64,000 bases of DNA from Collimonas antrihumi. GTDB taxonomy: Bacteria; Pseudomonadota; Gammaproteobacteria; Burkholderiales; Burkholderiaceae_D. Position 1 is the first letter of the stretch; each line of letters opens with the position of its first letter. Made by a program: the position numbers and the translations under genes. Positions 1 through 64,000 of the stretch are shown piece after piece. The stretch covers positions 1 through 64,000 of the forward strand of contig NZ_JAGQED010000011.1 of assembly GCF_018304965.1 (NCBI RefSeq), given 5' to 3'. The notes beneath the pieces are model-generated. The model made no database searches, was not told the origin of the DNA, and saw only the letters and a list, made by a program, of their open reading frames with translations.

Positions 1-1
1 C

Positions 2-400
2 AAGCCACTGCGCTGTATCACTATCGTTCGCAATAACAAATCTACTCCGCTTGTGCTGGCCACTAACGACCTGACCAGTTCTGCACTGGACATCGCCCAG
101 CGCTACAAGGAACGGTGGGGCATTGAGCTGTTCTTCAAATGGGTCAAACAACATTTGAAAATAAAACAGTTCCTTGGCCGCAGTGAGAACGCCGTACGCA
201 TCCAGTTGCTCACGGCCTTGATCAGCTACCTGTTGGTGGCGCTCTACAAACAACGCAACAGTTTAAAACGGAGCCTTTGGGAATGCTTATGTCTTGTCCG
301 CGCAACACTGTTTCAGCGGCCTGCGACCGAGGATTCAAGCTATCGACGACGAAGACGCGAAGCTAGTCAAATAGCACAACTCCAGCCAGGACTATTCTGA
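2..400 (+). CDS. IS4-type transposase, C-terminal part (cut by window edge)
   Basis: The reading frame is open from the first bases of the window, so the gene starts upstream of it. The visible 132 residues contain the IS4-family signature Y-(2)-R-(3)-E-(6)-K as RYKERWGIELFFKWVK, which carries the last catalytic acid of the DDE triad, followed by the usual helical tail (QLLTALISYLLVALYK). The enzyme cuts and joins the ends of its insertion sequence. No terminal inverted repeat can be paired because the left end lies outside the window. Whether the element is intact cannot be judged; the C-terminal end itself looks normal. Confidence 0.85.
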   Translation, partial: KPLRCITIVRNNKSTPLVLATNDLTSSALDIAQRYKERWGIELFFKWVKQHLKIKQFLGRSENAVRIQLLTALISYLLVALYKQRNSLKRSLWECLCLVRATLFQRPATEDSSYRRRRREASQIAQLQPGLF

Positions 401-526
401 TGACAATGTCAATAAAATTATTCCGGACAGCAGTGCGCGTTCGCGGGGATGACGGAGTGACCGCATTGGTCCATCTAAAGAATACCGTTCGTGGCTTAAC
501 TTAACGGCATTAAAATCTGACGGGCA

Positions 527-1078
527 CTATTCGGCAGTAGAAAATACCACAAGCTGATATCTGTTTTGATCGAGGTTGAACGGAGTCAAGGCTGTCATTT
601 TCAAGCCTTGGACGTGAACCGCCAGCGAGTGGGGATTAAGGTCATTGATAAACGCTGCGCCGACATCGTAGTTCGCACGGGTATATTCTTTTACGGCCAC
701 AAACAGTTTTTTTGCAATACCGTGGCCTCGCCACGCTTTGCCGACACACACCGGACCATAAACAAAAACGCGTTGCTCTTGCAGTGTTTTGCCGCCGAAC
801 TGCTGTTCGGGGAATGTCTTGAGCATGGCGTCAACTACCGGATGGCGCGGTGGTGGCGTATCACTTGGCGCCATGCACAGGAAACCGGCAAGTCGTTCGC
901 CGTCCATCGCCACCAGAATCCCCAGGGCCTGATTGATGGCGGCCACCTGCTGCGTGTTCATGCTGGAGACGATAAAACCTTGCAGCTTGTCTTCTTCACT
1001 TAGCTTGTCTGGCGTGTTTTCCAATTGCAACGCGATGATTTGTTCGTAGTCTTCCGGGATTGCCCGTCGAATTTCCAT
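527..1078 (-). CDS. GNAT-family N-acetyltransferase
   Basis: A 183-residue protein with the GNAT fold. The acetyl-CoA pyrophosphate loop is visible as CVGKAWRGHGIAKKLF (around residues 111-126), matching the Q/R-x-x-G-x-G/A motif A, and is followed by the usual helix. The N-terminus IRRAIPEDYEQIIALQ is typical of the family. Members transfer an acetyl group from acetyl-CoA to amines; the substrate here is unknown. The start is supported by AAGGAAA just upstream of ATG. It is monocistronic, between the transposase tail and the divergently read CYTH-CHAD gene. Confidence 0.88.
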   Translation of the reverse strand: MEIRRAIPEDYEQIIALQLENTPDKLSEEDKLQGFIVSSMNTQQVAAINQALGILVAMDGERLAGFLCMAPSDTPPPRHPVVDAMLKTFPEQQFGGKTLQEQRVFVYGPVCVGKAWRGHGIAKKLFVAVKEYTRANYDVGAAFINDLNPHSLAVHVQGLKMTALTPFNLDQNRYQLVVFSTAE

Positions 1079-1269
1079 GGTGTTTTCCTTATCGGTGCCG
1101 TGTTGTTTGCAAGTTAATATTGTATGACACTCCTGTGCGCAAATTGCTCAATTTTAGGCAAACAGGTGGAGCAACTTTAAAAATGCGGCCGATATTGCTT
1201 GATACCACTTGTCTCGGAGCAATAAAACAATAATTGATCGAATACATCGCTTAGAAGTATGCTTAAGCC

Positions 1270-2817
1270 ATGGAAATCGAACTAAAACTATTGCTGGCAC
1301 CTGCTGATGTCAGCGGCTTCAAGCGTCATCCTTTGTTAAAACACTATGCGACCGGCAAACCGCAATCGCGGCAGCTAACCAGCATTTACTTTGATACGCC
1401 CGATCTGTATCTGCAAAAGAATCACACTGCGTTGCGGGTGCGCAAAGTAGGGACACGCTGGGTCCAGACTTGCAAGAGCGGCGGCCAGGCTGCTGCGGGC
1501 TTGCATCAGCGGCCGGAATGGGAGTCGGATATCCGCAGCGCGGCGCCTGATTTGCCCGCCTTGCAGAGACTGCTGGAGTCCGGCACGCCGGTGGCTGAAC
1601 TGCTGTCCGCCCCAGGTCTCGCAAGCCGTTTGCAACCGATATTTACTACGCAATTCCGGCGCACCATCTGGCTACTGCGCTCGCAGGCAGGGGATGAGGT
1701 CGAGCTGGCCCTGGATCAGGGCGAAATCCGCCATGGCGACAGCAGCGTGCCGATCAGCGAAATCGAACTGGAGCTCAAATCCGGCGCTGCGGCGAGCCTG
1801 TTTGAGTTAGCGTTGGCACTGCAACATACCGTGCCACTGCGCGCCGCCAATGCCAGCAAGGCCGAGCGCGGCTATGCCCTGCATTCACCGCAGCCGCCAG
1901 CCACTGTGAAAGCGCAACCTGTCAAATTGGCGTCCGAGCTGACGTTGGAACAGGGATTCCAGATCTTGCTCGGCAACTGCCTGACACACATGCAAGGCAA
2001 TGAAGATGGGCTTGTGCATGGCGTCGATCCGGAAAACCTGCATCAGATGCGTGTCGGCTTGCGGCGCTTGCGCGCTGTGCTCAACCTGTTTAAAAAAATC
2101 ATTCCGGTTCCGCCAGAAATATCGAGTCAGCTTGACTGGCTGGGAGCCAAGCTGGGACCGGCACGTGATTGGGAAGTGCTGGCAATCGCCACGCTGGCCG
2201 ATGCGGTAAGGCATTGTTCGGACCAGGCGCAGCTGGAAAATTTGCAGCAGCTTACCTTCAGCGAGGCAGGCAGGTATCGCCATGCCGCAGCAACTGCAGT
2301 CAACTCTCGCGCCTATACGCGTTTACTATTGATGCTTGGAAGCTGGATCGAGGGACGGCGGTGGCGCGAGCAGTTGAGCGCAGAACAACTGACTGTGCTG
2401 TCGTCGCCTTTGAAGAAATTCGCATTCAAGAAACTGACAGGTTTGCAGGAAAAATTATTGAAGCGCGGCAGGCGGATCAAACAGCATGATGCCGCCAGGC
2501 GTCATCGGATAAGGATCGCCGCCAAGAAAATGCGTTATGCCACGGAATTTTTTGAAGCATATCTGGCGCCTAAACGCAGTCATGCTTATGTCGGCGCACT
2601 AGGTGATCTGCAAGATGATTTAGGTGCCGCCAATGATCGCAGCGTGGCCGACCGGCTGCTGCAGCAGATTGCAGATTTGCATCCCGAACTGGCCGAGTCC
2701 TGCATCCTGGCTCGCAATCTGTTGGGATGTGATCAAAAAGGCAATAAATCTGAAACTGCCCGCTTATGGCAAAGATTCGTCGCATTGAAGCCGCCGATGA
2801 AGACCCATTCGCGCTGA
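1270..2817 (+). CDS. CYTH and CHAD domain protein (inorganic triphosphatase-like)
   Basis: 515 residues. The N-terminal CYTH domain (about 1-200) opens with the metal-binding ExExK motif as MEIELKL and continues with the alternating acidic and basic strands of the triphosphate tunnel (IYFDTPDLYL, ALRVRK, EIELELKSG). The C-terminal CHAD domain (about 225-510) is an alpha-helical, histidine-rich module with the typical HQMRVGLRRLRA and HRIRIAAKKMRY helices. E. coli YgiF has the same architecture and hydrolyses inorganic triphosphate; CHAD domains bind polyphosphate. The substrate here is inferred from the family. The gene stands alone. Confidence 0.9.
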   Translation: MEIELKLLLAPADVSGFKRHPLLKHYATGKPQSRQLTSIYFDTPDLYLQKNHTALRVRKVGTRWVQTCKSGGQAAAGLHQRPEWESDIRSAAPDLPALQRLLESGTPVAELLSAPGLASRLQPIFTTQFRRTIWLLRSQAGDEVELALDQGEIRHGDSSVPISEIELELKSGAAASLFELALALQHTVPLRAANASKAERGYALHSPQPPATVKAQPVKLASELTLEQGFQILLGNCLTHMQGNEDGLVHGVDPENLHQMRVGLRRLRAVLNLFKKIIPVPPEISSQLDWLGAKLGPARDWEVLAIATLADAVRHCSDQAQLENLQQLTFSEAGRYRHAAATAVNSRAYTRLLLMLGSWIEGRRWREQLSAEQLTVLSSPLKKFAFKKLTGLQEKLLKRGRRIKQHDAARRHRIRIAAKKMRYATEFFEAYLAPKRSHAYVGALGDLQDDLGAANDRSVADRLLQQIADLHPELAESCILARNLLGCDQKGNKSETARLWQRFVALKPPMKTHSR

Positions 2818-2955
2818 TTGCTTGGTCCCAAGGCCTATTTGGTGCAAAATACGCTCGCCAAGCTCTTCCTGTAACACCGTGGATGAAGGTGAGCGGGGCT
2901 AGAACTCATTTCACCCATATCCATGAGATGCGTTCTAAGACACCGGAGTGAAATC

Positions 2956-3180
2956 ATGACCTACGAAGAATACCTGGACGAAGTCACCACCTTGATGGTC
3001 GAGTTATACGACCTGAAAGATGAAGCCGCGATCAAATACGTGATGCGGGCGCAAGCTGCAGATTTTTTTACCTTGCATGACGACGATCCCGCCATGCGTA
3101 CGCTGGAGCGCGCGCGCGAAGACGCCAAGACGATTTACGAACAGCGCAACAAGTCGCGGCCTGAACTGTATCGCAAATAA
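2956..3180 (+). CDS. Small conserved-looking hypothetical protein (74 aa)
   Basis: The ATG at 2956 is chosen over an upstream in-frame start because GGAG lies at 2945-2948 and the protein then begins MTYEEYLDEV. It is acidic and helical throughout, with no membrane segment or signal peptide and no recognisable catalytic motif. The amphipathic pattern (VTTLMVELYDLKDEAAIKYV) suggests a helical bundle. I do not recognise the family. It sits between the CYTH-CHAD gene and the pseudouridine-synthase homologue, on the same strand as both. Confidence 0.65.
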   Translation: MTYEEYLDEVTTLMVELYDLKDEAAIKYVMRAQAADFFTLHDDDPAMRTLERAREDAKTIYEQRNKSRPELYRK

Positions 3181-3181
3181 G

Positions 3182-3207
3182 TTTGACAAATAAATTTGAC
3201 AAATAAG
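3182..3207 (+). repeat. Tandem 13-bp duplication with TTGACA boxes
   Basis: Two head-to-tail copies of TTTGACAAATAA(A/G) lie directly after the stop codon of the 74-aa gene. Each contains a TTGACA hexamer, and TACAAT occurs at 3224-3229. The distance from the second TTGACA to TACAAT is 22 bp, too long for a normal sigma-70 promoter, so I call this a repeat only. It is in the leader of the downstream pseudouridine-synthase homologue. Confidence 0.5.
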
Positions 3208-3265
3208 CCAGGCTCAAGACGGTTACAATGGCCGTCCGCAATTTTTCCGCTTCCAGATCACATAC

Positions 3266-4000
3266 ATGACCGAATCCATCCGCCTTGCAAAACATCTCGC
3301 CAACCTGGTTTCCTGCTCCCGCAGCGAAGCCGAACAATACATCGAGGGCGGATGGGTCAAGGTCGATGGCAAAGTGGTGGAGGAGCCAGGGGTGCGCATC
3401 GGGTCGCAGCAACAGGTCGAATTGATGGCGGGCGCCACATTGGAGCCGCAAGATCCGGTGACCATCCTGTTTCATAAACCGGCCGGTCTCGATCTGTTTG
3501 CAGGCCCGGCGCTGAGCGAGTTGGCGTCACAATTGATTGTGCCAGACAAGCGCGCTGCCGACGACCGCGCCGAATTACGTTTTCTGAAACGCCACCTGAG
3601 CAATCTGAACCTGATCGAACCGTTGGAAACACAGGCTAGCGGTTTACTGGTTTTTACTCAGGATTGGCGGATCACCCGCAAACTGGTTGACGATGCCGCC
3701 AAGATCGAACATGAATTCATTGTCGAAGTGGCCGGCGATATCATTCCTGACGGTCTCAAATTACTGAATCACGGCCTGAGTTTCAACCGCAAGCCGCTGC
3801 CGCCGATCAAGGTCAGCTGGCAAAACGAAAAGCGTTTGCGTTTCGCCCTCAAGGCGCCGCCGCGCGGCCTGATCGTGCATATGTGCGATCAGGTCGGGCT
3901 ACAAGTGGTCGCCAGCAAACGCATCCGCATCGGCCGCCTGCCGATGGCTGGCCTGGCGGTCGGTGAATGGCGTTATCTGCTGGGTTACGAGCGGTTCTGA
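3266..4000 (+). CDS. RsuA/RluB/RluF-type pseudouridine synthase homologue, catalytic Asp missing
   Basis: 244 residues. An N-terminal S4 RNA-binding domain (about 4-55: RLAKHLANLVSCSRSEAEQY, GGWVKVDGKVV) is followed by the pseudouridine-synthase fold (FHKPAG near 69-74; SGLLVFTQD near 125-133; EHEFIVEV). Active members carry RLDxxTSGLL, in which the Asp is the nucleophile. Here the stretch reads PLETQASGLL, so Arg is Pro119 and the catalytic Asp is Glu121. From family knowledge the enzyme is probably inactive or altered and may act as an RNA-binding protein. The frame is otherwise intact. It overlaps the convergent permease gene by 16 bp. Confidence 0.85.
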   Translation: MTESIRLAKHLANLVSCSRSEAEQYIEGGWVKVDGKVVEEPGVRIGSQQQVELMAGATLEPQDPVTILFHKPAGLDLFAGPALSELASQLIVPDKRAADDRAELRFLKRHLSNLNLIEPLETQASGLLVFTQDWRITRKLVDDAAKIEHEFIVEVAGDIIPDGLKLLNHGLSFNRKPLPPIKVSWQNEKRLRFALKAPPRGLIVHMCDQVGLQVVASKRIRIGRLPMAGLAVGEWRYLLGYERF

Positions 4001-5472
4001 GTACGATTTTGACTACGATTTAAATCCTTTTCACTCTGCGCAATAAATGGCTGCTCCGCTTTTAAATCAAGTGAGCGTGCGAATAAATAATAAGCGCTGC
4101 CAGAGACGATCAAGCCAATCAGCCAACCTATGTCAATCCCACCTATGGCTTTGGCAATTGGTCCTTGATAAAAGTCTCCTGCAATAATAAAAGGAATCAT
4201 TGCGACAAAGCCGATCAGGTAGGCGCTTATTCCGCGCCATCCCCATGCCCCATAAATGCCATCGGGTGTGAAGAAATGCGTAATTGCATAATGACCGCGG
4301 CGCACGAAGAAATAGTCGACCAGATTGACAGCGGTCCAAGGCACCAAAAAGTACAGCATGATTGCCAGGAATCCTTCAAGCAAGTGCAGCGCCTCGCCGC
4401 TTAGCGCCAGCGTGAATGCCAGCCAGGCAGCGGCAACCACGACCGTAGTGATCATTCGGGTGCGAGGTGTCGGGTGAATCTTGCGGATCGAATCAACGCC
4501 CGTCAGCACGGTCAACACGCCGCTGTAGGCATTCAATCCCATCACGGAAACCAGCGAAATCACTGAGGCAATTACCACCAAATAACCAAAACCGGGCAAG
4601 ACGTTAGTGCCAGCCTGATACAACGCAACCAACGCGTCCGTGCCGCCCAGACGGGTTGCCAGCCAAGCGCCCAAAGCAATCATCCAAATACCGGAAAATG
4701 AGGCGCCGCCGGCAATTGCTGTAATTAAAGCCGATGAACGTGTTTTACGCGGTAGATAGCGCGAGTAATCGGAGACATACGGGGCGTACGAAATATTGTA
4801 ACTGGCACCCGCGGCAAATTGCGTCAGGAACGCGACCCAGCCAAAAGTCGCGGTGCTTGCAGCGGGCGTTATGAGGGCATCAGAGTTATTTGCAAATCCC
4901 AGCAACGCAGCCAGTGTCAGCACGACATACACCGGTACGCTGATCATGAATGAGTACTTGAACACCTTGTGCAACAAGTCATGCCCATAAATCGCCAACA
5001 CAGCTGCAATTACGGTCGCAACAATGGCGACCACGCTACTTTTCCAGCCAAACAAACTCTGCAAACCACTACCCAGCAACGCAGCATTGACTACGTTGAA
5101 GCCGACGAACACCAGCAAAGTCCCTATCAAAGCCAGCACCACTCCGCGATAGCCAAATTGCGCACGTGACTGAATCATTTGCGGCAAGCCAAGTTGCGGC
5201 CCCTGCGAACCGTGAAATGCCATGAACAGGGTGCCAAACAGAATTCCCAATCCGCCTGCAAGTGCACTCCATCCAGCTGGCAATCCCATTGCCGGGCCGA
5301 TAAAGCCGATGGATACCGTGAAAAAATGAAAGTTACCCAGAAACCAGAATGGACCCTGATCCCGCACCTTGGATGTGCGTTCACCTTCGGGAATGTAATC
5401 TATCGAATGTGCTTCAATAGTGGTGTGGCGTGATGTGCCACTCACGTCAATGGCCTGGGTATTTACAGTCAT
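3985..5472 (-). CDS. NCS1-family nucleobase/cytosine permease
   Basis: A 495-residue inner-membrane protein with about 12 hydrophobic segments. The N-terminal block (DQGPFWFLGNFHFFTVSIGF) and the following G-rich segments match the nucleobase:cation symporter-1 family (CodB, PucI and hydantoin permeases). It lies 72 bp downstream of a nitrilase-type hydrolase gene on the same strand, so uptake and hydrolysis of one nitrogen compound is the likely joint role; the exact substrate is not readable. Its 3' end overlaps the convergent pseudouridine-synthase gene. The C-terminal tail is hydrophilic (QNRTQNRS). Confidence 0.88.
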   Translation of the reverse strand: MTVNTQAIDVSGTSRHTTIEAHSIDYIPEGERTSKVRDQGPFWFLGNFHFFTVSIGFIGPAMGLPAGWSALAGGLGILFGTLFMAFHGSQGPQLGLPQMIQSRAQFGYRGVVLALIGTLLVFVGFNVVNAALLGSGLQSLFGWKSSVVAIVATVIAAVLAIYGHDLLHKVFKYSFMISVPVYVVLTLAALLGFANNSDALITPAASTATFGWVAFLTQFAAGASYNISYAPYVSDYSRYLPRKTRSSALITAIAGGASFSGIWMIALGAWLATRLGGTDALVALYQAGTNVLPGFGYLVVIASVISLVSVMGLNAYSGVLTVLTGVDSIRKIHPTPRTRMITTVVVAAAWLAFTLALSGEALHLLEGFLAIMLYFLVPWTAVNLVDYFFVRRGHYAITHFFTPDGIYGAWGWRGISAYLIGFVAMIPFIIAGDFYQGPIAKAIGGIDIGWLIGLIVSGSAYYLFARSLDLKAEQPFIAQSEKDLNRSQNRTQNRS

Positions 5473-5544
5473 GTCTTCTCCTGATTTATTTTAATTTGAT
5501 CGCAGGTGGCTGCACGTGATAGCACTTGGTAATGCTGTGCGTCT

Positions 5545-6372
5545 TTATGTTTTTTTTATGCGCTGTGTCCGTGTGTGCTGATTGATGGTGTCTACCTCTT
5601 CCATCGCCAGCGTCACCTGGCGTTGCTCGAGATAACAATATTCTTTCCGGCTCTCTTGCACCGCAGAGAAATCCAATTGCGCCGTCAAGGTGGAAACACC
5701 GTCATCTGCTTGCAAAAGGACGTCGCCATAGGGATTGATCACCATGCTGCCACCGGCAAACGATTCTCCGCCGGCACCTGGTCCGCAGCGATTTACAAGA
5801 ACGGAGAACACTTGATTTTCCATGGAACGTGCGGCCAGTGCGCGTTGATGCACCACGCCATGGGGATGAATCAGGCCATCGCTGACGATAATCAGTTCCG
5901 CGCCCAAACTTGCGAGTGCGCGTGCCGACTCAGGAAATTCGATATCGAAACAGATTAATAGTCCGATCTGGCGACCGTTCCACTGCGCAGTTGTGAAACG
6001 ATCGCCGGGACTGAAAATACCGATATCGGACGACCACAAATGTACTTTGCGATGATGTAAGACAATTTCACCTGCAGCGTCGATCAATACACTCGCATTG
6101 AAAAATTGATCGTCGCTTGCTTCGGCAAAACCAAGTACAACCGCTACTTCATGTTGCCGCGCTGCTGCGCGAACTTGAACGATCATTTCGCCGCTGACGG
6201 CTTGCGCCAACGCGGCCACATTATCTGCGCGCGGAAATCCACTGAAAACGGTTTCAGGAAAAACCATGAGCTGTGTGCCGGCATGGCGTTGCGATATTTT
6301 TTCCAGCACAGTCGCTAAATTGATGGCGAGCTCACCGTCCACAATCGCTACTTGAGCCATTTCGATTTTCAT
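5545..6372 (-). CDS. Carbon-nitrogen hydrolase (nitrilase superfamily)
   Basis: 275 residues with the complete nitrilase triad: Glu40 in FPETVF, Lys109 in HHRKVHLW and Cys141 in LICFDIEFPE. The enzyme therefore should hydrolyse a nitrile, amide or carbamoyl C-N bond in the cytoplasm. Its partner gene downstream encodes an NCS1 nucleobase-type permease, which points to an imported nitrogenous substrate such as a pyrimidine or hydantoin derivative or a carbamoylated amino acid (inference). A 19-bp perfect palindrome lies 70 bp upstream of the start and could be the operator of this two-gene operon. Confidence 0.88.
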   Translation of the reverse strand: MKIEMAQVAIVDGELAINLATVLEKISQRHAGTQLMVFPETVFSGFPRADNVAALAQAVSGEMIVQVRAAARQHEVAVVLGFAEASDDQFFNASVLIDAAGEIVLHHRKVHLWSSDIGIFSPGDRFTTAQWNGRQIGLLICFDIEFPESARALASLGAELIIVSDGLIHPHGVVHQRALAARSMENQVFSVLVNRCGPGAGGESFAGGSMVINPYGDVLLQADDGVSTLTAQLDFSAVQESRKEYCYLEQRQVTLAMEEVDTINQHTRTQRIKKT

Positions 6373-6442
6373 TGCAATTCCGCAAGTATTGATATGGTGT
6401 GAAACTAATATGATGACTAATAATCAATATTACGGGTATTGC

Positions 6443-6461
6443 GGCACTATAATATAGTGCC
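6443..6461. promoter_or_regulatory. Palindromic operator candidate upstream of nitrilase operon
   Basis: GGCACTATA-A-TATAGTGCC is a perfect inverted repeat with 9-bp arms. It lies between the 3' end of pqiC and the start of the nitrilase gene, in AT-rich DNA. A dimeric regulator site is the simplest reading. On the plus strand it is followed by a T-rich run, so a terminator is possible in principle, but no plus-strand gene ends here. Confidence 0.45.
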
Positions 6462-6529
6462 AATTTTATTTTTTTGATGGAGCCACTTTGTGCGTGGCAC
6501 TTTCTGTAAGCCGAAACTCATAATTCGAG

Positions 6530-7150
6530 TCAGCTTTTGCAGCTTGATGCCGTATTCGCCTTGAACGCCACGACATTAGCTGCAATCCCGTCGGCCGCAT
6601 CGGCCACCGTGCGCTGCACGCCGAGCACCAAGGCATCAATCCCCGAGGCCACCGCTTCGGTCACACTTAACTGGCAAGCACTACTGCGGCTGTTGTCGGA
6701 ACGGCTGATGGTCCAGCCGTAGGTGGCTTGCACTTTTTCCCCCGGCACTGCGTCAAATTCACGCAACTCCACAGCAATCCGATAGACCGGCTGATCTGTC
6801 GGCCGACCGCTGCGGCTGACGTCGATCGCGCCCAGTCGATTGGCAATGCTGCTAGCCAATGCATCCCGTAATTCACTGTTGAACGGTGCGGACCAGCGCT
6901 CCTGCTCCAGGATGTCAACCCGGGTGCTGGAAGCGCTGCCGGCGCTTCTGACCACCAGTTGCGGCCGCGCCAGGCGTTCCGGCAAGGTGACCGGCGCGAC
7001 GTCGATGAATAGTCGCGCGCTCTGGATCGCGGGCGCAGGTGCGGCCAAGGGCGCGGAAAGCGTATAAAAGCGCGTCGGCGGGGAAGCGCAGCCGGCCAGC
7101 AGCAGTGCGATGGCGATAGCGCTGAAGCGCGTCGATAGGATCGATGTCAT
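6530..7150 (-). CDS. pqiC: PqiC-like outer-membrane lipoprotein of MCE transport system
   Basis: 206 residues with a lipoprotein signal peptide ending in the lipobox LLAGC (Cys20), followed by the family hallmark RFYTLSAP. This is the ABC-type transport auxiliary lipoprotein family (PqiC/YmbA), which sits in the outer membrane and works with the PqiB needle in lipid movement between membranes. Its ATG overlaps the pqiB stop codon by one base (TAATG), so the two are translationally coupled. It is the last gene of the pqi operon. Confidence 0.9.
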   Translation of the reverse strand: MTSILSTRFSAIAIALLLAGCASPPTRFYTLSAPLAAPAPAIQSARLFIDVAPVTLPERLARPQLVVRSAGSASSTRVDILEQERWSAPFNSELRDALASSIANRLGAIDVSRSGRPTDQPVYRIAVELREFDAVPGEKVQATYGWTISRSDNSRSSACQLSVTEAVASGIDALVLGVQRTVADAADGIAANVVAFKANTASSCKS

Positions 7151-8796
7151 TATTTATTTCCCTCTTGCTTGCCGCGGATCAGTGCTTCCGGATGGCGTTC
7201 CAGGTAATCGGTCAAAACCCGCACCGATGCTGCCGAGCGCGTCAGTTCCTGCAAGGTCTGGCGGATGTCTTGCTGTAACGGCGCGTTGTCGGACAGGGTG
7301 CGGTTGGCGTTGTCCAGCGTGGTGCGCACGTCTTTCATTGCTGCCGTGATTTCCGGCGCGACATCGTTATTCAGGCTCTTGGTCAATTGTTCGGCATTGA
7401 GCAAGGTGCGATTCAAGGTGCCCAGCGTTTTCTGCAAATCGGCGGCGATCTGGTCGAATGGCACTTTGCTCAGCTTCTTGGCGATTTCGGCGATCTGCGA
7501 CTGGATTTCATCCAGGCTGTTCGGGATGGTCGGTAACTCGATTATCGCATTCGAGGTATCGATGGCTACCGGCGGCGCTTTCGGGAAAAAGTCGAGCGCG
7601 ATATACAACTGGCCGGTCAACAGGTTGCCGGTCCGCAGTTGCGCCCGCAAGCCGCGGCTGACCATGTATTGCAGACGCTGTTTGGCGGTATAGCTCGAGT
7701 GCTTCTCGTCTTCGGCATACTTGCGCCCCAGCCGTTCCGGATAAATCTGCACCGCCACCGGCATGCTGAATTCACGGCGTTTGGCGTCGTATTCTATGCC
7801 TATCGATTTGACCTCGCCCAAGACCACGCCGCGGAAGTCGACGGTAGTTCCAGGCGTTAAGCCGCGCAAGGACTGGTTGAAATACATCACCACGGTTTCC
7901 GACGGGCCATCCGGTTCCTTCAAGGCGGTTTCTTCGTCTGCGGCCAGGTTGAAAGTGGTGTTCTCCTTGGCAGTCATGCCCAGTTCGTTATCCGGTGACT
8001 GGAACGCTATGCCGCCCAGCACCACGGTTGCCAGCGATTGCGTACGCAGCTTGAAGCCGCTGGCATTGATCTGCATGTCGAAACCGCTGGCATGCCAGAA
8101 GCGGGTGTTGACGCCAATGAATTTGTCGTAAGGCGCATCGATGAAAATACGCAGCGTGACACCTTTGCCGTCTGCGTCGAGGTCGAAAGCGGCCAGCTGG
8201 CCGACCTTGATCCGGCGGAAATAAACCGGCGAGCCGATATCCAGCGAGCCGATGTCGGTAGCGTGCAGCATGTATTGTTTGCCTGAAGCGTCGATCTTGA
8301 CAATCGGCTGTACTTCCAACCCGGTAAACTCGTCCTTTTTATCCTTGGAAGTACCGGCGTCGGCGCCGATATACGCGCCCGAGAGCAACGTCCCCAGGCC
8401 TGAAACGCCGGAAGCCGCCACCCGCGGCCGGACTACCCAAAAGCGCGTGTCGGCGGCGGTGAAGCTTTCGGCTTCTTTCGACAGTTGCACGTTAGCCAGG
8501 ACATGCGAACGATCTTTGCTCAAGGTGATGGTCTGCACCAGGCCGATATCGACATCCTTGTATTTGACCTTGGTTTTTCCGGCTTCCAAACCTTCCGCCG
8601 TGCGGAAAGTGATGGTGATGGCTGGCCCGCGTTCGACCAGTAACTTGACCACCAGCGTCAAGCCGACCACCGCGGCGACTATCGGGATCAGCCAGATCAG
8701 CGAAGGCAGCCAGTCGCGTTTCCGGCTTAGCCTGGGCTCGGGTAAGGGTGGTATAGCAGGAGGCGGAGCGCTAGGCGGAACGTTTTCATCACTCAT
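7150..8796 (-). CDS. pqiB: PqiB intermembrane transport protein (MCE domains)
   Basis: 548 residues. A short cytoplasmic N-terminus (SRKRDWLPSL) precedes one membrane anchor (about 31-50) and then successive MCE domains beginning ITITFRTAEGLEAGKTKVKY, with further copies near SPVYFRRIKVGQ and TTVDFRGVVLGEV. The C-terminal 120 residues are helical coiled coil (SLDEIQSQIAEIAKKL). In E. coli the PqiB hexamer forms a syringe-like tube across the periplasm. Its start overlaps the upstream pqiA gene by ATGA. Gene order and overlaps indicate one transcript pqiA-pqiA'-pqiB-pqiC. Confidence 0.93.
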   Translation of the reverse strand: MSDENVPPSAPPPAIPPLPEPRLSRKRDWLPSLIWLIPIVAAVVGLTLVVKLLVERGPAITITFRTAEGLEAGKTKVKYKDVDIGLVQTITLSKDRSHVLANVQLSKEAESFTAADTRFWVVRPRVAASGVSGLGTLLSGAYIGADAGTSKDKKDEFTGLEVQPIVKIDASGKQYMLHATDIGSLDIGSPVYFRRIKVGQLAAFDLDADGKGVTLRIFIDAPYDKFIGVNTRFWHASGFDMQINASGFKLRTQSLATVVLGGIAFQSPDNELGMTAKENTTFNLAADEETALKEPDGPSETVVMYFNQSLRGLTPGTTVDFRGVVLGEVKSIGIEYDAKRREFSMPVAVQIYPERLGRKYAEDEKHSSYTAKQRLQYMVSRGLRAQLRTGNLLTGQLYIALDFFPKAPPVAIDTSNAIIELPTIPNSLDEIQSQIAEIAKKLSKVPFDQIAADLQKTLGTLNRTLLNAEQLTKSLNNDVAPEITAAMKDVRTTLDNANRTLSDNAPLQQDIRQTLQELTRSAASVRVLTDYLERHPEALIRGKQEGNK

Positions 8797-9530
8797 CTTG
8801 TACTTTCGTTTCTATTGTTCTGATTCGCAATTTGCTTTGCAATCTGATTCTTATCAATCGCATCGTCGCTCCCGTCCCAGCTCAGGCGCGGATCGAAGCT
8901 GAGCGCGGCCAGCATCGTCAATACCACCACCGAAGCAAACGCCAGTACGCCGAAACCGGCGGTAATCCGGGCGAATCCTTCAATCTGCACCAGCCCGGCT
9001 AGCAGCGATACCACGAATACGTCCAGCATCGACCAGCGGCCGATGATTTCCACCAGCCGATACAATTTTGCGCGCTCCAGGCGGCGCCAGCGACTGCGCT
9101 TTTGCGCGGTCAGCGTCAACAAAATCAATGAAGCCAGTTTAAACAGCGGCACCAGGAAGCTGGCAATGAAAATGATCGCAGCCAATTCCCAGGCGCCGGA
9201 GACCCAGAAATAAATGACGCCGCTCATGATCGTATCTTCCTGCACGCCAAGCAACGTCTTGGTGATCATCACCGGCATCAGGTTGGCGGGGATGTACATG
9301 ATGCAGGCAGCGATCAGGAAAGCCCAGCTGCGCCGGATGCTATCCGGTTTGCGCTGATGCAGCGCGCTACCGCAGCGTTCGCAATGTTCACCATGTTCGT
9401 GCATGCTGACTTCCCGCCAGACCGTGCCGCAATGATGACAGGACATCATGCCGAGGCCTGCAGCAGTCGGTGCCGCCAAGTTTTCGTCTTCGGCTGGTAG
9501 GGAAACCGGGACGGTGGTGTCGGCGTTCAT
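8793..9530 (-). CDS. pqiA: PqiA-type membrane protein, second half
   Basis: 245 residues from the ATG at 9530, which overlaps the preceding gene stop as ATGA; a longer in-frame start at 9635 would run deep into that gene and is rejected. A zinc-ribbon-like head (CHHCGTVW, CERCGSAL) is followed by four membrane segments including YIPANLMPVMITKTLLG, typical of paraquat-inducible protein A. In E. coli a single PqiA carries two such modules; here they are separate genes. The protein should anchor the PqiB-PqiC conduit in the inner membrane. Confidence 0.9.
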   Translation of the reverse strand: MNADTTVPVSLPAEDENLAAPTAAGLGMMSCHHCGTVWREVSMHEHGEHCERCGSALHQRKPDSIRRSWAFLIAACIMYIPANLMPVMITKTLLGVQEDTIMSGVIYFWVSGAWELAAIIFIASFLVPLFKLASLILLTLTAQKRSRWRRLERAKLYRLVEIIGRWSMLDVFVVSLLAGLVQIEGFARITAGFGVLAFASVVVLTMLAALSFDPRLSWDGSDDAIDKNQIAKQIANQNNRNESTR

Positions 9531-10159
9531 GTGGAGCCTTCCTGGTTTTGCTCCGAATAAGCCATTTGCCAGAAATACCGGGGATTGAAGGAAATCACCG
9601 CGGTCAGCAATACCGTCAGTGCCCCGAACGCCCATAGCGCAACGCCGGGGATCACCGTCGCCATGTTCGAAAGCTTGACTATCGCCACCAGCACACCCAG
9701 CAGGAACACTTCAACCATGCCCCAGGGCCGCAGGTTTTGCATGGCGCGTACCAGCCAGCTAAAGCCGGCGGGGCGGCGCTGCTTTGCCAACGATACCAGC
9801 AGATAAAAGAGGAATAGCAGTTGCAACAATGGAAACAGGATGGTGGTGGCAAGCACCAGCAAAGCCACCAGCGACATGCCCTCGGCAGTCAGCGACATCA
9901 CGGCGCCGAATAAGGTGGTGCGGCTGCTTAAGCCTTGCAGCTCGATTTCGACGATCGGGAAACTGTTGGCAAGCACAAACATGATCAGGCTGGCCACGGT
10001 CAGCGGCAAAATCCGCTCGCGCTGCCGGCCGGGATCACGCTCCAGTTCAGTGCCGCAACGCGGGCAGTGGGCAATTTCCCCGCGGCGTAGCTGCACCTTG
10101 CGATACAGCGCATCGCATCCTTCGCAGGCAATCAGGTCAGGGACTTCGCGCATAAACAC
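9527..10159 (-). CDS. pqiA: PqiA-type membrane protein, first half
   Basis: 210 residues. The N-terminal zinc ribbon is CEGCDALY then CPRCGTEL, followed by membrane segments with FVLANSFPIVEIELQG, the counterpart of the N-terminal module of E. coli PqiA. It is the first gene of the pqi operon, divergent from ribA with a 264-bp gap that must hold both promoters. No SoxS-like box was identified by eye. Confidence 0.9.
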   Translation of the reverse strand: MFMREVPDLIACEGCDALYRKVQLRRGEIAHCPRCGTELERDPGRQRERILPLTVASLIMFVLANSFPIVEIELQGLSSRTTLFGAVMSLTAEGMSLVALLVLATTILFPLLQLLFLFYLLVSLAKQRRPAGFSWLVRAMQNLRPWGMVEVFLLGVLVAIVKLSNMATVIPGVALWAFGALTVLLTAVISFNPRYFWQMAYSEQNQEGST

Positions 10160-10423
10160 TTAAAAATTGAGTAGATGGAATTCTAACAATAATCTGCGTC
10201 ACAACTAGCAATAACTCGCAGATAGTTTCTACATCGTGCTTCATCCCGGCCAGATTTTAGGGCGAAGTACAGAAAGTGCAGAAGCGGCACACGTGTTTTT
10301 TCGAATACTCGTAAAATGACGGTTAAATTAAACGATGCGTTAAACAATGCCAAGACTGAAGCGCATGTTGCAAGCATGTCATTTATGTAATTACATGCCT
10401 TTTATTCACCGAAAATTTATCAA

Positions 10424-11098
10424 ATGAGCACCACGAATAATAAAAGCAGTTTACCTGCCGCCGAAGCCGATCAAAAACTGGAGTATGTGACTTCGTGCGC
10501 GCTGCCGACGCCTTGGGCAACCTTCCAGCTGCACGCATTTATCGAACACGTCACCGGCAAAGAACATCTGGCCCTGACCTTGGGCGACGTCAACGACGGC
10601 GAACCAGTGCTGGCGCGCGTCCATTCCGAATGCCTGACCGGCGACGCCTTGTTCAGCCAGCGTTGCGATTGTGGCGCCCAGCTGGAAGGCGCTTTGCAAA
10701 AGATCGCGGTGGAGGGGCGTGGCGCGATACTGTATTTACGCCAGGAGGGGCGCGGCATCGGCTTGATCAACAAGATTCGTGCTTACCATATTCAAGACGG
10801 TGGCGCGGACACGGTGGAAGCCAACCAGCAATTGGGATTCGCCGCCGACTTGCGTGATTACAGCATCTGCGAAACCATGCTTGAACATCTGGATATCACG
10901 GCCTTGCGCCTGATGACCAACAATCCGCGCAAGGTGGCAGCTTTGCAAAAAATCGGCGTCACCGTGGTTGAGCGGATCCCGCTGATTCTCAACCGCAATC
11001 CGTTCAACACCCGTTACCTCGACACCAAGGCCGTGAAACTGGGCCACCTGCTGCCGGTCGACGGCCTGGAACACGATCTGGATGAAAACGAGTTGTAG
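10424..11098 (+). CDS. ribA: GTP cyclohydrolase II
   Basis: 224 residues, full length for RibA. The three zinc cysteines are in [15 protein letters not shown], followed by the nucleotide-binding and catalytic stretch [11 protein letters not shown] and the C-terminal [10 protein letters not shown]. The enzyme converts GTP to the pyrimidine that starts riboflavin synthesis, releasing formate and pyrophosphate. It is free-standing: no ribB, ribE or ribH neighbours and no FMN riboswitch seen upstream. It is convergent with fusA across a shared hairpin. Confidence 0.95.
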
Positions 11099-11126
11099 GG
11101 TGGGCGCATCTTTGTGCCCACCCTAC
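11095..11126. terminator. Bidirectional hairpin between ribA and fusA
   Basis: GTAGGGTGGGC at 11095-11105 and its perfect complement GCCCACCCTAC at 11116-11126 form an 11-bp stem with a 10-nt loop, starting over the ribA stop codon and ending 14 bp before the fusA stop. No strong T-run flanks it. The stem resembles a widespread GTAGGGTGGGC-type intergenic repeat; a weaker relative lies near 48672-48698. Confidence 0.55.
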
Positions 11127-11139
11127 GGCTGCCTTGGCA

Positions 11140-13257
11140 TCAATGTTTAGACGCTACATGCTTGGAGTTCACCACCGCATCGGTTACGTTGGCGGGAGCT
11201 TCGGCATAATGCTTGAACTCCATCGTATAGGTAGCCCGTCCCTGGGTCAGCGAACGTAGCGTGGTGGAGTAGCCGAACATTTCGGCCAGCGGCACTTCCG
11301 CCCGCACAATCTTGCCGACCCCGCCCGGGATGTCATCCATGCTCTGGATCATGCCGCGCCGCGACGACAGATCGCCGATGACATCGCCCATTTTTTCTTC
11401 CGGCATCTCGACTTCCACCGCCATCATCGGTTCCAGCAGGGCCGGGCTGGCTTTGCGGCAGCCATCCTTGAAGGCCATCGAGGCCGCCATCCGATACGCA
11501 TTTTCGTTGGAATCGACATCGTGTGAGGAACCGAAGAACAGGGTGACCTTGACATCGACCATCGGATAACCCGCCAGGACGCCGGTAGCCAGGGTTTCGC
11601 GCACACCTTTTTCGACCGCTGGAATATATTCGCGCGGCACGGTGCCGCCTTTGATGGCGTCGATGAATTCGAAGCCTTTGCCCGGCGCCTGCGGCTCCAG
11701 TTTCAGCACCACGTGACCGTATTGCCCGCGGCCTCCCGATTGCTTGATGAATTTACCTTCGCTGGATTCGCAGATCTTGCGTATGGTTTCACGGAAGGCA
11801 ACCTGCGGCTTGCCGACCGTAGCATCGACGCCGAATTCGCGCCGCATGCGCTCCACCAGTACTTCCAGATGCAACTCGCCCATGCCGGAAATGATGGTCT
11901 GGCCCGATTCGTCATCGGTTTTTACCCGGAACGACGGATCTTCCTCGGCCAGGCGGCTAAGCGCAACGCCCATTTTTTCCTGGTCGACCTTGGTCTTGGG
12001 CTCCACCGCTTGCGAGATCACGGTATCCGGGAATACCATTTTTTCCAGCGTAATGATGCTGCCAGGATCGCACAGGGTGTCGCCGGTGCTGGCTTCCTTG
12101 AGGCCGACCGCAGCGGCGATGTCGCCGGCGTACACTTCGCTGATTTCGGTGCGATGGTTGGCGTGCATTTGCAATACGCGGCCGATTCTTTCTTTTTTGC
12201 CTTTATTCGGGTTGAACACCGTATCACCGGAAACCAGCACGCCGGAATAGACCCGGAAGTAGCTCAGGTGGCCGACAAACGGATCGGTCATGATCTTGAA
12301 GGTGAGGGCGGAGAATTTTTCATCGTCGCTGGCGCGCCTTTCGACAATCAGGTCGTCCTGATCATGACCTTTGACCGGTGGAATATCGGTCGGCGCCGGC
12401 AAGAAATCGATCACGGCGTCCAGCAACGCCTGCACGCCGCGATTCTTGAAGGCGCTACCGCACAGCATCGGCACGATCTCGCCGGCGATGGTGCGTTGAC
12501 GCAGGGCCGCCTTGATTTCTTCTTCGCTGATATCGGCGCCATCCAGGTATTTTTTCATCATGGCGTCGCTGGCGTCGGCGGCCGCTTCTATCATGCGGCC
12601 GCGCCACTCCTGGGCGCTGGCCTGCAATGCAGCCGGAATCTCGATGTATTCGAACTTGACGCCCTGGCTGGCGTCGTCCCACATGATGGCCTTCATCTTG
12701 ATCAGGTCGACTACGCCGTGGAAATCGTCTTCGGCGCCGACCGGAATCTGCACCAGCACCGGATTACCCTTGAGCCGGTCGCGGATTTGCTGGTGCACAC
12801 GGAAAAAATCGGCGCCGACCCGATCCATCTTGTTGACGAATGCCAGCCGTGGCACTGTGTACTTGTTGGCCTGGCGCCAGACGGTTTCAGATTGCGGCTG
12901 GACCCCGCCGACAGCATCGTAGACCATGCAGGCGCCGTCAAGCACCCGCATTGAGCGTTCGACTTCAATCGTAAAGTCGACGTGGCCCGGGGTATCGATG
13001 ATATTGATACGATGAATCGGATAGTTGCCGGCCATGCCTTGCCAGAAGCAGGTGGTGGCGGCCGAGGTGATCGTGATGCCGCGCTCCTGCTCCTGTTCCA
13101 TCCAGTCCATGGTGGCCGTGCCGTCGTGCACTTCGCCAATCTTGTGGCTGACGCCAGAGTAGAACAGGATGCGCTCGGTAGTGGTGGTCTTGCCGGCGTC
13201 GATATGGGCGCTGATGCCGATATTGCGATAGCGCTCAATAGGTGTTTTGCGAGTCAT
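11140..13257 (-). CDS. fusA: Elongation factor G (free-standing copy)
   Basis: 705 residues, full-length EF-G: G1 [16 protein letters not shown]3 DTPGHVDF, G4 NKMD, then domain II, domain III ([13 protein letters not shown]), domain IV with GRGQYGHVV and domain V with [16 protein letters not shown]. It drives ribosomal translocation and recycling with GTP. It is not beside rpsL, rpsG or tuf, so it is outside the str operon; betaproteobacteria often carry two fusA genes and this is probably the second copy (inference). All motifs are intact, so it should be functional. Confidence 0.95.
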
Positions 13258-13471
13258 GACGATTTCCTCTATGAGAAATTATGATGATCAGTTTTTTTGC
13301 AGCTGCTGTGACGTGTGAGCTTACCCGTTTTTTTGATTGTCAGTGGCGGCGATGCAAGACACCGTTTTTTGCTTTGCAGTGGTATGCTTGTCGGCTTAAC
13401 GCCAAGTGGCTAAATCTACCCGAATTAGTCCATCCAAATCGTCTCGTATTGTTTATCCTACCCCGACCTCT

Positions 13472-15283
13472 ATGAACGCCAGAACCTTTTCCCAGAATAC
13501 CGCTGCTCAGCGCATTCAGCAATTGCGCGCCGCAATGCAAAATCACAACGTTGACGCCTGCCTGATTCCTTCGGCCGATCCGCATTTGTCCGAATACCTG
13601 CCTGGACGCTGGAAGGGCCGTGAATGGTTGTCGGGATTCACCGGTTCTGTCGCTAATCTGATCATTACCGCCGACTTCGCCGGTCTTTGGGCCGACAGCC
13701 GCTATTGGTCGCAAGCGGAAGCGGAGCTGGCGGGCACTGAAATCGTACTGATGAAAACACCGACTGGCAGCAGTTTGTTGCATCTCGACTGGCTGTCTGC
13801 CAATTTGCCAGCCGGCCAGACATTGGCGGTCGATGCTGCGGTGCTCGGGCTGGCCACGGCCCGCGCACTGGAACAGGCGCTGACCAAAGGCGGCAGCAAA
13901 TTGCGCACCGATCTCGATGTGCTGGGTGAAATCTGGAGCGAACGGCCGGGCTTGCCGATGGCTGAGGTGTATCAGCACGAAGCATCGCATGCACCGCTAT
14001 CGCGTGCCGCCAAGCTGGAGCAGTTACGCCAGGCCATGCAGCAGCACGGCGCACAATGGCATTTCATTTCCACTCTGGACGATATTGCCTATCTGTTCAA
14101 TTTACGCGGCGCCGATGTCAATTACAACCCGGTGTTCGTGGCCCATGCACTGATCGGTCCGAAACAAAGCACGCTATTCGTCGCCGACGGTAAAGTGCCG
14201 CCAGCCTTGCGCGATCTTCTCAGCCAGGATGGCGTCACGCTGGCACCGTATGAGCAGGCATCCGCAGCACTGGCAGCCGTGCCTGCCGGCGCAACATTGC
14301 TGCTCGATCCGCGTCGCGTCACTTTGGGCTTGCGACAGGCCGTGCCAGCCACCGTCAAGGTGGCCGAAGCAATCAATCCCACCACGTTTGCCAAGTCGCG
14401 TAAAAGCGTCGACGAGATAACGCACGTGCGGGCTGCCATGGAGCAGGACGGCGCCGCGCTATGCGAATTTTTTGCCTGGCTGGAGCAGGCGCTGGGCAAG
14501 GAAACCGTTACCGAAGTGATGGTCGATACGCATATCACCGCCGCCCGGGCGCGCCGCCCGGGTTTTGTAAGCCCGAGTTTCGCCACCATTGCCGGCTTCA
14601 ACGCCAATGGCGCCATGCCGCATTACAAGGCCAGCGCAGAATCGCACGCCACTATCAGCGGCGACGGTTTGCTGCTGATCGACTCCGGCGGTCAATATGT
14701 GGGCGGAACCACAGACATCACGCGCATGGCGCCGATCGGCCAGCCATCGGCAGCGCAAAAACGCGATTGCACGCTGGTGTTGAAAGGCGTGATTGCACTC
14801 TCTTCAGCGCAATTCCCGCGCGCGATCAAATCGCCCTTGCTGGACGCCATTGCGCGGGCGCCGATCTGGGCCGCAGGCATCGACTATGGCCACGGCACCG
14901 GTCACGGCGTCGGTTATTTCCTGAATGTGCATGAAGGCCCGCAGGTCATTGCCGGCAGTGCTGCACCGGATCCGCATACGGCGATGGAACCGGGCATGAT
15001 TACCTCGATAGAGCCAGGTATCTATCGTCCCGGCCACTGGGGTGTGCGGATTGAAAACCTGGTGCTGAACCAGTCAGCCGAGACCACCGAGTTCGGCGAG
15101 TATCTGCGGTTCGAGACGCTGACCTTATGTCCGATCGATAGCCGCTGCCTGGATCTGGGCTTGTTGCGCAGCGACGAAATCGATTGGCTCAATGCTTATC
15201 ATGCCGAAGTCAGGAAACGTTTGTCGCCGCACGTGAGGGGCGACGCCAAGCAGTGGCTGGAGAGCCGGACCGAGGCGCTCTGA
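13472..15283 (+). CDS. Aminopeptidase P family (Xaa-Pro aminopeptidase), long form
   Basis: 603 residues from the ATG at 13472 (MNARTFSQNTAAQR); an upstream in-frame ATG at 13406 would add a basic stretch unlike the family. Three-part architecture: two creatinase-N domains, then the pita-bread domain with metal ligands in LIDSGGQYVGGTTDITR, the histidine in GHGTGHGVG, and glutamates in SIEPGIY and RIENLV. The protein removes an N-terminal residue ahead of proline. The length matches the long cytosolic class seen in eukaryotes and many proteobacteria. It is divergent from fusA and followed by convergent slyX. Confidence 0.92.
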   Translation: MNARTFSQNTAAQRIQQLRAAMQNHNVDACLIPSADPHLSEYLPGRWKGREWLSGFTGSVANLIITADFAGLWADSRYWSQAEAELAGTEIVLMKTPTGSSLLHLDWLSANLPAGQTLAVDAAVLGLATARALEQALTKGGSKLRTDLDVLGEIWSERPGLPMAEVYQHEASHAPLSRAAKLEQLRQAMQQHGAQWHFISTLDDIAYLFNLRGADVNYNPVFVAHALIGPKQSTLFVADGKVPPALRDLLSQDGVTLAPYEQASAALAAVPAGATLLLDPRRVTLGLRQAVPATVKVAEAINPTTFAKSRKSVDEITHVRAAMEQDGAALCEFFAWLEQALGKETVTEVMVDTHITAARARRPGFVSPSFATIAGFNANGAMPHYKASAESHATISGDGLLLIDSGGQYVGGTTDITRMAPIGQPSAAQKRDCTLVLKGVIALSSAQFPRAIKSPLLDAIARAPIWAAGIDYGHGTGHGVGYFLNVHEGPQVIAGSAAPDPHTAMEPGMITSIEPGIYRPGHWGVRIENLVLNQSAETTEFGEYLRFETLTLCPIDSRCLDLGLLRSDEIDWLNAYHAEVRKRLSPHVRGDAKQWLESRTEAL

Positions 15284-15320
15284 CAGTAATCGTCGGTAGC
15301 CGCTAGCCGGTAGCGGGTAA

Positions 15321-15530
15321 TCAGTAATGCGGCGGCCGGTCATTGACGGGCTGGCCCGCATTATTGTTATCCGCAGTATCCTTGATGCGCCGCGCCAAAG
15401 CTGCGCACAAGGTTTCCAGCTGGTCTATCTTCAATTGTTGTCGATACACCAGCTTGTTCAACTCGTCCAGCATATCGTCTTGCCGGGTAAGCTTGATTTC
15501 GATATCGACCATGCGTTCTTCTTGATTCAT
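15321..15530 (-). CDS. slyX: SlyX family protein
   Basis: 69 residues: an N-terminal coiled coil (MVDIEIKLTRQDDMLDELN, then VYRQQLKIDQLE) and the family's C-terminal PPHY ending. SlyX proteins are small cytoplasmic coiled-coil proteins of unknown function. Its stop lies about 40 bp from the end of the convergent aminopeptidase gene. Confidence 0.88.
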   Translation of the reverse strand: MNQEERMVDIEIKLTRQDDMLDELNKLVYRQQLKIDQLETLCAALARRIKDTADNNNAGQPVNDRPPHY

Positions 15531-15790
15531 TTTCCGGGTTCCTTGGTGTTTCCTTGCTGTTACCTGTTTTACTGCAGGCCAGATGGTAGCGCAATAGCGC
15601 TGCCGGGACCGCCGTATATTTCATCTTAAAGCGGTCATCTGGTGGCGGTCGTCTCATAGCGGAGTCGCTGCGCGGAAATCCGCAACAGGTAAAGGTGCGA
15701 TTCCGGATTTCCGCACGAAAATCCCCCAAAAATTCCCTTTGCGCTACGGTTATCTCCAATAAATCAGACACTTAGATTTTTCTCCTGCGC

Positions 15791-15806
15791 TGGCACGAAG
15801 TCTGCA
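15791..15806 (+). promoter_or_regulatory. Sigma-54 promoter candidate for the permease
   Basis: TGGCACGAAGTCTGCA keeps the -24 GG and -12 GC elements exactly 10 nt apart, with the full TGGCACG half. The start of the permease gene lies about 230 bp downstream, leaving a long leader. The presence of a DctD-type sigma-54 activator in the same gene cluster supports the assignment. Confidence 0.55.
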
Positions 15807-15938
15807 ATGTCTTGTACAAAACTAGTGTCAACAGGAGATAAAATGCCACGCAAATCAGTCGAGCTTAGCTGTATCAGACCATTCGTCTCGCATTCCGCAC
15901 GGCGATAGCCACCGTTAGCCAATCCCCCTTTGCCACTT

Positions 15939-15956
15939 ATGCCATCTGAATGGCAT
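15939..15956. promoter_or_regulatory. Inverted repeat in permease leader
   Basis: ATGCCAT-CTGA-ATGGCAT, perfect 7-bp arms, lies between the sigma-54 promoter candidate and the permease start. It may be a small hairpin in the mRNA leader or a regulator half-site pair. Confidence 0.3.
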
Positions 15957-16034
15957 GATATAACTTGCATGCAAGCTACAGATGCACGGTGATTGCCGGG
16001 ATTGTATAAAAAACACTAAAACCAGGAGATATCC

Positions 16035-17396
16035 ATGTCCACCCTTCATCCGTCCGGCCAGGCCGCCCATGCTGCTGCCGCAGACACCCGAAAACGCATC
16101 TTTGCCATCGTCGGCGCCTCATCCGGCAATCTGGTCGAATGGTTCGATTTTTACATTTACTCGTTTTGCGCGATTTATTTTGCGCCGATGTTTTTCCCTA
16201 GCAGTAATCCGACCACGCAATTAGCCAGTTCCGCAGCCATCTTCGCGGTCGGCTTTTTCATGCGGCCGATCGGCGGCTGGCTATTCGGACGGATCGCGGA
16301 TAAGCGCGGCCGGCGCACGGCAATGATGATCTCGGTGCTGATGATGTGCGGCGGATCGTTGATGATCGCCTGCCTGCCGACCTACGCCAGCATCGGCTAC
16401 GCAGCGCCGGCGCTGTTGCTGCTGGCACGCCTGTTCCAGGGCTTGTCGGTGGGCGGTGAATACGGCACCAGCGCTACCTATATGAGTGAAGTCGCGTTGG
16501 AAGGGCGGCGCGGATTCTTCGCCTCGTTCCAGTACGTGACCCTGATCGGCGGCCAGTTGCTGGCGGTGTTGGTGCTGGTCATCTTGCAGCAACTCCTGAC
16601 TTCCGAGCAATTGCACGCCTGGGGTTGGCGCATTCCTTTCGTCTTGGGTGCGATGGCAGCCTTGGTTGCACTGTATCTGCGTAAATCGCTGAGCGAAACT
16701 TCGACTGCAGAGACCCGCAAGAACAAGGACGCCGGCACGTTGGCCGGCCTGATGAAACATAAAAGAGCATTTATGACAGTGGTCGGTTTCACCGCCGGCG
16801 GCTCCTTGATTTTCTACACCTTCACCACTTACATGCAGAAATACCTGGTGAATACGGCCGGCATGAGCGCGAAAACCTCCAGCAACGTGATGACTGTGGC
16901 GCTGCTTGTGTACATGTTGATGCAACCGTTGTTCGGAGCGCTCTCCGACAAGATCGGCCGTCGTACATCAATGCTCTGGTTCGGTGCGCTGGCTACCGTG
17001 GCGACGGTACCGATCTTGCATGCGCTCAAAGATGTGACGAATCCCTACGCAGCGTTCGGGTTTATCATCCTGGCGATGGCGATCGTGAGTTTTTATACCT
17101 CCATCAGCGGCTTGATCAAGGCGGAAATGTTCCCGACCGAAGTGCGCGCATTGGGTGTTGGTTTGTCGTATGCGGTGGGGAACGCATTGTTCGGCGGGAC
17201 CGCGGAGTTTGTTGCACTCGAACTGAAAAAGGCTGGCATGGAACCGACTTTCTACTGGTACGTGTCGGCGATGTGCGCAGTGGCATTCGTCGTGGCCTAC
17301 AAGATGCGCGATCCGGAGAAGGAAGGTCTTCTCAAAGATGTTCCGCTTGAAACGGCGAAATTCACGCCAAATGGCCAGGTTGCCGCTTCACGTTAA
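16035..17396 (+). CDS. kgtP: MHS-family MFS transporter, alpha-ketoglutarate/dicarboxylate permease-like
   Basis: 453 residues with 12 membrane segments. Hallmarks of the metabolite:H+ symporter branch are the opening [19 protein letters not shown], the loop [13 protein letters not shown] and [17 protein letters not shown]. KgtP of E. coli takes up 2-oxoglutarate. The start is backed by GGAG 9 nt upstream. It is followed after 15 bp by dctB and then dctD, so the transported substrate is very probably the 2-oxoacid or C4-dicarboxylate that DctB senses, although the carrier is MFS and not DctA or DctPQM. Confidence 0.85.
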
Positions 17397-17411
17397 AGGC
17401 TGGCTGAGGTT

Positions 17412-19244
17412 ATGACAGCAAGAAAGCCGCTGCCATGGATTGTGCTGGCGATCGCCTGCGTCATTGCAGTGGTGTTGAGCACCTATGTCGTGGCCAGCAG
17501 AAAGGCCGGCAGCGATATCGGCGAAGCCAGCGAACGGCAGCTGCAAATCATCGCGCTCGATCTCGAATCCGTGCTGCAGAAATTCGAGACGCTGCCGTTT
17601 ACCCTTGGCTTCCAATCGGATGTGTTGCACGCGCTGGCGCAGCCGGAAGACCAGCGCAACATCCAGCGCTTGAATCAGACGTTGCAATTGATCCAGAGGC
17701 AATCGAAGGTGGTGGCGATTTACATGCTGGATCGCAAAGGCCTGACGCTGGCCTCCAGCAACTGGGATACGCCTACCAGTTTTGTCGGCCGGGATTTCGG
17801 TTTTCGCCCTTATTTCCGCGAGGCTATCAAAGGCAATGCCGGACGTTTTTACGGTATCGGCAATGCCACCAATGTGCCTGGTTATTTCATCGCACAGCCA
17901 ATCTATGCCAGCGCAGCAGACAGTGGCACAAGGGACACAAGGGACACAAACGGTGCAACGGGTGTAAATACCGCGCTGGGCGTGATGGTGGTCAAGATAG
18001 ACCTGACCGAATTCGAACATACCTGGCGCAGCAGCGAAGAGCCGATTACGCTGGTGGACAGCAGCGGGGTGGTGTTTTTGAGTAATCGCCCGGCCTGGAA
18101 ATATCACAGCCTGTATCCGTTGAACGGCGCGATACAGCAAGACCTGACCGGCACCCATCAATACGCGGATCAAGCGATTACGCCGGTGGCGTCGCTGCCG
18201 AAGCTGCAAAGGGCGGAATTCGGCCAGCATGTTACACGTGGCATTGGTCGCCTGGGATGGCAGCTTATGTTATTTCCTTCGCAAGCGCGGATTGCCCGTA
18301 TCGCCATGTTGTGGACGCTGGCGGCGGTGCTGTTGCTGGCGATTGCAGGAATTTCCTTGTGGGCGCTATACCAACGCCGGCGGCGGTTGGAAGAACGGCT
18401 GGTATCGGCCGAATACCTGGATCGGACCATCGCCCAAAGAACCCAGGAACTGAGGGTGGCGAATCAAACGCTGGAAGCCAAATACGTTAAATTGAAAGAA
18501 ACCGAGCATTTGCTGCGATCAACCCAGAACACGCTGATCCAGGCCGGCAAGCTGGCCATGCTGGGGCAAATGGCGGCTGGCATAGCCCACGAGTTGAATC
18601 AGCCGCTGGCAGCGATCCGTGCCTTTGCCGACAACGCCATGACTTTCCTGACGCGCGGACAAGCTGATAAAGCTACTGAAAATCTAAGCCACATCAGCAA
18701 CGCGAGCGCCCGTATGGGCAAGATAGTCGGGCAGCTCAACGGTTTTTCCAGGAAAAGCCATGAAGCGGTAGCCATCATAGATTTGCCGAAATCGATAGAG
18801 GCGGCGGCATTGTTGTTGAACAACGAATTTCAGACCCATGATGCAAAGCTGCAGATCGATATCCGCCACCCGGCACAGGTGGTCGGCGATTCGGTGCGCA
18901 CCGAGCAGGTGCTGATCAATCTGTTGCGCAACGCGCTGGACGCGGTGGATAATGCCGAACAAAAAAACGTCTCCCTGTTGCTGGAATGCGAGGCTGGCGA
19001 GGCGGTGGTCCGGATCCGCGACTCCGGGCCCGGTATCCCGGCGCAGGTCGCTCTGCATCTGTTCGAGCCGTTTTTTACTACCAAGCCGTCCGGCAAAGGT
19101 TTGGGCCTGGGCCTGGCCATTTCATCTTCCATCGTGCAGGCGATGAACGGCCGGCTGACGGCGAATAATCACAGCGAAGGCGGCGCCGAATTCGTGTTGC
19201 GTATTCCTTTGCTCGAATCGGTCGAATCATCGGTGGAATCTTGA
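17412..19244 (+). CDS. dctB: DctB-type sensor histidine kinase
   Basis: 610 residues. Membrane segment 1 at about 9-28, a periplasmic double-Cache sensor (about 30-290, with TPTSFVGRDFGFRPYFREA characteristic of DctB), membrane segment 2 at about 296-320, a coiled coil, then the kinase: H-box GIAHELNQPLAAI with His393, N-box NLLRNALDAV, G1 DSGPGIP and G2 KGLGLGLAIS. It should phosphorylate DctD encoded just downstream. A short tandem repeat inserts TRDTRDT in a periplasmic loop near residue 173. Confidence 0.92.
   Translation: MTARKPLPWIVLAIACVIAVVLSTYVVASRKAGSDIGEASERQLQIIALDLESVLQKFETLPFTLGFQSDVLHALAQPEDQRNIQRLNQTLQLIQRQSKVVAIYMLDRKGLTLASSNWDTPTSFVGRDFGFRPYFREAIKGNAGRFYGIGNATNVPGYFIAQPIYASAADSGTRDTRDTNGATGVNTALGVMVVKIDLTEFEHTWRSSEEPITLVDSSGVVFLSNRPAWKYHSLYPLNGAIQQDLTGTHQYADQAITPVASLPKLQRAEFGQHVTRGIGRLGWQLMLFPSQARIARIAMLWTLAAVLLLAIAGISLWALYQRRRRLEERLVSAEYLDRTIAQRTQELRVANQTLEAKYVKLKETEHLLRSTQNTLIQAGKLAMLGQMAAGIAHELNQPLAAIRAFADNAMTFLTRGQADKATENLSHISNASARMGKIVGQLNGFSRKSHEAVAIIDLPKSIEAAALLLNNEFQTHDAKLQIDIRHPAQVVGDSVRTEQVLINLLRNALDAVDNAEQKNVSLLLECEAGEAVVRIRDSGPGIPAQVALHLFEPFFTTKPSGKGLGLGLAISSSIVQAMNGRLTANNHSEGGAEFVLRIPLLESVESSVES
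17928..17949 (+). repeat. 9-bp in-frame tandem repeat inside dctB
   Basis: About two and a half copies of ACAAGGGAC encode the TRDTRDT stretch of the sensor domain loop. The unit length is a multiple of three, so copy-number change keeps the frame. Confidence 0.6.
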
Positions 19245-20596
19245 TGGAGGTAAGGGTGGCGACGCTGGAAGCAGTATTGATCGAGGACGAACAAGCAGTG
19301 CGAGAGGCAATCACCCAGACGTTGGAACTGGGTGGCTTCACCGTCCATGCTTGCGATAGCGTAGAGCAGGCACAGACGTGGCTGAGCGCCGGATTTGCCG
19401 GCGTGATTGTCACCGACGTGCGCTTGCCCGGCCGCTCGGGCCTGGAACTGTTGACGCAAGTGGTGACGCTGGATCCCGATTTGCCGGTGATTGTCGTCAC
19501 CGGCCACGGCGACGTCAGCATGGCAGTGGACGCGATGCGCGCCGGCGCCTACGATTTCATCGAAAAACCTTTTGCCGCTGAGCGCCTGATGGAAACCGCT
19601 CACCGGGCGCAGGAAAAACGTAGCCTGATCATTGAGAATCGACGTCTGAAAGCAGCCTGGGTAGCGCATCCGGACATGCCGAGCCTGATTGGCCAGTCGA
19701 GCGCAATCGAGCGCGTCCGGACCATGATCCGCAGCGTCGGCCCGAGCATGGTGGATATCCTGATCAACGGCCAGACCGGCAGCGGCAAGGAAGTAGTGGC
19801 GCGCCAGCTGCATGTCGCCAGCGGCCGTACAGGTCCGTTTGTCGCCATCAATTGCGGCGCATTGCCGGAAACCGTATTCGAAAGCGAAATTTTCGGCCAT
19901 GAGGCCGGAGCGTTCACCAGCGCTCAGAAAAGACGCATCGGCAAACTGGAATATGCAAAAGGCGGCACGGTATTTCTCGATGAAATTGAAAGCATGCCGC
20001 TGGCGCTGCAGGTCAAATTGCTGCGCGTGCTGCAAGAGCGCAAGCTGGAGCGGCTCGGCGGCAATGAAGCGATCGCCATCGATTGCCGCATCATCGCCGC
20101 CAGCAAGGCCAATCTGCTGCAGATGAGTGCGCAGGGCAGTTTTCGCGAAGATTTGTATTACCGCATCGGCGTGGTCAGCATCGACCTGCCGCGCCTGAAT
20201 GAACGGCGCGAAGATATTCCACTGTTGCTGGCCCATTTTATCCAGGGCGCGGCGATTCGTTATCAGCGGCCGGTGCCGCAATGGACGCTGGCACAGATGG
20301 CGCAATGGCAAACCCGCGACTGGCCGGGCAACGTGCGCGAGTTGCGCAATTTTGCCGACCGGCTGGTATTGGGTGTGGCCGAGGGGGTAGGCGATCTTGT
20401 TGGCCAGGGCAACGGCGATGTCATCAGCGCCGTGCCGCTGCCGCAGCAAATGGATAGCTATGAGCGCATGCTCATCGCAGAAATGTTGAATCTGAGTAAC
20501 GGCAACGTCGCCATCGCCGCGGATCGGCTGGGTCTGCCCAAGAAAACCCTGTACGACAAAATCAAGAAATACCAGCTGGCCGTAGGTAAAACATAA
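19244..20596 (+). CDS. dctD: DctD-type sigma-54-dependent response regulator
   Basis: About 450 residues: receiver domain with acidic pocket (IEDE), phospho-acceptor Asp58 in VTDVRLPG and Lys in EKPF; AAA+ domain with Walker A GQTGSGKE, the sigma-54 contact loop as GAFTSA instead of the usual GAFTGA, Walker B GGTVFLDEIE, and WPGNVRELRNF; C-terminal Fis-type helix-turn-helix (AADRLGLPKKTLYDKIKKY). The ATG at 19244 overlaps the dctB stop by one base, but GTG at 19256 has a better ribosome site (GGAGG 5 nt upstream) and may be the true start. Last gene of the operon. Confidence 0.92.
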   Translation: MEVRVATLEAVLIEDEQAVREAITQTLELGGFTVHACDSVEQAQTWLSAGFAGVIVTDVRLPGRSGLELLTQVVTLDPDLPVIVVTGHGDVSMAVDAMRAGAYDFIEKPFAAERLMETAHRAQEKRSLIIENRRLKAAWVAHPDMPSLIGQSSAIERVRTMIRSVGPSMVDILINGQTGSGKEVVARQLHVASGRTGPFVAINCGALPETVFESEIFGHEAGAFTSAQKRRIGKLEYAKGGTVFLDEIESMPLALQVKLLRVLQERKLERLGGNEAIAIDCRIIAASKANLLQMSAQGSFREDLYYRIGVVSIDLPRLNERREDIPLLLAHFIQGAAIRYQRPVPQWTLAQMAQWQTRDWPGNVRELRNFADRLVLGVAEGVGDLVGQGNGDVISAVPLPQQMDSYERMLIAEMLNLSNGNVAIAADRLGLPKKTLYDKIKKYQLAVGKT

Positions 20597-20726
20597 GCCC
20601 GGCATAGGGTCGCGTCAGGTAAGTCGTGCAGGTCCGACAATAAGTTGTTGAAAATGGGAGATGTTACAGAACATTATTCCACTGGACAATCGCGCTTGAA
20701 TCTTTATCATTGGCATCTTTTTCAAG

Positions 20727-21881
20727 ATGGATGTCACAATGAGCGCTTCACCGCTGCCTTCAGGCTCATTCAAAGCACCAGACCGCAGTTCCAATTTTCA
20801 ATTCGGTTTTATCGACCTGTTAAAGGTCATCGCTGCGCAATTGATTGTCTTGCACCATCTGGCGTTCTATGGGCCGATGGCTGATCACGTCCGTCCCATC
20901 GCGCCGACACTGATTGGGTGGCTCGACGATTACGCCCGCATCGCGGTCCAGGTGTTCCTGGTGGTCGGCGGTTTCCTGGCGGCCAAGTCACTCTCGCCGC
21001 AAGGCACTTCAACCGTTTCCGATCCTCTGCGTGTTTTGTGGCGCCGTTACATGAAGCTGGTGCCGCCTTTCCTGGTGGCGACCGTGCTGGCAGTCGGCGC
21101 TTCAGCCTGGGCCGGATTGTGGATGACGCATTACTCCATCTCGGCGATGCCGACGGCGATGCAGCTGGCCGCTCATGCACTGTTGTTGCACTCAATACTA
21201 GGTTATGAATCGATCTCGGCCGGCGCCTGGTATGTCGCCATCGATTTCCAGCTATACGCTTTGCTGGCCATGCTGCTGTGGCTGACCGGTGGCCTGGCCA
21301 AGCGTCGCTCCATGCCATGGCTGACGCCAGCGCTGGTGGTGATCGGCGTCAGCGCATCGCTGCTGTACTTCAATCGCGATGCCGCCTGGGACGCCTGGGC
21401 GCCATATTTCTTTGGCAGTTATGGCCTGGGCGCGATTGCCTGGTGGGCGCGTGACCTGGGCCGCCGGCCGGCAGCGGTAGCGCTGCTGATGGCGGCGATA
21501 CTACTGCCAACTTCGTACGCATTAGCGATCGATTTCCGCAGCCGCATTGCGGTTGCACTGCTGGTAGCTTGTGCATTGGTACTGGTAAGCCGACGCGGCA
21601 TATTGCTGTCGCGCCAGCGTTTTGCCTGGGTACGCGCTTTCGGACGGATCTCTTACTCGATCTTCCTGGTGCATTTCCCGGTATGCCTGATCGTTAACGC
21701 CGCTTTCGCCAAATTCGTTCCGGCGCGGCCGTTGTTGCAGGCAGGCGGCATGGTGCTGGCCTGGGCTGCCAGCCTGGCCGCCGGCGCAATATTCTATCGT
21801 TGGGTTGAAATCCCGCTGAGCCGTCTTTCAGCGCGGGCATCCGGCCAAGGTTTGGCGTTGCAGGTTCCGGTCGCGGCATAA
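20727..21881 (+). CDS. Acyltransferase 3 family membrane protein
   Basis: 384 residues, about 10 membrane segments. The N-terminal FIDLLKVIAAQLIVLHHLAFY contains the conserved acceptor-site His pair region of the acyltransferase-3 family (OafA/NodX type), and the C-terminus RISYSIFLVHFPVCLIVNA is also diagnostic. Such proteins O-acylate cell-surface sugars or peptides across the inner membrane. No polysaccharide genes are adjacent, so the acceptor is unknown. ATG at 20739 is an alternative start. Confidence 0.85.
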   Translation: MDVTMSASPLPSGSFKAPDRSSNFQFGFIDLLKVIAAQLIVLHHLAFYGPMADHVRPIAPTLIGWLDDYARIAVQVFLVVGGFLAAKSLSPQGTSTVSDPLRVLWRRYMKLVPPFLVATVLAVGASAWAGLWMTHYSISAMPTAMQLAAHALLLHSILGYESISAGAWYVAIDFQLYALLAMLLWLTGGLAKRRSMPWLTPALVVIGVSASLLYFNRDAAWDAWAPYFFGSYGLGAIAWWARDLGRRPAAVALLMAAILLPTSYALAIDFRSRIAVALLVACALVLVSRRGILLSRQRFAWVRAFGRISYSIFLVHFPVCLIVNAAFAKFVPARPLLQAGGMVLAWAASLAAGAIFYRWVEIPLSRLSARASGQGLALQVPVAA

Positions 21882-21899
21882 CTTACGCCTGACAACGCA

Positions 21900-21924
21900 T
21901 GTAAGCGCCGAGAGGGCGCTTACA
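21900..21924. terminator. Hairpin between convergent acyltransferase and MFS genes
   Basis: TGTAAGCGCC-GAGAG-GGCGCTTACA: perfect 10-bp stem, 5-nt loop. It overlaps the stop codon of the minus-strand MFS gene. No T-run; plausible bidirectional terminator. Confidence 0.5.
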
Positions 21925-23209
21925 GCATATCTTCCATCTCCTGCCTGCCGCTGGCGGACACAAGGTCCGTGCGCTGGCGCCGTTGACGTCGAAAATGCAG
22001 GAACGCCAGCACCAGCGCTGCCAATTGCAGCACTGCGCAAAAATAAAACGGCGCACCGATTCGCCAGTCGCCTTTGGGCAAATGCGACACCATTCCCAGC
22101 AACGGCGCGCCAATGACCGGCGCGACCACCGCCATCAGGCTGTTGAGCGAGCTGACCGCGCCTAGCGTCTGGCCCTGGCTGTGCGAATCGACAGCGCCAG
22201 AAATAATGCTTTGAATCGAAGCATTCACGGTAGCGCCGAACACATTGGCGAAAATCACCGCATACATCATCCATGACTGACTGGCAGCGCCCCACAAGAG
22301 GTAGGCAGCGGTAGAGGAAACCAATCCGATAACAGCTAGCCGTTGGGGACTAAAGCGCTTCAACAACGGTCCCAGCAACACGCCTTGCACAATCACCGAC
22401 ATGACGCCGACTGCCGCCAGCGACTGGCCGTTTTCTAGCGGCCCCCAGCCAAACTTGAACGTGGTGTACAGCACCCAGGTGGTATACAACACGAATTGCG
22501 CCAAGCCGTTACAGGCAACCACTGCAACCAGCGGGCCTACGGCTTTCAAGCGCGATAGCGCACGCAACGAGGTCAAAGGATTGGCTGCCTTCCAGCCGAA
22601 CGCACGGCGCCGCTCAAGCGGCAGCGATTCCGGCAGCACGAAATAGCCATACATCAGATTGAGCAACGCCAGGCTGCCCGCAACAATAAAGGGCAAGCGC
22701 AAATTGATCGCGCCCAGCAAACCGCCCATTACCGGACCGACGATAAAGCCGACGCCGAACATCGCGCCGATCATGCCGAAACGTTTGGCGCGCTGCTCCG
22801 GCTCGGTGATGTCGGCCACATAGGCATTGCACACCGCAGCGTTGGACTGCATCGCGCCGCCGATCAGGCGCACCACAATCAGCATCCACAGCGCCGTGGA
22901 AAAAGCAGTCGCAAAAAAATTCAACGCCAGGCCGCAAAACCCCAGCAACAACACCGGCCGCCGGCCGTACTGGTCGGACAGCGCGCCGAGAATCGGCGAG
23001 CCGAAAAAGTTGGCGATGCCGAAAGCAAAGGCGATCGCGCCATACCAGAAGGCCTGGTCGGCTTGCGAACCGGTGAATTTCCCGACCAGAGCCGGCAGCA
23101 CCGGAACGATCAGGCCGATTGAAATCATGTCGATCAATACGGTCAGCATGATGAAGGGCATGGCTGCGGTGCGGGTTCGGTTCTGGGGCGGGGCGGTGAA
23201 ATTGGTCAC
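21920..23209 (-). CDS. MFS drug exporter, TetA/TCR-like
   Basis: 429 residues, 12 membrane segments. The loop 2-3 motif is GALSDQYGRRPVLLLG and the TCR-type opening is MLTVLIDMISIGLIVPVLPAL; the antiporter motif region GFIVGPVMGGLLG is present. The closest known class is the tetracycline-resistance TetA/multidrug group, but specificity cannot be read from sequence and housekeeping homologues are common. The C-terminus is basic then acidic (RRQRRQRTD...EMEDML). No TetR repressor is adjacent. Confidence 0.85.
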   Translation of the reverse strand: MTNFTAPPQNRTRTAAMPFIMLTVLIDMISIGLIVPVLPALVGKFTGSQADQAFWYGAIAFAFGIANFFGSPILGALSDQYGRRPVLLLGFCGLALNFFATAFSTALWMLIVVRLIGGAMQSNAAVCNAYVADITEPEQRAKRFGMIGAMFGVGFIVGPVMGGLLGAINLRLPFIVAGSLALLNLMYGYFVLPESLPLERRRAFGWKAANPLTSLRALSRLKAVGPLVAVVACNGLAQFVLYTTWVLYTTFKFGWGPLENGQSLAAVGVMSVIVQGVLLGPLLKRFSPQRLAVIGLVSSTAAYLLWGAASQSWMMYAVIFANVFGATVNASIQSIISGAVDSHSQGQTLGAVSSLNSLMAVVAPVIGAPLLGMVSHLPKGDWRIGAPFYFCAVLQLAALVLAFLHFRRQRRQRTDLVSASGRQEMEDML

Positions 23210-23653
23210 GCTTTGCTACTCCGGTAGGTGGTTTCATGTTGTCGCGGCGCGCAGGGATCGCCTGATTGCCATCAGTCATCATATCCAAAATGCGATGCTG
23301 TGGCCGGGTGCCTATCCGTACTCGACGAAGTTATTCCTACGACACTTCATGCCAAAAATCCAATACTGATTGTTGTTTGTTGTGGCTTGGCAACGCAGTA
23401 GGCAATTATTGCCGTCTGTACATTTTGTAACACTTTCTCATTATCAGGCTGACATGTTGCTATGTAGTATTCATTCCCGGTCGTATCAAGAAAATAATAC
23501 GTATGCTTAAGCGGGGAGTGCTATGGAGACACCGGATGACGCTGCCGGATGGCGCCAGCAGAAAAAAAGCAACTTGTTACCGAGCGGTCCGTATCGATCT
23601 TTTTGATGCCCATGTAGTTCAATTTATCGAAATTTAAATTGCAAAGGTTATTC
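23210..23653. other. Intergenic region; one short ORF candidate
   Basis: AT-rich divergent region between the MFS gene and a lipoprotein gene. The only coding candidate is a 27-residue frame at 23523-23606 on the plus strand (begins METPDDAAGWRQQ), preceded by GGGGAG; it is too short to judge and may be chance. No other structure stands out. Confidence 0.4.
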
Positions 23654-24688
23654 ATGAAGATATACCCATGTACGGTTACCCTGTTAACCCTCGCGCTGGC
23701 AGGTTGCGGTGGCGGCGGCAGTTCTTCCGGTGCGCCTGCACCGAGCACGCCAGTGGTGAGCGATGCGCAAAAGAACTATGAAAGCATGGCACTCTCTGCA
23801 AACGGCGGGTTGCACTACCTGGATGGAAGTTTGAGTATTTCAACTTCCTCGTCCGGAGCGTTAACAGTGAATCCCGGTAGTTTCTTTTTCACTTACGACT
23901 CAAACATACCGCTCTCTGCGGCCGGCGGTCCGCAGCTGCTATCAGAAACATATACGACTTTAGCCTCTACATTGCCGTTACCAAAATTTTCTGCCGCAGG
24001 CCGGTACCTGGTTAACGGGAATGTCTATACCGCAGCAGGTCCTACACAAGGAAGCGTCAGCTATTCAGGCAACAATATCCTGACCAATTTTTTTGCAGCA
24101 GACGGCAAGACCGTCATTCGTTCTCTGCTTGATTCCAGCGTCACGGCGGTGGGACTATCGGGGTTGATCGCGAGTTCGCCAACTGAGCTTTTCACAAATA
24201 GCAGCCTTGGGATCATCACCAACACTATCAATGGTTTGTCGCTATACAACAAGCAGGCCAGCTGGCAACCCGGTTCGGCATATCTTAAGATCGTCAGGCA
24301 GTCTGTCGGTGACACGCTATCCGTCGGCGATTGCGTTCTGCCGGTGACGACAGGCGTAAATATCACACCTTGCACCAACACGGTTTCGACGCTCGAAGGA
24401 TTTTTTCCCCACGTCAGCTCAACCGACGGGTTGACGTATCAGATAACTGACGGCCAAATCGTCACACTGGCGGGTGTCCGCGCATGGGTCTCCAATGCGG
24501 CGCTAAAGGTAGCTACTCCGGAATTCCGTGTGTACTATCAAAGTAACGGTGCTATCTATCGCGGCGCGCTGTTGAGAGATGGGACGCAGCTTCAACTATC
24601 GGTACCCGGCGCCACTACACTGCAGAATTTTTATATTTTTCTGAACGGCGCTGCGATGCAGTCAGTTAAGTCGGCAGTTAACTTCTAA
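23654..24688 (+). CDS. Secreted lipoprotein of unknown function
   Basis: 344 residues from ATG 23654 (preceded by AAAGG). The signal peptide ends in lipobox LALAGC, followed by a Gly/Ser-rich linker (GGGGSSSG) that would tether the domain. The rest is rich in Ser, Thr, Gly and short beta-prone stretches, with a single Cys pair (GDCVLPV, TPCTNT) that could form a disulphide. No family is recognised. Likely exposed in the periplasm or on the surface. A hairpin follows the gene. Confidence 0.75.
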   Translation: MKIYPCTVTLLTLALAGCGGGGSSSGAPAPSTPVVSDAQKNYESMALSANGGLHYLDGSLSISTSSSGALTVNPGSFFFTYDSNIPLSAAGGPQLLSETYTTLASTLPLPKFSAAGRYLVNGNVYTAAGPTQGSVSYSGNNILTNFFAADGKTVIRSLLDSSVTAVGLSGLIASSPTELFTNSSLGIITNTINGLSLYNKQASWQPGSAYLKIVRQSVGDTLSVGDCVLPVTTGVNITPCTNTVSTLEGFFPHVSSTDGLTYQITDGQIVTLAGVRAWVSNAALKVATPEFRVYYQSNGAIYRGALLRDGTQLQLSVPGATTLQNFYIFLNGAAMQSVKSAVNF

Positions 24689-24700
24689 GACGGCGCAACG

Positions 24701-24737
24701 ATATGGTGAATGGGCATGGCAGCGCCATTCGCCATAT
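24701..24737 (+). terminator. Hairpin after the lipoprotein gene
   Basis: ATATGGTGAATGG and CCATTCGCCATAT pair over 13 positions with one G-U, loop 11 nt. Placed 13 bp after the stop codon. No T-run follows. The rest of the gap up to 25002 shows nothing further. Confidence 0.45.
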
Positions 24738-25002
24738 CGAGATTGCGTCGGATCAGATTTATCTCATTGAATAATTACTCTCGCTATTTTCCGAAAAAAA
24801 GTCCTCAGAAATATCGCTCCTGAATATCAATGATTCATGCCGGCATGGCTGAAGAAATACTCCAATCGTAATCGTCCGAAATCAGTAGCTGCCTTTCAAT
24901 TTAAGGTTCAGAATCGATTCGTCTTCAGTTCATTTTCACTGATATCCGAGATGAATGCCGAGTGAACTGGCGGATATTTATTGTCGATAAAAAGGATTGG
25001 GT

Positions 25003-26127
25003 ATGGCTAAAGTAACTGGTTTATCCGGGAATGAGATTTTCTGCCTGGCGTTAAAGAATTATTCGGCAGGTGAAATCGTAGTAGGCAACAGCGTCAACTC
25101 GATGGGCTTTCTCGGCGGGATCGGCGCCGGTTTGAAAAACATGCTTGGTGGCGAGATCTCGCAAGTGACTGCGGCGATCCACGAAGGCCGTGCCAGTGCC
25201 TTCGAGCGCATGACCAGGGAGGCGATGCAGGCGGGAGCCTCAGGCGTGGCAGGGGTTTCCAGCGAATTGAGATCGTTCAGCGGCAACACCGAGTTTTTGT
25301 TCGTGGGTTCATGCATCCACGCACGCAACCTGCCAGGCCGCTTCTTCACCACGGCCGGCGATGCGCAAGAACTGTATTGCCACATGGATGCCGGCTATGA
25401 GCCGATCCAGCATGCGTTCGGCAATATCGCCTATTCGATGGGAGTCGGCGGCGGCATCATGGGGTCGCTGAAGACTTTGGTGCGCGGTGAAATCGCAGAG
25501 TACAGCAATATCTTCAATACGACGCGCCACAAGGCGCTTGAACGGCTGGTCAGCCAGGCCAAGGCCGATGGCGCCAATGCCGTAGTCGGTATCCGCACCA
25601 CCATATTGCCATGGATGGGAACGCATGAGATGCTGATGACCGGCACGGCATCGAGGCATAGTGCGCTTCCTGCCAGCGCGGACGGCAATCCGGTCACCAG
25701 CGATTTGACTGGTGAAGAACTGTGGGCAATGACCAGCCTGGGTTATGCGCCAGTCAAATTGCTGATGTCGACTTCAATCTACTCGCTGGGCATGGTGGGC
25801 GGCTTCATGGCGGCATTCAAATCCTTCACCAAGGGCGAGATCAGCGATCTGACTACATTGATTCATGATGCGCGTGAGATTGCGATTGAGCGTTTGAAAA
25901 GTGAGGCTGATGCGCTCAGCGCGGAGGAAGTCGTCGGAGTAAAGACCTATATCGCTGAAATCGGTAGCGGACTGGTCGAGTTCATGGCGATCGGTACCGC
26001 GGTCAAAAAAAATCAAGGCTTTTCGGTCAAGACCGCTGCGCTTCCTGCGCAGGCAATTATTCGCGACAAGGACACCTGGATTGATGGTGATTTCGGTTTT
26101 TCGCTGGATCGCAGCGGAAATCCCTGA
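25003..26127 (+). CDS. Triple YbjQ/UPF0145-domain protein
   Basis: 374 residues from ATG 25003 (AAAAGGA upstream). Three tandem copies of the YbjQ (UPF0145, heavy-metal-binding-like) domain at about 10-105, 120-217 and 236-335. Each repeats the same series: SMGFLGGIGAG/SMGVGGGIMGS/SLGMVGGFMAA, then GEI, then an A-x-ERL helix, then GVxGV and a final GT/GS strand. YbjQ itself is a single domain of about 107 residues that assembles as a pentamer; function is unknown. No signal peptide. A fused trimer is unusual. The downstream 75-codon fragment may be the remains of an operon partner. Confidence 0.85.
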   Translation: MAKVTGLSGNEIFCLALKNYSAGEIVVGNSVNSMGFLGGIGAGLKNMLGGEISQVTAAIHEGRASAFERMTREAMQAGASGVAGVSSELRSFSGNTEFLFVGSCIHARNLPGRFFTTAGDAQELYCHMDAGYEPIQHAFGNIAYSMGVGGGIMGSLKTLVRGEIAEYSNIFNTTRHKALERLVSQAKADGANAVVGIRTTILPWMGTHEMLMTGTASRHSALPASADGNPVTSDLTGEELWAMTSLGYAPVKLLMSTSIYSLGMVGGFMAAFKSFTKGEISDLTTLIHDAREIAIERLKSEADALSAEEVVGVKTYIAEIGSGLVEFMAIGTAVKKNQGFSVKTAALPAQAIIRDKDTWIDGDFGFSLDRSGNP

Positions 26128-26152
26128 GTTGCCCAATTTCTGAGCGCAATGA

Positions 26153-26380
26153 CAATGTGATTTTGCCGCGCTCTCTGTAGCGCAAAGGCTGGCGGATGCT
26201 CGCCGGCGGGGACGCCTGGCCGAAGCGTTTGAGACGTCCAAGGTGCCGTTGGTGCCGCAGATCCAGATGGGCGGGGGTGGCGACACCAATGCATTCAATA
26301 CTTTGCTGTCGCTGATGGGATCGCTTAAAGCCGGTGAGCTGACTCAGTCGTTGAAACAAGGAGAAACCCCGTGTGTGTAA
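26153..26380 (+). pseudogene. Beheaded gene fragment with SPFH/flotillin-like tail
   Basis: An open frame of 75 codons with no start codon at its head runs from just after a stop at 26150 to TAA at 26378. Its product has clear coding character: RLAEAFETSKVPLVPQIQM, then GGGGDTNAFNTLLSLMG and SLKAGELTQSL. This resembles the C-terminal tail of SPFH (flotillin/band-7-like) proteins, which often end in a PLVPQI-MGGG stretch; the assignment is tentative. It follows the triple-YbjQ gene by 25 bp in the same orientation, suggesting that an internal deletion removed most of a second operon gene. Confidence 0.5.
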
Positions 26381-26441
26381 TTTCATGGGGTGATGGCAAA
26401 ATTTCATTTAATGAAAATTTAAAAAATACTTTTAAATCATG

Positions 26442-26474
26442 CTGATAAATCACATTTCTAATGTGATTTATCAG
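26442..26474. promoter_or_regulatory. Perfect 14-bp palindrome upstream of tetR-type gene
   Basis: CTGATAAATCACAT-TTCTA-ATGTGATTTATCAG. It lies 70 bp before the TetR gene that heads the efflux operon and is the best candidate operator for autoregulation. It could also end the transcript of the upstream fragment, but no T-run follows. Confidence 0.5.
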
Positions 26475-26543
26475 GTTTGTGATCATCTTTACGTTACATA
26501 TCCGTCCTTGTAATTAATTAATGCATTGATTAATCTCAATTGC

Positions 26544-27218
26544 ATGGACCGACCAACGCCAACCCGCGGACGTCCCGTAGCTTCCGACCAGGACACGCGC
26601 GAAAAGCTACTTGATACCGCCACGCTATTGTTCTCGTCGCAAGGAATCGCGGCGACTACGGTGGCGGCGGTTGCGCGCCAGGCCGGCGTTACCTCGGCCA
26701 TGGTGCATTACTACTTCAATAACCGCGACCAGTTGATCGAGGCTGTGGTGGATGAGCGGGTCTGCCTGTTCGTCAACAGTATCTGGGATCCGATTACTGG
26801 CGGCGAATCTCCCGAGCAAATGATCATGGGTATCGTCGAGCGCATGATCGCGACCACCGAAACCATGCCGTGGATGCCTGCCTTGTGGGTGCGCGAAGTC
26901 CTGAGCGATGGCGGTGAATTGCGCGAGCGCATGGTAAAGCGGGTACCGTTGGCCAAACTCGCCTTGTTCGCTGAGAACATCGGGCGCAGTCAGCAAGCGG
27001 GAACCATCAATCCGGGACTGGAGCCGAGCCTGATCTTTATCTCGGTGCTCGGCTTGACCATGTTGCCGCTGGCGATGGCGCGCACCTTGAAGAACAGGCC
27101 GCTAATGCCAGCCTTGAACAAGGCAGCGCTGCTTGACAAGGATGTTCTGAAAAGACACATCAAGGCGCTGCTGCAGCACGGGCTGGCGCTGCCGCCGATT
27201 ACGCGTACCGACGAATAA
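26544..27218 (+). CDS. TetR-family transcriptional regulator
   Basis: 224 residues from ATG 26544; the longer TTG start at 26526 is less likely. The DNA-binding head is standard TetR: TREKLLDTATLLFSSQGIAA, TTVAAVARQAGVTSAMVHYYF. The C-terminal domain is ligand-binding and variable. It is 15 bp ahead of the HlyD gene in one operon with an ABC efflux pump and outer-membrane channel, so it is probably the repressor of that pump, released by a pump substrate. The palindrome at 26442 is the likely target. Confidence 0.9.
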   Translation: MDRPTPTRGRPVASDQDTREKLLDTATLLFSSQGIAATTVAAVARQAGVTSAMVHYYFNNRDQLIEAVVDERVCLFVNSIWDPITGGESPEQMIMGIVERMIATTETMPWMPALWVREVLSDGGELRERMVKRVPLAKLALFAENIGRSQQAGTINPGLEPSLIFISVLGLTMLPLAMARTLKNRPLMPALNKAALLDKDVLKRHIKALLQHGLALPPITRTDE

Positions 27219-27233
27219 CCGAGGACAAATTCC

Positions 27234-28220
27234 ATGTCTACGTCGCATAGCCTTGGCAAGCGGTTGCAGCGATCTTCAGTCCTTGTGATCGCGTCTCTCT
27301 GCTATCTGGCGTTGGCAGGATGCACGCCGAATAACGACAACGACTGGCAGGGCTATGTGGAAGGTGAGTATGTGTATGTCGCCTCGTCGCAAGCCGGCCG
27401 TCTCGATCACCTGTCGGTCCAGCGCGGGCAGCAGGTGGCGTCGGGCGGGCCATTGTTCATGCTGGAATCGGGCGATGAAATCGCTGCCCGGCGGCAGGCG
27501 CAACGCCAGCTGAATGCGACACAGGCACAGCTGGCGGATATCCAGAGCGGCAAGCGTCCACAGGAGCAGCAGGTCACGCGGGCGCAGCTGGCACAGGCCC
27601 GGGCCACAGCCACCAAGGCAGCGCTACAGCTCAGCCGCGATCAGATACAGTTCCAGGCCGGCGGCATCGCTAAACAGCAACTCGATGATTCACGTGCCGC
27701 AGCCGAGACTGCGGCGGCACAGGTCAGGCAGTGGCAAAGCCAATTGGCGGTGGACCGTTTGCCCAGTCGCGACGCCCAGATCCGTGCCCAACAGGCACAG
27801 GTTGCGGCGGCGCAGGCGGTGTTGGAGCAGGCTGACTGGAAGCTGGCGCAAAAGACAGTGACGGCAACCCGTAGCGGCCTGGTGTTCGACACCATGTATC
27901 GCGAAGGCGAATGGGTGGCGGCCGGCAATCCGGTGCTGCGCATGCTGCCGCCGGAAAACGTGAAAATCCGTTTCTTCGTGCCGGAAACCACGCTCGGCCG
28001 GTTCAAGCTGAACCAGGCCGTGACGCTCGGCTGCGATGGTTGCGAGGCTAAGGTGGCCGCGCACATTTCCTACATCTCGACCGAATCTGAATATAACCCG
28101 CCCATCATTTACAGCAATCAGTCGCGTGCCAAACTGGTCTACATGATCGAGGCGCGTCCGGCGCCGGCCGATGCGCTCAAACTGCATCCGGGGCAACCGG
28201 TTGAAGTGAGATTGCCATGA
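27234..28220 (+). CDS. HlyD/YbhG-type membrane fusion lipoprotein
   Basis: 328 residues. Signal sequence with lipobox LALAGC, so it is probably lipid-anchored to the inner membrane. Then the biotinyl-lipoyl half (VYVASSQAGRLDHLSVQRG), a long alpha-helical hairpin rich in Gln and Ala (ATQAQLADIQSGKRPQEQQ), the second lipoyl half (VTATRSGLVFDTMYREGEWV) and a beta-barrel domain. It bridges the ABC permease and the TolC-like channel encoded downstream. Its stop overlaps the ATPase start as ATGA. Confidence 0.9.
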   Translation: MSTSHSLGKRLQRSSVLVIASLCYLALAGCTPNNDNDWQGYVEGEYVYVASSQAGRLDHLSVQRGQQVASGGPLFMLESGDEIAARRQAQRQLNATQAQLADIQSGKRPQEQQVTRAQLAQARATATKAALQLSRDQIQFQAGGIAKQQLDDSRAAAETAAAQVRQWQSQLAVDRLPSRDAQIRAQQAQVAAAQAVLEQADWKLAQKTVTATRSGLVFDTMYREGEWVAAGNPVLRMLPPENVKIRFFVPETTLGRFKLNQAVTLGCDGCEAKVAAHISYISTESEYNPPIIYSNQSRAKLVYMIEARPAPADALKLHPGQPVEVRLP

Positions 28221-29212
28221 CAGCAGCAAACACCGGTGCCGGTGCTGACATTGCCAACGGTGATCTGGTGGTGGATGTCGATCGCATCAACAAACACTTT
28301 GGCGACAAGCATGTGGTGAAAGATCTTTCACTGCAGGTGCGGCGCGGTGAGATATTCGGTTTCCTCGGTCCTAACGGCAGCGGCAAGACTACCTCGATCC
28401 GCATGATGTGCGGCTTGCTGACGCCAGATTCGGGTCACGGCACCTGCCTCGGCTTCGATATCATCAAGCAAAGCGACCAGATCAAGCGCAGGGTCGGTTA
28501 CATGACGCAGAAATTCTCTTATTGGGATGATCTCAGCATCCGCGAAAACCTGGATTTTGTGGCCCGGATCTATGAGATGAAAAACCGCAAGGAAGTGGTC
28601 GATCAGAGCCTTGAAAAACTCGGGCTGAGCAGCCGCGCCAAGCAACTGGCCGGTTCTCTGTCCGGCGGCTGGAAACAGCGGCTGGCGCTGGCCGCCAGCA
28701 TGTTGCATAAGCCGCAACTGCTGTTGCTGGACGAACCAACCGCCGGTGTCGATCCGGCGGCGCGGCGTGATTTCTGGGAAGAGCTGCACCGGCTGGCAGC
28801 CGAGGGCATCAGTGTCCTGGTCAGCACCCATTACATGGATGAGGCCGAGCGCTGCCACAAGCTGGCGTATCTTGCCTACGGCAAGCTGCTGGTGCAAGGC
28901 ACGGCTGCCGAAGTGGCGGCTGGACAAGGCTTGACTACTTGGGCCATCTACAACAGCCGCAACGGCGATATTAACGATAACAAACTGGTCGGCTTGTCGC
29001 AGCAACTGCACGATCAGCCCGGGGTAGATCAGCTGGTGGTGTTCGGCACCTCCCTGCATGTATGCGGCAAAGACGCCGCGCTGCTGGAGAAAACCCTGCG
29101 CCAGATGACGCAGGGACAGGATCTGCGCATGGAGTTGATCGACACCAGCCTGGAAGATGTCTTCATCTACATGATGAACCGCTCGGCCGACAATTTCGGA
29201 GACCAGCCATGA
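28217..29212 (+). CDS. ABC transporter ATP-binding protein (YbhF-like)
   Basis: 331 residues, one nucleotide-binding domain: Walker A GPNGSGKTT, signature LSGGWKQR, Walker B LLLLDEPTAGVD and H-loop STHYMDE. The C-terminal 90 residues are the extension usual for ABC-2 drug/polymer exporters. It powers the efflux pump formed with the following permease. Translationally coupled on both sides by ATGA overlaps. E. coli YbhF has two such domains; here there is one. Confidence 0.92.
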   Translation: MTAANTGAGADIANGDLVVDVDRINKHFGDKHVVKDLSLQVRRGEIFGFLGPNGSGKTTSIRMMCGLLTPDSGHGTCLGFDIIKQSDQIKRRVGYMTQKFSYWDDLSIRENLDFVARIYEMKNRKEVVDQSLEKLGLSSRAKQLAGSLSGGWKQRLALAASMLHKPQLLLLDEPTAGVDPAARRDFWEELHRLAAEGISVLVSTHYMDEAERCHKLAYLAYGKLLVQGTAAEVAAGQGLTTWAIYNSRNGDINDNKLVGLSQQLHDQPGVDQLVVFGTSLHVCGKDAALLEKTLRQMTQGQDLRMELIDTSLEDVFIYMMNRSADNFGDQP

Positions 29213-30351
29213 GCCGGTTCGCGGGGCTATCCCTCTCTCGTTGGTGGAGCATCGTCCTCAAGGAGTTCCTGCAACTGATGCGCGATCGCGTCACGGTGCG
29301 CATGATCACGGTGATTCCCATCATGCAGATGCTGCTGTTCGGTTTTGCCATCAACAGCGATCCGAAACACATGCCGACCGCCATCATCAGTGCCGATCAC
29401 AGCGAATTTACGCGTACCTTCATCGCCGCCATGAAAGCGTCCGATTATTTCGATATCGTCGCCGAGCTGCCGAACGAAACTTCTGGCCGCACCGCGCTGG
29501 CGCAGGGGAAAGTGTTGTTCGTCCTGAATATTCCTGCCGACTTTACCCGCAACCTGCTGCGCGGCGAACGGCCGGCGCTACTGGTAGAGGCCGACGCCAC
29601 CGATCCTACCGCCACCGGCATGGCCTTGGCGGCCTTGCCGCAACTGGTGCAATCGGTGGCAAACAAGGATTTGCAAGGCGCGCTGGCAAAATTCAATGGC
29701 GGCAAGCCGGCTTTCGATGTGCAGGTCCAGCGTTTGTATAACCCGGAAGGCGTCACCCAGTACAACGTCGTGCCGGGCTTGATGGGCGTCATCCTGTCGA
29801 TGACGATGGTGATGATGACCGGCTTGTCGATGACCCGCGAGCGTGAGCGCGGCACCATGGAAAACCTGCTGGCGACGCCGGTCTCGCCGATTGAAGTCAT
29901 GACCGGCAAGATCATGCCGTATATCGCCATCGGCCTGATCCAGGCCAGCATCATCTTGCTCGGCGCGCGGTTCATGTTTCATGTACCGTTTGCCGGCAGC
30001 GTGGTTGCCATCTATCTGGCTGCGCTGTTGTTTATTGCAGCCAGCCTGACCGTCGGCATCACGCTGTCATCGATCGCGCAGAATCAGCTGCAGGCAATGC
30101 AGCTGACGATGTTCTATTTCCTGCCTAACATCCTGTTGTCCGGCTTCATGTTTCCGTTCCAAGGCATGCCGAAATGGGCGCAATTCATCGGCAACCTGCT
30201 GCCGCTGACGTATTTCAACCGGCTGATACGCGGCATTCTGCTGAAAGGCAACGGCTGGATCGATCTCTGGCCCAATGTCTGGCCATTGATGCTCTTCACG
30301 CTGATCGTGATGGGGATTGCGCTGCGCTTTTATCGCCGTACGCTGGATTGA
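29209..30351 (+). CDS. ABC-2 type permease (YbhS/YbhR-like)
   Basis: 380 residues from ATG 29209 (ATGA overlap with the ATPase stop). One N-terminal membrane segment (MITVIPIMQMLLFGFAI), a large periplasmic domain, then five membrane segments with the ABC-2 signature RERERGTMENLLATPVSP. A single permease gene implies a homodimer, unlike YbhR/YbhS. Part of the tripartite efflux operon. Confidence 0.92.
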   Translation: MSRFAGLSLSRWWSIVLKEFLQLMRDRVTVRMITVIPIMQMLLFGFAINSDPKHMPTAIISADHSEFTRTFIAAMKASDYFDIVAELPNETSGRTALAQGKVLFVLNIPADFTRNLLRGERPALLVEADATDPTATGMALAALPQLVQSVANKDLQGALAKFNGGKPAFDVQVQRLYNPEGVTQYNVVPGLMGVILSMTMVMMTGLSMTRERERGTMENLLATPVSPIEVMTGKIMPYIAIGLIQASIILLGARFMFHVPFAGSVVAIYLAALLFIAASLTVGITLSSIAQNQLQAMQLTMFYFLPNILLSGFMFPFQGMPKWAQFIGNLLPLTYFNRLIRGILLKGNGWIDLWPNVWPLMLFTLIVMGIALRFYRRTLD

Positions 30352-30358
30352 GGATATC

Positions 30359-31882
30359 GTGAAGAGACACCATGTGAATCGCGTGCGCAGGAAGCCGTTT
30401 TGGCTGCCTTTGCTGTTGGCGGCTATCGCTGGCTCGCTAAGCGCCTGTACAGTCGGTCCGGATTTCCAAACGCCTGCAGGGCCAGTTGTGCAGCAGTACA
30501 CATCGGGCACTCCGGTCACGGCGACCGTGGCAAGCCCAGGCGCGGGCGGCGCCACCCAACGGTTTGATCCCGCCATGGATATCCCGGCGCAATGGTGGAG
30601 TTTGTTTCATTCGCCGCAGCTGGACGCGCTGGTACGTGAGGCGCTTGCCAACAGTCCTTTGATGGCGCAGGCCAAAGCCACTTTGCGCCAGGCCAGCGAA
30701 ACCCTGAACGGGCAGACCGGCGCCAGCCGTTATCCGCAAGTCGACCTGCAGCTGGGTAATACACGCCAGCAGATCGATACTGCGGCGCTCGGCATTCCGA
30801 GTGTGCCGCAGGCCGGGCCGTTTACGCTGTATAACGCAGCGGTTAATGTGACTTATACCGTAGACGCTTTCGGCGCCAACACCCGCATGCTCGAAGGTTT
30901 GCAGGCGCAAGTGCAGTATCAGGCCGATGAGCTGCAAGCGGCACGATTGACGCTTGCCGCCAACGTCGTGACGGCGGCCATCAGACAAGCCTCGCTGCAT
31001 GCCCAGATCGTCAGCAGCGAGCAAATGCTGCAGCTGCAGCGCCAGCAGCTCGACATCATGGCGCAGCGGTTTGCCGCCGGCGGTATCGCCCAGCGGGATC
31101 TGAAAAGCCAACGCGCATTGGTAGCGCAGAGCGAAGCCGCGTTGCCGTCCTTCAGGCAGCAATTGGCGCAGGTCAGCCATCAGTTGGCTGTTTACCTGGG
31201 TAAAGCGCCGGCCCAGGTCGATCTGCAGCCATTGGATTTGAATACGCTGACGCTGCCGGCTACCTTGCCCCTCAGTTTGCCGTCAGCGCTGGCGCGCCAG
31301 CGTCCCGACATCCGTGCAGCAGAAGCGACGCTGCATCAGGCCGGTGCACAGGTCGGGGTGGCCACGGCCAATCTCTATCCGCAACTCACCTTATCCGGCA
31401 GCGTGGGGGCGGAGCAGACGCGTCTCTCTGATATTGCCAATAGCTTGAATGTCTGGAGCATCGGTATCAAATTGATGCAGCCGTTGTTCCATGGCGGCGA
31501 ACTGCGCGCGAAAAAACGCTCGGTGGTTGCCGCCTACGATGCCGCCGCAGCAGGCTATCAGCAGACAGTATTGCAAGCGTTGCAGCAGGTGGCGGATACC
31601 TTGCGGGCCTTGGAAAACGACGCTCAAACCCTGCAGGCAAGAACCCAGGCAGCCGAGAACGCCGAAGACAGCCTGGCGATCACGCAGCGTCAGTATGAGG
31701 CCGGCGGCGTCAGCCATCTCAGCTTGCTGGACGCCCAGCGCCAGCGGATGCAAACCGATCTGGATCGGACGGTTGCGCAAGCGGCGCGGTTTACCGACAC
31801 GGCCGCGTTGCTGCAGGCATTGGGCGGCGGCTGGTGGAATCTGCCGGCGGCAGGGGCGGATTGTATTCAAGTCTGCGAATGA
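30359..31882 (+). CDS. NodT-family outer-membrane efflux lipoprotein (TolC-like)
   Basis: About 507 residues from GTG 30359, chosen because GAGG sits 6 nt upstream, over the permease stop codon. Signal peptide with lipobox LSAC then VGPDF, the standard NodT-family start. Two OEP repeats give the TolC-type barrel and helical tunnel (ASRYPQVDLQLG, LYPQLTLSGSVG). It completes the pump: inner-membrane ABC exporter, periplasmic adaptor and outer-membrane duct. Confidence 0.92.
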   Translation: MKRHHVNRVRRKPFWLPLLLAAIAGSLSACTVGPDFQTPAGPVVQQYTSGTPVTATVASPGAGGATQRFDPAMDIPAQWWSLFHSPQLDALVREALANSPLMAQAKATLRQASETLNGQTGASRYPQVDLQLGNTRQQIDTAALGIPSVPQAGPFTLYNAAVNVTYTVDAFGANTRMLEGLQAQVQYQADELQAARLTLAANVVTAAIRQASLHAQIVSSEQMLQLQRQQLDIMAQRFAAGGIAQRDLKSQRALVAQSEAALPSFRQQLAQVSHQLAVYLGKAPAQVDLQPLDLNTLTLPATLPLSLPSALARQRPDIRAAEATLHQAGAQVGVATANLYPQLTLSGSVGAEQTRLSDIANSLNVWSIGIKLMQPLFHGGELRAKKRSVVAAYDAAAAGYQQTVLQALQQVADTLRALENDAQTLQARTQAAENAEDSLAITQRQYEAGGVSHLSLLDAQRQRMQTDLDRTVAQAARFTDTAALLQALGGGWWNLPAAGADCIQVCE

Positions 31883-32071
31883 TGGCGTAGCAATAAATGA
31901 GGCGTCGCTATGTTGCGCTTTCGCCAATCATTGGCAACTGCTATCCATGCGGTATCAAAATTACAATATATCGCTTGCATCCTCCTAATCCCCGCGTTTA
32001 TAGTCGCCTTATTTAATTGATGAATAAGCAATCTTAAAAGGAGTGATGGAAGATGATGCGCAAATTACTTC

Positions 32072-32350
32072 TTGTGGGTGGATCGTGATACGGTTGGGTA
32101 TGTGCTTCGCGCTTCACCAGAAGATAAAGAACGTCTTGTTGCAGAAATATTAGAAAGAAAAACTCGCAATAAAACATACGATTTGGCAATGAATAGCTGT
32201 TCATCCAATGCTTCAGAAGTGCTGGGGACAATCGGCATCATTGCCTATGATCCGAGATGGACGGTCATACCCACACCTGCGGACATGGCGACGGCCCTAA
32301 AGAAATCGAAGCGACTGCAGAAGATCAATTTTTACTCGAAAAGTAAATGA
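32072..32350 (+). CDS. Truncated toxin-like protein, papain/NlpC-fold C-terminus (tentative)
   Basis: 92 residues from a TTG start, probably the tail of a longer protein; AAAAGGAG at 32037 serves a different frame (short MMRKLLLVGGS peptide), so a frameshift or truncation is likely. The segment YDLAMNSCSSNASEVL has the N-x-C-S/T pattern of the catalytic Cys in papain-like/NlpC-type amidase toxins, and TPADMATALKKS resembles the C-terminal helix of such RHS-linked toxin domains. The catalytic His expected upstream is missing. Its stop overlaps the start of a lipoprotein gene by ATGA. DNA is markedly more AT-rich than its surroundings. Function is inferred from architecture only. Confidence 0.45.
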   Translation: MWVDRDTVGYVLRASPEDKERLVAEILERKTRNKTYDLAMNSCSSNASEVLGTIGIIAYDPRWTVIPTPADMATALKKSKRLQKINFYSKSK

Positions 32351-32598
32351 AATTCTTATTTATGATTTGTTCAATGCTTATACTAGGTTGCAGCGAAACG
32401 CCAAGTGGAAATTGGCTTGCGGTAAAAGACATTCAAGTTTATTCGAGCGTCAATGGGCCAAAGTCCTTTGTCATAAACAAGGGTGATATTTGCGCCAAAG
32501 GACAATACTCATACGGGAAAGCAGATCGATACGCCGAAGTGTCCTGTGCGAAGGGCAAAGGATGGATCACCGATGATGAAAATTTAATCCAGTCTTGA
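32347..32598 (+). CDS. Small lipoprotein, possible immunity protein
   Basis: 83 residues with a short signal peptide and lipobox LILGC (Cys15). The mature part is about 69 residues with Cys pairs (GDICAKG, EVSCAKG) that could form a disulphide and an SH3-like beta pattern (WLAVKDIQVYSS). It is translationally coupled to the toxin-like fragment upstream. A periplasmic lipoprotein coupled to an amidase-like protein is the usual layout for peptidoglycan-targeting effector and immunity pairs; this is inference. It shares the AT-rich composition. Confidence 0.55.
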   Translation: MKFLFMICSMLILGCSETPSGNWLAVKDIQVYSSVNGPKSFVINKGDICAKGQYSYGKADRYAEVSCAKGKGWITDDENLIQS

Positions 32599-32615
32599 TG
32601 GGTAGTTTTCCAATA

Positions 32616-33542
32616 TCATTCAAACTCAAGCAAGCCAGGCAATTCCGATTTCAGAAAATCCACAAACGCCCGCACCGCCAGAGCCAGGCCGCGGCGTGAA
32701 GGAAACAGCACCACCAGGTGGCCGGCCCTCGGCCGCCATTCCGGCAGCACCACTTTCAATGTGCCGGCTGCCAGTTCCGCGGTGCAGGCATATAGCGGCA
32801 ACCCGGACACGCCCATGCCGGCCAGGGTCGCTTCCTTGAGCATGGATAAATTATCGGTTTGCAATCTGAGTTTGCTGACCGGTATATGGTGACGTGCGTC
32901 ATCCTGGCCGAGCAGGCGCCATGCGGCTTCGGCTTCGTTGATCGATCCGTAGAGCAGGGTATCTGCCTTGGCGAGGCTCTCCAGGTTGTCGATCGAGCCA
33001 GCTTGCGCCAGGTAAGACGGGCTTACTACCAACGCCCAGCGTACCGAACAGAGGTTGGCCTGGATCAAACTCGACGATTCCTGTGCAGCGCCGAGGCCGC
33101 GCACCACCACATCGATATTTTCTTCAATCAGATCGACGCTGCGGTTGCTGGCCTGAACCATCAGGCGCACCTTCGGGTAGATCTGCATGAAGCGCGGCAG
33201 CAGTTTTGCCAACACGATGTCGGCGATGGCTACCGGGAGACTGACCCGCACCACCCCGGTTGGCTGATCCAGGCGCTTGCGTACCGCATCTTCGCCGGCC
33301 TGCGCTTCTGCAACCATCGCCACGCAATGCCGATAAAGCTCCTGGCCGGCGTCGGTCAGGCTCATGCGGCGGGAAGTGCGCTGCAGCAGCCGCGAACCTA
33401 ACCGCGCCTCCAACTGCGTGATCCGGCGCGAGATACGCGATTTCGGGATGCCTAGGGCGTCTCCTGCCGCTGTAAATCCGTGCCGCTCCACTACCTGGTG
33501 AAACAGGTAGAGGTCGTTCAGGTCGATAGATAGAGGGTTCAT
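32616..33542 (-). CDS. LysR-family transcriptional regulator
   Basis: About 308 residues from ATG 33542 (MNPLSIDLNDLYLFHQVVE). Longer in-frame starts at 33581 and 33611 exist; the latter has AAAGG upstream and cannot be excluded. Winged helix-turn-helix FTAAGDALGIPKSRISRRI followed by the two-lobed effector domain. Divergent from the pirin gene with a short gap, so it probably controls that gene; homologous LysR-pirin pairs are common in Burkholderiales. Confidence 0.9.
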   Translation of the reverse strand: MNPLSIDLNDLYLFHQVVERHGFTAAGDALGIPKSRISRRITQLEARLGSRLLQRTSRRMSLTDAGQELYRHCVAMVAEAQAGEDAVRKRLDQPTGVVRVSLPVAIADIVLAKLLPRFMQIYPKVRLMVQASNRSVDLIEENIDVVVRGLGAAQESSSLIQANLCSVRWALVVSPSYLAQAGSIDNLESLAKADTLLYGSINEAEAAWRLLGQDDARHHIPVSKLRLQTDNLSMLKEATLAGMGVSGLPLYACTAELAAGTLKVVLPEWRPRAGHLVVLFPSRRGLALAVRAFVDFLKSELPGLLEFE

Positions 33543-33721
33543 AGGAATATTGCTGCCGATTACGCGGCTGCTAAAATTCATCGTTCCACTGGCGAAACGA
33601 TAAGTTGTCATTTTGCGCCTTTTTCTCTAATCGTTGCAAGTTCATAATCCATCTCAGTCAGGAAAACACACAAGAAAGCACCGCAAGATAAGCAGAATCG
33701 CTTCAGCCACAGGAGAATCAC

Positions 33722-34600
33722 ATGAACAACACATTGCGTATCTCGGAAATCGTTGCCGGCCATGACATGGAAATCGGCCATGGTTTCCATGCCAAACATT
33801 TTGCAGAAAACGCATTCCACGGCCTGCTCGATCCGGTGGTCATGCTGGATCACTTCCACATGACCGCGCCAACCTTCGATCCGCATCCGCACGCGGGCAT
33901 ATCGGCGGTGACCTATATGTTTGAGGATTCCACCAGCCCGCACGTGAATTACGATTCGCTCGGCAACCAGGGACCGATTCATCCAGGCGACCTGCACTGG
34001 TTTGTGGCCGGCCGCGGGGCGGTGCATACCGAGCAGCCGGAAGGCAAGGATCCGCATGTGCATGCCTTGCAGATTTTCGTCAATCTGCCTGCCGGGAAGA
34101 AGCTTATCGATCCACAAGCGGTGCACGTGGATAGCGCCGACATACCTGAATTCCGCGCTGCCGGTGTGCGGGTCAGGGTGGTGACGGGAGAGTCTCAGGG
34201 AGTGGTTTCGCCGGCGGCCCTGCCGGAACCGTTCACGCTGCTGGATGGTTTTCTGGAGGCAGGCGCGTTCTTTGAACATTCCGTGCCAGCAGGCTGGAAC
34301 GCCATGGTCTACGCCGTGCAGGGCCGGTTAACCCTGAGCGCTGGCAGCGATGCCACGCGGCAGGTGTTGGTGGAGGCGAGCGCGATAGGCATCGGCGGAG
34401 CGACAACGCTCACGCTGGCGGCGGCGGGTGCAGCGCACTTCGTCATCCTGTCCGGACCGGCTCTTAACGAACCGCTGGTCAAGCATGGCCCGTTTGTGAT
34501 GAATACGCGGGAGCAAATGAACGATCGTCTCCAGGCTTATCAGCGTGGCGAGTTCGGGCGGCTGGAATTACCTTCCCAAGCCGTTGCTGGCGCAGATTGA
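33722..34600 (+). CDS. Pirin family protein
   Basis: 292 residues, double cupin. The N-terminal metal site is visible in FDPHPHAGISAVTYMFE (His pair) and GRGAVHTEQPEG (His, Glu). Pirins bind iron; bacterial homologues act as quercetinases or as redox or regulatory proteins. GGAG stands about 9 nt ahead of ATG. It is paired with the divergent LysR gene. Nothing is truncated. Confidence 0.9.
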   Translation: MNNTLRISEIVAGHDMEIGHGFHAKHFAENAFHGLLDPVVMLDHFHMTAPTFDPHPHAGISAVTYMFEDSTSPHVNYDSLGNQGPIHPGDLHWFVAGRGAVHTEQPEGKDPHVHALQIFVNLPAGKKLIDPQAVHVDSADIPEFRAAGVRVRVVTGESQGVVSPAALPEPFTLLDGFLEAGAFFEHSVPAGWNAMVYAVQGRLTLSAGSDATRQVLVEASAIGIGGATTLTLAAAGAAHFVILSGPALNEPLVKHGPFVMNTREQMNDRLQAYQRGEFGRLELPSQAVAGAD

Positions 34601-34610
34601 GATAATTCCT

Positions 34611-35198
34611 TCAACGCGGTGCTGAAGGCGACTTCTTCTTGAGACCTTGAAACAAGCCGGCGCCGGCATCGAAGCCGCGGCAGACCCCGGAGGCGATCAC
34701 GCCGGTGACGGTAAGCATCGCCGCTGTATGAACGCCCACGGCCGCGAGTGCCAGCGTCAATGAGCCGGATGCAGTGATTTCGCGGGCCGGCGTGTTCCCC
34801 ATGCAAAGCGGAATCAACGCCGGCACCAACATCAATCCGGCACCGTGCGCGGTGGACATCATGAAGGACCAGAGCGCCAGCCCGGCATGACCTGCCGACA
34901 TCCGGACTCGCCTGGCTTTGCGGCCCGACAGATGATATACCGCGACGACAACCAGCAACACGCCCGCCAGCGCTTGCAGCACGACGCGATCCATCGCCAG
35001 GCCAAACGCCACCGTGGCGGCCACCAGCGCGACCGATGCGGCGTGCCCGGCCGCGATCGGCACCAAAGCCCGCAATGCCTGCGCCCGATCACGCGACTGC
35101 ACGCCCCAGGCGGCGGCAAGCATCCAGCCGGTAGCAGGATTCAGCCCGTGAAGGGCACCGATTCCTGCCACCGCCAGCCATGGCCAAAGACTCAACAT
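34611..35198 (-). CDS. Integral membrane protein, distant NiCoT/RcnA-like pattern
   Basis: 195 residues with about six membrane segments. The segments GALHGLNPATGWMLAAAWG and VPIAAGHAASVAL place His and Asp/Asn-type residues in helices like nickel/cobalt exporters, but I cannot name a family with confidence. It ends the four-gene minus-strand cassette that starts at 38062; the gap from the DUF899 gene is 31 bp. The C-terminus is basic (LKKKSPSAPR). GC-rich like its cassette neighbours. Confidence 0.65.
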   Translation of the reverse strand: MLSLWPWLAVAGIGALHGLNPATGWMLAAAWGVQSRDRAQALRALVPIAAGHAASVALVAATVAFGLAMDRVVLQALAGVLLVVVAVYHLSGRKARRVRMSAGHAGLALWSFMMSTAHGAGLMLVPALIPLCMGNTPAREITASGSLTLALAAVGVHTAAMLTVTGVIASGVCRGFDAGAGLFQGLKKKSPSAPR

Positions 35199-35229
35199 GA
35201 TGTGCTCCCGGGCTCAGGCAGTTCGCGCT

Positions 35230-36018
35230 TCAGACGTGGCCATCGCAGCATGAACCGGCAACCGAAGCCGGCTTCGCGATCGCCCCTGCTTCATAGCGGT
35301 CATGGTGGCGCACCCATGCCATTTTGTGAGGCACATCGTTCTCGTCGCGGCCCTTGGGCGTGAGGTCTATCATTTTGTACGCCCCCAGCATGACCTCTAC
35401 GCCACGGCCAAAGGTCGAGTAGGTATGGAAGACTTCGCCTGCGTCGTCTTTGTAGAACACGCTGATGCCGGGCGCCTCCTCGGCCGGGAACGACTGCATG
35501 CCGTAGTTGTAGTAGACCTCGCCCTTGGCCATTTCTTCTGGCGTGAAGCTGACGTTGAAGTCGTGATTGAAATCGCTGTCATACGAGGACGCCCACTTGA
35601 ACTGCCAGCCCATGCGTTGGCGAAAGCGCTCGATATCGGCCAGCGGTGCGCGCGAAATGGCGATCAGCGTGATGTCGCGATGCGCCAGGTGCACGTTCAT
35701 GCCGTCGGTGTGGTCTGCCATGAAAGAACAGCTCGGGCAGCCTTGCTCCCATCCCGGGCCGAACATGAAGTGCTGCACCAGCAGTTGGCGGCGGCCTTCG
35801 AAAAGGTCGGACAGCGTGCGCCGGCCTTCTGGCGTATCGAAGACGTAGTCCTTCTCGACGCGCTCCCACGGTAACGCTCGGCGTTCACGGGCAATCTGGT
35901 CATGCAGGTGCGTCAGTTCCTTTTCGCGGGCCAGTAGCGCCTTGCGCTCCTTCAGCCAGCGGTCGCTGGAAACGACGGGATGGTTCGCGATATGTGCTTC
36001 GGCAATAGTGGTATTCAT
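35230..36018 (-). CDS. DUF899 thioredoxin-like protein
   Basis: 262 residues. The family hallmark is seen: KDYVFDTPEGRRTLSDLF, then LLVQHFMFGPGWEQGCPSCS, a thioredoxin-like fold with the CPSC motif in the active-site position, and VFYKDDAGEVFHTYSTFGRG. DUF899 proteins are cytoplasmic, of unknown function, with a likely redox role. The tail has an extra Cys pair (SCCDGHV). In a cassette with a beta-propeller, an HTH protein and a membrane protein. Confidence 0.88.
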   Translation of the reverse strand: MNTTIAEAHIANHPVVSSDRWLKERKALLAREKELTHLHDQIARERRALPWERVEKDYVFDTPEGRRTLSDLFEGRRQLLVQHFMFGPGWEQGCPSCSFMADHTDGMNVHLAHRDITLIAISRAPLADIERFRQRMGWQFKWASSYDSDFNHDFNVSFTPEEMAKGEVYYNYGMQSFPAEEAPGISVFYKDDAGEVFHTYSTFGRGVEVMLGAYKMIDLTPKGRDENDVPHKMAWVRHHDRYEAGAIAKPASVAGSCCDGHV

Positions 36019-36099
36019 GATGTGCTCCTTGGCTCCAAGAGCCGTTAGAAATTTTTCAATGCGCCGGTCCGACGGCGCTGGTGGCGGGGTGACGAGCGT

Positions 36100-36795
36100 T
36101 CAAGAGCGGACTGTTTTTGGACGTCGTACGGCGCGAATCTTTCCGCTGGGTCCACCGCCGGCATAAAAGAGGTCTGCGCCGTCGGACTCGAGCCCGCTGA
36201 CGCCGACACCGCGCGGCATCTCCAGCCGTTCGAGCACTGCGCCACTCTCTGGATTGATGCGGCGGATCTCGCTCTCGTCGCCTTCCCATGTCCCGTGCCA
36301 CAACTCGCCGTCGACCCAGGTCACGCCGGTGACGAAACGGTTGGATTCGATGGTGCGGATGATTGCGCCGGTCGCCGGATCGATCTGGTGAATCTTGCGG
36401 TCGCGGTGCTGGCCCACCCACAGACTGCCTTCGGCCCAGGTGAGCCCCGAATCGTTGCCGTGGCCGGGCGCGGGGATGGAGGCCACCACGTTGCCGTTGG
36501 CAGGATCGATCTTGTCGATGCGCTTCTCGGCGATCTGGTAGAGGTAGGTGCCGTCGAAGGCGGTGCCGGCGTCGCAGGGGCACTCGAGTGTGCGTGTGGG
36601 TTCGCCGCTGGCGGGATCGAAGGCGATCAGCGTGGCCCCGGTGGCGGCCCAGACGCGTTGGCCATCGTGCGTCACGCCGGCTACATTGTCGGCGCCCGGG
36701 AAGGGGCCATATTCACGGACGATCTCGGCTGCACGTGCTGTTGCCTGGGGTCTGTCTTTACTGGTTTTGCTTGCGCTACTGGTCTTGCTGGTCAT
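36100..36795 (-). CDS. Vgb/YncE-like beta-propeller protein
   Basis: 231 residues from ATG 36795, preceded by AAGGAG; much longer in-frame starts run into the neighbouring gene and are rejected. Repeating blades of the type LIAFDPASGEPTRTLE, KIDPANGNVVASIPAPG and QIDPATGAIIRTIESN show a beta-propeller of the virginiamycin-lyase-like/YncE group. No signal peptide is seen, and the Ser/Lys-rich head is polar, so it is probably cytoplasmic. Activity unknown. Confidence 0.82.
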   Translation of the reverse strand: MTSKTSSASKTSKDRPQATARAAEIVREYGPFPGADNVAGVTHDGQRVWAATGATLIAFDPASGEPTRTLECPCDAGTAFDGTYLYQIAEKRIDKIDPANGNVVASIPAPGHGNDSGLTWAEGSLWVGQHRDRKIHQIDPATGAIIRTIESNRFVTGVTWVDGELWHGTWEGDESEIRRINPESGAVLERLEMPRGVGVSGLESDGADLFYAGGGPSGKIRAVRRPKTVRS

Positions 36796-36841
36796 TGCGG
36801 GCTCCTTATGGCGCGCTTCGGATCGGCGCCGTAAGAGAACT

Positions 36842-38062
36842 CTATTCCATTTGGAGCGTAGCGGGGAGTAACAAGATTGTCGTGAATCCCGCCAGTGGCG
36901 GCGACAGCCAGCGACGCGTCCGGGCTTGCCCGATCGAGCGCACCCGTCCGGCGGCCTCAAGTTCGACCAGCGCGCGCTGGATGGTGCGCTGACTGGCCCC
37001 AAGGGCCAGCGCCAGGGCAGAGGTCGACCAAGCCGCGCCATCGGCAAGCAATGCCGCCAGCGATGCCTGATCGCCGTCGATGGGAGGGGCCAACACGACA
37101 ACGGGGCGCTCGCCGTGCGGCTTGAGAACGAAGCCGCGGGCGGTGGCCTCGATCTGCGCCAGCTCTGTGACGAGCGCGCGCAGACGGCCGAGCTCTACCC
37201 GCAGGCGCGCCCGATGCGACTCGTTGGGGTGGCGGGTGTGGAACGCACACGCGATCAAGGCTTCCCGATCAACATCGCCTGGCCACGCCTCGGCAAGCGC
37301 GCGCGCCAATGCAAACAGCACTGGCCGGCGCGCCAGCGGCCGCCAGGCGGCGCCGACGCCCAGCCCGCGACGGCAGGCATCGACTACCAACGTGTCGGAG
37401 GCTAGAAGCGCTGCGACCTCGTCGAGGCGCAGCGTTTGCTCACCGTCGGCGAAAAAGCGCCGGGCGGCGGGGCGATCGAGTGCGGTCCATGCCTCCGCCA
37501 CCTCGGCCAGGAGCGCCGGCACGCGTGCGCGGCCGGCCGCCTCGTGCGCACGGGCGAGCGCCGCCCGTGCAGGTTCGATGCGCAGTGAGCGCAACGCCAG
37601 CTCCGCCGCAGTCAGTTCAGCCACCGCCGTCAACGACAGCGGCAGGCCACGTGTATCGAGCTGTGCCAATGCCGTTTCGGCTTCGTCGAGGCGGCCAAGC
37701 AGCAAGAGCCTGCGCGCCGCAATGAGCCGCGCCTGCAGTGCGTTGGCGTGATCGGCGTGAGCCTCCAGCGTGGCCAAGGCCGCTGCCAGAGAACGGGGCG
37801 AGCTGCTGAGATCACGCACGGCCAGCGCCACCTCGGCTTCGGCAACGATACAGCGCGCGCGCGCCAGCTCCTCGTGGGCGCCGAAGCCACGAGCAGCGCG
37901 CCGAAGAAGCTCACGGGCGCGCGGATGCTCGCCGAGCTGAGCCATGGCAATGCCGCGCAAGGCCAGCGCCGGCGGGTCGTCACGCAGGGCGACGCGTTTG
38001 AGGGCGCCGAGCGCGTCGCCTGAGGCGAGGGCCCGCGCGGAGGCGGCGATCAGGGAATCCAT
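36842..38062 (-). CDS. HTH regulator with helical-repeat (TPR-like) body
   Basis: About 406 residues from ATG 38062. The body is a series of Ala/Leu/Arg-rich helix pairs of TPR type (LGEHPRARELLRRAARGFG, LLGRLDEAETALAQLD). The C-terminus has a winged-helix motif (STSALALALGASQRTIQRAL, VELEAAGRVRSIGQARTRRW). A long acidic/basic middle part includes ESHRARLRVELGRLRALV. It is the first gene of the four-gene cassette and probably its regulator. It is strikingly GC-rich and Arg/Ala-rich compared with flanking genes, a possible sign of transfer. Confidence 0.75.
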   Translation of the reverse strand: MDSLIAASARALASGDALGALKRVALRDDPPALALRGIAMAQLGEHPRARELLRRAARGFGAHEELARARCIVAEAEVALAVRDLSSSPRSLAAALATLEAHADHANALQARLIAARRLLLLGRLDEAETALAQLDTRGLPLSLTAVAELTAAELALRSLRIEPARAALARAHEAAGRARVPALLAEVAEAWTALDRPAARRFFADGEQTLRLDEVAALLASDTLVVDACRRGLGVGAAWRPLARRPVLFALARALAEAWPGDVDREALIACAFHTRHPNESHRARLRVELGRLRALVTELAQIEATARGFVLKPHGERPVVVLAPPIDGDQASLAALLADGAAWSTSALALALGASQRTIQRALVELEAAGRVRSIGQARTRRWLSPPLAGFTTILLLPATLQME

Positions 38063-38387
38063 GCTGAAAGGATACACTGCCGCGCTGATGTCATGCCGCG
38101 TTTGTGATGCTTTCGGGCACTAGGGCGCGCGGCCAGAGATTGGATTGGCGTTGAACATGCAGTCCAGGCTTGGACCGTGATCGAGACATTGAGCATCTGC
38201 TTTTTGGCGGTCGAATCCGAAGTGCTCGATGGCGGCTCCGGGTTCAAAACAAAGCATTAAATGTCGGCTTGCAATCTTTTTCAGGCAAAATTGGCTGTGC
38301 TGCGACGGGTAGCATCCGACCCAATCCAGTTGGTCATGGCTGACGAAAGCGGACGTTTAACGCCTAGGTTAAGCGCCAACGCTGTGC
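38063..38387. other. Intergenic region between HTH cassette and VOC gene
   Basis: No supported gene; a 65-residue minus-strand frame has no family signal. The right end holds an attC-like simple site (38355-38374), listed separately. Confidence 0.5.
38355..38374. repeat. attC-like simple site beside the VOC gene
   Basis: GTTTAAC-GCCTAG-GTTAAGC fits the integron simple-site pattern RYYYAAC-N(5-6)-GTTRRRY. It lies 14 bp from the VOC stop codon. A matching GCCTAAC core lies at 38798-38804 on the other side of the gene. A second simple site needed for a full attC was not found, so this is weak. Confidence 0.3.
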
Positions 38388-38768
38388 TCACACTGGCCTG
38401 CCTGATACATGACTTGAGAAGATGGTTATGACATGCCCGGCCGGCTCACTGACCCGGAAGATCTCGTGATCGATGGACGGCATGGCCTCGATTGGCGTGG
38501 GGGCGAGCCCCTGCGATGTAAAGAGTTGGTGAGCCAGACGAATATCATCAACCATTAAGTCGAATGGGGCGTTGCCTGGAACTACCTCGCTCTTGAGCAT
38601 AAGGATTAGATGCGTTCCTCCACGCAGCTCAAAGATGGCCACTTCCGGTCCCTGATACACGGGCCGCATGCCGATCGTGCGCATGAACTGAGCAGATTCG
38701 TCCAGTCGATCCGTCTCCAGGACAACGTGTCCCACCCAGACCGGAGGCCGCAGATCGTTCTCGCTCAT
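38388..38768 (-). CDS. VOC-family (glyoxalase/bleomycin-resistance-like) protein
   Basis: 126 residues from ATG 38768, chosen because GGGGGA lies 6 nt upstream. A two-module VOC fold: first beta-alpha-beta unit VGHVVLETDRLDESAQFM, second unit FDLMVDDIRLAHQLF, metal-ligand-type positions at His (GHVVLE), His (HLILML) and Glu/His near the C-terminus (GHVITIF). VOC proteins isomerise, open rings or bind small toxic molecules; the substrate is unknown. It stands alone and is flanked by integron-core-like sequences, a placement common for mobile gene cassettes. Confidence 0.8.
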   Translation of the reverse strand: MSENDLRPPVWVGHVVLETDRLDESAQFMRTIGMRPVYQGPEVAIFELRGGTHLILMLKSEVVPGNAPFDLMVDDIRLAHQLFTSQGLAPTPIEAMPSIDHEIFRVSEPAGHVITIFSSHVSGRPV

Positions 38769-39360
38769 GCTCATTCCCCCAGACAATTCCTTTGGCGCCT
38801 AACGACGCTGTAGACAAAAACCACCAAATATCCGTGAAAAGCAGCAAACCAGAATTTACGATATGAATATACACCTGAGGCGTCTGACTGACTGCTTTCG
38901 GGTCACATACGTGGCCGGCAGCTCGTGTTAAGGGTTGTACGATGGCTGCCCACAGGCGCAGGTTGAGCGAAACGTGGCTAAGCTCGCAGGGCAGACGTCG
39001 GACAAGCATCGAGGGAGGAAACCGCGGGCATTATCTCGGAGGTCAAGGCAGACGACAAACTATGGGGATTTGAGCGGTGGAACTGCGGGTGATGGTGACG
39101 ATGAGGCCGGTCAATGCGGCTTGGCCATCGCGATGATGCGCAATGGCCAAGCGTATCGCCGTGATATTTCGGTGATTTGCCGGGCAAGCAGATATCGCTA
39201 TGCTGATGAAATTCTTCATGCTGCATCCCTGTCATTGTGATTTCTATTTTGCAACATTTATACACAATTTGTTCCAGTCGGTGGCCGATGCGTGGGCCAA
39301 GTCGACGCAATCATCACAATTTGGCTACACTGGCAGACCAAAGGCAACTGAGCTTCGAAC
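38769..39360. other. Long gap without a supported gene
   Basis: 592 bp. Frames on both strands (for example 38935-39240 plus, 38978-39310 minus) lack any family pattern and overlap each other. Near 38880-38910 the run GACTGACTGCTTTCGGGTCA resembles a tag seen in scattered betaproteobacterial intergenic repeats, from memory only. The promoter of the downstream oxidoreductase must lie near the right end. Confidence 0.45.
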
Positions 39361-40386
39361 ATGCAAAACAACTACCAGAATCGGCAATGGATTTACGTCA
39401 AACGTCCGGAAGGACGTGTCAGCCACGAACACTATGCGTTGCGTGAAAACGAACTGGACGGCAATCTGTCCGCTAACGAAGTGATCCTGAGGGCCCGGAT
39501 CGTCAGCGTCGATCCCTATATCCGCATCCAGCAGCACGAGCGTAATACCTACGACGTGCCGCATCCGCTAGGTATCGTCCAACGCGCCGGTGTGGTGGGC
39601 GAGGTGGTGGCTTCCGCCAGTCCTTTGTTCCAGACTGGCGATTGGGTCTCGGCATACAGCGGCTGGCAACTCTATGCCCGCTGCCATCATAGCGAGTTGA
39701 CTAAACTTGATCCAGGCGCGGCCCCGGTGTCGACTGCGCTGGGTGTGCTTGGCATGCCGGGGCGGACTGCCTGGTTCGGTTTGACCGAAGCTGGCCGCCC
39801 ACGGCCTGGCGACACCTTGCTGGTGTCGGGAGCTGCCGGTGCGGTTGGCTCTCTGGTTGCGCAGTTCGGTAAGCGGGCAGGATGCCGGGTTATCGGTATC
39901 GCCGGCGGCCCTGAAAAATGCAAATTCCTGACTGAAACGCTGAAACTTGATGGCGCAGTCGACTATCGCGCGCATACCACGCCGGCAGCTCTCAGCACGG
40001 TAATTCAAGCGGCTACCGGCGGCGTCGATATCTACTTTGACAATGTCGGCGGGGTGATTACCGATGCCGTCATTCCACTGATCAAGCGGCGCGCCCGCAT
40101 TATCATCTGCGGCGCTATCAGCCAGTATGACGGTGGCCTGGATACGCCTGACATGGGTCCGCGCTTCTTGCAACACATGCTATTCCAGCGGGCGACCATC
40201 CAGGGCATCCTGGCGCGCGATTTCACCAATCGGATGGATGAGATGCTGGCTGTCGTGGCGCCGTGGGTGAAAAACGGTGAGATCGTGTTTCAAGAGACCT
40301 ATGTGGATGGCTTCGACCAACTGCCCGAGGCACTCAACAGTCTTTTCGAAGGGAAAAATATCGGTAAATTGCTGGTCCGGGTCTAA
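39361..40386 (+). CDS. NADP-dependent oxidoreductase (MDR family, CurA/LTB4DH-like)
   Basis: 341 residues. The N-terminus NRQWIYVKRPEGRVSHEHYA and the VDPYIR motif are typical of zinc-independent 2-alkenal/prostaglandin reductases. The cofactor loop is SGAAGAVGSLVAQFGKRAG. It should reduce the double bond of alpha,beta-unsaturated aldehydes or ketones with NADPH, a detoxification role. Zinc ligands are absent, as expected for this group. It stands in a run of detoxification-type genes (ABM monooxygenase, glutathione S-transferase). Confidence 0.9.
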   Translation: MQNNYQNRQWIYVKRPEGRVSHEHYALRENELDGNLSANEVILRARIVSVDPYIRIQQHERNTYDVPHPLGIVQRAGVVGEVVASASPLFQTGDWVSAYSGWQLYARCHHSELTKLDPGAAPVSTALGVLGMPGRTAWFGLTEAGRPRPGDTLLVSGAAGAVGSLVAQFGKRAGCRVIGIAGGPEKCKFLTETLKLDGAVDYRAHTTPAALSTVIQAATGGVDIYFDNVGGVITDAVIPLIKRRARIIICGAISQYDGGLDTPDMGPRFLQHMLFQRATIQGILARDFTNRMDEMLAVVAPWVKNGEIVFQETYVDGFDQLPEALNSLFEGKNIGKLLVRV

Positions 40387-40513
40387 CCGCGTTGACATTG
40401 CATTGTGCCGTCGCGTGGCTAGACTGAACATTCTGCAGGGTCGGTCCATTTGACGTACTGACCTTGCCTTCCTGAAATGTGCCCGGCATTTGTATCTTCA
40501 AAGGAGGTCGATC

Positions 40514-40816
40514 ATGGTTACGGTAGGTTTATTCGTTCGACTGGAAGTTAAGCCCGGAAAAGAGAGCGATGTTGAAGCTTTCCTGCGCGACGGCTTGGCC
40601 GTTGTGCAACAGGAACCGGCGACCACAACCTGGTATGCCATCAAGCTGGGGCCATTGACGTACGGTATTTTCGACACCTTCTCAGACGATGCAGGGCGCC
40701 AGGCCCATCTCACGGGGCGTGTTGCAGCGGCATTGATGGCAAGGTCGGCTGAACTGTTCTCGCAACCGCCGGCTATCGAAAAAATCGACATCCTCGCGGC
40801 CAAGCAATCGCGATAA
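40514..40816 (+). CDS. Antibiotic biosynthesis monooxygenase (ABM) domain protein
   Basis: 100 residues from ATG 40514, with a near-perfect ribosome site AAAGGAGGT at 40500-40508; the earlier start is rejected. Ferredoxin-like alpha-beta fold: GLFVRLEVKPGKESDVEAFL, then TTTWYAIKLGPLTYGIFDTF. ABM proteins are cofactor-free oxygenases or stress-related small dimers. The substrate is unknown. Confidence 0.85.
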   Translation: MVTVGLFVRLEVKPGKESDVEAFLRDGLAVVQQEPATTTWYAIKLGPLTYGIFDTFSDDAGRQAHLTGRVAAALMARSAELFSQPPAIEKIDILAAKQSR

Positions 40817-40931
40817 ACAATCCACCGTCCCGTTGGAGGACCTGAGGCTTTCGCTCCGCGCCAAGATTTGTCTCAAACAGTTTGCCGTAGTCAATTACAA
40901 TTGAAATATGGCAACGTTTTGAGGATGACAT

Positions 40932-41000
40932 ATGCTCGTAGTCACTACAGAATACATCTCCGGTTATCGAATCAGGCCGCTTGATGGGCGTTCAATATAG
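40932..41000 (+). pseudogene. YbjQ/UPF0145 N-terminal stub (22 codons)
   Basis: After a ribosome site (GAGGA) the frame reads MLVVTTEYISGYRIRPLDG and stops at 41000. This is the canonical first strand and turn of a YbjQ-family protein (the E. coli protein also starts with a TTT-x-x-x-G-x-x-I pattern), but the remaining 85 or so residues are missing. I read it as a 3'-truncated gene. It is too short for certainty. Confidence 0.45.
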
Positions 41001-41086
41001 TCCGGGCAGCGGTGAACGTCGCTATGTCCCAATTGATGATGGCAATCGCGGCGCCTGATATTGCAGGCAGCATTGCAGACAACAAC

Positions 41087-41123
41087 GATATAAAGCAGAT
41101 ATATAAAGTAGATATATGAAGCA
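41087..41123 (+). repeat. Imperfect 13-bp tandem repeat containing a start codon
   Basis: GATATAAAGCA, GATATATAAAGTA and GATATATGAAGCA follow one another. The ATG of the cupin gene (41116) is inside the third unit; the other units carry ATA at the matching place. Confidence 0.5.
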
Positions 41124-42069
41124 GATACTTGGCCCCTCATTCACACAGGTTGAAGAAATCGATGCGTCGCAGTTGGAACAGGTTGGCGGCTTCGGCAGTA
41201 GAACCAGCCCTTTGCTGGTAAAAGGCGCATTGCGTAACTGGCCGGTGCAGCAGAATTGGTCGTTCGAGAAAATGGCTCAACTGCGCAATAAGGACGGCTC
41301 GGAACCGACCCGTAAATTCCAGAACGGCCTGGTAGAGCAGGGCGAAACGCAAGAGCGTCCGTTGCTGCCGATTGCGCCGTACCTGCTTGAGCTGGCTGCG
41401 CTGGCGACACAGCCGGTGAGCGAAGAGGTCGGTTTGTTGCCGAACCGGCGTCGGCGGCAATTGCAGCCAGGCGAAGAATTCCATCTCAATTGGGCCCACA
41501 TGCAGTCGTTTACACCGCATCGCAATTACCTGGCGCAGTGGAGCATCCTGGAAGATTTTCCGCAACTGCGTAGCGATTTCGATATCCGCAGCTTATGGCC
41601 GGGCTGGCGCTGGACTTGGGAATCGGTGTTCATGGGGCCGGCCAATACCCACACCGGACTGCATCGCGACGTTCCCAATAACTGGTTTTGCCAGGCGCGC
41701 GGCGTCAAGGAATTTGTCATGTTCCCGCCGTCGGAAGAAGCGTTCATGAAGCCTTCCAACAAGTATGACTGGGGCGCCACTTTGAGCACGATCAATATCG
41801 CCCGTTTCGACGAGCACCCGGAGCAGTTGCGCGCGCTGGGACAAGCTAAAGGGTTGTATGCGCGAGTAGAGGAAGGCGATGCTTTATTCATACCGAAGCG
41901 GACCTGGCACGCGGTGGTTTCGCTGGCACCTTCGATCAGCCTGGCGGTGTTCGGCCTGACCGCCAAGGAGATACTGCTTAGCGGCGTGCCGACGGCCACC
42001 AAGGATCTGCTGCACAATATGCATCTGTATCGATGGGGACACTGTATCTGCCACAAGCATCTGGCATAA
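41116..42069 (+). CDS. JmjC-like cupin (cupin_8) protein
   Basis: 317 residues. The Fe(II)/2-oxoglutarate facial triad is visible: His and Asp in HTGLHRDVPNNW and the distal His in KRTWHAVVSL. N-terminal SPLLVKGALRNWPV and ARGVKEFVMFPPSE are standard for cupin_8/FIH-like hydroxylases. The likely reaction is hydroxylation of a protein or small-molecule side chain. Its C-terminus is Cys/His-rich (WGHCICHKH), an unusual possible metal site. Followed by the glutathione S-transferase gene after 22 bp, probably one transcript. Confidence 0.85.
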   Translation: MKQILGPSFTQVEEIDASQLEQVGGFGSRTSPLLVKGALRNWPVQQNWSFEKMAQLRNKDGSEPTRKFQNGLVEQGETQERPLLPIAPYLLELAALATQPVSEEVGLLPNRRRRQLQPGEEFHLNWAHMQSFTPHRNYLAQWSILEDFPQLRSDFDIRSLWPGWRWTWESVFMGPANTHTGLHRDVPNNWFCQARGVKEFVMFPPSEEAFMKPSNKYDWGATLSTINIARFDEHPEQLRALGQAKGLYARVEEGDALFIPKRTWHAVVSLAPSISLAVFGLTAKEILLSGVPTATKDLLHNMHLYRWGHCICHKHLA

Positions 42070-42091
42070 AAATTCAATCACGGAGACGAAT

Positions 42092-42700
42092 ATGAAATTG
42101 TTCTATTGCGAAACCCTGAACCCGAGAAAAGCCTGTGCAGTCGCACGTTATTTACAATCGCCGGTGGAGTTTGTCCGCGTCGACCTTGGTAAAAGAGAAA
42201 ACAGGACGCCGGAATTCCTGGCCATGAATCCGAATGGCAAAGTCCCTGTGCTGCAGGATGGGGACAAGACGCTGTGGGAGTCGAGCGCTATCATGTGTTA
42301 TTTGTCGGATGCGGCGGAAGCCGACTTGTGGCCTCACGATGAACGCCAGATCGATGTGATGCGCTGGCTCAGCTGGGATTCCCAGCACTTCACCCGACAT
42401 GCCTCCGTCTTGTATTTTGAATATGTCATCAAGCCTCTGTTTGGCCTGCCCGCTGCTGATGCGAAGGAATTGGAGGAGGCGACAAAACATTTCAGGACCT
42501 TTGCCGGCGTGCTCAATACCCATCTGGCCGATCGGAAATTTCTGGTGGGCGACGGATTGACTGTTGCTGATTTCGCAGTAGCGGTGACGTTGCCGTATGC
42601 CGATGTCGCCCACTTGCCACTGGGTGATTTTCCTGCGGTTCAACGCTGGCATGACCGGCTCAATGAGCTTCCAGCCTGGCGCCAGCCATTTCCTGTTTAA
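42092..42700 (+). CDS. Glutathione S-transferase
   Basis: 202 residues. N-terminal thioredoxin domain MKLFYCETLNPRKACAVARY with the cis-Pro loop GKVPVLQDG and the glutathione-binding ESSAIMCYL; C-terminal helical domain with LVGDGLTVADFAVAV. The catalytic residue at the first helix is Asn/Pro-type instead of Ser or Cys, so the class is not obvious. A perfect hairpin follows the gene. Confidence 0.9.
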   Translation: MKLFYCETLNPRKACAVARYLQSPVEFVRVDLGKRENRTPEFLAMNPNGKVPVLQDGDKTLWESSAIMCYLSDAAEADLWPHDERQIDVMRWLSWDSQHFTRHASVLYFEYVIKPLFGLPAADAKELEEATKHFRTFAGVLNTHLADRKFLVGDGLTVADFAVAVTLPYADVAHLPLGDFPAVQRWHDRLNELPAWRQPFPV

Positions 42701-42707
42701 TTGATAC

Positions 42708-42735
42708 TCGCCTAAACCCGTCTGAGTTTAGGCGA
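42708..42735. terminator. Hairpin between GST and the chimeric SDR remnant
   Basis: TCGCCTAAAC-CCGTCTGA-GTTTAGGCGA: perfect 10-bp stem, 8-nt loop, followed by TTGCTTATTTCCTTT on the plus strand. Likely terminator of the GST transcript and perhaps of the convergent gene. Confidence 0.65.
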
Positions 42736-42793
42736 TTGCTTATTTCCTTTCGCAGATATCGAAAAATGAATTTGCTGATTGCGGTCTATGCGA

Positions 42794-43198
42794 TCAGATG
42801 ATGCCGCCGTTGGCGCGCAGGATTTGACCGTTGATCCAGCTGTCGTCGGCGCCGGCCAGGAAGGCGACAGTGGCGGCGATATCCTGTGGCTGGCCCAGGC
42901 GCTCAAGCGGCGCCAGCTTTGACAGACGGTCGACCAGTTCTTGCGGCTTACCGTTGAGGAACAGATCGGTAGCGGTCGGCCCGGGCGCTACGGCATTCAC
43001 GGTGATATTTTTGCCGCGCAGCTCCTTGGCAAGAACGCTGGTCATGGCTTCCACTGCAGCTTTGGTGGCGGCGTACACCCCATAACGGGCGTAATAGTCG
43101 AGCTTCAGAAAGCCGCCCTGGCTGCTGTCCGGATGGCGCCACAGCATCTGGCTATGGGCGGCATTGCCGGCAATCAGGAAGGCTGCCAGATGCATCAT
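42794..43198 (-). pseudogene. Chimeric ORF: FMN-monooxygenase head fused to SDR tail
   Basis: 134 codons in frame. Residues 1-37 (HLAAFLIAGNAAHSQMLWRH, PDS...GFLKLDYYA) match the start of NtaA/SnaA/DszA-type FMN-dependent monooxygenases. From residue 38 the frame is the second half of a short-chain dehydrogenase: YGVYAATKAAVEAMTSVLAK with the catalytic YxxxK, then VNAVAPGPTATDLF, and the SDR C-terminus ADDSWINGQILRANGG. The Rossmann nucleotide-binding half is missing. The join at about 43085 is a deletion junction. The product cannot be a working dehydrogenase or monooxygenase. Confidence 0.75.
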
Positions 43199-43215
43199 GA
43201 TATTTTCTGTAACGG

Positions 43216-43440
43216 TTACAGCAAGACTTCGGCGTACACCTTTTCTTTGACTTGCACCTGCGTCTTGATCAGGCTACAGCTTGTAGAACACTTCGACGAT
43301 TTGCTGCTGCTCGGCGATGATGGCGGCATCGACCGGCACGGCGGTGTAGTTGCGGCTCTCTGTCGCAAGTTGCAATACCGTGGGATCGACACCCAATTGT
43401 GGCGCCAGACGGCTACCGATACGGGTTCGATAGCCGCCGC
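43216..43440 (-). pseudogene. Frameshifted C-terminus of sulfonate-type ABC binding protein
   Basis: Read on the minus strand, one frame gives LAPQLGVDPTVLQLATESRN and VDAAIIAEQQQIVEVFYKL, then a stop; the adjacent frame continues SLIKTQVQVKEKVYAEVLL to a stop. Joined, this is the C-terminal 75 or so residues of an SsuA/TauA-type substrate-binding protein. The rest of the gene is absent, replaced by the end of the DUF1329 gene. It precedes the monooxygenase head of the chimera, as expected if a transporter-monooxygenase operon was deleted here. Confidence 0.6.
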
Positions 43441-43448
43441 CAAGGGGT

Positions 43449-44819
43449 TTACAAACCTTCCATGCGCGCCGAATCAGGTGTGAAATTCGTCGCGGTGACG
43501 CCGTCGGCATTGATGACCGGTGCTTGGGTGTTAGTCATCTTGTCGGTCATATAGGCACCTGAACTCAGGTCGTGATAAACCGAGGTGCTGTTGATGTAGG
43601 ATCCGGCATCGTAGGCATAGAAATAATTGACCATCGCGACGCGCCAAAGCTGGCCGCGCATATCGTAGTTATCCGACATCATGCCGTTCCAGCTATCTTC
43701 ATCGAGATACATGACGCGTCGCCCGTATTGGTGACGGAAGCCTTCCTTCAATTTGGCTTCGAGCACCCAGACCCGGCGCAGTTCGTAGCGCATATATTCC
43801 GGATTGACGTGGTTCGGCTTGAGAAGATCGGCGTACTTGACGCTCGGCTCCTGGATGCGGTACGCGTCCCACGGCACGTACATTTCTTTTTTACCCAGAA
43901 TCTTCCAGTCGTAGCGTTCAGGAGATCCATTGAACAAGCGATCGTCGTCTATGGTGCGGAACCCGCCTGGTCCCTGCGGCATGTCGAAGCCATACGCTGG
44001 TAACTGACGGACCCGCCGCGTGCCGGGATTGTACATGTACCCCAGGCGAGGTGTTTTCTGATGATTGTAGTACTCCACGCCGACCGTGATTGCGCCTTTG
44101 TCCCGTTCCGGCAGCAAGGTCTTCACTTTGAAGTGTGCGTAGACGCCGTCGGTCTTGCTCTGGGCATTCGGCATCAGCGCCGGAGAGAATATTTCAAAAC
44201 GTACTCGTCCCCAGGCAATCGAACCATTCGGATACACCACCGCCTGGTCCTGCAAGCCGTTATAGGTAAATACAATCGAGGCAAGTTGATGGTTCCACAG
44301 CAGCTCCAGGCCATTCTTTGGAATCGGGAATGGCGGCGCCCCGTTCAAGGCATTCAAGCCGGTGCCGCCATCTTCCAGTTCGGCCTTGGCCGCATTTTCC
44401 CTGGCAATCTTGCACACCGAATTGTCATTGCCGAAATCGCGATGGGTTGGATATACCGGCATCTGGAAAGTGTCCGGATATTTTTTAAACAGCGCCTTTT
44501 GTCCGTCTGAAAGTTTGTCCTCATAGCTGTGCATGCTCTTGGCGGTGATCACAAACAAAGGCTTTTCGCTGGCATACGGATCCGGATAGGCATTGCCGGT
44601 CCCCTTGTAGTTGACGCCCGGCGGTATGCCAGTCCATTTGCCGCTGAACGCGGGGATCGTGCCTTCCTTGTTTCCCGCTTTTTCGCCGCCCATGCAAGTG
44701 AGTTCATTCCCTAGCGACTGTATTTCCTGCACAGTTCCTTTTGCATTGGCTGGGCCGGCAAATCCGCTACTCAATGCGATACAGGCAAGTGCGACACAGA
44801 GTGTTGTGCGATGGATCAA
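43449..44819 (-). CDS. DUF1329 outer-membrane-lipoprotein-sorting-like protein
   Basis: 456 residues with a signal peptide (CVALACIALSSGFAGPANA). The start is TTG at 44819, supported by GGAGGAG about 8 nt upstream. DUF1329 proteins are periplasmic, with a LolA/LolB-like fold, and occur with DUF1302 proteins and RND exporters in sterol/aromatic or lipid metabolism loci. Motifs seen: TRRVRQLPAYGFDMPQGP, RYELRRVWVLEA. Next to a Rieske oxygenase and a hydrolase, so a catabolic role in handling a hydrophobic substrate is plausible. Confidence 0.88.
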   Translation of the reverse strand: MIHRTTLCVALACIALSSGFAGPANAKGTVQEIQSLGNELTCMGGEKAGNKEGTIPAFSGKWTGIPPGVNYKGTGNAYPDPYASEKPLFVITAKSMHSYEDKLSDGQKALFKKYPDTFQMPVYPTHRDFGNDNSVCKIARENAAKAELEDGGTGLNALNGAPPFPIPKNGLELLWNHQLASIVFTYNGLQDQAVVYPNGSIAWGRVRFEIFSPALMPNAQSKTDGVYAHFKVKTLLPERDKGAITVGVEYYNHQKTPRLGYMYNPGTRRVRQLPAYGFDMPQGPGGFRTIDDDRLFNGSPERYDWKILGKKEMYVPWDAYRIQEPSVKYADLLKPNHVNPEYMRYELRRVWVLEAKLKEGFRHQYGRRVMYLDEDSWNGMMSDNYDMRGQLWRVAMVNYFYAYDAGSYINSTSVYHDLSSGAYMTDKMTNTQAPVINADGVTATNFTPDSARMEGL

Positions 44820-44934
44820 TTTGTCTCCTCCATTGGTCGATTCAATTCTCTACCTCAAATCATTGCCAAACGCTGTCCCAGGCAATGCCTGACTATCCGC
44901 TTGCCTGGAGTGCGCCTCAATTATCGTCGCCGGC

Positions 44935-45906
44935 TCAGGCGTAATACTGTTTTGCGTACTCCCGATATTGGTAGATCGGCCCGTCGCCGCTGCACAATCT
45001 GGGGTGAGTCAGATGTTTCTTGTAGTTGAGTACCTTGAAGTCCTGCTCGACTTCGAAAGTAAAGCGCTCGATCCATGGCTTGCCAACCATTTCATTGATC
45101 TCCCTGGAACCGAGATCCTTGACGTACAGTCGTATGGTTTGCAAGAAGCTTTCGTTGTCGATCGGTGTGGTGGAGATAACGAAATTGGTGGCCCAGCCTT
45201 GACCCTCGAACAGTTGATTAATGGTCGTGACGCCGGTGAAATTCACTTCCAGATTCTTGATGCTGAACTGTTCGGCATCGGGGTCGATCTGGTAGTCGAC
45301 GAACAGGCCATGCGGCTTGCGATCCATGTTGCGCATCACCGGCATGTTGGCAGCGCCGTGCAGTTGCACGATATGGGCGGTATCGAACAAGTTCTCGAAA
45401 ATATCCCGGAACGGGCTGGTGCTGACCCATTGCCGGGTGTCGAACAGCACCCACTTATCCTGCTGCAACGCGGTGCTGACATACGGCTCGAAATCCGGCA
45501 TTCCACCTTGCGGGTGATACCACATCAACACCATGCCGTCGACTTCACGGGTCAGGTGCAATGTCAGGCTGAGACTGTTCGATTGCGGTATGCCGGCGTA
45601 CGGAACGTTGACGCAATGGCCTTGTTCGCCATCCCATTTCCATTTGTGAAAAGGGCAGGTAATCGCACCATCCTCGATGCAGCCGTCATGCGAAGCGAGA
45701 TGGGCGCCCAGATGCGGGCAATAGGCATCGGCTACCTGGGCAGCGCCGGATTTGGTGCGGTAGACAATCAGTTGCTGGTTCAGGTAGCTGACCGGCTTCA
45801 GCGTGTCGGCGCTGATTTCGTGGGCATCGGCGACGCAGTACCAGCCTCTGGGGAAGGCGATTTCCGGTACGCGGAATTTCATTGGAATGGGTTGGATACT
45901 TGACAT
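44935..45906 (-). CDS. Rieske non-heme iron oxygenase, alpha-type subunit
   Basis: 323 residues. Rieske 2Fe-2S cluster ligands CPHLGAHL and CPFHKWKW lie in the N-terminal third. The catalytic mononuclear iron site is FDTAHIVQLH (Asp, His, His). The length and IYQYREYAKQYYA end fit the KshA/DAF-36-like monooxygenase group, so a sterol-like or other bulky substrate is possible (inference). No reductase or ferredoxin gene is adjacent. It shares strand with the DUF1329 and hydrolase genes. Confidence 0.88.
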   Translation of the reverse strand: MSSIQPIPMKFRVPEIAFPRGWYCVADAHEISADTLKPVSYLNQQLIVYRTKSGAAQVADAYCPHLGAHLASHDGCIEDGAITCPFHKWKWDGEQGHCVNVPYAGIPQSNSLSLTLHLTREVDGMVLMWYHPQGGMPDFEPYVSTALQQDKWVLFDTRQWVSTSPFRDIFENLFDTAHIVQLHGAANMPVMRNMDRKPHGLFVDYQIDPDAEQFSIKNLEVNFTGVTTINQLFEGQGWATNFVISTTPIDNESFLQTIRLYVKDLGSREINEMVGKPWIERFTFEVEQDFKVLNYKKHLTHPRLCSGDGPIYQYREYAKQYYA

Positions 45907-45973
45907 GATGCTGCCGCTCCTGTTTTTAGGTTGATCTTGTTTGATCGATGCGTTCAGACGCGTTCAATAAGCA

Positions 45974-45993
45974 GCCTGCACCAAGGTGCAGGC
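45974..45993. terminator. Hairpin after the amidohydrolase gene
   Basis: GCCTGCACC-AA-GGTGCAGGC, perfect 9-bp arms, 13 bp beyond the amidohydrolase stop and 67 bp before the Rieske start on the minus strand. It has no T-run; it may attenuate read-through. Confidence 0.4.
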
Positions 45994-46006
45994 CAAGCCG
46001 GCGAGG

Positions 46007-47728
46007 TCAGGCAAATTCCGGCACAACGGGGCCGATCAACTGGCCGGGGAAGGCTTTGGTGAACTTGCCGTCGTCGAAGGTCGGAGTGCCGTTGACCAGC
46101 GTCAGGCGAACCGGCGCCGGGTCGCGCGTCCAGCGCCAGATATTGCCGCCATTACCATCCGGGACATCGAACACCTTCTTCATTTCGCGGTGCTTGATTT
46201 CGTCCAGGTGGAAGACCGTGATGTCGGCGCGTTTGCCGACTTTGATTTCGCCGCGGTCGTTCAGTGAAAAGTGATTGGCCAGTTTGCCGGTCTGCACATG
46301 GACGGCTTCTTCAATGGTCAAGGCGCCGGTCTGCTGGACATAATGGGTGAATAGCCGCATGTTTTCGCCCCCGCCGCACAGCATCTGGCCGTGTGCGCCG
46401 GCGTCGCTGATATTGCCCACTGTGTACGGATCTTTTAGCAGACGGATCACCATTTCCTCGTCGATGTCGAATGGTGCAAGATGTACCGTCGATTGCAGAC
46501 CATTCTGAATCAGCCATTCGGCCATCGCGTCGGATGCATGCAAACCGAGCTGCTCTGCATACGCCGCCACGCTGAGCTTGACCGGGCCAATTCCGTTGTC
46601 GGAATTAAGCAGGTAGAGATTCTGCGGTTGCGCCATCGGCGAGTGACGCCATGCATCGTGGTCCCATGAATGGCGAGCGCGGGCACGCCACTCAGGATCG
46701 CGCAACAGGGCCAGTTTGGCGGTCTCGGTGTCGGCCAGCACGACCTCATGCCAGGCGTAATCGTTGGACTGGGCAAAGATCAGGGAGCGATTGACGCTCA
46801 AGGTATAGGTCGGGGAAACATGGGTAAAGCCAGTCCAGAAATCCCGTCCTTCGCTCTTGAAACGCTCGTGCTGTTCGATCATCGGCCCCTGGATATCTTT
46901 CTGGAACTGCAAGGTCGGTACGCCGAGCCATTGCACGCGCACCGTATGTCCTTGGCACAGGCGGCCGATGCGATCGACCTCTGCCGGTCCGGTCTTGCGC
47001 ATGAAGGTATCGACGATGATTTGCAACGAAGTTCCCGGGAAACGATCCAGCACCGTGATCAGCGCCTTGAACTCGGCATCGTCGGCCAACAGGCTGGGGA
47101 CAGGGCGGTCATCGCCGTCGTGGTCGTGCAAGTTGGAGGACAAGCCCAGCGCGCCGGCCGCCAAGGCATCTTCCAGCAACCCACACATGCGGGCGATTTC
47201 ATCGGGTGTCGCGGCCCGGTCCCAGGCTTGCAGGCCCATTATCGCCAGGCGCAAAGCGATATGGCCCACGAAGCTGGCGATATTCGCCGATACCTTGACC
47301 TTCTTGCCAAGCGATTCTTTATAGGCCGACCAGGTTCTCCAGTCCCAGGCAACCGCGCTGACAAAAGGCGCGCTCGGGATATCTTCGAAGAACGAAAATA
47401 TCTTGACCATTTCCATGCGCACTGCCGGGTCTTCGTGCACCGGCGCTACCGAGAAACCGCAGTTGCCCATGATGGTTGTGGTCACGCCGTAACCGGGCAT
47501 CGGATCAAGATCCGGCTGCCACCACATGGTGCCGTCGTAATGGGTGTGGGCTTCGATAAAGCCTGGTGTTACGTAACATCCTTGTGCATCGAAGATGCGC
47601 TCGCCCTGGTGCGGCAGGTTGCGCCCGATTTCTGCAATCGTGTCGCCACGCATGCGTACATCTGCCAGGAATCCTGGTGCGCCTGTGCCATCCACCACGG
47701 TCCCGCCTCGAATCAACAGATCAGCCAT
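46007..47728 (-). CDS. N-acyl-D-amino-acid deacylase-type amidohydrolase
   Basis: 573 residues. Amidohydrolase barrel with HxH metal ligands His61 and His63 in EAHTHYDG, and Cys90 in MGNCGFSVAP, the bridging Cys that marks the D-aminoacylase subgroup. Further ligand positions are in SSNLHDHDG and SDAGAHGQM. It should cleave an N-acyl or related amide bond. It is the first gene of the minus-strand catabolic block and divergent from the HTH regulator across a long palindrome. Confidence 0.9.
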   Translation of the reverse strand: MADLLIRGGTVVDGTGAPGFLADVRMRGDTIAEIGRNLPHQGERIFDAQGCYVTPGFIEAHTHYDGTMWWQPDLDPMPGYGVTTTIMGNCGFSVAPVHEDPAVRMEMVKIFSFFEDIPSAPFVSAVAWDWRTWSAYKESLGKKVKVSANIASFVGHIALRLAIMGLQAWDRAATPDEIARMCGLLEDALAAGALGLSSNLHDHDGDDRPVPSLLADDAEFKALITVLDRFPGTSLQIIVDTFMRKTGPAEVDRIGRLCQGHTVRVQWLGVPTLQFQKDIQGPMIEQHERFKSEGRDFWTGFTHVSPTYTLSVNRSLIFAQSNDYAWHEVVLADTETAKLALLRDPEWRARARHSWDHDAWRHSPMAQPQNLYLLNSDNGIGPVKLSVAAYAEQLGLHASDAMAEWLIQNGLQSTVHLAPFDIDEEMVIRLLKDPYTVGNISDAGAHGQMLCGGGENMRLFTHYVQQTGALTIEEAVHVQTGKLANHFSLNDRGEIKVGKRADITVFHLDEIKHREMKKVFDVPDGNGGNIWRWTRDPAPVRLTLVNGTPTFDDGKFTKAFPGQLIGPVVPEFA

Positions 47729-47802
47729 TCGTCTCTCTCCTTTGTGGTTTTTAAATCGTGCATGGCTATCTTAGGACCAGCTTTTTTTTGACGGGACTAT
47801 TT

Positions 47803-47833
47803 CTAAAAAGGATCATAAAATGATCCCTTTTAG
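47803..47833. promoter_or_regulatory. 31-bp palindromic operator candidate
   Basis: CTAAAAAGGATCAT-AAA-ATGATCCCTTTTAG: 14-bp arms with a single mismatch. It lies in the divergent gap between the amidohydrolase and the HTH regulator, 55 bp before the regulator start and 75 bp before the hydrolase start. Confidence 0.6.
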
Positions 47834-47887
47834 ATCAAACTAAAGTGTTCAACGTCGGCGGGCATCAATTTTTCGGGAATAGATTCG

Positions 47888-48664
47888 ATGGAAAAAGGTT
47901 TGGCGAGGCAGAAAAATAATCGGCAACTGCCATTGTTGGTGGCTTGCCTGAAGCGTTTGTTGCGCGCCCGGGGGATTGGTTATCGTGAGATAGCGCAAAC
48001 GCTGGCAGTGAGCGAACCCACCCTCAAACGCTGGTTCGCGTGCAAAGGCATGACGATCGAGCGGCTCGAAGATCTTTGTACTTTTGCCGATGTGAACTTG
48101 ATTGAGTTAATTGAAATTACTACGCGCGACGCCGACGCGCGCTTGCGTCAGCTAAGTGTCGAGCAGGAACAGGCGCTGGCCGACGATAAGAACCTGGCGT
48201 TCGTGTTTGCCATCATCTTGCGTTCGGGGTCGCCGGACGAGCTCTGGCGAGAACAAGGGCTGGAGCAGGCGGCATTGGTCAGTTACCTGACCCGGCTGGA
48301 TAAGTTACGCCTGATTGATTTATTACCGGGCAATGAGATGCGCCTGCTGACCGTGCGCGATGTCGAATGGCGCAAGGATGGCCCGATGCGCAATCAGGTC
48401 GCCCTGTGGATCATGGCTGAGCATGCCAAATCAACCGCCATGCGGCCGGGCATGCCTTGGGGAGCCGAGCTGGTCCGGTTGTCGGATGCCTCGCTGATCC
48501 GGCTGGAAGAGATGATTCGCGATTTTCAGCGCAATATCCGGCTGCTTGGGGATGCCGAGCGAAATGCTTCGCCGGCGCCGAAAGCGTGGTATTCGCTGAT
48601 GATTGCTTCGAGCCACATCGATCTCGGTGGACTGCCGGCGAAACCGAAGCGGGTCGGTACGTAG
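47888..48664 (+). CDS. HTH (XRE-type) transcriptional regulator
   Basis: 258 residues. N-terminal helix-turn-helix: LRARGIGYREIAQTLAVSEP, TLKRWFACKG. The remainder is a helical domain without a recognised ligand fold (LRSGSPDELWREQGLEQAAL). Divergent from the amidohydrolase across a palindrome, so it is the likely local regulator of the catabolic block and of itself. The C-terminus is short and basic (KPKRVGT). Confidence 0.82.
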   Translation: MEKGLARQKNNRQLPLLVACLKRLLRARGIGYREIAQTLAVSEPTLKRWFACKGMTIERLEDLCTFADVNLIELIEITTRDADARLRQLSVEQEQALADDKNLAFVFAIILRSGSPDELWREQGLEQAALVSYLTRLDKLRLIDLLPGNEMRLLTVRDVEWRKDGPMRNQVALWIMAEHAKSTAMRPGMPWGAELVRLSDASLIRLEEMIRDFQRNIRLLGDAERNASPAPKAWYSLMIASSHIDLGGLPAKPKRVGT

Positions 48665-48671
48665 ACGCCAG

Positions 48672-48698
48672 GTAGGCACAACAACGTGCCCACTCTAC
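48672..48698. terminator. Weak hairpin after the HTH regulator
   Basis: GTAGGCAC and GTGCCCAC pair over 8 positions with one mismatch, loop AACAAC. Similar in sequence to the ribA/fusA hairpin, so perhaps a member of the same intergenic repeat family. Confidence 0.35.
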
Positions 48699-48785
48699 GT
48701 TCTACGTATCAGTTAGGTTAATGCCTTATAGGCACCATCAGGTCATGTCAGGTACTCTGATGAAATCGTCAGGACCGGAGGTCGC

Positions 48786-49115
48786 ATGGCAGCCGTAACA
48801 TTTGATACCTTGAAATTTGTAAAGACACTGGAGGCTGCTGGAATCCCTTTTTCTCAGGCCGAAGCACTTTCTGATGCTGTTCGTGATTCGCATGAGGCGG
48901 CCGATGTCGCGACCAAACGTGACCTTGATGATGTGAGGCGTGATGTAGGTGACGTGAGGCGTGATGTTGATGGCGTGCGTAAAGATATGCACGCAATGGA
49001 GACGCGCATTGACGCTAAGCTTGAAAAGTTGGAGCTACGCTTAACTATCAAGCTAGGCGGCATCGTTGTATGCACACTTGGCGCTTTTACCGTGTTGTCT
49101 AAATGGGGTGCCTGA
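48786..49115 (+). CDS. DUF1640-type coiled-coil membrane protein
   Basis: 109 residues, GGAGGT 4 nt before ATG. The N-terminus FDTLKFVKTLEAAGIPFSQA is the DUF1640 head. A coiled coil with a seven-residue repeat (DVRRDVG, DVRRDVD, GVRKDMH) follows and the protein ends in one membrane segment (GGIVVCTLGAFTVLSKWG). The family is related to the mitochondrial CCDC90/MCUR1 coiled-coil proteins; bacterial function is unknown. The repeat is also visible at DNA level (GTGAGGCGTGATGT twice). Confidence 0.85.
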   Translation: MAAVTFDTLKFVKTLEAAGIPFSQAEALSDAVRDSHEAADVATKRDLDDVRRDVGDVRRDVDGVRKDMHAMETRIDAKLEKLELRLTIKLGGIVVCTLGAFTVLSKWGA

Positions 49116-49177
49116 TCAAATCTACATCATCATCCCGCCATTGACCTTCTCTATCCCAGCTGCAGTCAAAACCAGAA

Positions 49178-49203
49178 CGGGCCAGTGCCTGGACACTGAC
49201 CCG
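49178..49203. terminator. Hairpin between convergent DUF1640 and MHS genes
   Basis: CGGGCCAGTG-CCTGGA-CACTGACCCG: 10-bp arms with one mismatch, 6-nt loop. No T-run. Confidence 0.4.
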
Positions 49204-49260
49204 CTTCGTGATGCCAGATTGATGCATGCACGTTAGTTAAGTCTGGATGGCAGGCTCTAA

Positions 49261-50613
49261 CTAATCGCGGATTTCCAGGGCGCGATTAAGACTGAGCGCA
49301 GCCAGTGAGCAAGCCGCACCCGACAGCAGGTAAAAGCTGACATAAGCCAAACCGAAATGCGCGGACAGTCCAAGCGCCACCAGCGGAGCAAAGCCCGCGC
49401 CGACCAGCCAGGACAGGTCGGAGGTGAGGGCGGCGCCGGTATAGCGGTATTTTGCAGGGAAATTGGCGGTGACTGCGCCGGCAGCCTGGCCATAGGACAG
49501 TCCAAGCAAGCTGAAGCCCAGCAGGATGAATGCGTTTTGACCAAACTCGCCGCCATTCATCAAGCTTGGTACAAAGGCGCTAAGCAACGCGATCAGCAAG
49601 GCACAAGTGCCAAGGGTGGTGCGACGTCCGAAGCGGTCGGCAATCAAGCCGGAGGCGATCACGCCAAGCGCCATCAGCCCCGCGCCAATGACCTGGATGA
49701 TCAGGAAGTCGCTCACCGATCGCATCGAATACAGACTGATCCATGACAGCGGAAACACGGTGACCAGATGGAACAGGGCGTAACTGGCCAAGGCGGCCAG
49801 GGCGCCGATGATGACATTGCGGCCTTGCGAACGCGTCATTTCGAGCGCATTGGTCGGTTCCAGTTCGCGTTCATCGAGCAGATGAGCGTATTCCGGGGTC
49901 GAAACCAGGCGCAAGCGGGCGAACAGCGCCACGACGTTGATGGCAAACGCGACATAGAACGGATAGCGCCAGCCCCAGTCGAGGAAGTCTTCCGTGGTCA
50001 GGTTCGAGATCAGGTAGGCGAACAGGCCGCCGGCGATCATGAAGCCTACCGGCGCACCCAACTGGCCCAGCATGGCGTACCAGCCGCGCTTGTTTTGCGG
50101 CGCATTCAGCGCCAGCAGCGAGGGCAGGCCGTCCCAGGAGCCGCCCAGTGCTATACCCTGGCCGATGCGCAACAGCGACAGCAGGACGATCGAGGCGAAG
50201 CCGAGGTGTTGGAACGTCGGCAGGAAGGCGATGCCGGCCGTGGAAATACCTAGAATGAAGAGCGCCGCGGTAAGTTTGACCTCGCGCCCGAGGCGTTGCT
50301 GGATCGCCATGAACAGCACGGTGCCGAAAGGTCTTGCAAGGAAGGCAAAGGAAAAAATCACGAAGGCGTAAAGCGTGCCTTCCAGTTGCTGCTCAAACGG
50401 AAAGAAAACAGAAGGAAATACCAGCACCGAGGCCATGGCGTAGACGAAAAAATCGAAATATTCAGACGCACGGCCAATAACTACGCCGATAGCGATCTCG
50501 CCCGGGGCGATTTTTGAATGATCTGATTTGGCATTTCGCCCATCACTGACGGCCGAATGCGACGAGAAATTAGCGGAAACTTCGCCATTATGGCTATGGG
50601 TGCTCGTCATCAT
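49261..50613 (-). CDS. MHS-family MFS transporter
   Basis: 450 residues, 12 membrane segments. Opening GVVIGRASEYFDFFVYAMAS and GIALGGSWDGLPSLLAL match the metabolite:H+ symporter family (ShiA/ProP relatives). The usual MHS Glu-Trp (EWFDF) is EYFDF here. The cytoplasmic loop FMAIQQRLGREVKL departs from the G-R-x-G-R-R consensus. Substrate unknown. Divergent from the cyo operon with a 219-bp gap. Confidence 0.87.
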   Translation of the reverse strand: MMTSTHSHNGEVSANFSSHSAVSDGRNAKSDHSKIAPGEIAIGVVIGRASEYFDFFVYAMASVLVFPSVFFPFEQQLEGTLYAFVIFSFAFLARPFGTVLFMAIQQRLGREVKLTAALFILGISTAGIAFLPTFQHLGFASIVLLSLLRIGQGIALGGSWDGLPSLLALNAPQNKRGWYAMLGQLGAPVGFMIAGGLFAYLISNLTTEDFLDWGWRYPFYVAFAINVVALFARLRLVSTPEYAHLLDERELEPTNALEMTRSQGRNVIIGALAALASYALFHLVTVFPLSWISLYSMRSVSDFLIIQVIGAGLMALGVIASGLIADRFGRRTTLGTCALLIALLSAFVPSLMNGGEFGQNAFILLGFSLLGLSYGQAAGAVTANFPAKYRYTGAALTSDLSWLVGAGFAPLVALGLSAHFGLAYVSFYLLSGAACSLAALSLNRALEIRD

Positions 50614-50682
50614 AATATTGTCTCTTATTAGGTTTCTGTTATTGGCACGCCAACCAGCCGTGTCGAACCCTTTCCGATGATG

Positions 50683-50725
50683 AAGTGCAGCACTTGCAAA
50701 TAATGAAACTCTTAAGCTTCATTAT
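50683..50725. promoter_or_regulatory. Two inverted repeats upstream of cyoA
   Basis: AAGTGC-A-GCACTT (50683-50695) and ATAATGAA...TTCATTAT (50700-50725) lie in the MHS/cyo divergent gap. They do not fit FNR or ArcA consensus by eye. Candidate sites for a redox regulator of the oxidase operon. Confidence 0.35.
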
Positions 50726-50832
50726 CCTCGAAGCCCTACACTGGCAAGGGTAGGACAAAACGTCCAATCGCCAACGCGTACCAGTCAGTGTACATTATCA
50801 CGATCTGATAGCTTTGACGGTACTTTTCCCCT

Positions 50833-51771
50833 ATGGTTTCTCACATATTTCGGCGCGGATTGCTCCTCCTTCCCCTTGTTTTGTTGGCTGGTTGCAACAC
50901 TGTGGTGATGAATCCGTCGGGCGACATCGCCTCGCAGCAGGGCCGTCTCATCGTTGTCTCTACCATTTTGATGCTGTTGATCATCGTTCCTGTGATAGCG
51001 CTGACTATATGGTTTGCCTGGCGCTACCGCAAAAATAACACTGCGGCACGTTACGAACCGGACTGGGATCACTCGACCCAGCTGGAGCTTGTGATCTGGG
51101 GCGCGCCGCTGCTCATCATCATCGCTCTCGGCTTGCTGACCTGGATCAGCACCCACACCCTTGACCCGTACCGGCCGATATCGCGCCTGGATGCGGATCG
51201 TCCGATTCCCGCCGACACCAAGACGCTCACGGTAGAAGTGGTGGCGCTGGACTGGAAGTGGCTGTTCATCTATCCGGAACAAGGCATCGCTACCGTCAAT
51301 GAACTGGCTGCGCCGATCGATGTGCCGATCCGCTTCAAGATCACTTCGTCGGCCATCATGAATTCCTTCTTCATTCCCGCACTGGCCGGCCAGATCTACG
51401 CCATGCCGGGCATGCAGACTTCCCTGAACGCGGTGATCAACCGGCCGGGCGAGTACGATGGTTTTTCGGCCAACTACAGCGGCGCCGGATTCTCGGACAT
51501 GAAGTTCAAATTCCACGGCATGACTCCCGAGAATTTCGAGCACTGGGTGCAAACCACCAAGGCAGCAAGCCGCAAACTGGATCGGGCCGATTACCTGCAA
51601 CTCGAGAAGCCAAGCGAGAAGGAGCCGGTACGCTACTACGGCGCGGTTGATCCAAGCCTGTATCACGCCATCCTCAATCGCTGCATCGAGCCAGGCCAGA
51701 TGTGCATGGACAAAATGATGGCTGCCGACGGTGGCCATCAGATGACGAACATGACCAAGCACAATGACTAA
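50833..51771 (+). CDS. cyoA: Cytochrome bo3 ubiquinol oxidase subunit II
   Basis: 312 residues. Lipoprotein signal with lipobox LLAGC, two membrane segments, then a cupredoxin domain. The CuA cysteines are absent (SSAIMNSFFIPALAGQIYAM has none), as in quinol oxidases and unlike cytochrome c oxidases. Includes ALDWKWLFIYPEQGIATVNE. The C-terminal tail is His/Met-rich (MCMDKMMAADGGHQMTNM), comparable with the CyoD tail. First gene of the oxidase operon. Confidence 0.95.
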   Translation: MVSHIFRRGLLLLPLVLLAGCNTVVMNPSGDIASQQGRLIVVSTILMLLIIVPVIALTIWFAWRYRKNNTAARYEPDWDHSTQLELVIWGAPLLIIIALGLLTWISTHTLDPYRPISRLDADRPIPADTKTLTVEVVALDWKWLFIYPEQGIATVNELAAPIDVPIRFKITSSAIMNSFFIPALAGQIYAMPGMQTSLNAVINRPGEYDGFSANYSGAGFSDMKFKFHGMTPENFEHWVQTTKAASRKLDRADYLQLEKPSEKEPVRYYGAVDPSLYHAILNRCIEPGQMCMDKMMAADGGHQMTNMTKHND

Positions 51772-51888
51772 TCGCTTGCAACATGAGCAGGCAGCGCTTG
51801 GTTCTGCCTGCGGCGGCGCTGTAATTTGTGCTGAATTTGCTGAATATACGATGCGCGCCGCGTTTCCCTTTTTCACCGGAAAGTAACG

Positions 51889-53892
51889 ATGCTAGACAAT
51901 ATTGATCTGACCAAGCTGATCTTCGGCCGTCTTACCTGGGAAGCCATTCCCTATCACGAACCGATCCTGCTGGCGACCTTTGCCATGGTAGCCGTCGGCG
52001 GTATCGCAGTGCTGTGGGCGCTGACGCATTTCCGCCTGTGGGGCACTTTATGGCGCGACTGGTTCACCAGCATCGACCACAAGAAGATCGGCATCATGTA
52101 CTGCATACTCGGCCTGGTGATGCTGCTGCGCGGCTTTGCTGATGCCTTGATGATGCGCGCCCAGCAGGCGTTCGCCTTCGGCGATTCGGCCGGCTTCCTG
52201 CCGCCGCATCACTACGATCAGATCTTCACCGCGCACGGAGTGATCATGATTTTCTTCGTCGCCATGCCATTGGTTACCGGCTTGATGAACTACGTCGTGC
52301 CGCTGCAGATCGGTGCGCGCGACGTTGCATTCCCATTCCTGAATAACTTCAGTTTCTGGATGACAGCCTTCGGTGGCGGCCTGGTCATGGCTTCCTTGTT
52401 CGTCGGCGAATTTGCGCGTACCGGCTGGCTGGCGTATCCGCCGCTGTCGGGCATTCTTGCCAGTCCGGATGTGGGGGTCGATTACTATATATGGGCGCTA
52501 CAGATCGCCGGGGTAGGGACGCTGCTATCCGGCGTCAACCTGATTGTGACCATCGTCAAGATGCGCGCACCAGGCATGAACATGATGAAAATGCCGGTAT
52601 TCACCTGGACTGCGTTGTGCACCAACGTGCTGATCGTGGCGGCTTTCCCGGTACTGACCGCGGTGCTCGCCATGTTGGCGCTGGATCGCGTCGTCGGCAC
52701 TAATTTCTTCACCAATGACATGGGCGGCAACGCCATGATGTACGTCAACCTGATCTGGATCTGGGGCCACCCAGAGGTTTACATCCTGATCCTGCCAGCG
52801 TTCGGTATTTTTTCGGAAATCGTGTCGACATTCAGCAGCAAACGCCTGTTCGGGTATACCTCGATGGTTTACGCCACCGTGGTGATTACCATCCTGTCCT
52901 ACCTGGTGTGGCTGCATCACTTCTTCACCATGGGTTCCGGCGCCAGCGTCAATTCTTTCTTCGGCATCACGACGATGATCATTTCGATCCCGACCGGCGC
53001 CAAGATATTCAACTGGCTGTTCACCATGTATCGCGGCCGCATCCGCTTTGAAGTACCAATGCTGTGGACTATCGGCTTCATGATCACCTTCGTCATCGGT
53101 GGCATGACCGGCGTGCTGCTGGCGGTGCCGCCAGCCGACTTCGTCTTGCACAACAGCCTGTTCCTGATCGCCCACTTCCATAATGTGATCATCGGCGGCG
53201 TGTTGTTCGGCATGTTTGCGGGCATCAATTTCTGGTTCCCGAAAGCGTTCGGCTACAAGCTGGATGATTTCTGGGGCAAATGCAGCTTCTGGTTCTGGAC
53301 CATCGGTTTCTACGTCGCCTTCATGCCGCTGTATGTTCTCGGCTTGATGGGTGTAACACGCCGCCTCGGCCATTTCGAAGATCCGTCACTGCAGATCTGG
53401 TTCCAGATCGCAGCGGTTGGCGCGGTATTGATTGCCCTTGGCATCGGCTCGTTCGTGGTGCAGCTGATCGTCAGCTATCGCAATCGTGAAGCGCTGCGCG
53501 ACACCACCGGTGACCCATGGGGCGGGCGCACCCTGGAATGGTCGACTTCGTCGCCGCCGCCAGACTACAACTTCGCGTTCACACCGAAGGTGTACGACAA
53601 TGACGCCTGGCACGACATGAAGAGCCAGGGCTACACCCGGCCGCTGGATGGCTTTACCGCCGTCCACATGCCGAAGAATACCGCTGCCGGCATCATCATC
53701 GCCGGGCTCGCCGCAGCCTGTGGTTTCGCCCTGATCTGGCAAATGTGGCTGGTGGCCGGCCTCGGCTTTGCAGCGCTGGTGGCCGCGGTCATCACCCACA
53801 CCTTCAACTACAACCGCGATTACTACATCTCGGCGGACGAAGTCGTCCGTACCGAGGGTGAACGCACACGCTTGCTGGGTAGCCATGTCTGA
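51889..53892 (+). CDS. cyoB: Cytochrome bo3 ubiquinol oxidase subunit I
   Basis: 667 residues, about 15 membrane segments. Heme and copper ligands: His in [21 protein letters not shown] with the cross-linked Tyr, WLHHFFTMG, and HFHNVIIGG. This is the heme b/heme o3-CuB catalytic subunit that reduces oxygen to water and pumps protons. Overlaps cyoC by 8 bp. Confidence 0.96.
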
Positions 53893-54529
53893 GATTACAC
53901 AAACTTCCGCCGGCGCCATGGGCGCTAACTCCGGCTCTTTGAGCTCGCGTTTTTTCGTACGCGAGCATCATCCCGAAAACGGCACCTTGCTCGGTTTCTG
54001 GCTGTACCTGATGAGCGATTGCCTGGTATTCGCTTGCCTGTTTGCGACCTACGCCGTAATCGGCCGTAACTATGCAGGCGGCCCGACGGGCGCCGAGCTG
54101 TTCGACCTGCCATTGGTGGCAATCAACACGACGTTGTTGTTACTGTCGTCGATCACCTATGGTTTCGCCATGCTGGAGATGCAGCGCAAACGCCAGGGCG
54201 CTACCTTGGCCTGGCTGGCAGTGACCGGTTTGTTCGGCGCTTGCTTTATCGGCATCGAGCTGTATGAATTCGCGCATCTGATCCATGAAGGCGCAGGACC
54301 GCAACGCAGCGGCTTCCTGACATCATTCTTCGCATTGGTGGCAACGCACGGCTTGCACGTCACCTTCGGCATCGTCTGGCTGATCACGCTGATGTTCCAG
54401 GTCAAGCGCCATGGACTGACCCCTGAGAACGGCCGGCGCCTGATGTGCCTGTCCATGTTCTGGCACTTTCTGGACGTGGTCTGGATCGGCGTCTTCACCT
54501 TTGTCTATCTGATGGGAGTTTTGCCATGA
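53885..54529 (+). CDS. cyoC: Cytochrome bo3 ubiquinol oxidase subunit III
   Basis: 214 residues from ATG 53885, inside the end of cyoB. Five membrane segments; [20 protein letters not shown] and [18 protein letters not shown] are diagnostic of subunit III. Stop overlaps the cyoD start as ATGA. Confidence 0.95.
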
Positions 54530-55044
54530 GCGGCGGACATCAAGAACACCCGGCCCGCGTAGTCGGCCATGGTCACGACGGTCATCACGGCCAGACGCAT
54601 GCCGATCACGGCACTTTGAAAAGCTACACCACCGGTTTCATACTGGCAGTGATCCTGACGGCCATTCCTTTCTGGCTAGTGATGGGTAAAGTCATCGACA
54701 AGTCCAGCACCATGGGACTGGTTCTGCTTGGCTTCGCCGCGGTGCAGATCGTTGTGCATATGGTGTATTTCCTGCACATGAACACCAAATCCGAAGGCGG
54801 CTGGTCGATGCTGGCGCTGATCTTCACGATCATGCTGCTGTTCATCATGCTGAGCGGTTCGTTGTGGGTGATGTATCACCTGAACCACAACATGATGCCG
54901 GGCATGATGCCTGACTCGACGGAAGTTATCCCCGAGTCGATGCACGACATGTCGAACATGCCGAGCACACACGGCACACACAGCACACACAGCACACACA
55001 GCATGGAAGATATGCACAACATGCCAAATATGAAGATGCAATGA
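54526..55044 (+). CDS. cyoD: Cytochrome bo3 subunit IV with Met/His-rich tail
   Basis: 172 residues from ATG 54526, against about 110 in E. coli. A His-rich cytoplasmic head ([16 protein letters not shown]) precedes three membrane segments ([13 protein letters not shown] is typical). The extra C-terminal 50 residues are rich in Met and His: [22 protein letters not shown], a THS triple repeat and [13 protein letters not shown]. Such M-x2-M patterns resemble periplasmic copper-binding tails. Start overlaps the cyoC stop; stop overlaps the SURF1 start. Confidence 0.93.
54966..55001 (+). repeat. 9-bp in-frame tandem repeat in cyoD
   Basis: Four copies of CACACACAG, the first with one change, encode [12 protein letters not shown] in the Met/His-rich tail. 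Copy-number change would keep the frame. Confidence 0.7.
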
Positions 55045-55940
55045 AACAGCCGCAGCACGGCACTGTGACGGACGGCAAGGGGGCCGCAACTGCTACGCCC
55101 CAGTCTCGCTCTCGCTCCAGAACCGTGCCGCTGTTGCTGGCCATCTGCGGCGGGCTAATGTTTGCCGGTTTTGTCGCACTCGGCACCTGGCAACTCAAAC
55201 GCCTGCAATGGAAACTCGATCTCATCGAGCGGGTTGAACAAAGGGTCCACGCGCCAGCCGTTGCCGCTCCCGGCCCCGAGCGCTGGCAGCAAATCAATGC
55301 CGACGCCGACGAATATCGGCGTGTCCGGCTTACAGGCACCTTCCTCTATGCGCTCACAGCGCGGGTCCAGGCTGTTACCGAGCTTGGCAGCGGCTTCTGG
55401 CTGCTGACGCCGCTCCGCAGCGCGGACGGCAGCGTGGTGCTGGTCAATCGCGGTTTCATCCCCGCCAAGGAAAACGATCACCATGACACTACGAACAGCG
55501 GTGTCGCGGTAGTTACCGGGCTTTTGCGCATGAGCGAACCGGGCGGCGGCTTCCTGCGCCACAATGATCCTGCTGCCGATCGCTGGTTTTCGCGCGACGT
55601 ACAAGCCATCGCAGCGGCACGCGGCCTGACGCAGACAGCACCTTATTTCGTGGATGCGGACGCGACGGGCGTAACTAAAGCCATTGCCAGCCCGGGCCCC
55701 AGCCCCGGCCCCGGCCCCGGCCCCAATGGACAACAGTATCCGGTCGGTGGTTTAACGGTAATTGCCTTTCACAATAATCATCTGGTTTATGCTCTCACTT
55801 GGTATGCTCTTGCCTTGATGGTGGCGGGCGCCTGTTTTTGGGTTGGTCGCGAGGAACGGAATTCGCGCCGCAATGCCGCCGCCAATACTGATAGTATCGA
55901 CCGTGAAGGTGAGGATGGCAGACGTGAAGATGGCAAGTAA
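55041..55940 (+). CDS. SURF1-family oxidase assembly protein
   Basis: 299 residues. Two membrane segments (about 32-50 and 262-281) flank a periplasmic domain: FVALGTWQLKRLQWKLDLIE, GFWLLTPLRSADGSVVLVNR and AFHNNHLVYALTWYALALM are SURF1 hallmarks. SURF1 helps insert heme into heme-copper oxidases. Located directly after cyoD (ATGA overlap), it should serve the bo3 enzyme. A Pro-Gly repeat (SPGPSPGPGPGPNG) is inserted in the domain. No cyoE heme O synthase is present in the operon. Confidence 0.9.
   Translation: MKQPQHGTVTDGKGAATATPQSRSRSRTVPLLLAICGGLMFAGFVALGTWQLKRLQWKLDLIERVEQRVHAPAVAAPGPERWQQINADADEYRRVRLTGTFLYALTARVQAVTELGSGFWLLTPLRSADGSVVLVNRGFIPAKENDHHDTTNSGVAVVTGLLRMSEPGGGFLRHNDPAADRWFSRDVQAIAAARGLTQTAPYFVDADATGVTKAIASPGPSPGPGPGPNGQQYPVGGLTVIAFHNNHLVYALTWYALALMVAGACFWVGREERNSRRNAAANTDSIDREGEDGRREDGK
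55695..55724 (+). repeat. 6-bp in-frame tandem repeat in SURF1 gene
   Basis: GGCCCC, AGCCCC and three more GGCCCC units encode a Pro-Gly loop. Repeat slippage would alter the loop by two residues at a time. Confidence 0.65.
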
Positions 55941-57279
55941 AATTGATATTCTTGCAAAGACAGAAGAGTTGAAACACCGCGGAACGGTAGCGGCTGGCGT
56001 TGAAAATGCCGCCGGCCACAAGAATATGCTGCAACTGATCCAGCTGCGCTGGATTGCCGTGGTCGGACAGATCACGACCATTGCTATCGTCATCGTCGGT
56101 TTCGGCATTCAACTGCCGCTGCCGGATATGCTGAAGGTGCTGGCCTGCCTCGTAGCATTCAACATCGCCAGCCATCTGCGCTGGCATGAACGGCGGGTAG
56201 CCAGCAATGGCGAATTGTTCCTGGCGCTGCTGGTCGACGTCGGCATCCTGACCGCCCAGCTGTCTTTGAGCGGAGGAACCAGCAATCCTTTCGCCTTCCT
56301 CTATCTGCTGCAAGTGATTCTCAGCGCCGTATTGCTGGAAACCTGGTCGACCTGGATCATCGTTGCCATCACCAGCGCCTGCCTGGCCGGATTGTCGTTG
56401 TTTTCCGACCCGTTGACGCTGCCGCCCGAGCATGGCAATGCCTTGTCCAGCCTGTATGTCGAGGGCTTGCTGATTTGCTTCGTGTTGAATGCAGCTTTGC
56501 TGGTGTTCTTCATTACCCGCATCGGCCGCAACCTGCGGGCCGGCGATGCCCAGCTGGCCGATTTGCGCCAGCGCGCGGCGGAGGAAGACCATATCGTGCG
56601 AATGGGCCTGCTGGCTTCGGGCGCTGCGCACGAACTCGGCACCCCGCTAGCCACGTTGTCCGTGATCCTGGGCGACTGGCGGCGCATGCCGGAATTCAGC
56701 AAGAATAGCGAATTACTGGAAGAGATCGGTGAAATGCAGGCCCAGCTGCAGCGCTGCAAGAGCATTGTCAGCGGCATCCTGCTGTCGGCCGGCGAGGCGC
56801 GTGGCGAATCGTCTGTGAAGACCACTATCAGCACTTTTTTGAACGACCTGGCCAAAGAGTGGTGTGCGACCCGGCCGATTGTCTCGTTTGCCTATGAAAA
56901 CCGGATAGCGCAAGATATGCCGGTGGCGTTCGATTCCGCCCTCAAGCAGATGATCTGCAACGTACTCGACAATGCGCTCGAAGCATCGTCGCAATGGGTA
57001 AGCCTGGAAGCTACCCGGGAAGCCGATGCGCTGACCTTGGTGGTGACCGACACCGGCCCCGGTTTTGCTCCCGCGATGCTGGCCCAGATAGGCAAACCCT
57101 ATCAGTCGAGCAAGGGGCGCCCCGGCAGTGGCCTGGGCCTGTTTTTCGTCGTCAATGTCGCCCGCAAACTAGGCGGCACCGTGACGGCCCGCAATCGGGA
57201 GCAGGGCGGTGCGCTGGTCCAGCTTACCCTGCCTCTGGCGGCGATAAGCCTTGAAGAGGAAACACCACATGGCGACTGA
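55915..57279 (+). CDS. regB: RegB/PrrB/RoxS-type redox sensor kinase
   Basis: About 454 residues; ATG 55915 is preceded by AAGGTGAGG and lies inside the end of the SURF1 gene (ATG 55930 is an alternative). Six membrane segments carry the quinone-binding motif GGTSNPF at 120-126. Kinase: H-box SGAAHELGTPLATLSV with His239, then the redox Cys281 in QLQRCKSIV, N-box NVLDNALEAS and G2 GSGLGLFFV. In known RegB proteins the quinone site and Cys sense the respiratory redox state. Coupled to regA by an overlap. Confidence 0.92.
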   Translation: MADVKMASKIDILAKTEELKHRGTVAAGVENAAGHKNMLQLIQLRWIAVVGQITTIAIVIVGFGIQLPLPDMLKVLACLVAFNIASHLRWHERRVASNGELFLALLVDVGILTAQLSLSGGTSNPFAFLYLLQVILSAVLLETWSTWIIVAITSACLAGLSLFSDPLTLPPEHGNALSSLYVEGLLICFVLNAALLVFFITRIGRNLRAGDAQLADLRQRAAEEDHIVRMGLLASGAAHELGTPLATLSVILGDWRRMPEFSKNSELLEEIGEMQAQLQRCKSIVSGILLSAGEARGESSVKTTISTFLNDLAKEWCATRPIVSFAYENRIAQDMPVAFDSALKQMICNVLDNALEASSQWVSLEATREADALTLVVTDTGPGFAPAMLAQIGKPYQSSKGRPGSGLGLFFVVNVARKLGGTVTARNREQGGALVQLTLPLAAISLEEETPHGD

Positions 57280-57805
57280 TCGTCTATTGTTGATCATCGA
57301 AGACGACGCTACCTTCGCCCGCACGCTCGGCCGCTCATTCGAGCGCCGCGACTACACCGTATTGCTGGCGACGAATCTGGACGAGGCCGCCGCGCTGCTG
57401 CGCCAGCATTCGCCGGGCTATGCTGTGGTCGATCTCAAGTTGAACGACAGCACATCAGGACTAGCTTGCGTCCAGATGCTGCATAAGCATGATCCGGCCA
57501 TGTTGATCGTGGTGCTGACCGGTTTCGCCAGCATCAACACGGCGGTAGAGGCCATCAAGCTTGGCGCTTGCCAATATCTGGCCAAACCGTCCAATACCGA
57601 CGATATCGAAGCTGCTTTCGGCCATGTAGCCGGCGTTGGCGAGATTGAGCTAAGCAATCGTTCAACGTCGATCAAGACCCTCGAATGGGAGCGGATTCAC
57701 GAAGTGCTGGTGGAAACCGGCTTCAATATTTCCGAAACCGCGCGGCGCCTGGGAATGCACAGGCGTACGTTGGCGCGCAAGCTGGAGAAACAACGCATCA
57801 AATAA
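57269..57805 (+). CDS. regA: RegA/PrrA/RoxR-type response regulator
   Basis: 178 residues from ATG 57269, with AGAGGA 8 nt upstream, inside regB. Receiver domain with IEDDATF, phospho-acceptor Asp55 in VVDLKLND and Lys in AKPS. The C-terminus is the small Fis-type helix-turn-helix ETARRLGMHRRTLARKL, typical of RegA. It should regulate respiratory genes in response to RegB, likely including cyo (inference from linkage). Confidence 0.93.
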   Translation: MATDRLLLIIEDDATFARTLGRSFERRDYTVLLATNLDEAAALLRQHSPGYAVVDLKLNDSTSGLACVQMLHKHDPAMLIVVLTGFASINTAVEAIKLGACQYLAKPSNTDDIEAAFGHVAGVGEIELSNRSTSIKTLEWERIHEVLVETGFNISETARRLGMHRRTLARKLEKQRIK

Positions 57806-58018
57806 CTGCAATAGTTAAATCTCATTCACGGGAACGGCGATTACTACACATCGACTGCTTCCGTGTTGATGCGGTTCAAGGCGCCATTTATGGCCCATTA
57901 CTTGCAAGCAATGGAATTTAAGCAACACTATAAGCTGCTTCCTCGGACTTGGAAGAGACGAGGTGGCAATAGCGGCTGTTCATTTCAGCCTTTTTCTATT
58001 TGCTTATGGAGTTCCATC

Positions 58019-58516
58019 ATGTCAGCTATCCTGTCCCAACACCCTGTCACCAAAGAAAACAAAGCAGAAGTTACCCCGTTGCCGTTTATCATTTTGCGGC
58101 CCGGCCTGCCAAAAACCTTCCATCATTCGATCGATGTTTACCTGAAAGACTCGAATGCTACCGGGAATATCTATTTTGCCCGGCATTTTGAATGGCAAGG
58201 GATCTGCCGCGAACGTTGGTTTTTCGAGTGCATTTCTGCCGACATGTTGCAATCGCTTGGTGTTTTCATTACCAAGGAGGCGCAACAGGAGTATGTGTGC
58301 GAGACATTTGCATTTCAAAAAATTGCGTGCGAGGTGAATACTTTCGCTATCAAGCAATGCTCGTTTTCATTGTTGTTCCGATTCTTTGTAGATGGCAGGC
58401 TTGTTGCGAAGGGCCATCAGCAAATAGTTTTCGCCAACAAGGAAAAGAGGATCACGCGCTTGCCTGATCATATTCTTGAAAAAATCCGTGAGTACGAAGT
58501 TGATGGAGGAGAGTAA
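58019..58516 (+). CDS. Hotdog-fold thioesterase, enediyne/4HBT-like
   Basis: 165 residues from ATG 58019 with GGAG 9 nt upstream. Hotdog core: SNATGNIYFARHFEWQGICR, where NIYFARHFEWQG resembles the active-site helix of 4-hydroxybenzoyl-CoA and enediyne-polyene thioesterases, then EVNTFAIKQCSFSLLFRFFV and GRLVAKGHQQIVF. It should hydrolyse an acyl thioester. No polyketide synthase is near, so the substrate is unknown. Convergent with a seven-TM histidine kinase 29 bp downstream. Confidence 0.75.
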   Translation: MSAILSQHPVTKENKAEVTPLPFIILRPGLPKTFHHSIDVYLKDSNATGNIYFARHFEWQGICRERWFFECISADMLQSLGVFITKEAQQEYVCETFAFQKIACEVNTFAIKQCSFSLLFRFFVDGRLVAKGHQQIVFANKEKRITRLPDHILEKIREYEVDGGE

Positions 58517-58545
58517 CCTCTGTTTTGGCAACTGCTTGATCTGAA

Positions 58546-60024
58546 CTAAAGAACATGCGGAGGAGAGTGTATTTTGCTTTCCTCCGTTTGTCGCAGCGGC
58601 GCTGAAGCAATCGGGGTAATTGAGGTAATCGCTTCGCCAGGCGCGTTTTCCACCATCGGAAATTCGAGGGTAAATGTCGTATATTGGCCCGCAATGGAAT
58701 CGCAGCGTATGCGTCCCCCGAAAGACGCCATCACCCGATGGCAAAAAGTGAGTCCGACGCCGGTGCCGCCGCTTTGCTTGGTCGTAAAAAATCCATCAAA
58801 GATATTCGGCAGCGCGTCTCCGGTAATCCCGGTTCCCGTATCCCTGAAATACAACCGATTGATGGACGGACCTCGCACCGTCCATATCTGGATCTCTCCC
58901 TTGCCGGCAACCTTGATCGCGTAAAGGGCATTTTTCAGCAAGTTGAAGAGTACCAGTATCAGCAGCGTATCCGATCCATAAAATCGAAATTCCTGATCCT
59001 CAGCAACGCTGACAACGATGCGCTCCCGGTCCTGGCGGTCGTAGGTATAGCGTTCAATCGCCTCGTTCAGGCAATGTCCCAGGTTGTGCTGCGCAAATGA
59101 GGTTTTGTCGATCTGATCCATTTTGATGGAGGCCAGCATCATATCCAGTACTGCACTGGTCCTGTCCACTTCATGGGTAAGCGTTTTGCCTATGGTGGCG
59201 AGATAGTTCAAGGCAAACGGCGGCAAAGAGGGGGCGCAAAGATTATTGGCAACCGCCAGTTGGTAGCTATCGAGAAGTGTCGGGATATATTTGTTGATTC
59301 CCTGCGCTTGATTGCGGATCGACAGCAGCGGGGTACGCATCTCGTGGGCGACGCTGGCGGCAATTGCCATCGGATTGAACAGGCCGTACTTGACAATGGC
59401 TACCGTAATGATGCCAAGACTGACCGCGATGAACAACACGCCAGGCGGATAAAACTCGAATCCGTAGTTACACAGATAATCGACGGCCGCAAAAAAATAG
59501 GTAAGTATGCCGGCGATGCACAAGCGCAGCCTGATGCGCTTATTCGGCGGCGCAGTTTTTTGCTGAAGAAGGGTGATATAGAGGCCGCGGCATACCACCA
59601 CAACGGTTTGCAGCACATGGATCGGATGGAGTACTCCTGCCTTCGGATAGTATCCCCAAAAATATTCATAATAGCCGGCAACGAAGAGGTCGCTTCCAAT
59701 CAGGAAAAGTGCCAGGATCGAAGCTATCCCATATGACAGATAAACCAGATGGCGTTCATTCGGGCGATCCGAGACTTCTGTCAGAAAATGGTAAAGGCTG
59801 GTCGGCAAGAACAGGATCAGGAGATAGCCGAACTTGATCAGGAACATCGCCACGCCTGGCGTGTGAACCTGGAACAGCACAGCCCAGGTACCCTGCCAAA
59901 ACGCAGAAATAATGCACAGCGCCGAGAAGCTGATGCCGATGCGGGTAAAACCTTGCGTACAAAGTACGTACAGGCCGTAACCCAGAAAAACGGATGCGAC
60001 CAAGGCGGGCAGTATTGAGTACAT
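58546..60024 (-). CDS. Orphan sensor histidine kinase with seven-TM input domain
   Basis: 492 residues. The N-terminal 215 residues contain about seven membrane segments of the 7TMR-HisK type (FWGYYPKAGVLHPIHVL is diagnostic). Kinase: H-box SVAHEMRTPLLSIRN with His227, N-box LFNLLKNALYAI, G1 DTGTGITGDALPNIF and G2 FFTTKQSGGTGVGLTFC. No PAS, HAMP or receiver domain. The layout recalls LuxN/CqsS/LqsS small-molecule sensors, but no signal synthase or response regulator is beside it. Function inferred only. Confidence 0.85.
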   Translation of the reverse strand: MYSILPALVASVFLGYGLYVLCTQGFTRIGISFSALCIISAFWQGTWAVLFQVHTPGVAMFLIKFGYLLILFLPTSLYHFLTEVSDRPNERHLVYLSYGIASILALFLIGSDLFVAGYYEYFWGYYPKAGVLHPIHVLQTVVVVCRGLYITLLQQKTAPPNKRIRLRLCIAGILTYFFAAVDYLCNYGFEFYPPGVLFIAVSLGIITVAIVKYGLFNPMAIAASVAHEMRTPLLSIRNQAQGINKYIPTLLDSYQLAVANNLCAPSLPPFALNYLATIGKTLTHEVDRTSAVLDMMLASIKMDQIDKTSFAQHNLGHCLNEAIERYTYDRQDRERIVVSVAEDQEFRFYGSDTLLILVLFNLLKNALYAIKVAGKGEIQIWTVRGPSINRLYFRDTGTGITGDALPNIFDGFFTTKQSGGTGVGLTFCHRVMASFGGRIRCDSIAGQYTTFTLEFPMVENAPGEAITSITPIASAPLRQTEESKIHSPPHVL

Positions 60025-60534
60025 TGGCAGTATTTAAGGGTAAGTATCCACGTGAAGAAATAGACGAAAGTTGTTTACTCTATAACTTATAACGTCGTTT
60101 CAAGTCTGGCCGGGATAAATATACGCAAATACGCGCAAATTAAGCTGTTCCTCACCCAAACAATAAGTTGCAATGAGGAAATATATCACTCAAATGGCAT
60201 AAATGGCATTTTTCCTGAATGATTATAACTAGCTCGGCAGATTTCGCTACCCAGCACGGCTGGCGCTTCCTGTGTTACCTGGCGGCTGCGCCTGCACGCA
60301 ACTGCCCAATGACATCCTTTCCATTGCGGGCACGCTGCCGCACCTGACCAATTATTTTGTTTTTTTGATATGGCAGAAATGTATCCTGCGTCGCGAATAA
60401 GTATATATAATTTCCGCACGGCAAATATTGCCAATTATTAATTCAATGCTGATACACAGTAGGCGGCGGTCTGCAAAGCAAGGTTTTTTCTTTACCCTGA
60501 AGAGGCTCAAAAATGACAATTTTTGGAGAAGAAA
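60025..60534. other. AT-rich divergent gap upstream of secreted-protein gene
   Basis: 510 bp without a credible gene. A GC-richer patch at about 60235-60345 may be degenerate coding DNA but no family is recognisable. GGCAA-ATA-TTGCC, a short perfect inverted repeat at 60420-60432, lies 100 bp before the secreted-protein start. Confidence 0.45.
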
Positions 60535-62505
60535 ATGAATCGGAATTTTAGTAGATTAGGATTAATTCTCAGTTTCGCCTGTTTTTCCATAGGCTCGGCT
60601 TTCGGCGCCAACACCATAAGACAAATACCCAGCAGCGGCACAGTCAACATTCCAGCCACTACCGTCGGCGTCGATGGCTTGTCATCACCGGAAACATCGC
60701 CGACATTTTCGAACGTCCCTAATCTCGCCGACGGTCCCACTGCTGCAGGCACTACAGGTGCAGCGGGAATAAAAGGAACGCAAAGCACCGCCGGCGTGCT
60801 CGCGCGGGTAGCGAAGTTCAAGATAAACCGCAGTATCGCCAAGGCACAGGGAAAAGGCGAGTGGACCGAAGCATTAAACAAAGATGTGCCAGACCGTCGA
60901 GTGCAACTCAGTTTTGACGGCGAAAATTCGCGTAACCAGCGACTTGCAAGCAGCGGCAACCAGTTTTCGATTGAGCCGCCGGATCAGGGACTCTGTGCCG
61001 GGAACGGCTACGTCATGGAGTCGTTAAACGACGTCATGAAGGTCTATAACCGTAAAGGCGTTGCATTAAGCGGCGATATTGCGCTCAATGCATTTTATGG
61101 ATATGCGCCAGCAATTAACCGTCAGGTCCATCCACGAGCTTTTGGGCCCTCAATTACCGACCCGGCCTGTTATTTCGATCCGGACGTAAAACGCTGGTTC
61201 CACCTCGTCTTGACGCTGGACACCGATCCCGCCACGGGCGCGCAAACCGGTGCCAATCATCTCGACCTTGCGGTCAGCTCGTCAGCCGATCCGCTCGGCA
61301 GCTGGACTGTGTATAAGATTGCAGTGCAAGACGATGGCACGCAGGGTTCGCCGCAACATCCAAATTGCCCATGCCTGGGCGATTATCCGCACATCGGCGC
61401 CGACGCCCATGGCATCTACCTGACAACCAACGAATTCCCGTTTTCCGGCGGATTCAACAGCGCGCAGATATATGCAATATCGAAAAAGGCGCTGATCAGT
61501 GGCGCTGCTTCGATTCAAGTGGTGCAGCTTGATACTGCCGATTATCTGCTCGACGGCAACCCGGGATTCACTGTATGGCCTGCAGTGTCTCCGGCCGGTG
61601 ATTTTGAGCGTAGTAACCGGGGTACCGAATATCTCTTGAGTTCGGTCGCAGTGTTTTCCAATTCCGGCAATGACAATCGCCTGCGGGTGTGGGCAGTCGG
61701 CAATACTAAATCGCTGGACGACGCAACGCCAGCGCTGACGCTTTTGCATAATGTCGTCAACGTTGATACCTATGGCGTACCACCCGCAATCCCGCAGAAA
61801 CCAGGAAGCGCGCCTTTGAGGGACTGCCTGAACGACCGCAGCCTGGTGACGCCTGCCGGCGTTGGATGTTGGAATTATCTCACCGCAGTCCAGCCGGCAG
61901 TCCCGGAAACCCTGGCGGCGATCGATCCGAACGACTCGCGCATGCAACAGGTGTTTTTCACAGGTAACCGTTTGTATGGCGCACTCGATACCGTCGTCAA
62001 TGTCGCCGGCCAGGAGCGGACCGGGATTGCCTACTATGTGTTGAATCCTTCCGTTTCAGCCAACCTCACCGGTGCATCGGTAATCAAGCAGGGCCAGCTG
62101 GCGATTGCCGGTAACAGCGTTACGCGGCCGGCCATCGCTGCTTTACCTAACGGTAAAGGAGTGATCGGCTTTACCGTGGCAGGAGCAGACCATTATCCGA
62201 GTGCAGGTTATATTCATTTCAACCGCGACAATGGTCATCGAGGCGAAACGGTGAAGGTCATTGCAAACGGACTCGGGCCTGACGACGAATTCGGCTCTTA
62301 TAATGCCTTTGGGACGCCGCGTAGCCGTTGGGGCGATTATGGCGCGGCGGCGGTTGACGGCAACGATATCTGGCTAGCCAACGAATACATCGCGCATGCG
62401 TGCACGCTGGCGCAATACACCGATCCTGCAGCGCTGTTCAGTTGCAACGGGAGCCGCGTCGCCCTGACTAACTGGGCAACGCGCATCAGCCGGATTGCGC
62501 CCTGA
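60535..62505 (+). CDS. Large secreted protein of unknown function, beta-propeller-like
   Basis: 656 residues from ATG 60535 with GGAGAAG upstream. Signal peptide (LILSFACFSIGSAFG-A). After a Thr/Gly-rich linker, the body has repeated strand pairs and Asp/Gly turns (SSADPLGSWTVYKIAVQD, ADAHGIYLTTNEFPF, GNRLYGALDTVVNV, GPDDEFGSYN) that resemble propeller or sialidase-like folds. Several Cys pairs (CPCLGDYPHIG, ACTLAQ...FSCNGS) suggest disulphides outside the cytoplasm. No catalytic motif is evident. Followed by a strong terminator. Confidence 0.8.
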   Translation: MNRNFSRLGLILSFACFSIGSAFGANTIRQIPSSGTVNIPATTVGVDGLSSPETSPTFSNVPNLADGPTAAGTTGAAGIKGTQSTAGVLARVAKFKINRSIAKAQGKGEWTEALNKDVPDRRVQLSFDGENSRNQRLASSGNQFSIEPPDQGLCAGNGYVMESLNDVMKVYNRKGVALSGDIALNAFYGYAPAINRQVHPRAFGPSITDPACYFDPDVKRWFHLVLTLDTDPATGAQTGANHLDLAVSSSADPLGSWTVYKIAVQDDGTQGSPQHPNCPCLGDYPHIGADAHGIYLTTNEFPFSGGFNSAQIYAISKKALISGAASIQVVQLDTADYLLDGNPGFTVWPAVSPAGDFERSNRGTEYLLSSVAVFSNSGNDNRLRVWAVGNTKSLDDATPALTLLHNVVNVDTYGVPPAIPQKPGSAPLRDCLNDRSLVTPAGVGCWNYLTAVQPAVPETLAAIDPNDSRMQQVFFTGNRLYGALDTVVNVAGQERTGIAYYVLNPSVSANLTGASVIKQGQLAIAGNSVTRPAIAALPNGKGVIGFTVAGADHYPSAGYIHFNRDNGHRGETVKVIANGLGPDDEFGSYNAFGTPRSRWGDYGAAAVDGNDIWLANEYIAHACTLAQYTDPAALFSCNGSRVALTNWATRISRIAP

Positions 62506-62539
62506 CGCCTGATTCGATAGTTCGCAATAAGCGTGCAAC

Positions 62540-62572
62540 AAGTGTGCATTAAGTGCGCATTAAGTGTGCATT
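62540..62572 (+). repeat. 11-bp tandem repeat before terminator
   Basis: Three copies of AAGTGTGCATT (the middle one AAGTGCGCATT) directly precede the terminator of the secreted-protein gene. Confidence 0.65.
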
Positions 62573-62576
62573 AATG

Positions 62577-62605
62577 ACGGCTCCATACCTGGAGCCGTTT
62601 TTTCG
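62577..62605 (+). terminator. Rho-independent terminator
   Basis: ACGGCTCC-ATACCT-GGAGCCGT followed by TTTTTC: 8-bp GC-rich stem, 6-nt loop and T-run. The clearest intrinsic terminator in the window. Confidence 0.85.
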
Positions 62606-62633
62606 TGACGATCATCATCAACGCCCTTATTTC

Positions 62634-63110
62634 CTAGCTTCCCTTCTTGTAGCTGCCGATCAGCGTGGCACTGGCGATAATATGGGCCGCCATGGTTTTC
62701 TCCAGCATCGCCTTGGTCGGTTTTCCGAGGTCTGGAAGTACGGTGTCCAGGGCGTAGAGCTTGTGGAAATAACGATGGCGTCCGATCGGCGGGCAGGGGC
62801 CGCCGTAGCCGGTACGATTCCAGTCGTTCAAGCCATCCTTGGTGCCGGCCGGTAGTTTCCCATCAGGAACCGCTGCATCGAGTCCGTCCGCCTCAGGCGG
62901 AATGTTGTAGAGCACCCAATGCACCCAGGTCGTTTGCGGAGCCGCCGGGTCGGGTGCATCCGGGTCGTCGACGATCAGGACCAGGCTGCAGGTCGCCGGT
63001 GGCAATCCGCTCCATACCAGCTCGGGAGAAATATCGTCGCCTTCGCACGTGTAGCGCCTGGGGATCGAGCCTTCGTGTGAAAACGCTGGAGAATTAAGCA
63101 TCATGATCAT
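62634..63110 (-). CDS. YbhB/YbcL (PEBP-like) family protein
   Basis: 158 residues from ATG 63110, with AGAGGTG 6 nt upstream; the longer frame to 63251 is rejected. PEBP fold: LNSPAFSHEGSIPRRYTCEG, IVDDPDAPDP with the ligand-site DPDxP, HWVLYNIP and GGPCPPIGRHRY. No signal peptide, so cytoplasmic like YbhB. The ligand is unknown. Confidence 0.9.
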   Translation of the reverse strand: MIMMLNSPAFSHEGSIPRRYTCEGDDISPELVWSGLPPATCSLVLIVDDPDAPDPAAPQTTWVHWVLYNIPPEADGLDAAVPDGKLPAGTKDGLNDWNRTGYGGPCPPIGRHRYFHKLYALDTVLPDLGKPTKAMLEKTMAAHIIASATLIGSYKKGS

Positions 63111-63342
63111 GGTTTCACCTCTCCGGACGGGATCGTGGTGACAGTTAACAACGGCGCGCGCAATTGAGTGTGTTGCAACGCAAAAAAAATGCCCGCCGGT
63201 TTGATATCGCGCCTCTAGTCCAATTGGCTCAAAGAACGCCTTGCTATTCATCTTAATCTTTGCTAAGCCTGAATTGAATAATCATTTCTGAATATTCGGT
63301 TATTCGTTTGTCAGTGACTGCGATAACAGCAAGGAGAAAAAA

Positions 63343-63756
63343 ATGGCTGATTCCGTGCGCAAGGTTACTTATTTTTCAATGGCGATTTCCAACAAGGCGG
63401 GCGAGGGTGTGAAAGTGCTTTCTGCTCTGGCCGATGGCGGCGTGAACCTGCTTGCGTTTACCGGCTTCCCGCGCGGCAAACGGGCACAGGTGGATTTTAT
63501 CCCCGAAGATACGAAGAAATTTGTCGCAGTCGCCAAGAAAGCCGGCTGGGACTTGAATCCTAAAAAGACTGGTTTCCTGCTGCAGGGCAAGGACCGTACT
63601 GGCGCGCTTCTGGAAGGACTGCAGAAACTCGCCGATGTCGGCATGAAAGTGACTGCGATGGATGCTGTGGTCGGCGGCGACGGTAGTTATGGCGCGTTGT
63701 TTTGGGTGAAGCCGAAAAATGTCGCCAAAGCGGCCAAACTGCTCGGCGCAAAATGA
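63343..63756 (+). CDS. ACT-domain-like protein
   Basis: 137 residues, AAGGAG 9 nt upstream of ATG. Two ACT-like beta-alpha units: SMAISNKAGEGVKVLSALAD and GFLLQGKDRTGALLEGLQKL, with N-G-V-type amino-acid sites (DGGVNLLAF, DVGMKVTAM). No enzyme domain is attached. It may bind a small ligand, perhaps an amino acid. It precedes a ferritin-like gene by 35 bp, probably in one transcript. Confidence 0.8.
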   Translation: MADSVRKVTYFSMAISNKAGEGVKVLSALADGGVNLLAFTGFPRGKRAQVDFIPEDTKKFVAVAKKAGWDLNPKKTGFLLQGKDRTGALLEGLQKLADVGMKVTAMDAVVGGDGSYGALFWVKPKNVAKAAKLLGAK

Positions 63757-63791
63757 AAAACTGGAATGCAGCAATGAACATGAGGAAAAAC

Positions 63792-64000
63792 ATGAACGAT
63801 ACCGAGAAGCGGCTGACAATCGATGCGCTGAATCGCATCATGGAGCTGGAACTGGCCGGCGTGGTGCGCTACACGCATTATTCATTGATGGTCTACGGAT
63901 ATAACCGCATACCGATCGTTTCCTGGCTCAAGGACAATGCGCTGGAAGGATTGGGGCATGCGCACAAGGCCGGAGAAATGGTGACACTGCTGGGCGGGCA
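63792..64000 (+). CDS. Bacterioferritin/ferritin-like protein, N-terminal part (cut by window edge)
   Basis: 69 residues visible from ATG 63792 (GAGGA upstream); ATG 63774 is an alternative. The first helix MELELAGVVRYTHYSLMVYG and the second (SWLKDNALEGLGHAHKAGEM) carry ferritin-like Glu and His ligand positions. The product probably stores or oxidises iron. The rest lies beyond the window. Confidence 0.8.
   Translation, partial: MNDTEKRLTIDALNRIMELELAGVVRYTHYSLMVYGYNRIPIVSWLKDNALEGLGHAHKAGEMVTLLGG

Follow-up and report, generated by a model that had tools for sequence, protein, structure and literature searches.

The window analysed here, 64,000 nt of one contig of the soil bacterium Collimonas antrihumi, contains a gene whose product is built of three YbjQ-type repeats, followed by the remnant of an SPFH/Band-7 gene (Table 1). 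Read directly, the frame starts with ATG at 25003 and the last base of its stop codon is 26127, and an AAAGG-type ribosome-binding sequence lies close upstream of the ATG. A longer variant of the frame begins with TTG at 24997, which is unlikely to be the start because the rows of close orthologues begin with ATG at the position of 25003. The window gene gives dN/dS values of 0.040-0.055 against four relatives, and on this comparison it is a real gene under purifying selection. By hydropathy (maximum 1.4 over 19 residues) the product has neither a membrane segment nor a membrane tail. No YbjQ domain besides these three was found in the 4.72 Mb genome at E 0.001 or better.

Table 1. Features of the three-repeat YbjQ locus (positions in the window)
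Feature	Position	Strand	Evidence
Three-repeat YbjQ protein CDS, 374 aa	25003..26127	+	ORF list, Pfam, dN/dS, hydropathy
YbjQ repeat 1, residues 5-107	25015..25323	+	Pfam 1.9e-13 for isolated third; helix 9-17 plus strand-helix-strand-strand core in model; C14
YbjQ repeat 2, residues 117-219	25351..25659	+	Pfam 4.6e-16 for isolated third; predicted fold; C126, H127, H176, H208
YbjQ repeat 3, residues 233-337	25699..26013	+	Pfam 5.6e-16 for isolated third; predicted fold; without conserved Cys
Deletion junction	26212..26213		About 1.8 kb, most of the SPFH/Band-7 gene, missing relative to L034 7210-9040
SPFH/Band-7 remnant, C-terminal residues 600-652	26213..26371	+	92% identity, E 1.5e-23, sole match in genome
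Terminator-like hairpin, 15 pairs, after SPFH remnant	26442..26474	+	3 such sites against 2.0 expected by chance, weak

The Pfam family YbjQ_1 (PF01906) matches the whole protein at 3.3e-45 in three stretches, and each third taken alone exceeds the curated cut-off of 23 bits (51.3, 59.8 and 59.5 bits). Aligned with one another, the thirds score 131, 154 and 157, far above their shuffled controls (means 27-29, maxima 51-59; 1000 shuffles each), which rules out a chance likeness. Three YbjQ-type domains are joined covalently in the product of one gene, and the three tandem, diverged copies put forward in the preliminary description are borne out; the outcome that would have spoken against them, a single real YbjQ domain, is excluded by the domain search of each third. 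All six related YbjQ-type models of NCBIfam score under their own cut-offs (e.g., 84.6 against 181), so that the triple has no curated NCBIfam family of its own. The related Pfam family YbjQ_2 (PF23025) matches weakly (0.0027, under the Pfam cut-off), and DUF1471 is absent among the Pfam families that match the protein at E values up to 1.

Compared with the single-domain YbjQ/UPF0145 proteins (PF01906; 1y2i, 1vr4, 2gtc), the repeats have the same Pfam family, the same core fold and the same conserved Gly, Arg, Glu and GT(A) positions; the triple differs in its three fused repeats and in the N-terminal segment and helix added to each. Eukaryotic C2CD5, too, has more than one YbjQ-like domain per chain. 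The likeness in that case, compared by Pfam names only, lies in PF23025 YbjQ_2 and PF23028 YbjQ_3, and the difference is that C2CD5 is a C2-domain protein. The YdgH/SssB-type proteins likewise are described as having three small domains of the same general fold (DUF1471) per chain (PMC4092069); the window protein, in contrast, is without a DUF1471 match, and its sequence belongs to YbjQ_1.

The triple is not confined to this genome. Of the 46 loci that came out of a GTDB scan, 41 are near-full-length orthologues (L034-L073 and L075), including examples from Collimonas, Asticcacaulis, Dyella, Sphingomonas, Methylocystis and Glaciimonas. Triple loci also occur in metagenome bins labelled Acidobacteria, Verrucomicrobiota, Omnitrophota and Gemmatimonadetes, where binning errors are possible. 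By taxonomic rank, the triple is present in 12/15 genomes of the genus, near full length in 8/145 genomes of the family (one of these with an internal stop), and in 3/200 genomes of the order (G000, G028, G887); 55 of these 200 have YbjQ. For the class, the Pfam model finds YbjQ of any kind in 59/274 genomes and three in one frame in four (G000, G160, G185, G277), and at the level of the phylum the orthologue profile matches 116/398 genomes, at full length in only two. YbjQ is present in 10/14 control genomes. The triple YbjQ is a conserved family with a minority layout, and is not unique to C. antrihumi. That it should be a lineage-restricted relic or an annotation accident without function is barely credible: the gene does adjoin a deleted gene and its distribution is patchy, but the low dN/dS values and the 41 near-full-length loci stand against such a reading, which is refuted at the level of the family.

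No published description of a triple YbjQ protein was found among the papers listed in the literature searched (under the names YbjQ, UPF0145, DUF74 and C2CD5, with subscription papers mostly and preprints wholly outside its scope). The preliminary description had known of no named protein with this layout, and had allowed that triple forms might prove a common, described family. The first statement holds in that no bacterial description turned up, and has to be modified in that the layout marks a conserved family in many bacteria; the second is half borne out, in that the family is conserved, but its layout is a minority one and no published account of it was found in that literature.

Other YbjQ arrangements exist among the surveyed loci, including two-repeat proteins and YbjQ-peptidase fusions; at L129:1759-3135, YbjQ is fused to a Peptidase_M48 domain and lies beside another YbjQ gene. 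Many class genomes (e.g., L087, L094, L099, L107) have two adjacent single-domain YbjQ genes, one near the Pfam consensus and one diverged, a pairing that suggests hetero-oligomers. In Solimicrobium silvestre (L062/L011), one TGA near the N-terminus breaks the orthologue frame, which was excluded from the alignments.

The origin of the repeats was examined with a tree of 128 domains, comprising repeats 1, 2 and 3 at 25 rows each (three divergent triples included), 45 single YbjQ domains and further tandem repeats. A branch separates each of repeats 1, 2 and 3 from the remaining domains (support 100/98, 100/99 and 94/90) and the 45 single domains lie together across a supported branch from the triple (98/94), in a tree that has few columns, some long branches, a bootstrap that is not settled and a repeat-3 branch that is not starred. 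The divergent triples group repeat by repeat in step with the others. Because each repeat forms one tree group, the simplest reading of these sequences would be one old triplication that preceded the spread of the family. Spread by phages or mobile elements was also considered, and is rejected: no relative was found in viral contigs, and matches cover at most 21% of the query in phages and at most 60% in plasmids.

An AlphaFold model of the whole protein was built from a 40-row orthologue alignment (mean pLDDT 83.7, pTM 0.84). In the predicted fold, every repeat runs from a helix through a strand, a short and a long helix to two strands, so that it would comprise the YbjQ core preceded by a short additional segment and helix at its N-terminus. 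This added part is noteworthy because canonical YbjQ is reported to be without the first strand and helix that are found in DUF1471 and RcsF (PMC4092069). The best PDB matches of the full model are the YbjQ structures 1y2i (Z 6.6) and 1vr4 (Z 6.3), followed by DUF74 and RcsF at 5.2, and Foldseek gives a probability of 1.00 but an E value of only 1.2e-3. For repeats 2 and 3 modelled together, the order is RcsF (Z 7.3), DUF74 3qkb (6.4) and 1y2i (6.2). These Z values are middling, yet the family is settled because of the sequence match. The matches of the RcsF periplasmic domain fall on repeat 1 at the lower value and on repeat 2 at the higher, and include the added N-terminal part; RcsF differs in being an outer-membrane lipoprotein, and Z values under 8 may reflect a common arrangement only. 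The Francisella protein FTT1539c (4qvr) aligns across repeats with model residues 32-335 (180 residues, Z 5.4, rmsd 5.5), and may be another multi-repeat protein of YbjQ-like fold; no paper on the 4qvr structure was found in the literature searched.

Ordinary single-domain YbjQ is described as a pentamer (PMC4092069, PMC2954204), and in one such pentamer the central part of the subunits is reported to take alternative folds (PMC2954204). The low-confidence stretches of the triple (pLDDT 54-73) include the loops at the contact between repeats, and we take these modelled stretches to be the probable counterpart of that central part.

Two elements of each repeat are predicted to make this contact: the Gly-Glu loop that precedes the long helix (51, 162-163 and 278-279 in repeats 1 to 3) and a segment just ahead of the added helix (3-4, 115-116 and 231-232). 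In the full model DSSP assigns bridges at 51, 115-116, 162-163 and 231-232, and none at 3-4 or 278-279. Read from the secondary-structure strings, the pattern fits a pairing of loop 1 with segment 2 and of loop 2 with segment 3, which would leave segment 1 and loop 3 free. A second AlphaFold model, of residues 112-345 (repeats 2 and 3), loses the bridge at 115-116 and keeps those at 162-163 and 231-232; removal of repeat 1 deletes only the bridge at 115-116, in agreement with the loop(n)-segment(n+1) pairing, as was predicted beforehand. Two lone bridge letters appear in the repeat-3 loop of this second model (276 and 279), and we read them as a probable local turn. Successive repeats are thus predicted to dock through one repeated contact, in which the Gly-Glu loop of repeat n bridges the segment of repeat n+1, and the corresponding edges of the two end repeats (the front of repeat 1, and one edge on repeat 3) are predicted to stay free. 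All 40 rows keep the loop residues G50/G162/G278 and E51/E163/E279, and the free edges are conserved about as well as the used ones (G278 and E279 100%, L7 97%, G6 92%).

Free ends would also be expected if the three repeats were independent beads or a self-contained monomer that had lost ring formation at triplication, and the poor conservation of the linkers and C-terminus (1/9, 0/13 and 1/37 invariant columns) agrees with this. However, the pTM over three domains implies a fixed arrangement, and the strongly conserved free-edge residues have no obvious need in a monomer; we consider this alternative rather unlikely, though the strongest competitor to what follows. The preferred reading is that the triple would be an open arc of three ring protomers, and that two chains, head to tail, would most likely close a six-repeat ring, where ordinary YbjQ uses five identical subunits. 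A second chain is the preferred means of closure because the ends are free and conserved, and in such a ring three positions would be free to differ in sequence and job. The expectation of the preliminary description that the fused copies would assemble differently from a homopentamer receives support in silico only, from two AlphaFold runs, one repeated contact and two free ends.

A ring of five repeats might alternatively be completed by one triple and two ordinary single-domain YbjQ proteins (3 + 1 + 1). A single YbjQ is found in 10/15 genomes of the genus, eight of these alongside the triple, and the five-fold ring is the known state of YbjQ as reported (PMC4092069, PMC2954204). Four genus genomes, C. 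antrihumi among them, have the triple and no single-YbjQ match, and for this reason we count the triple as self-sufficient and regard the mixed ring as distinctly improbable.

Pfam and NCBI label the protein as heavy-metal binding, and its conserved Cys and His residues speak for this: C14, C126 and H176 are invariant in 40/40 rows, H208 is kept in 39 and H127 in 38. These residues differ among the repeats, none being common to all three, and repeat 3 is without a conserved Cys. A metal site formed by the repeat-2 set was considered; only H176 is retained in all three divergent triples checked, and this residue is found in 0/45 single YbjQ domains. Metal-resistance genes do not recur in the neighbour clusters examined. 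In print, a gene with such a label was taken to imply Cd binding, on annotation alone as reported (PMC11678681). The Bacteroides protein BT3410, whose annotation reads heavy metal-binding domain protein, is named in iron stimulon lists (PMC10434189), and E. coli YbjQ is reported to be one of the proteins whose levels increase as persisters recover (PMC6414554); binding was not assessed in either account as far as these sources were available. No experimental test behind the YbjQ heavy-metal-binding label could be traced in the literature searched. As judged from the conserved residues, metal binding is unsupported as a shared feature, and we hold the labelled function to be quite unlikely, while keeping open some metal or redox role for the conserved Cys and His of repeat 2.

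In 11 of the 12 triple-bearing genomes of the genus, a 654-residue SPFH/Band-7 gene (Pfam 2.4e-19) lies downstream of the triple, on the same strand and within a few hundred bases; in two of the 11 it is in two pieces (G799, where it runs across contigs, and G798). In the window no intact SPFH/Band-7 gene lies beside the triple, only the remnant. The blastn blocks against four relatives (L034, L035, L037, L044) stop and resume exactly at 26212/26213, that of L036 stops there and that of L038 resumes there. G143 shows the reverse, an intact SPFH gene next to a decayed triple; since the window keeps the triple only and G143 the intact SPFH gene, the two can be lost separately, and the link between them is not obligatory. 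Outside the genus, neither SPFH nor any other recurring neighbour was seen beside the fetched triples in the loci and neighbour clusters examined, which also show no conserved operon; G107 has a distant SPFH relative (33% identity) about 62 kb away. Pfam scans of selected neighbours, for three divergent triples and for two orthologues, reveal no shared theme.

In three of four divergent triples (L130, L131 and L132) the C-terminus is a strongly hydrophobic tail, at 2.71-2.96 over 19 residues where no row of the A2 alignment exceeds 1.82, and these three are possibly tail-anchored; the fourth, L140, is without such a tail. At L133:3734-6171, two adjacent tandem-YbjQ genes are followed by a PspA/IM30 gene, which starts 15 bp after a two-repeat YbjQ gene, and a PspA match is present in one of three loci with such pairs. 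The paired genes resemble the triple in having tandem YbjQ repeats in one chain; they differ in being split over two genes, with about 2 + 2 repeats by our reading, and their repeats lie outside the triple's three repeat groups in the tree. The idea that L133, L134 and L137 hold 3 + 2 gene pairs totalling five repeats was dropped, as the matches read as 2 + 2 or fewer. A hard-wired SPFH-PspA link is reported in Bacillus subtilis (PMC8581546), and the two are linked also in PMC11237479, in the available text of which a search finds no mention of YbjQ. Together, the SPFH neighbour, the hydrophobic tails and the PspA neighbour hint at the membrane. The ring might then act in the cytosol, as a scaffold on the inner side of the membrane that serves SPFH/PspA-type upkeep of the envelope, and not as a heavy-metal store; this is the least secure step of the proposal.

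Taken as a whole, an old triplication, a repeated contact, an open arc closing as a six-repeat ring and a sub-membrane scaffold make up what we tentatively favour as the best explanation, at somewhat less than even confidence. What is known is the YbjQ domain and its single-domain pentamer; what is new is the conserved three-repeat fusion, which is without a published description in the literature searched. It is a bolder and rather improbable claim that this is an undescribed family in which the protomer of a five-fold ring was triplicated and fused to give a two-chain, six-position, pseudo-symmetric ring with three specialised positions, serving as a sub-membrane scaffold with SPFH and PspA. 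If true, it would be a natural example of gene fusion altering ring number, in a family for which a fold-switching pentamer has already been reported (PMC2954204). YbjQ proteins are widespread, and a fused, asymmetric version would make the question of their function tractable, in that positions could be mutated singly and the ring number measured; the SPFH, tail-anchor and PspA contexts would offer a concrete place to look for that function.
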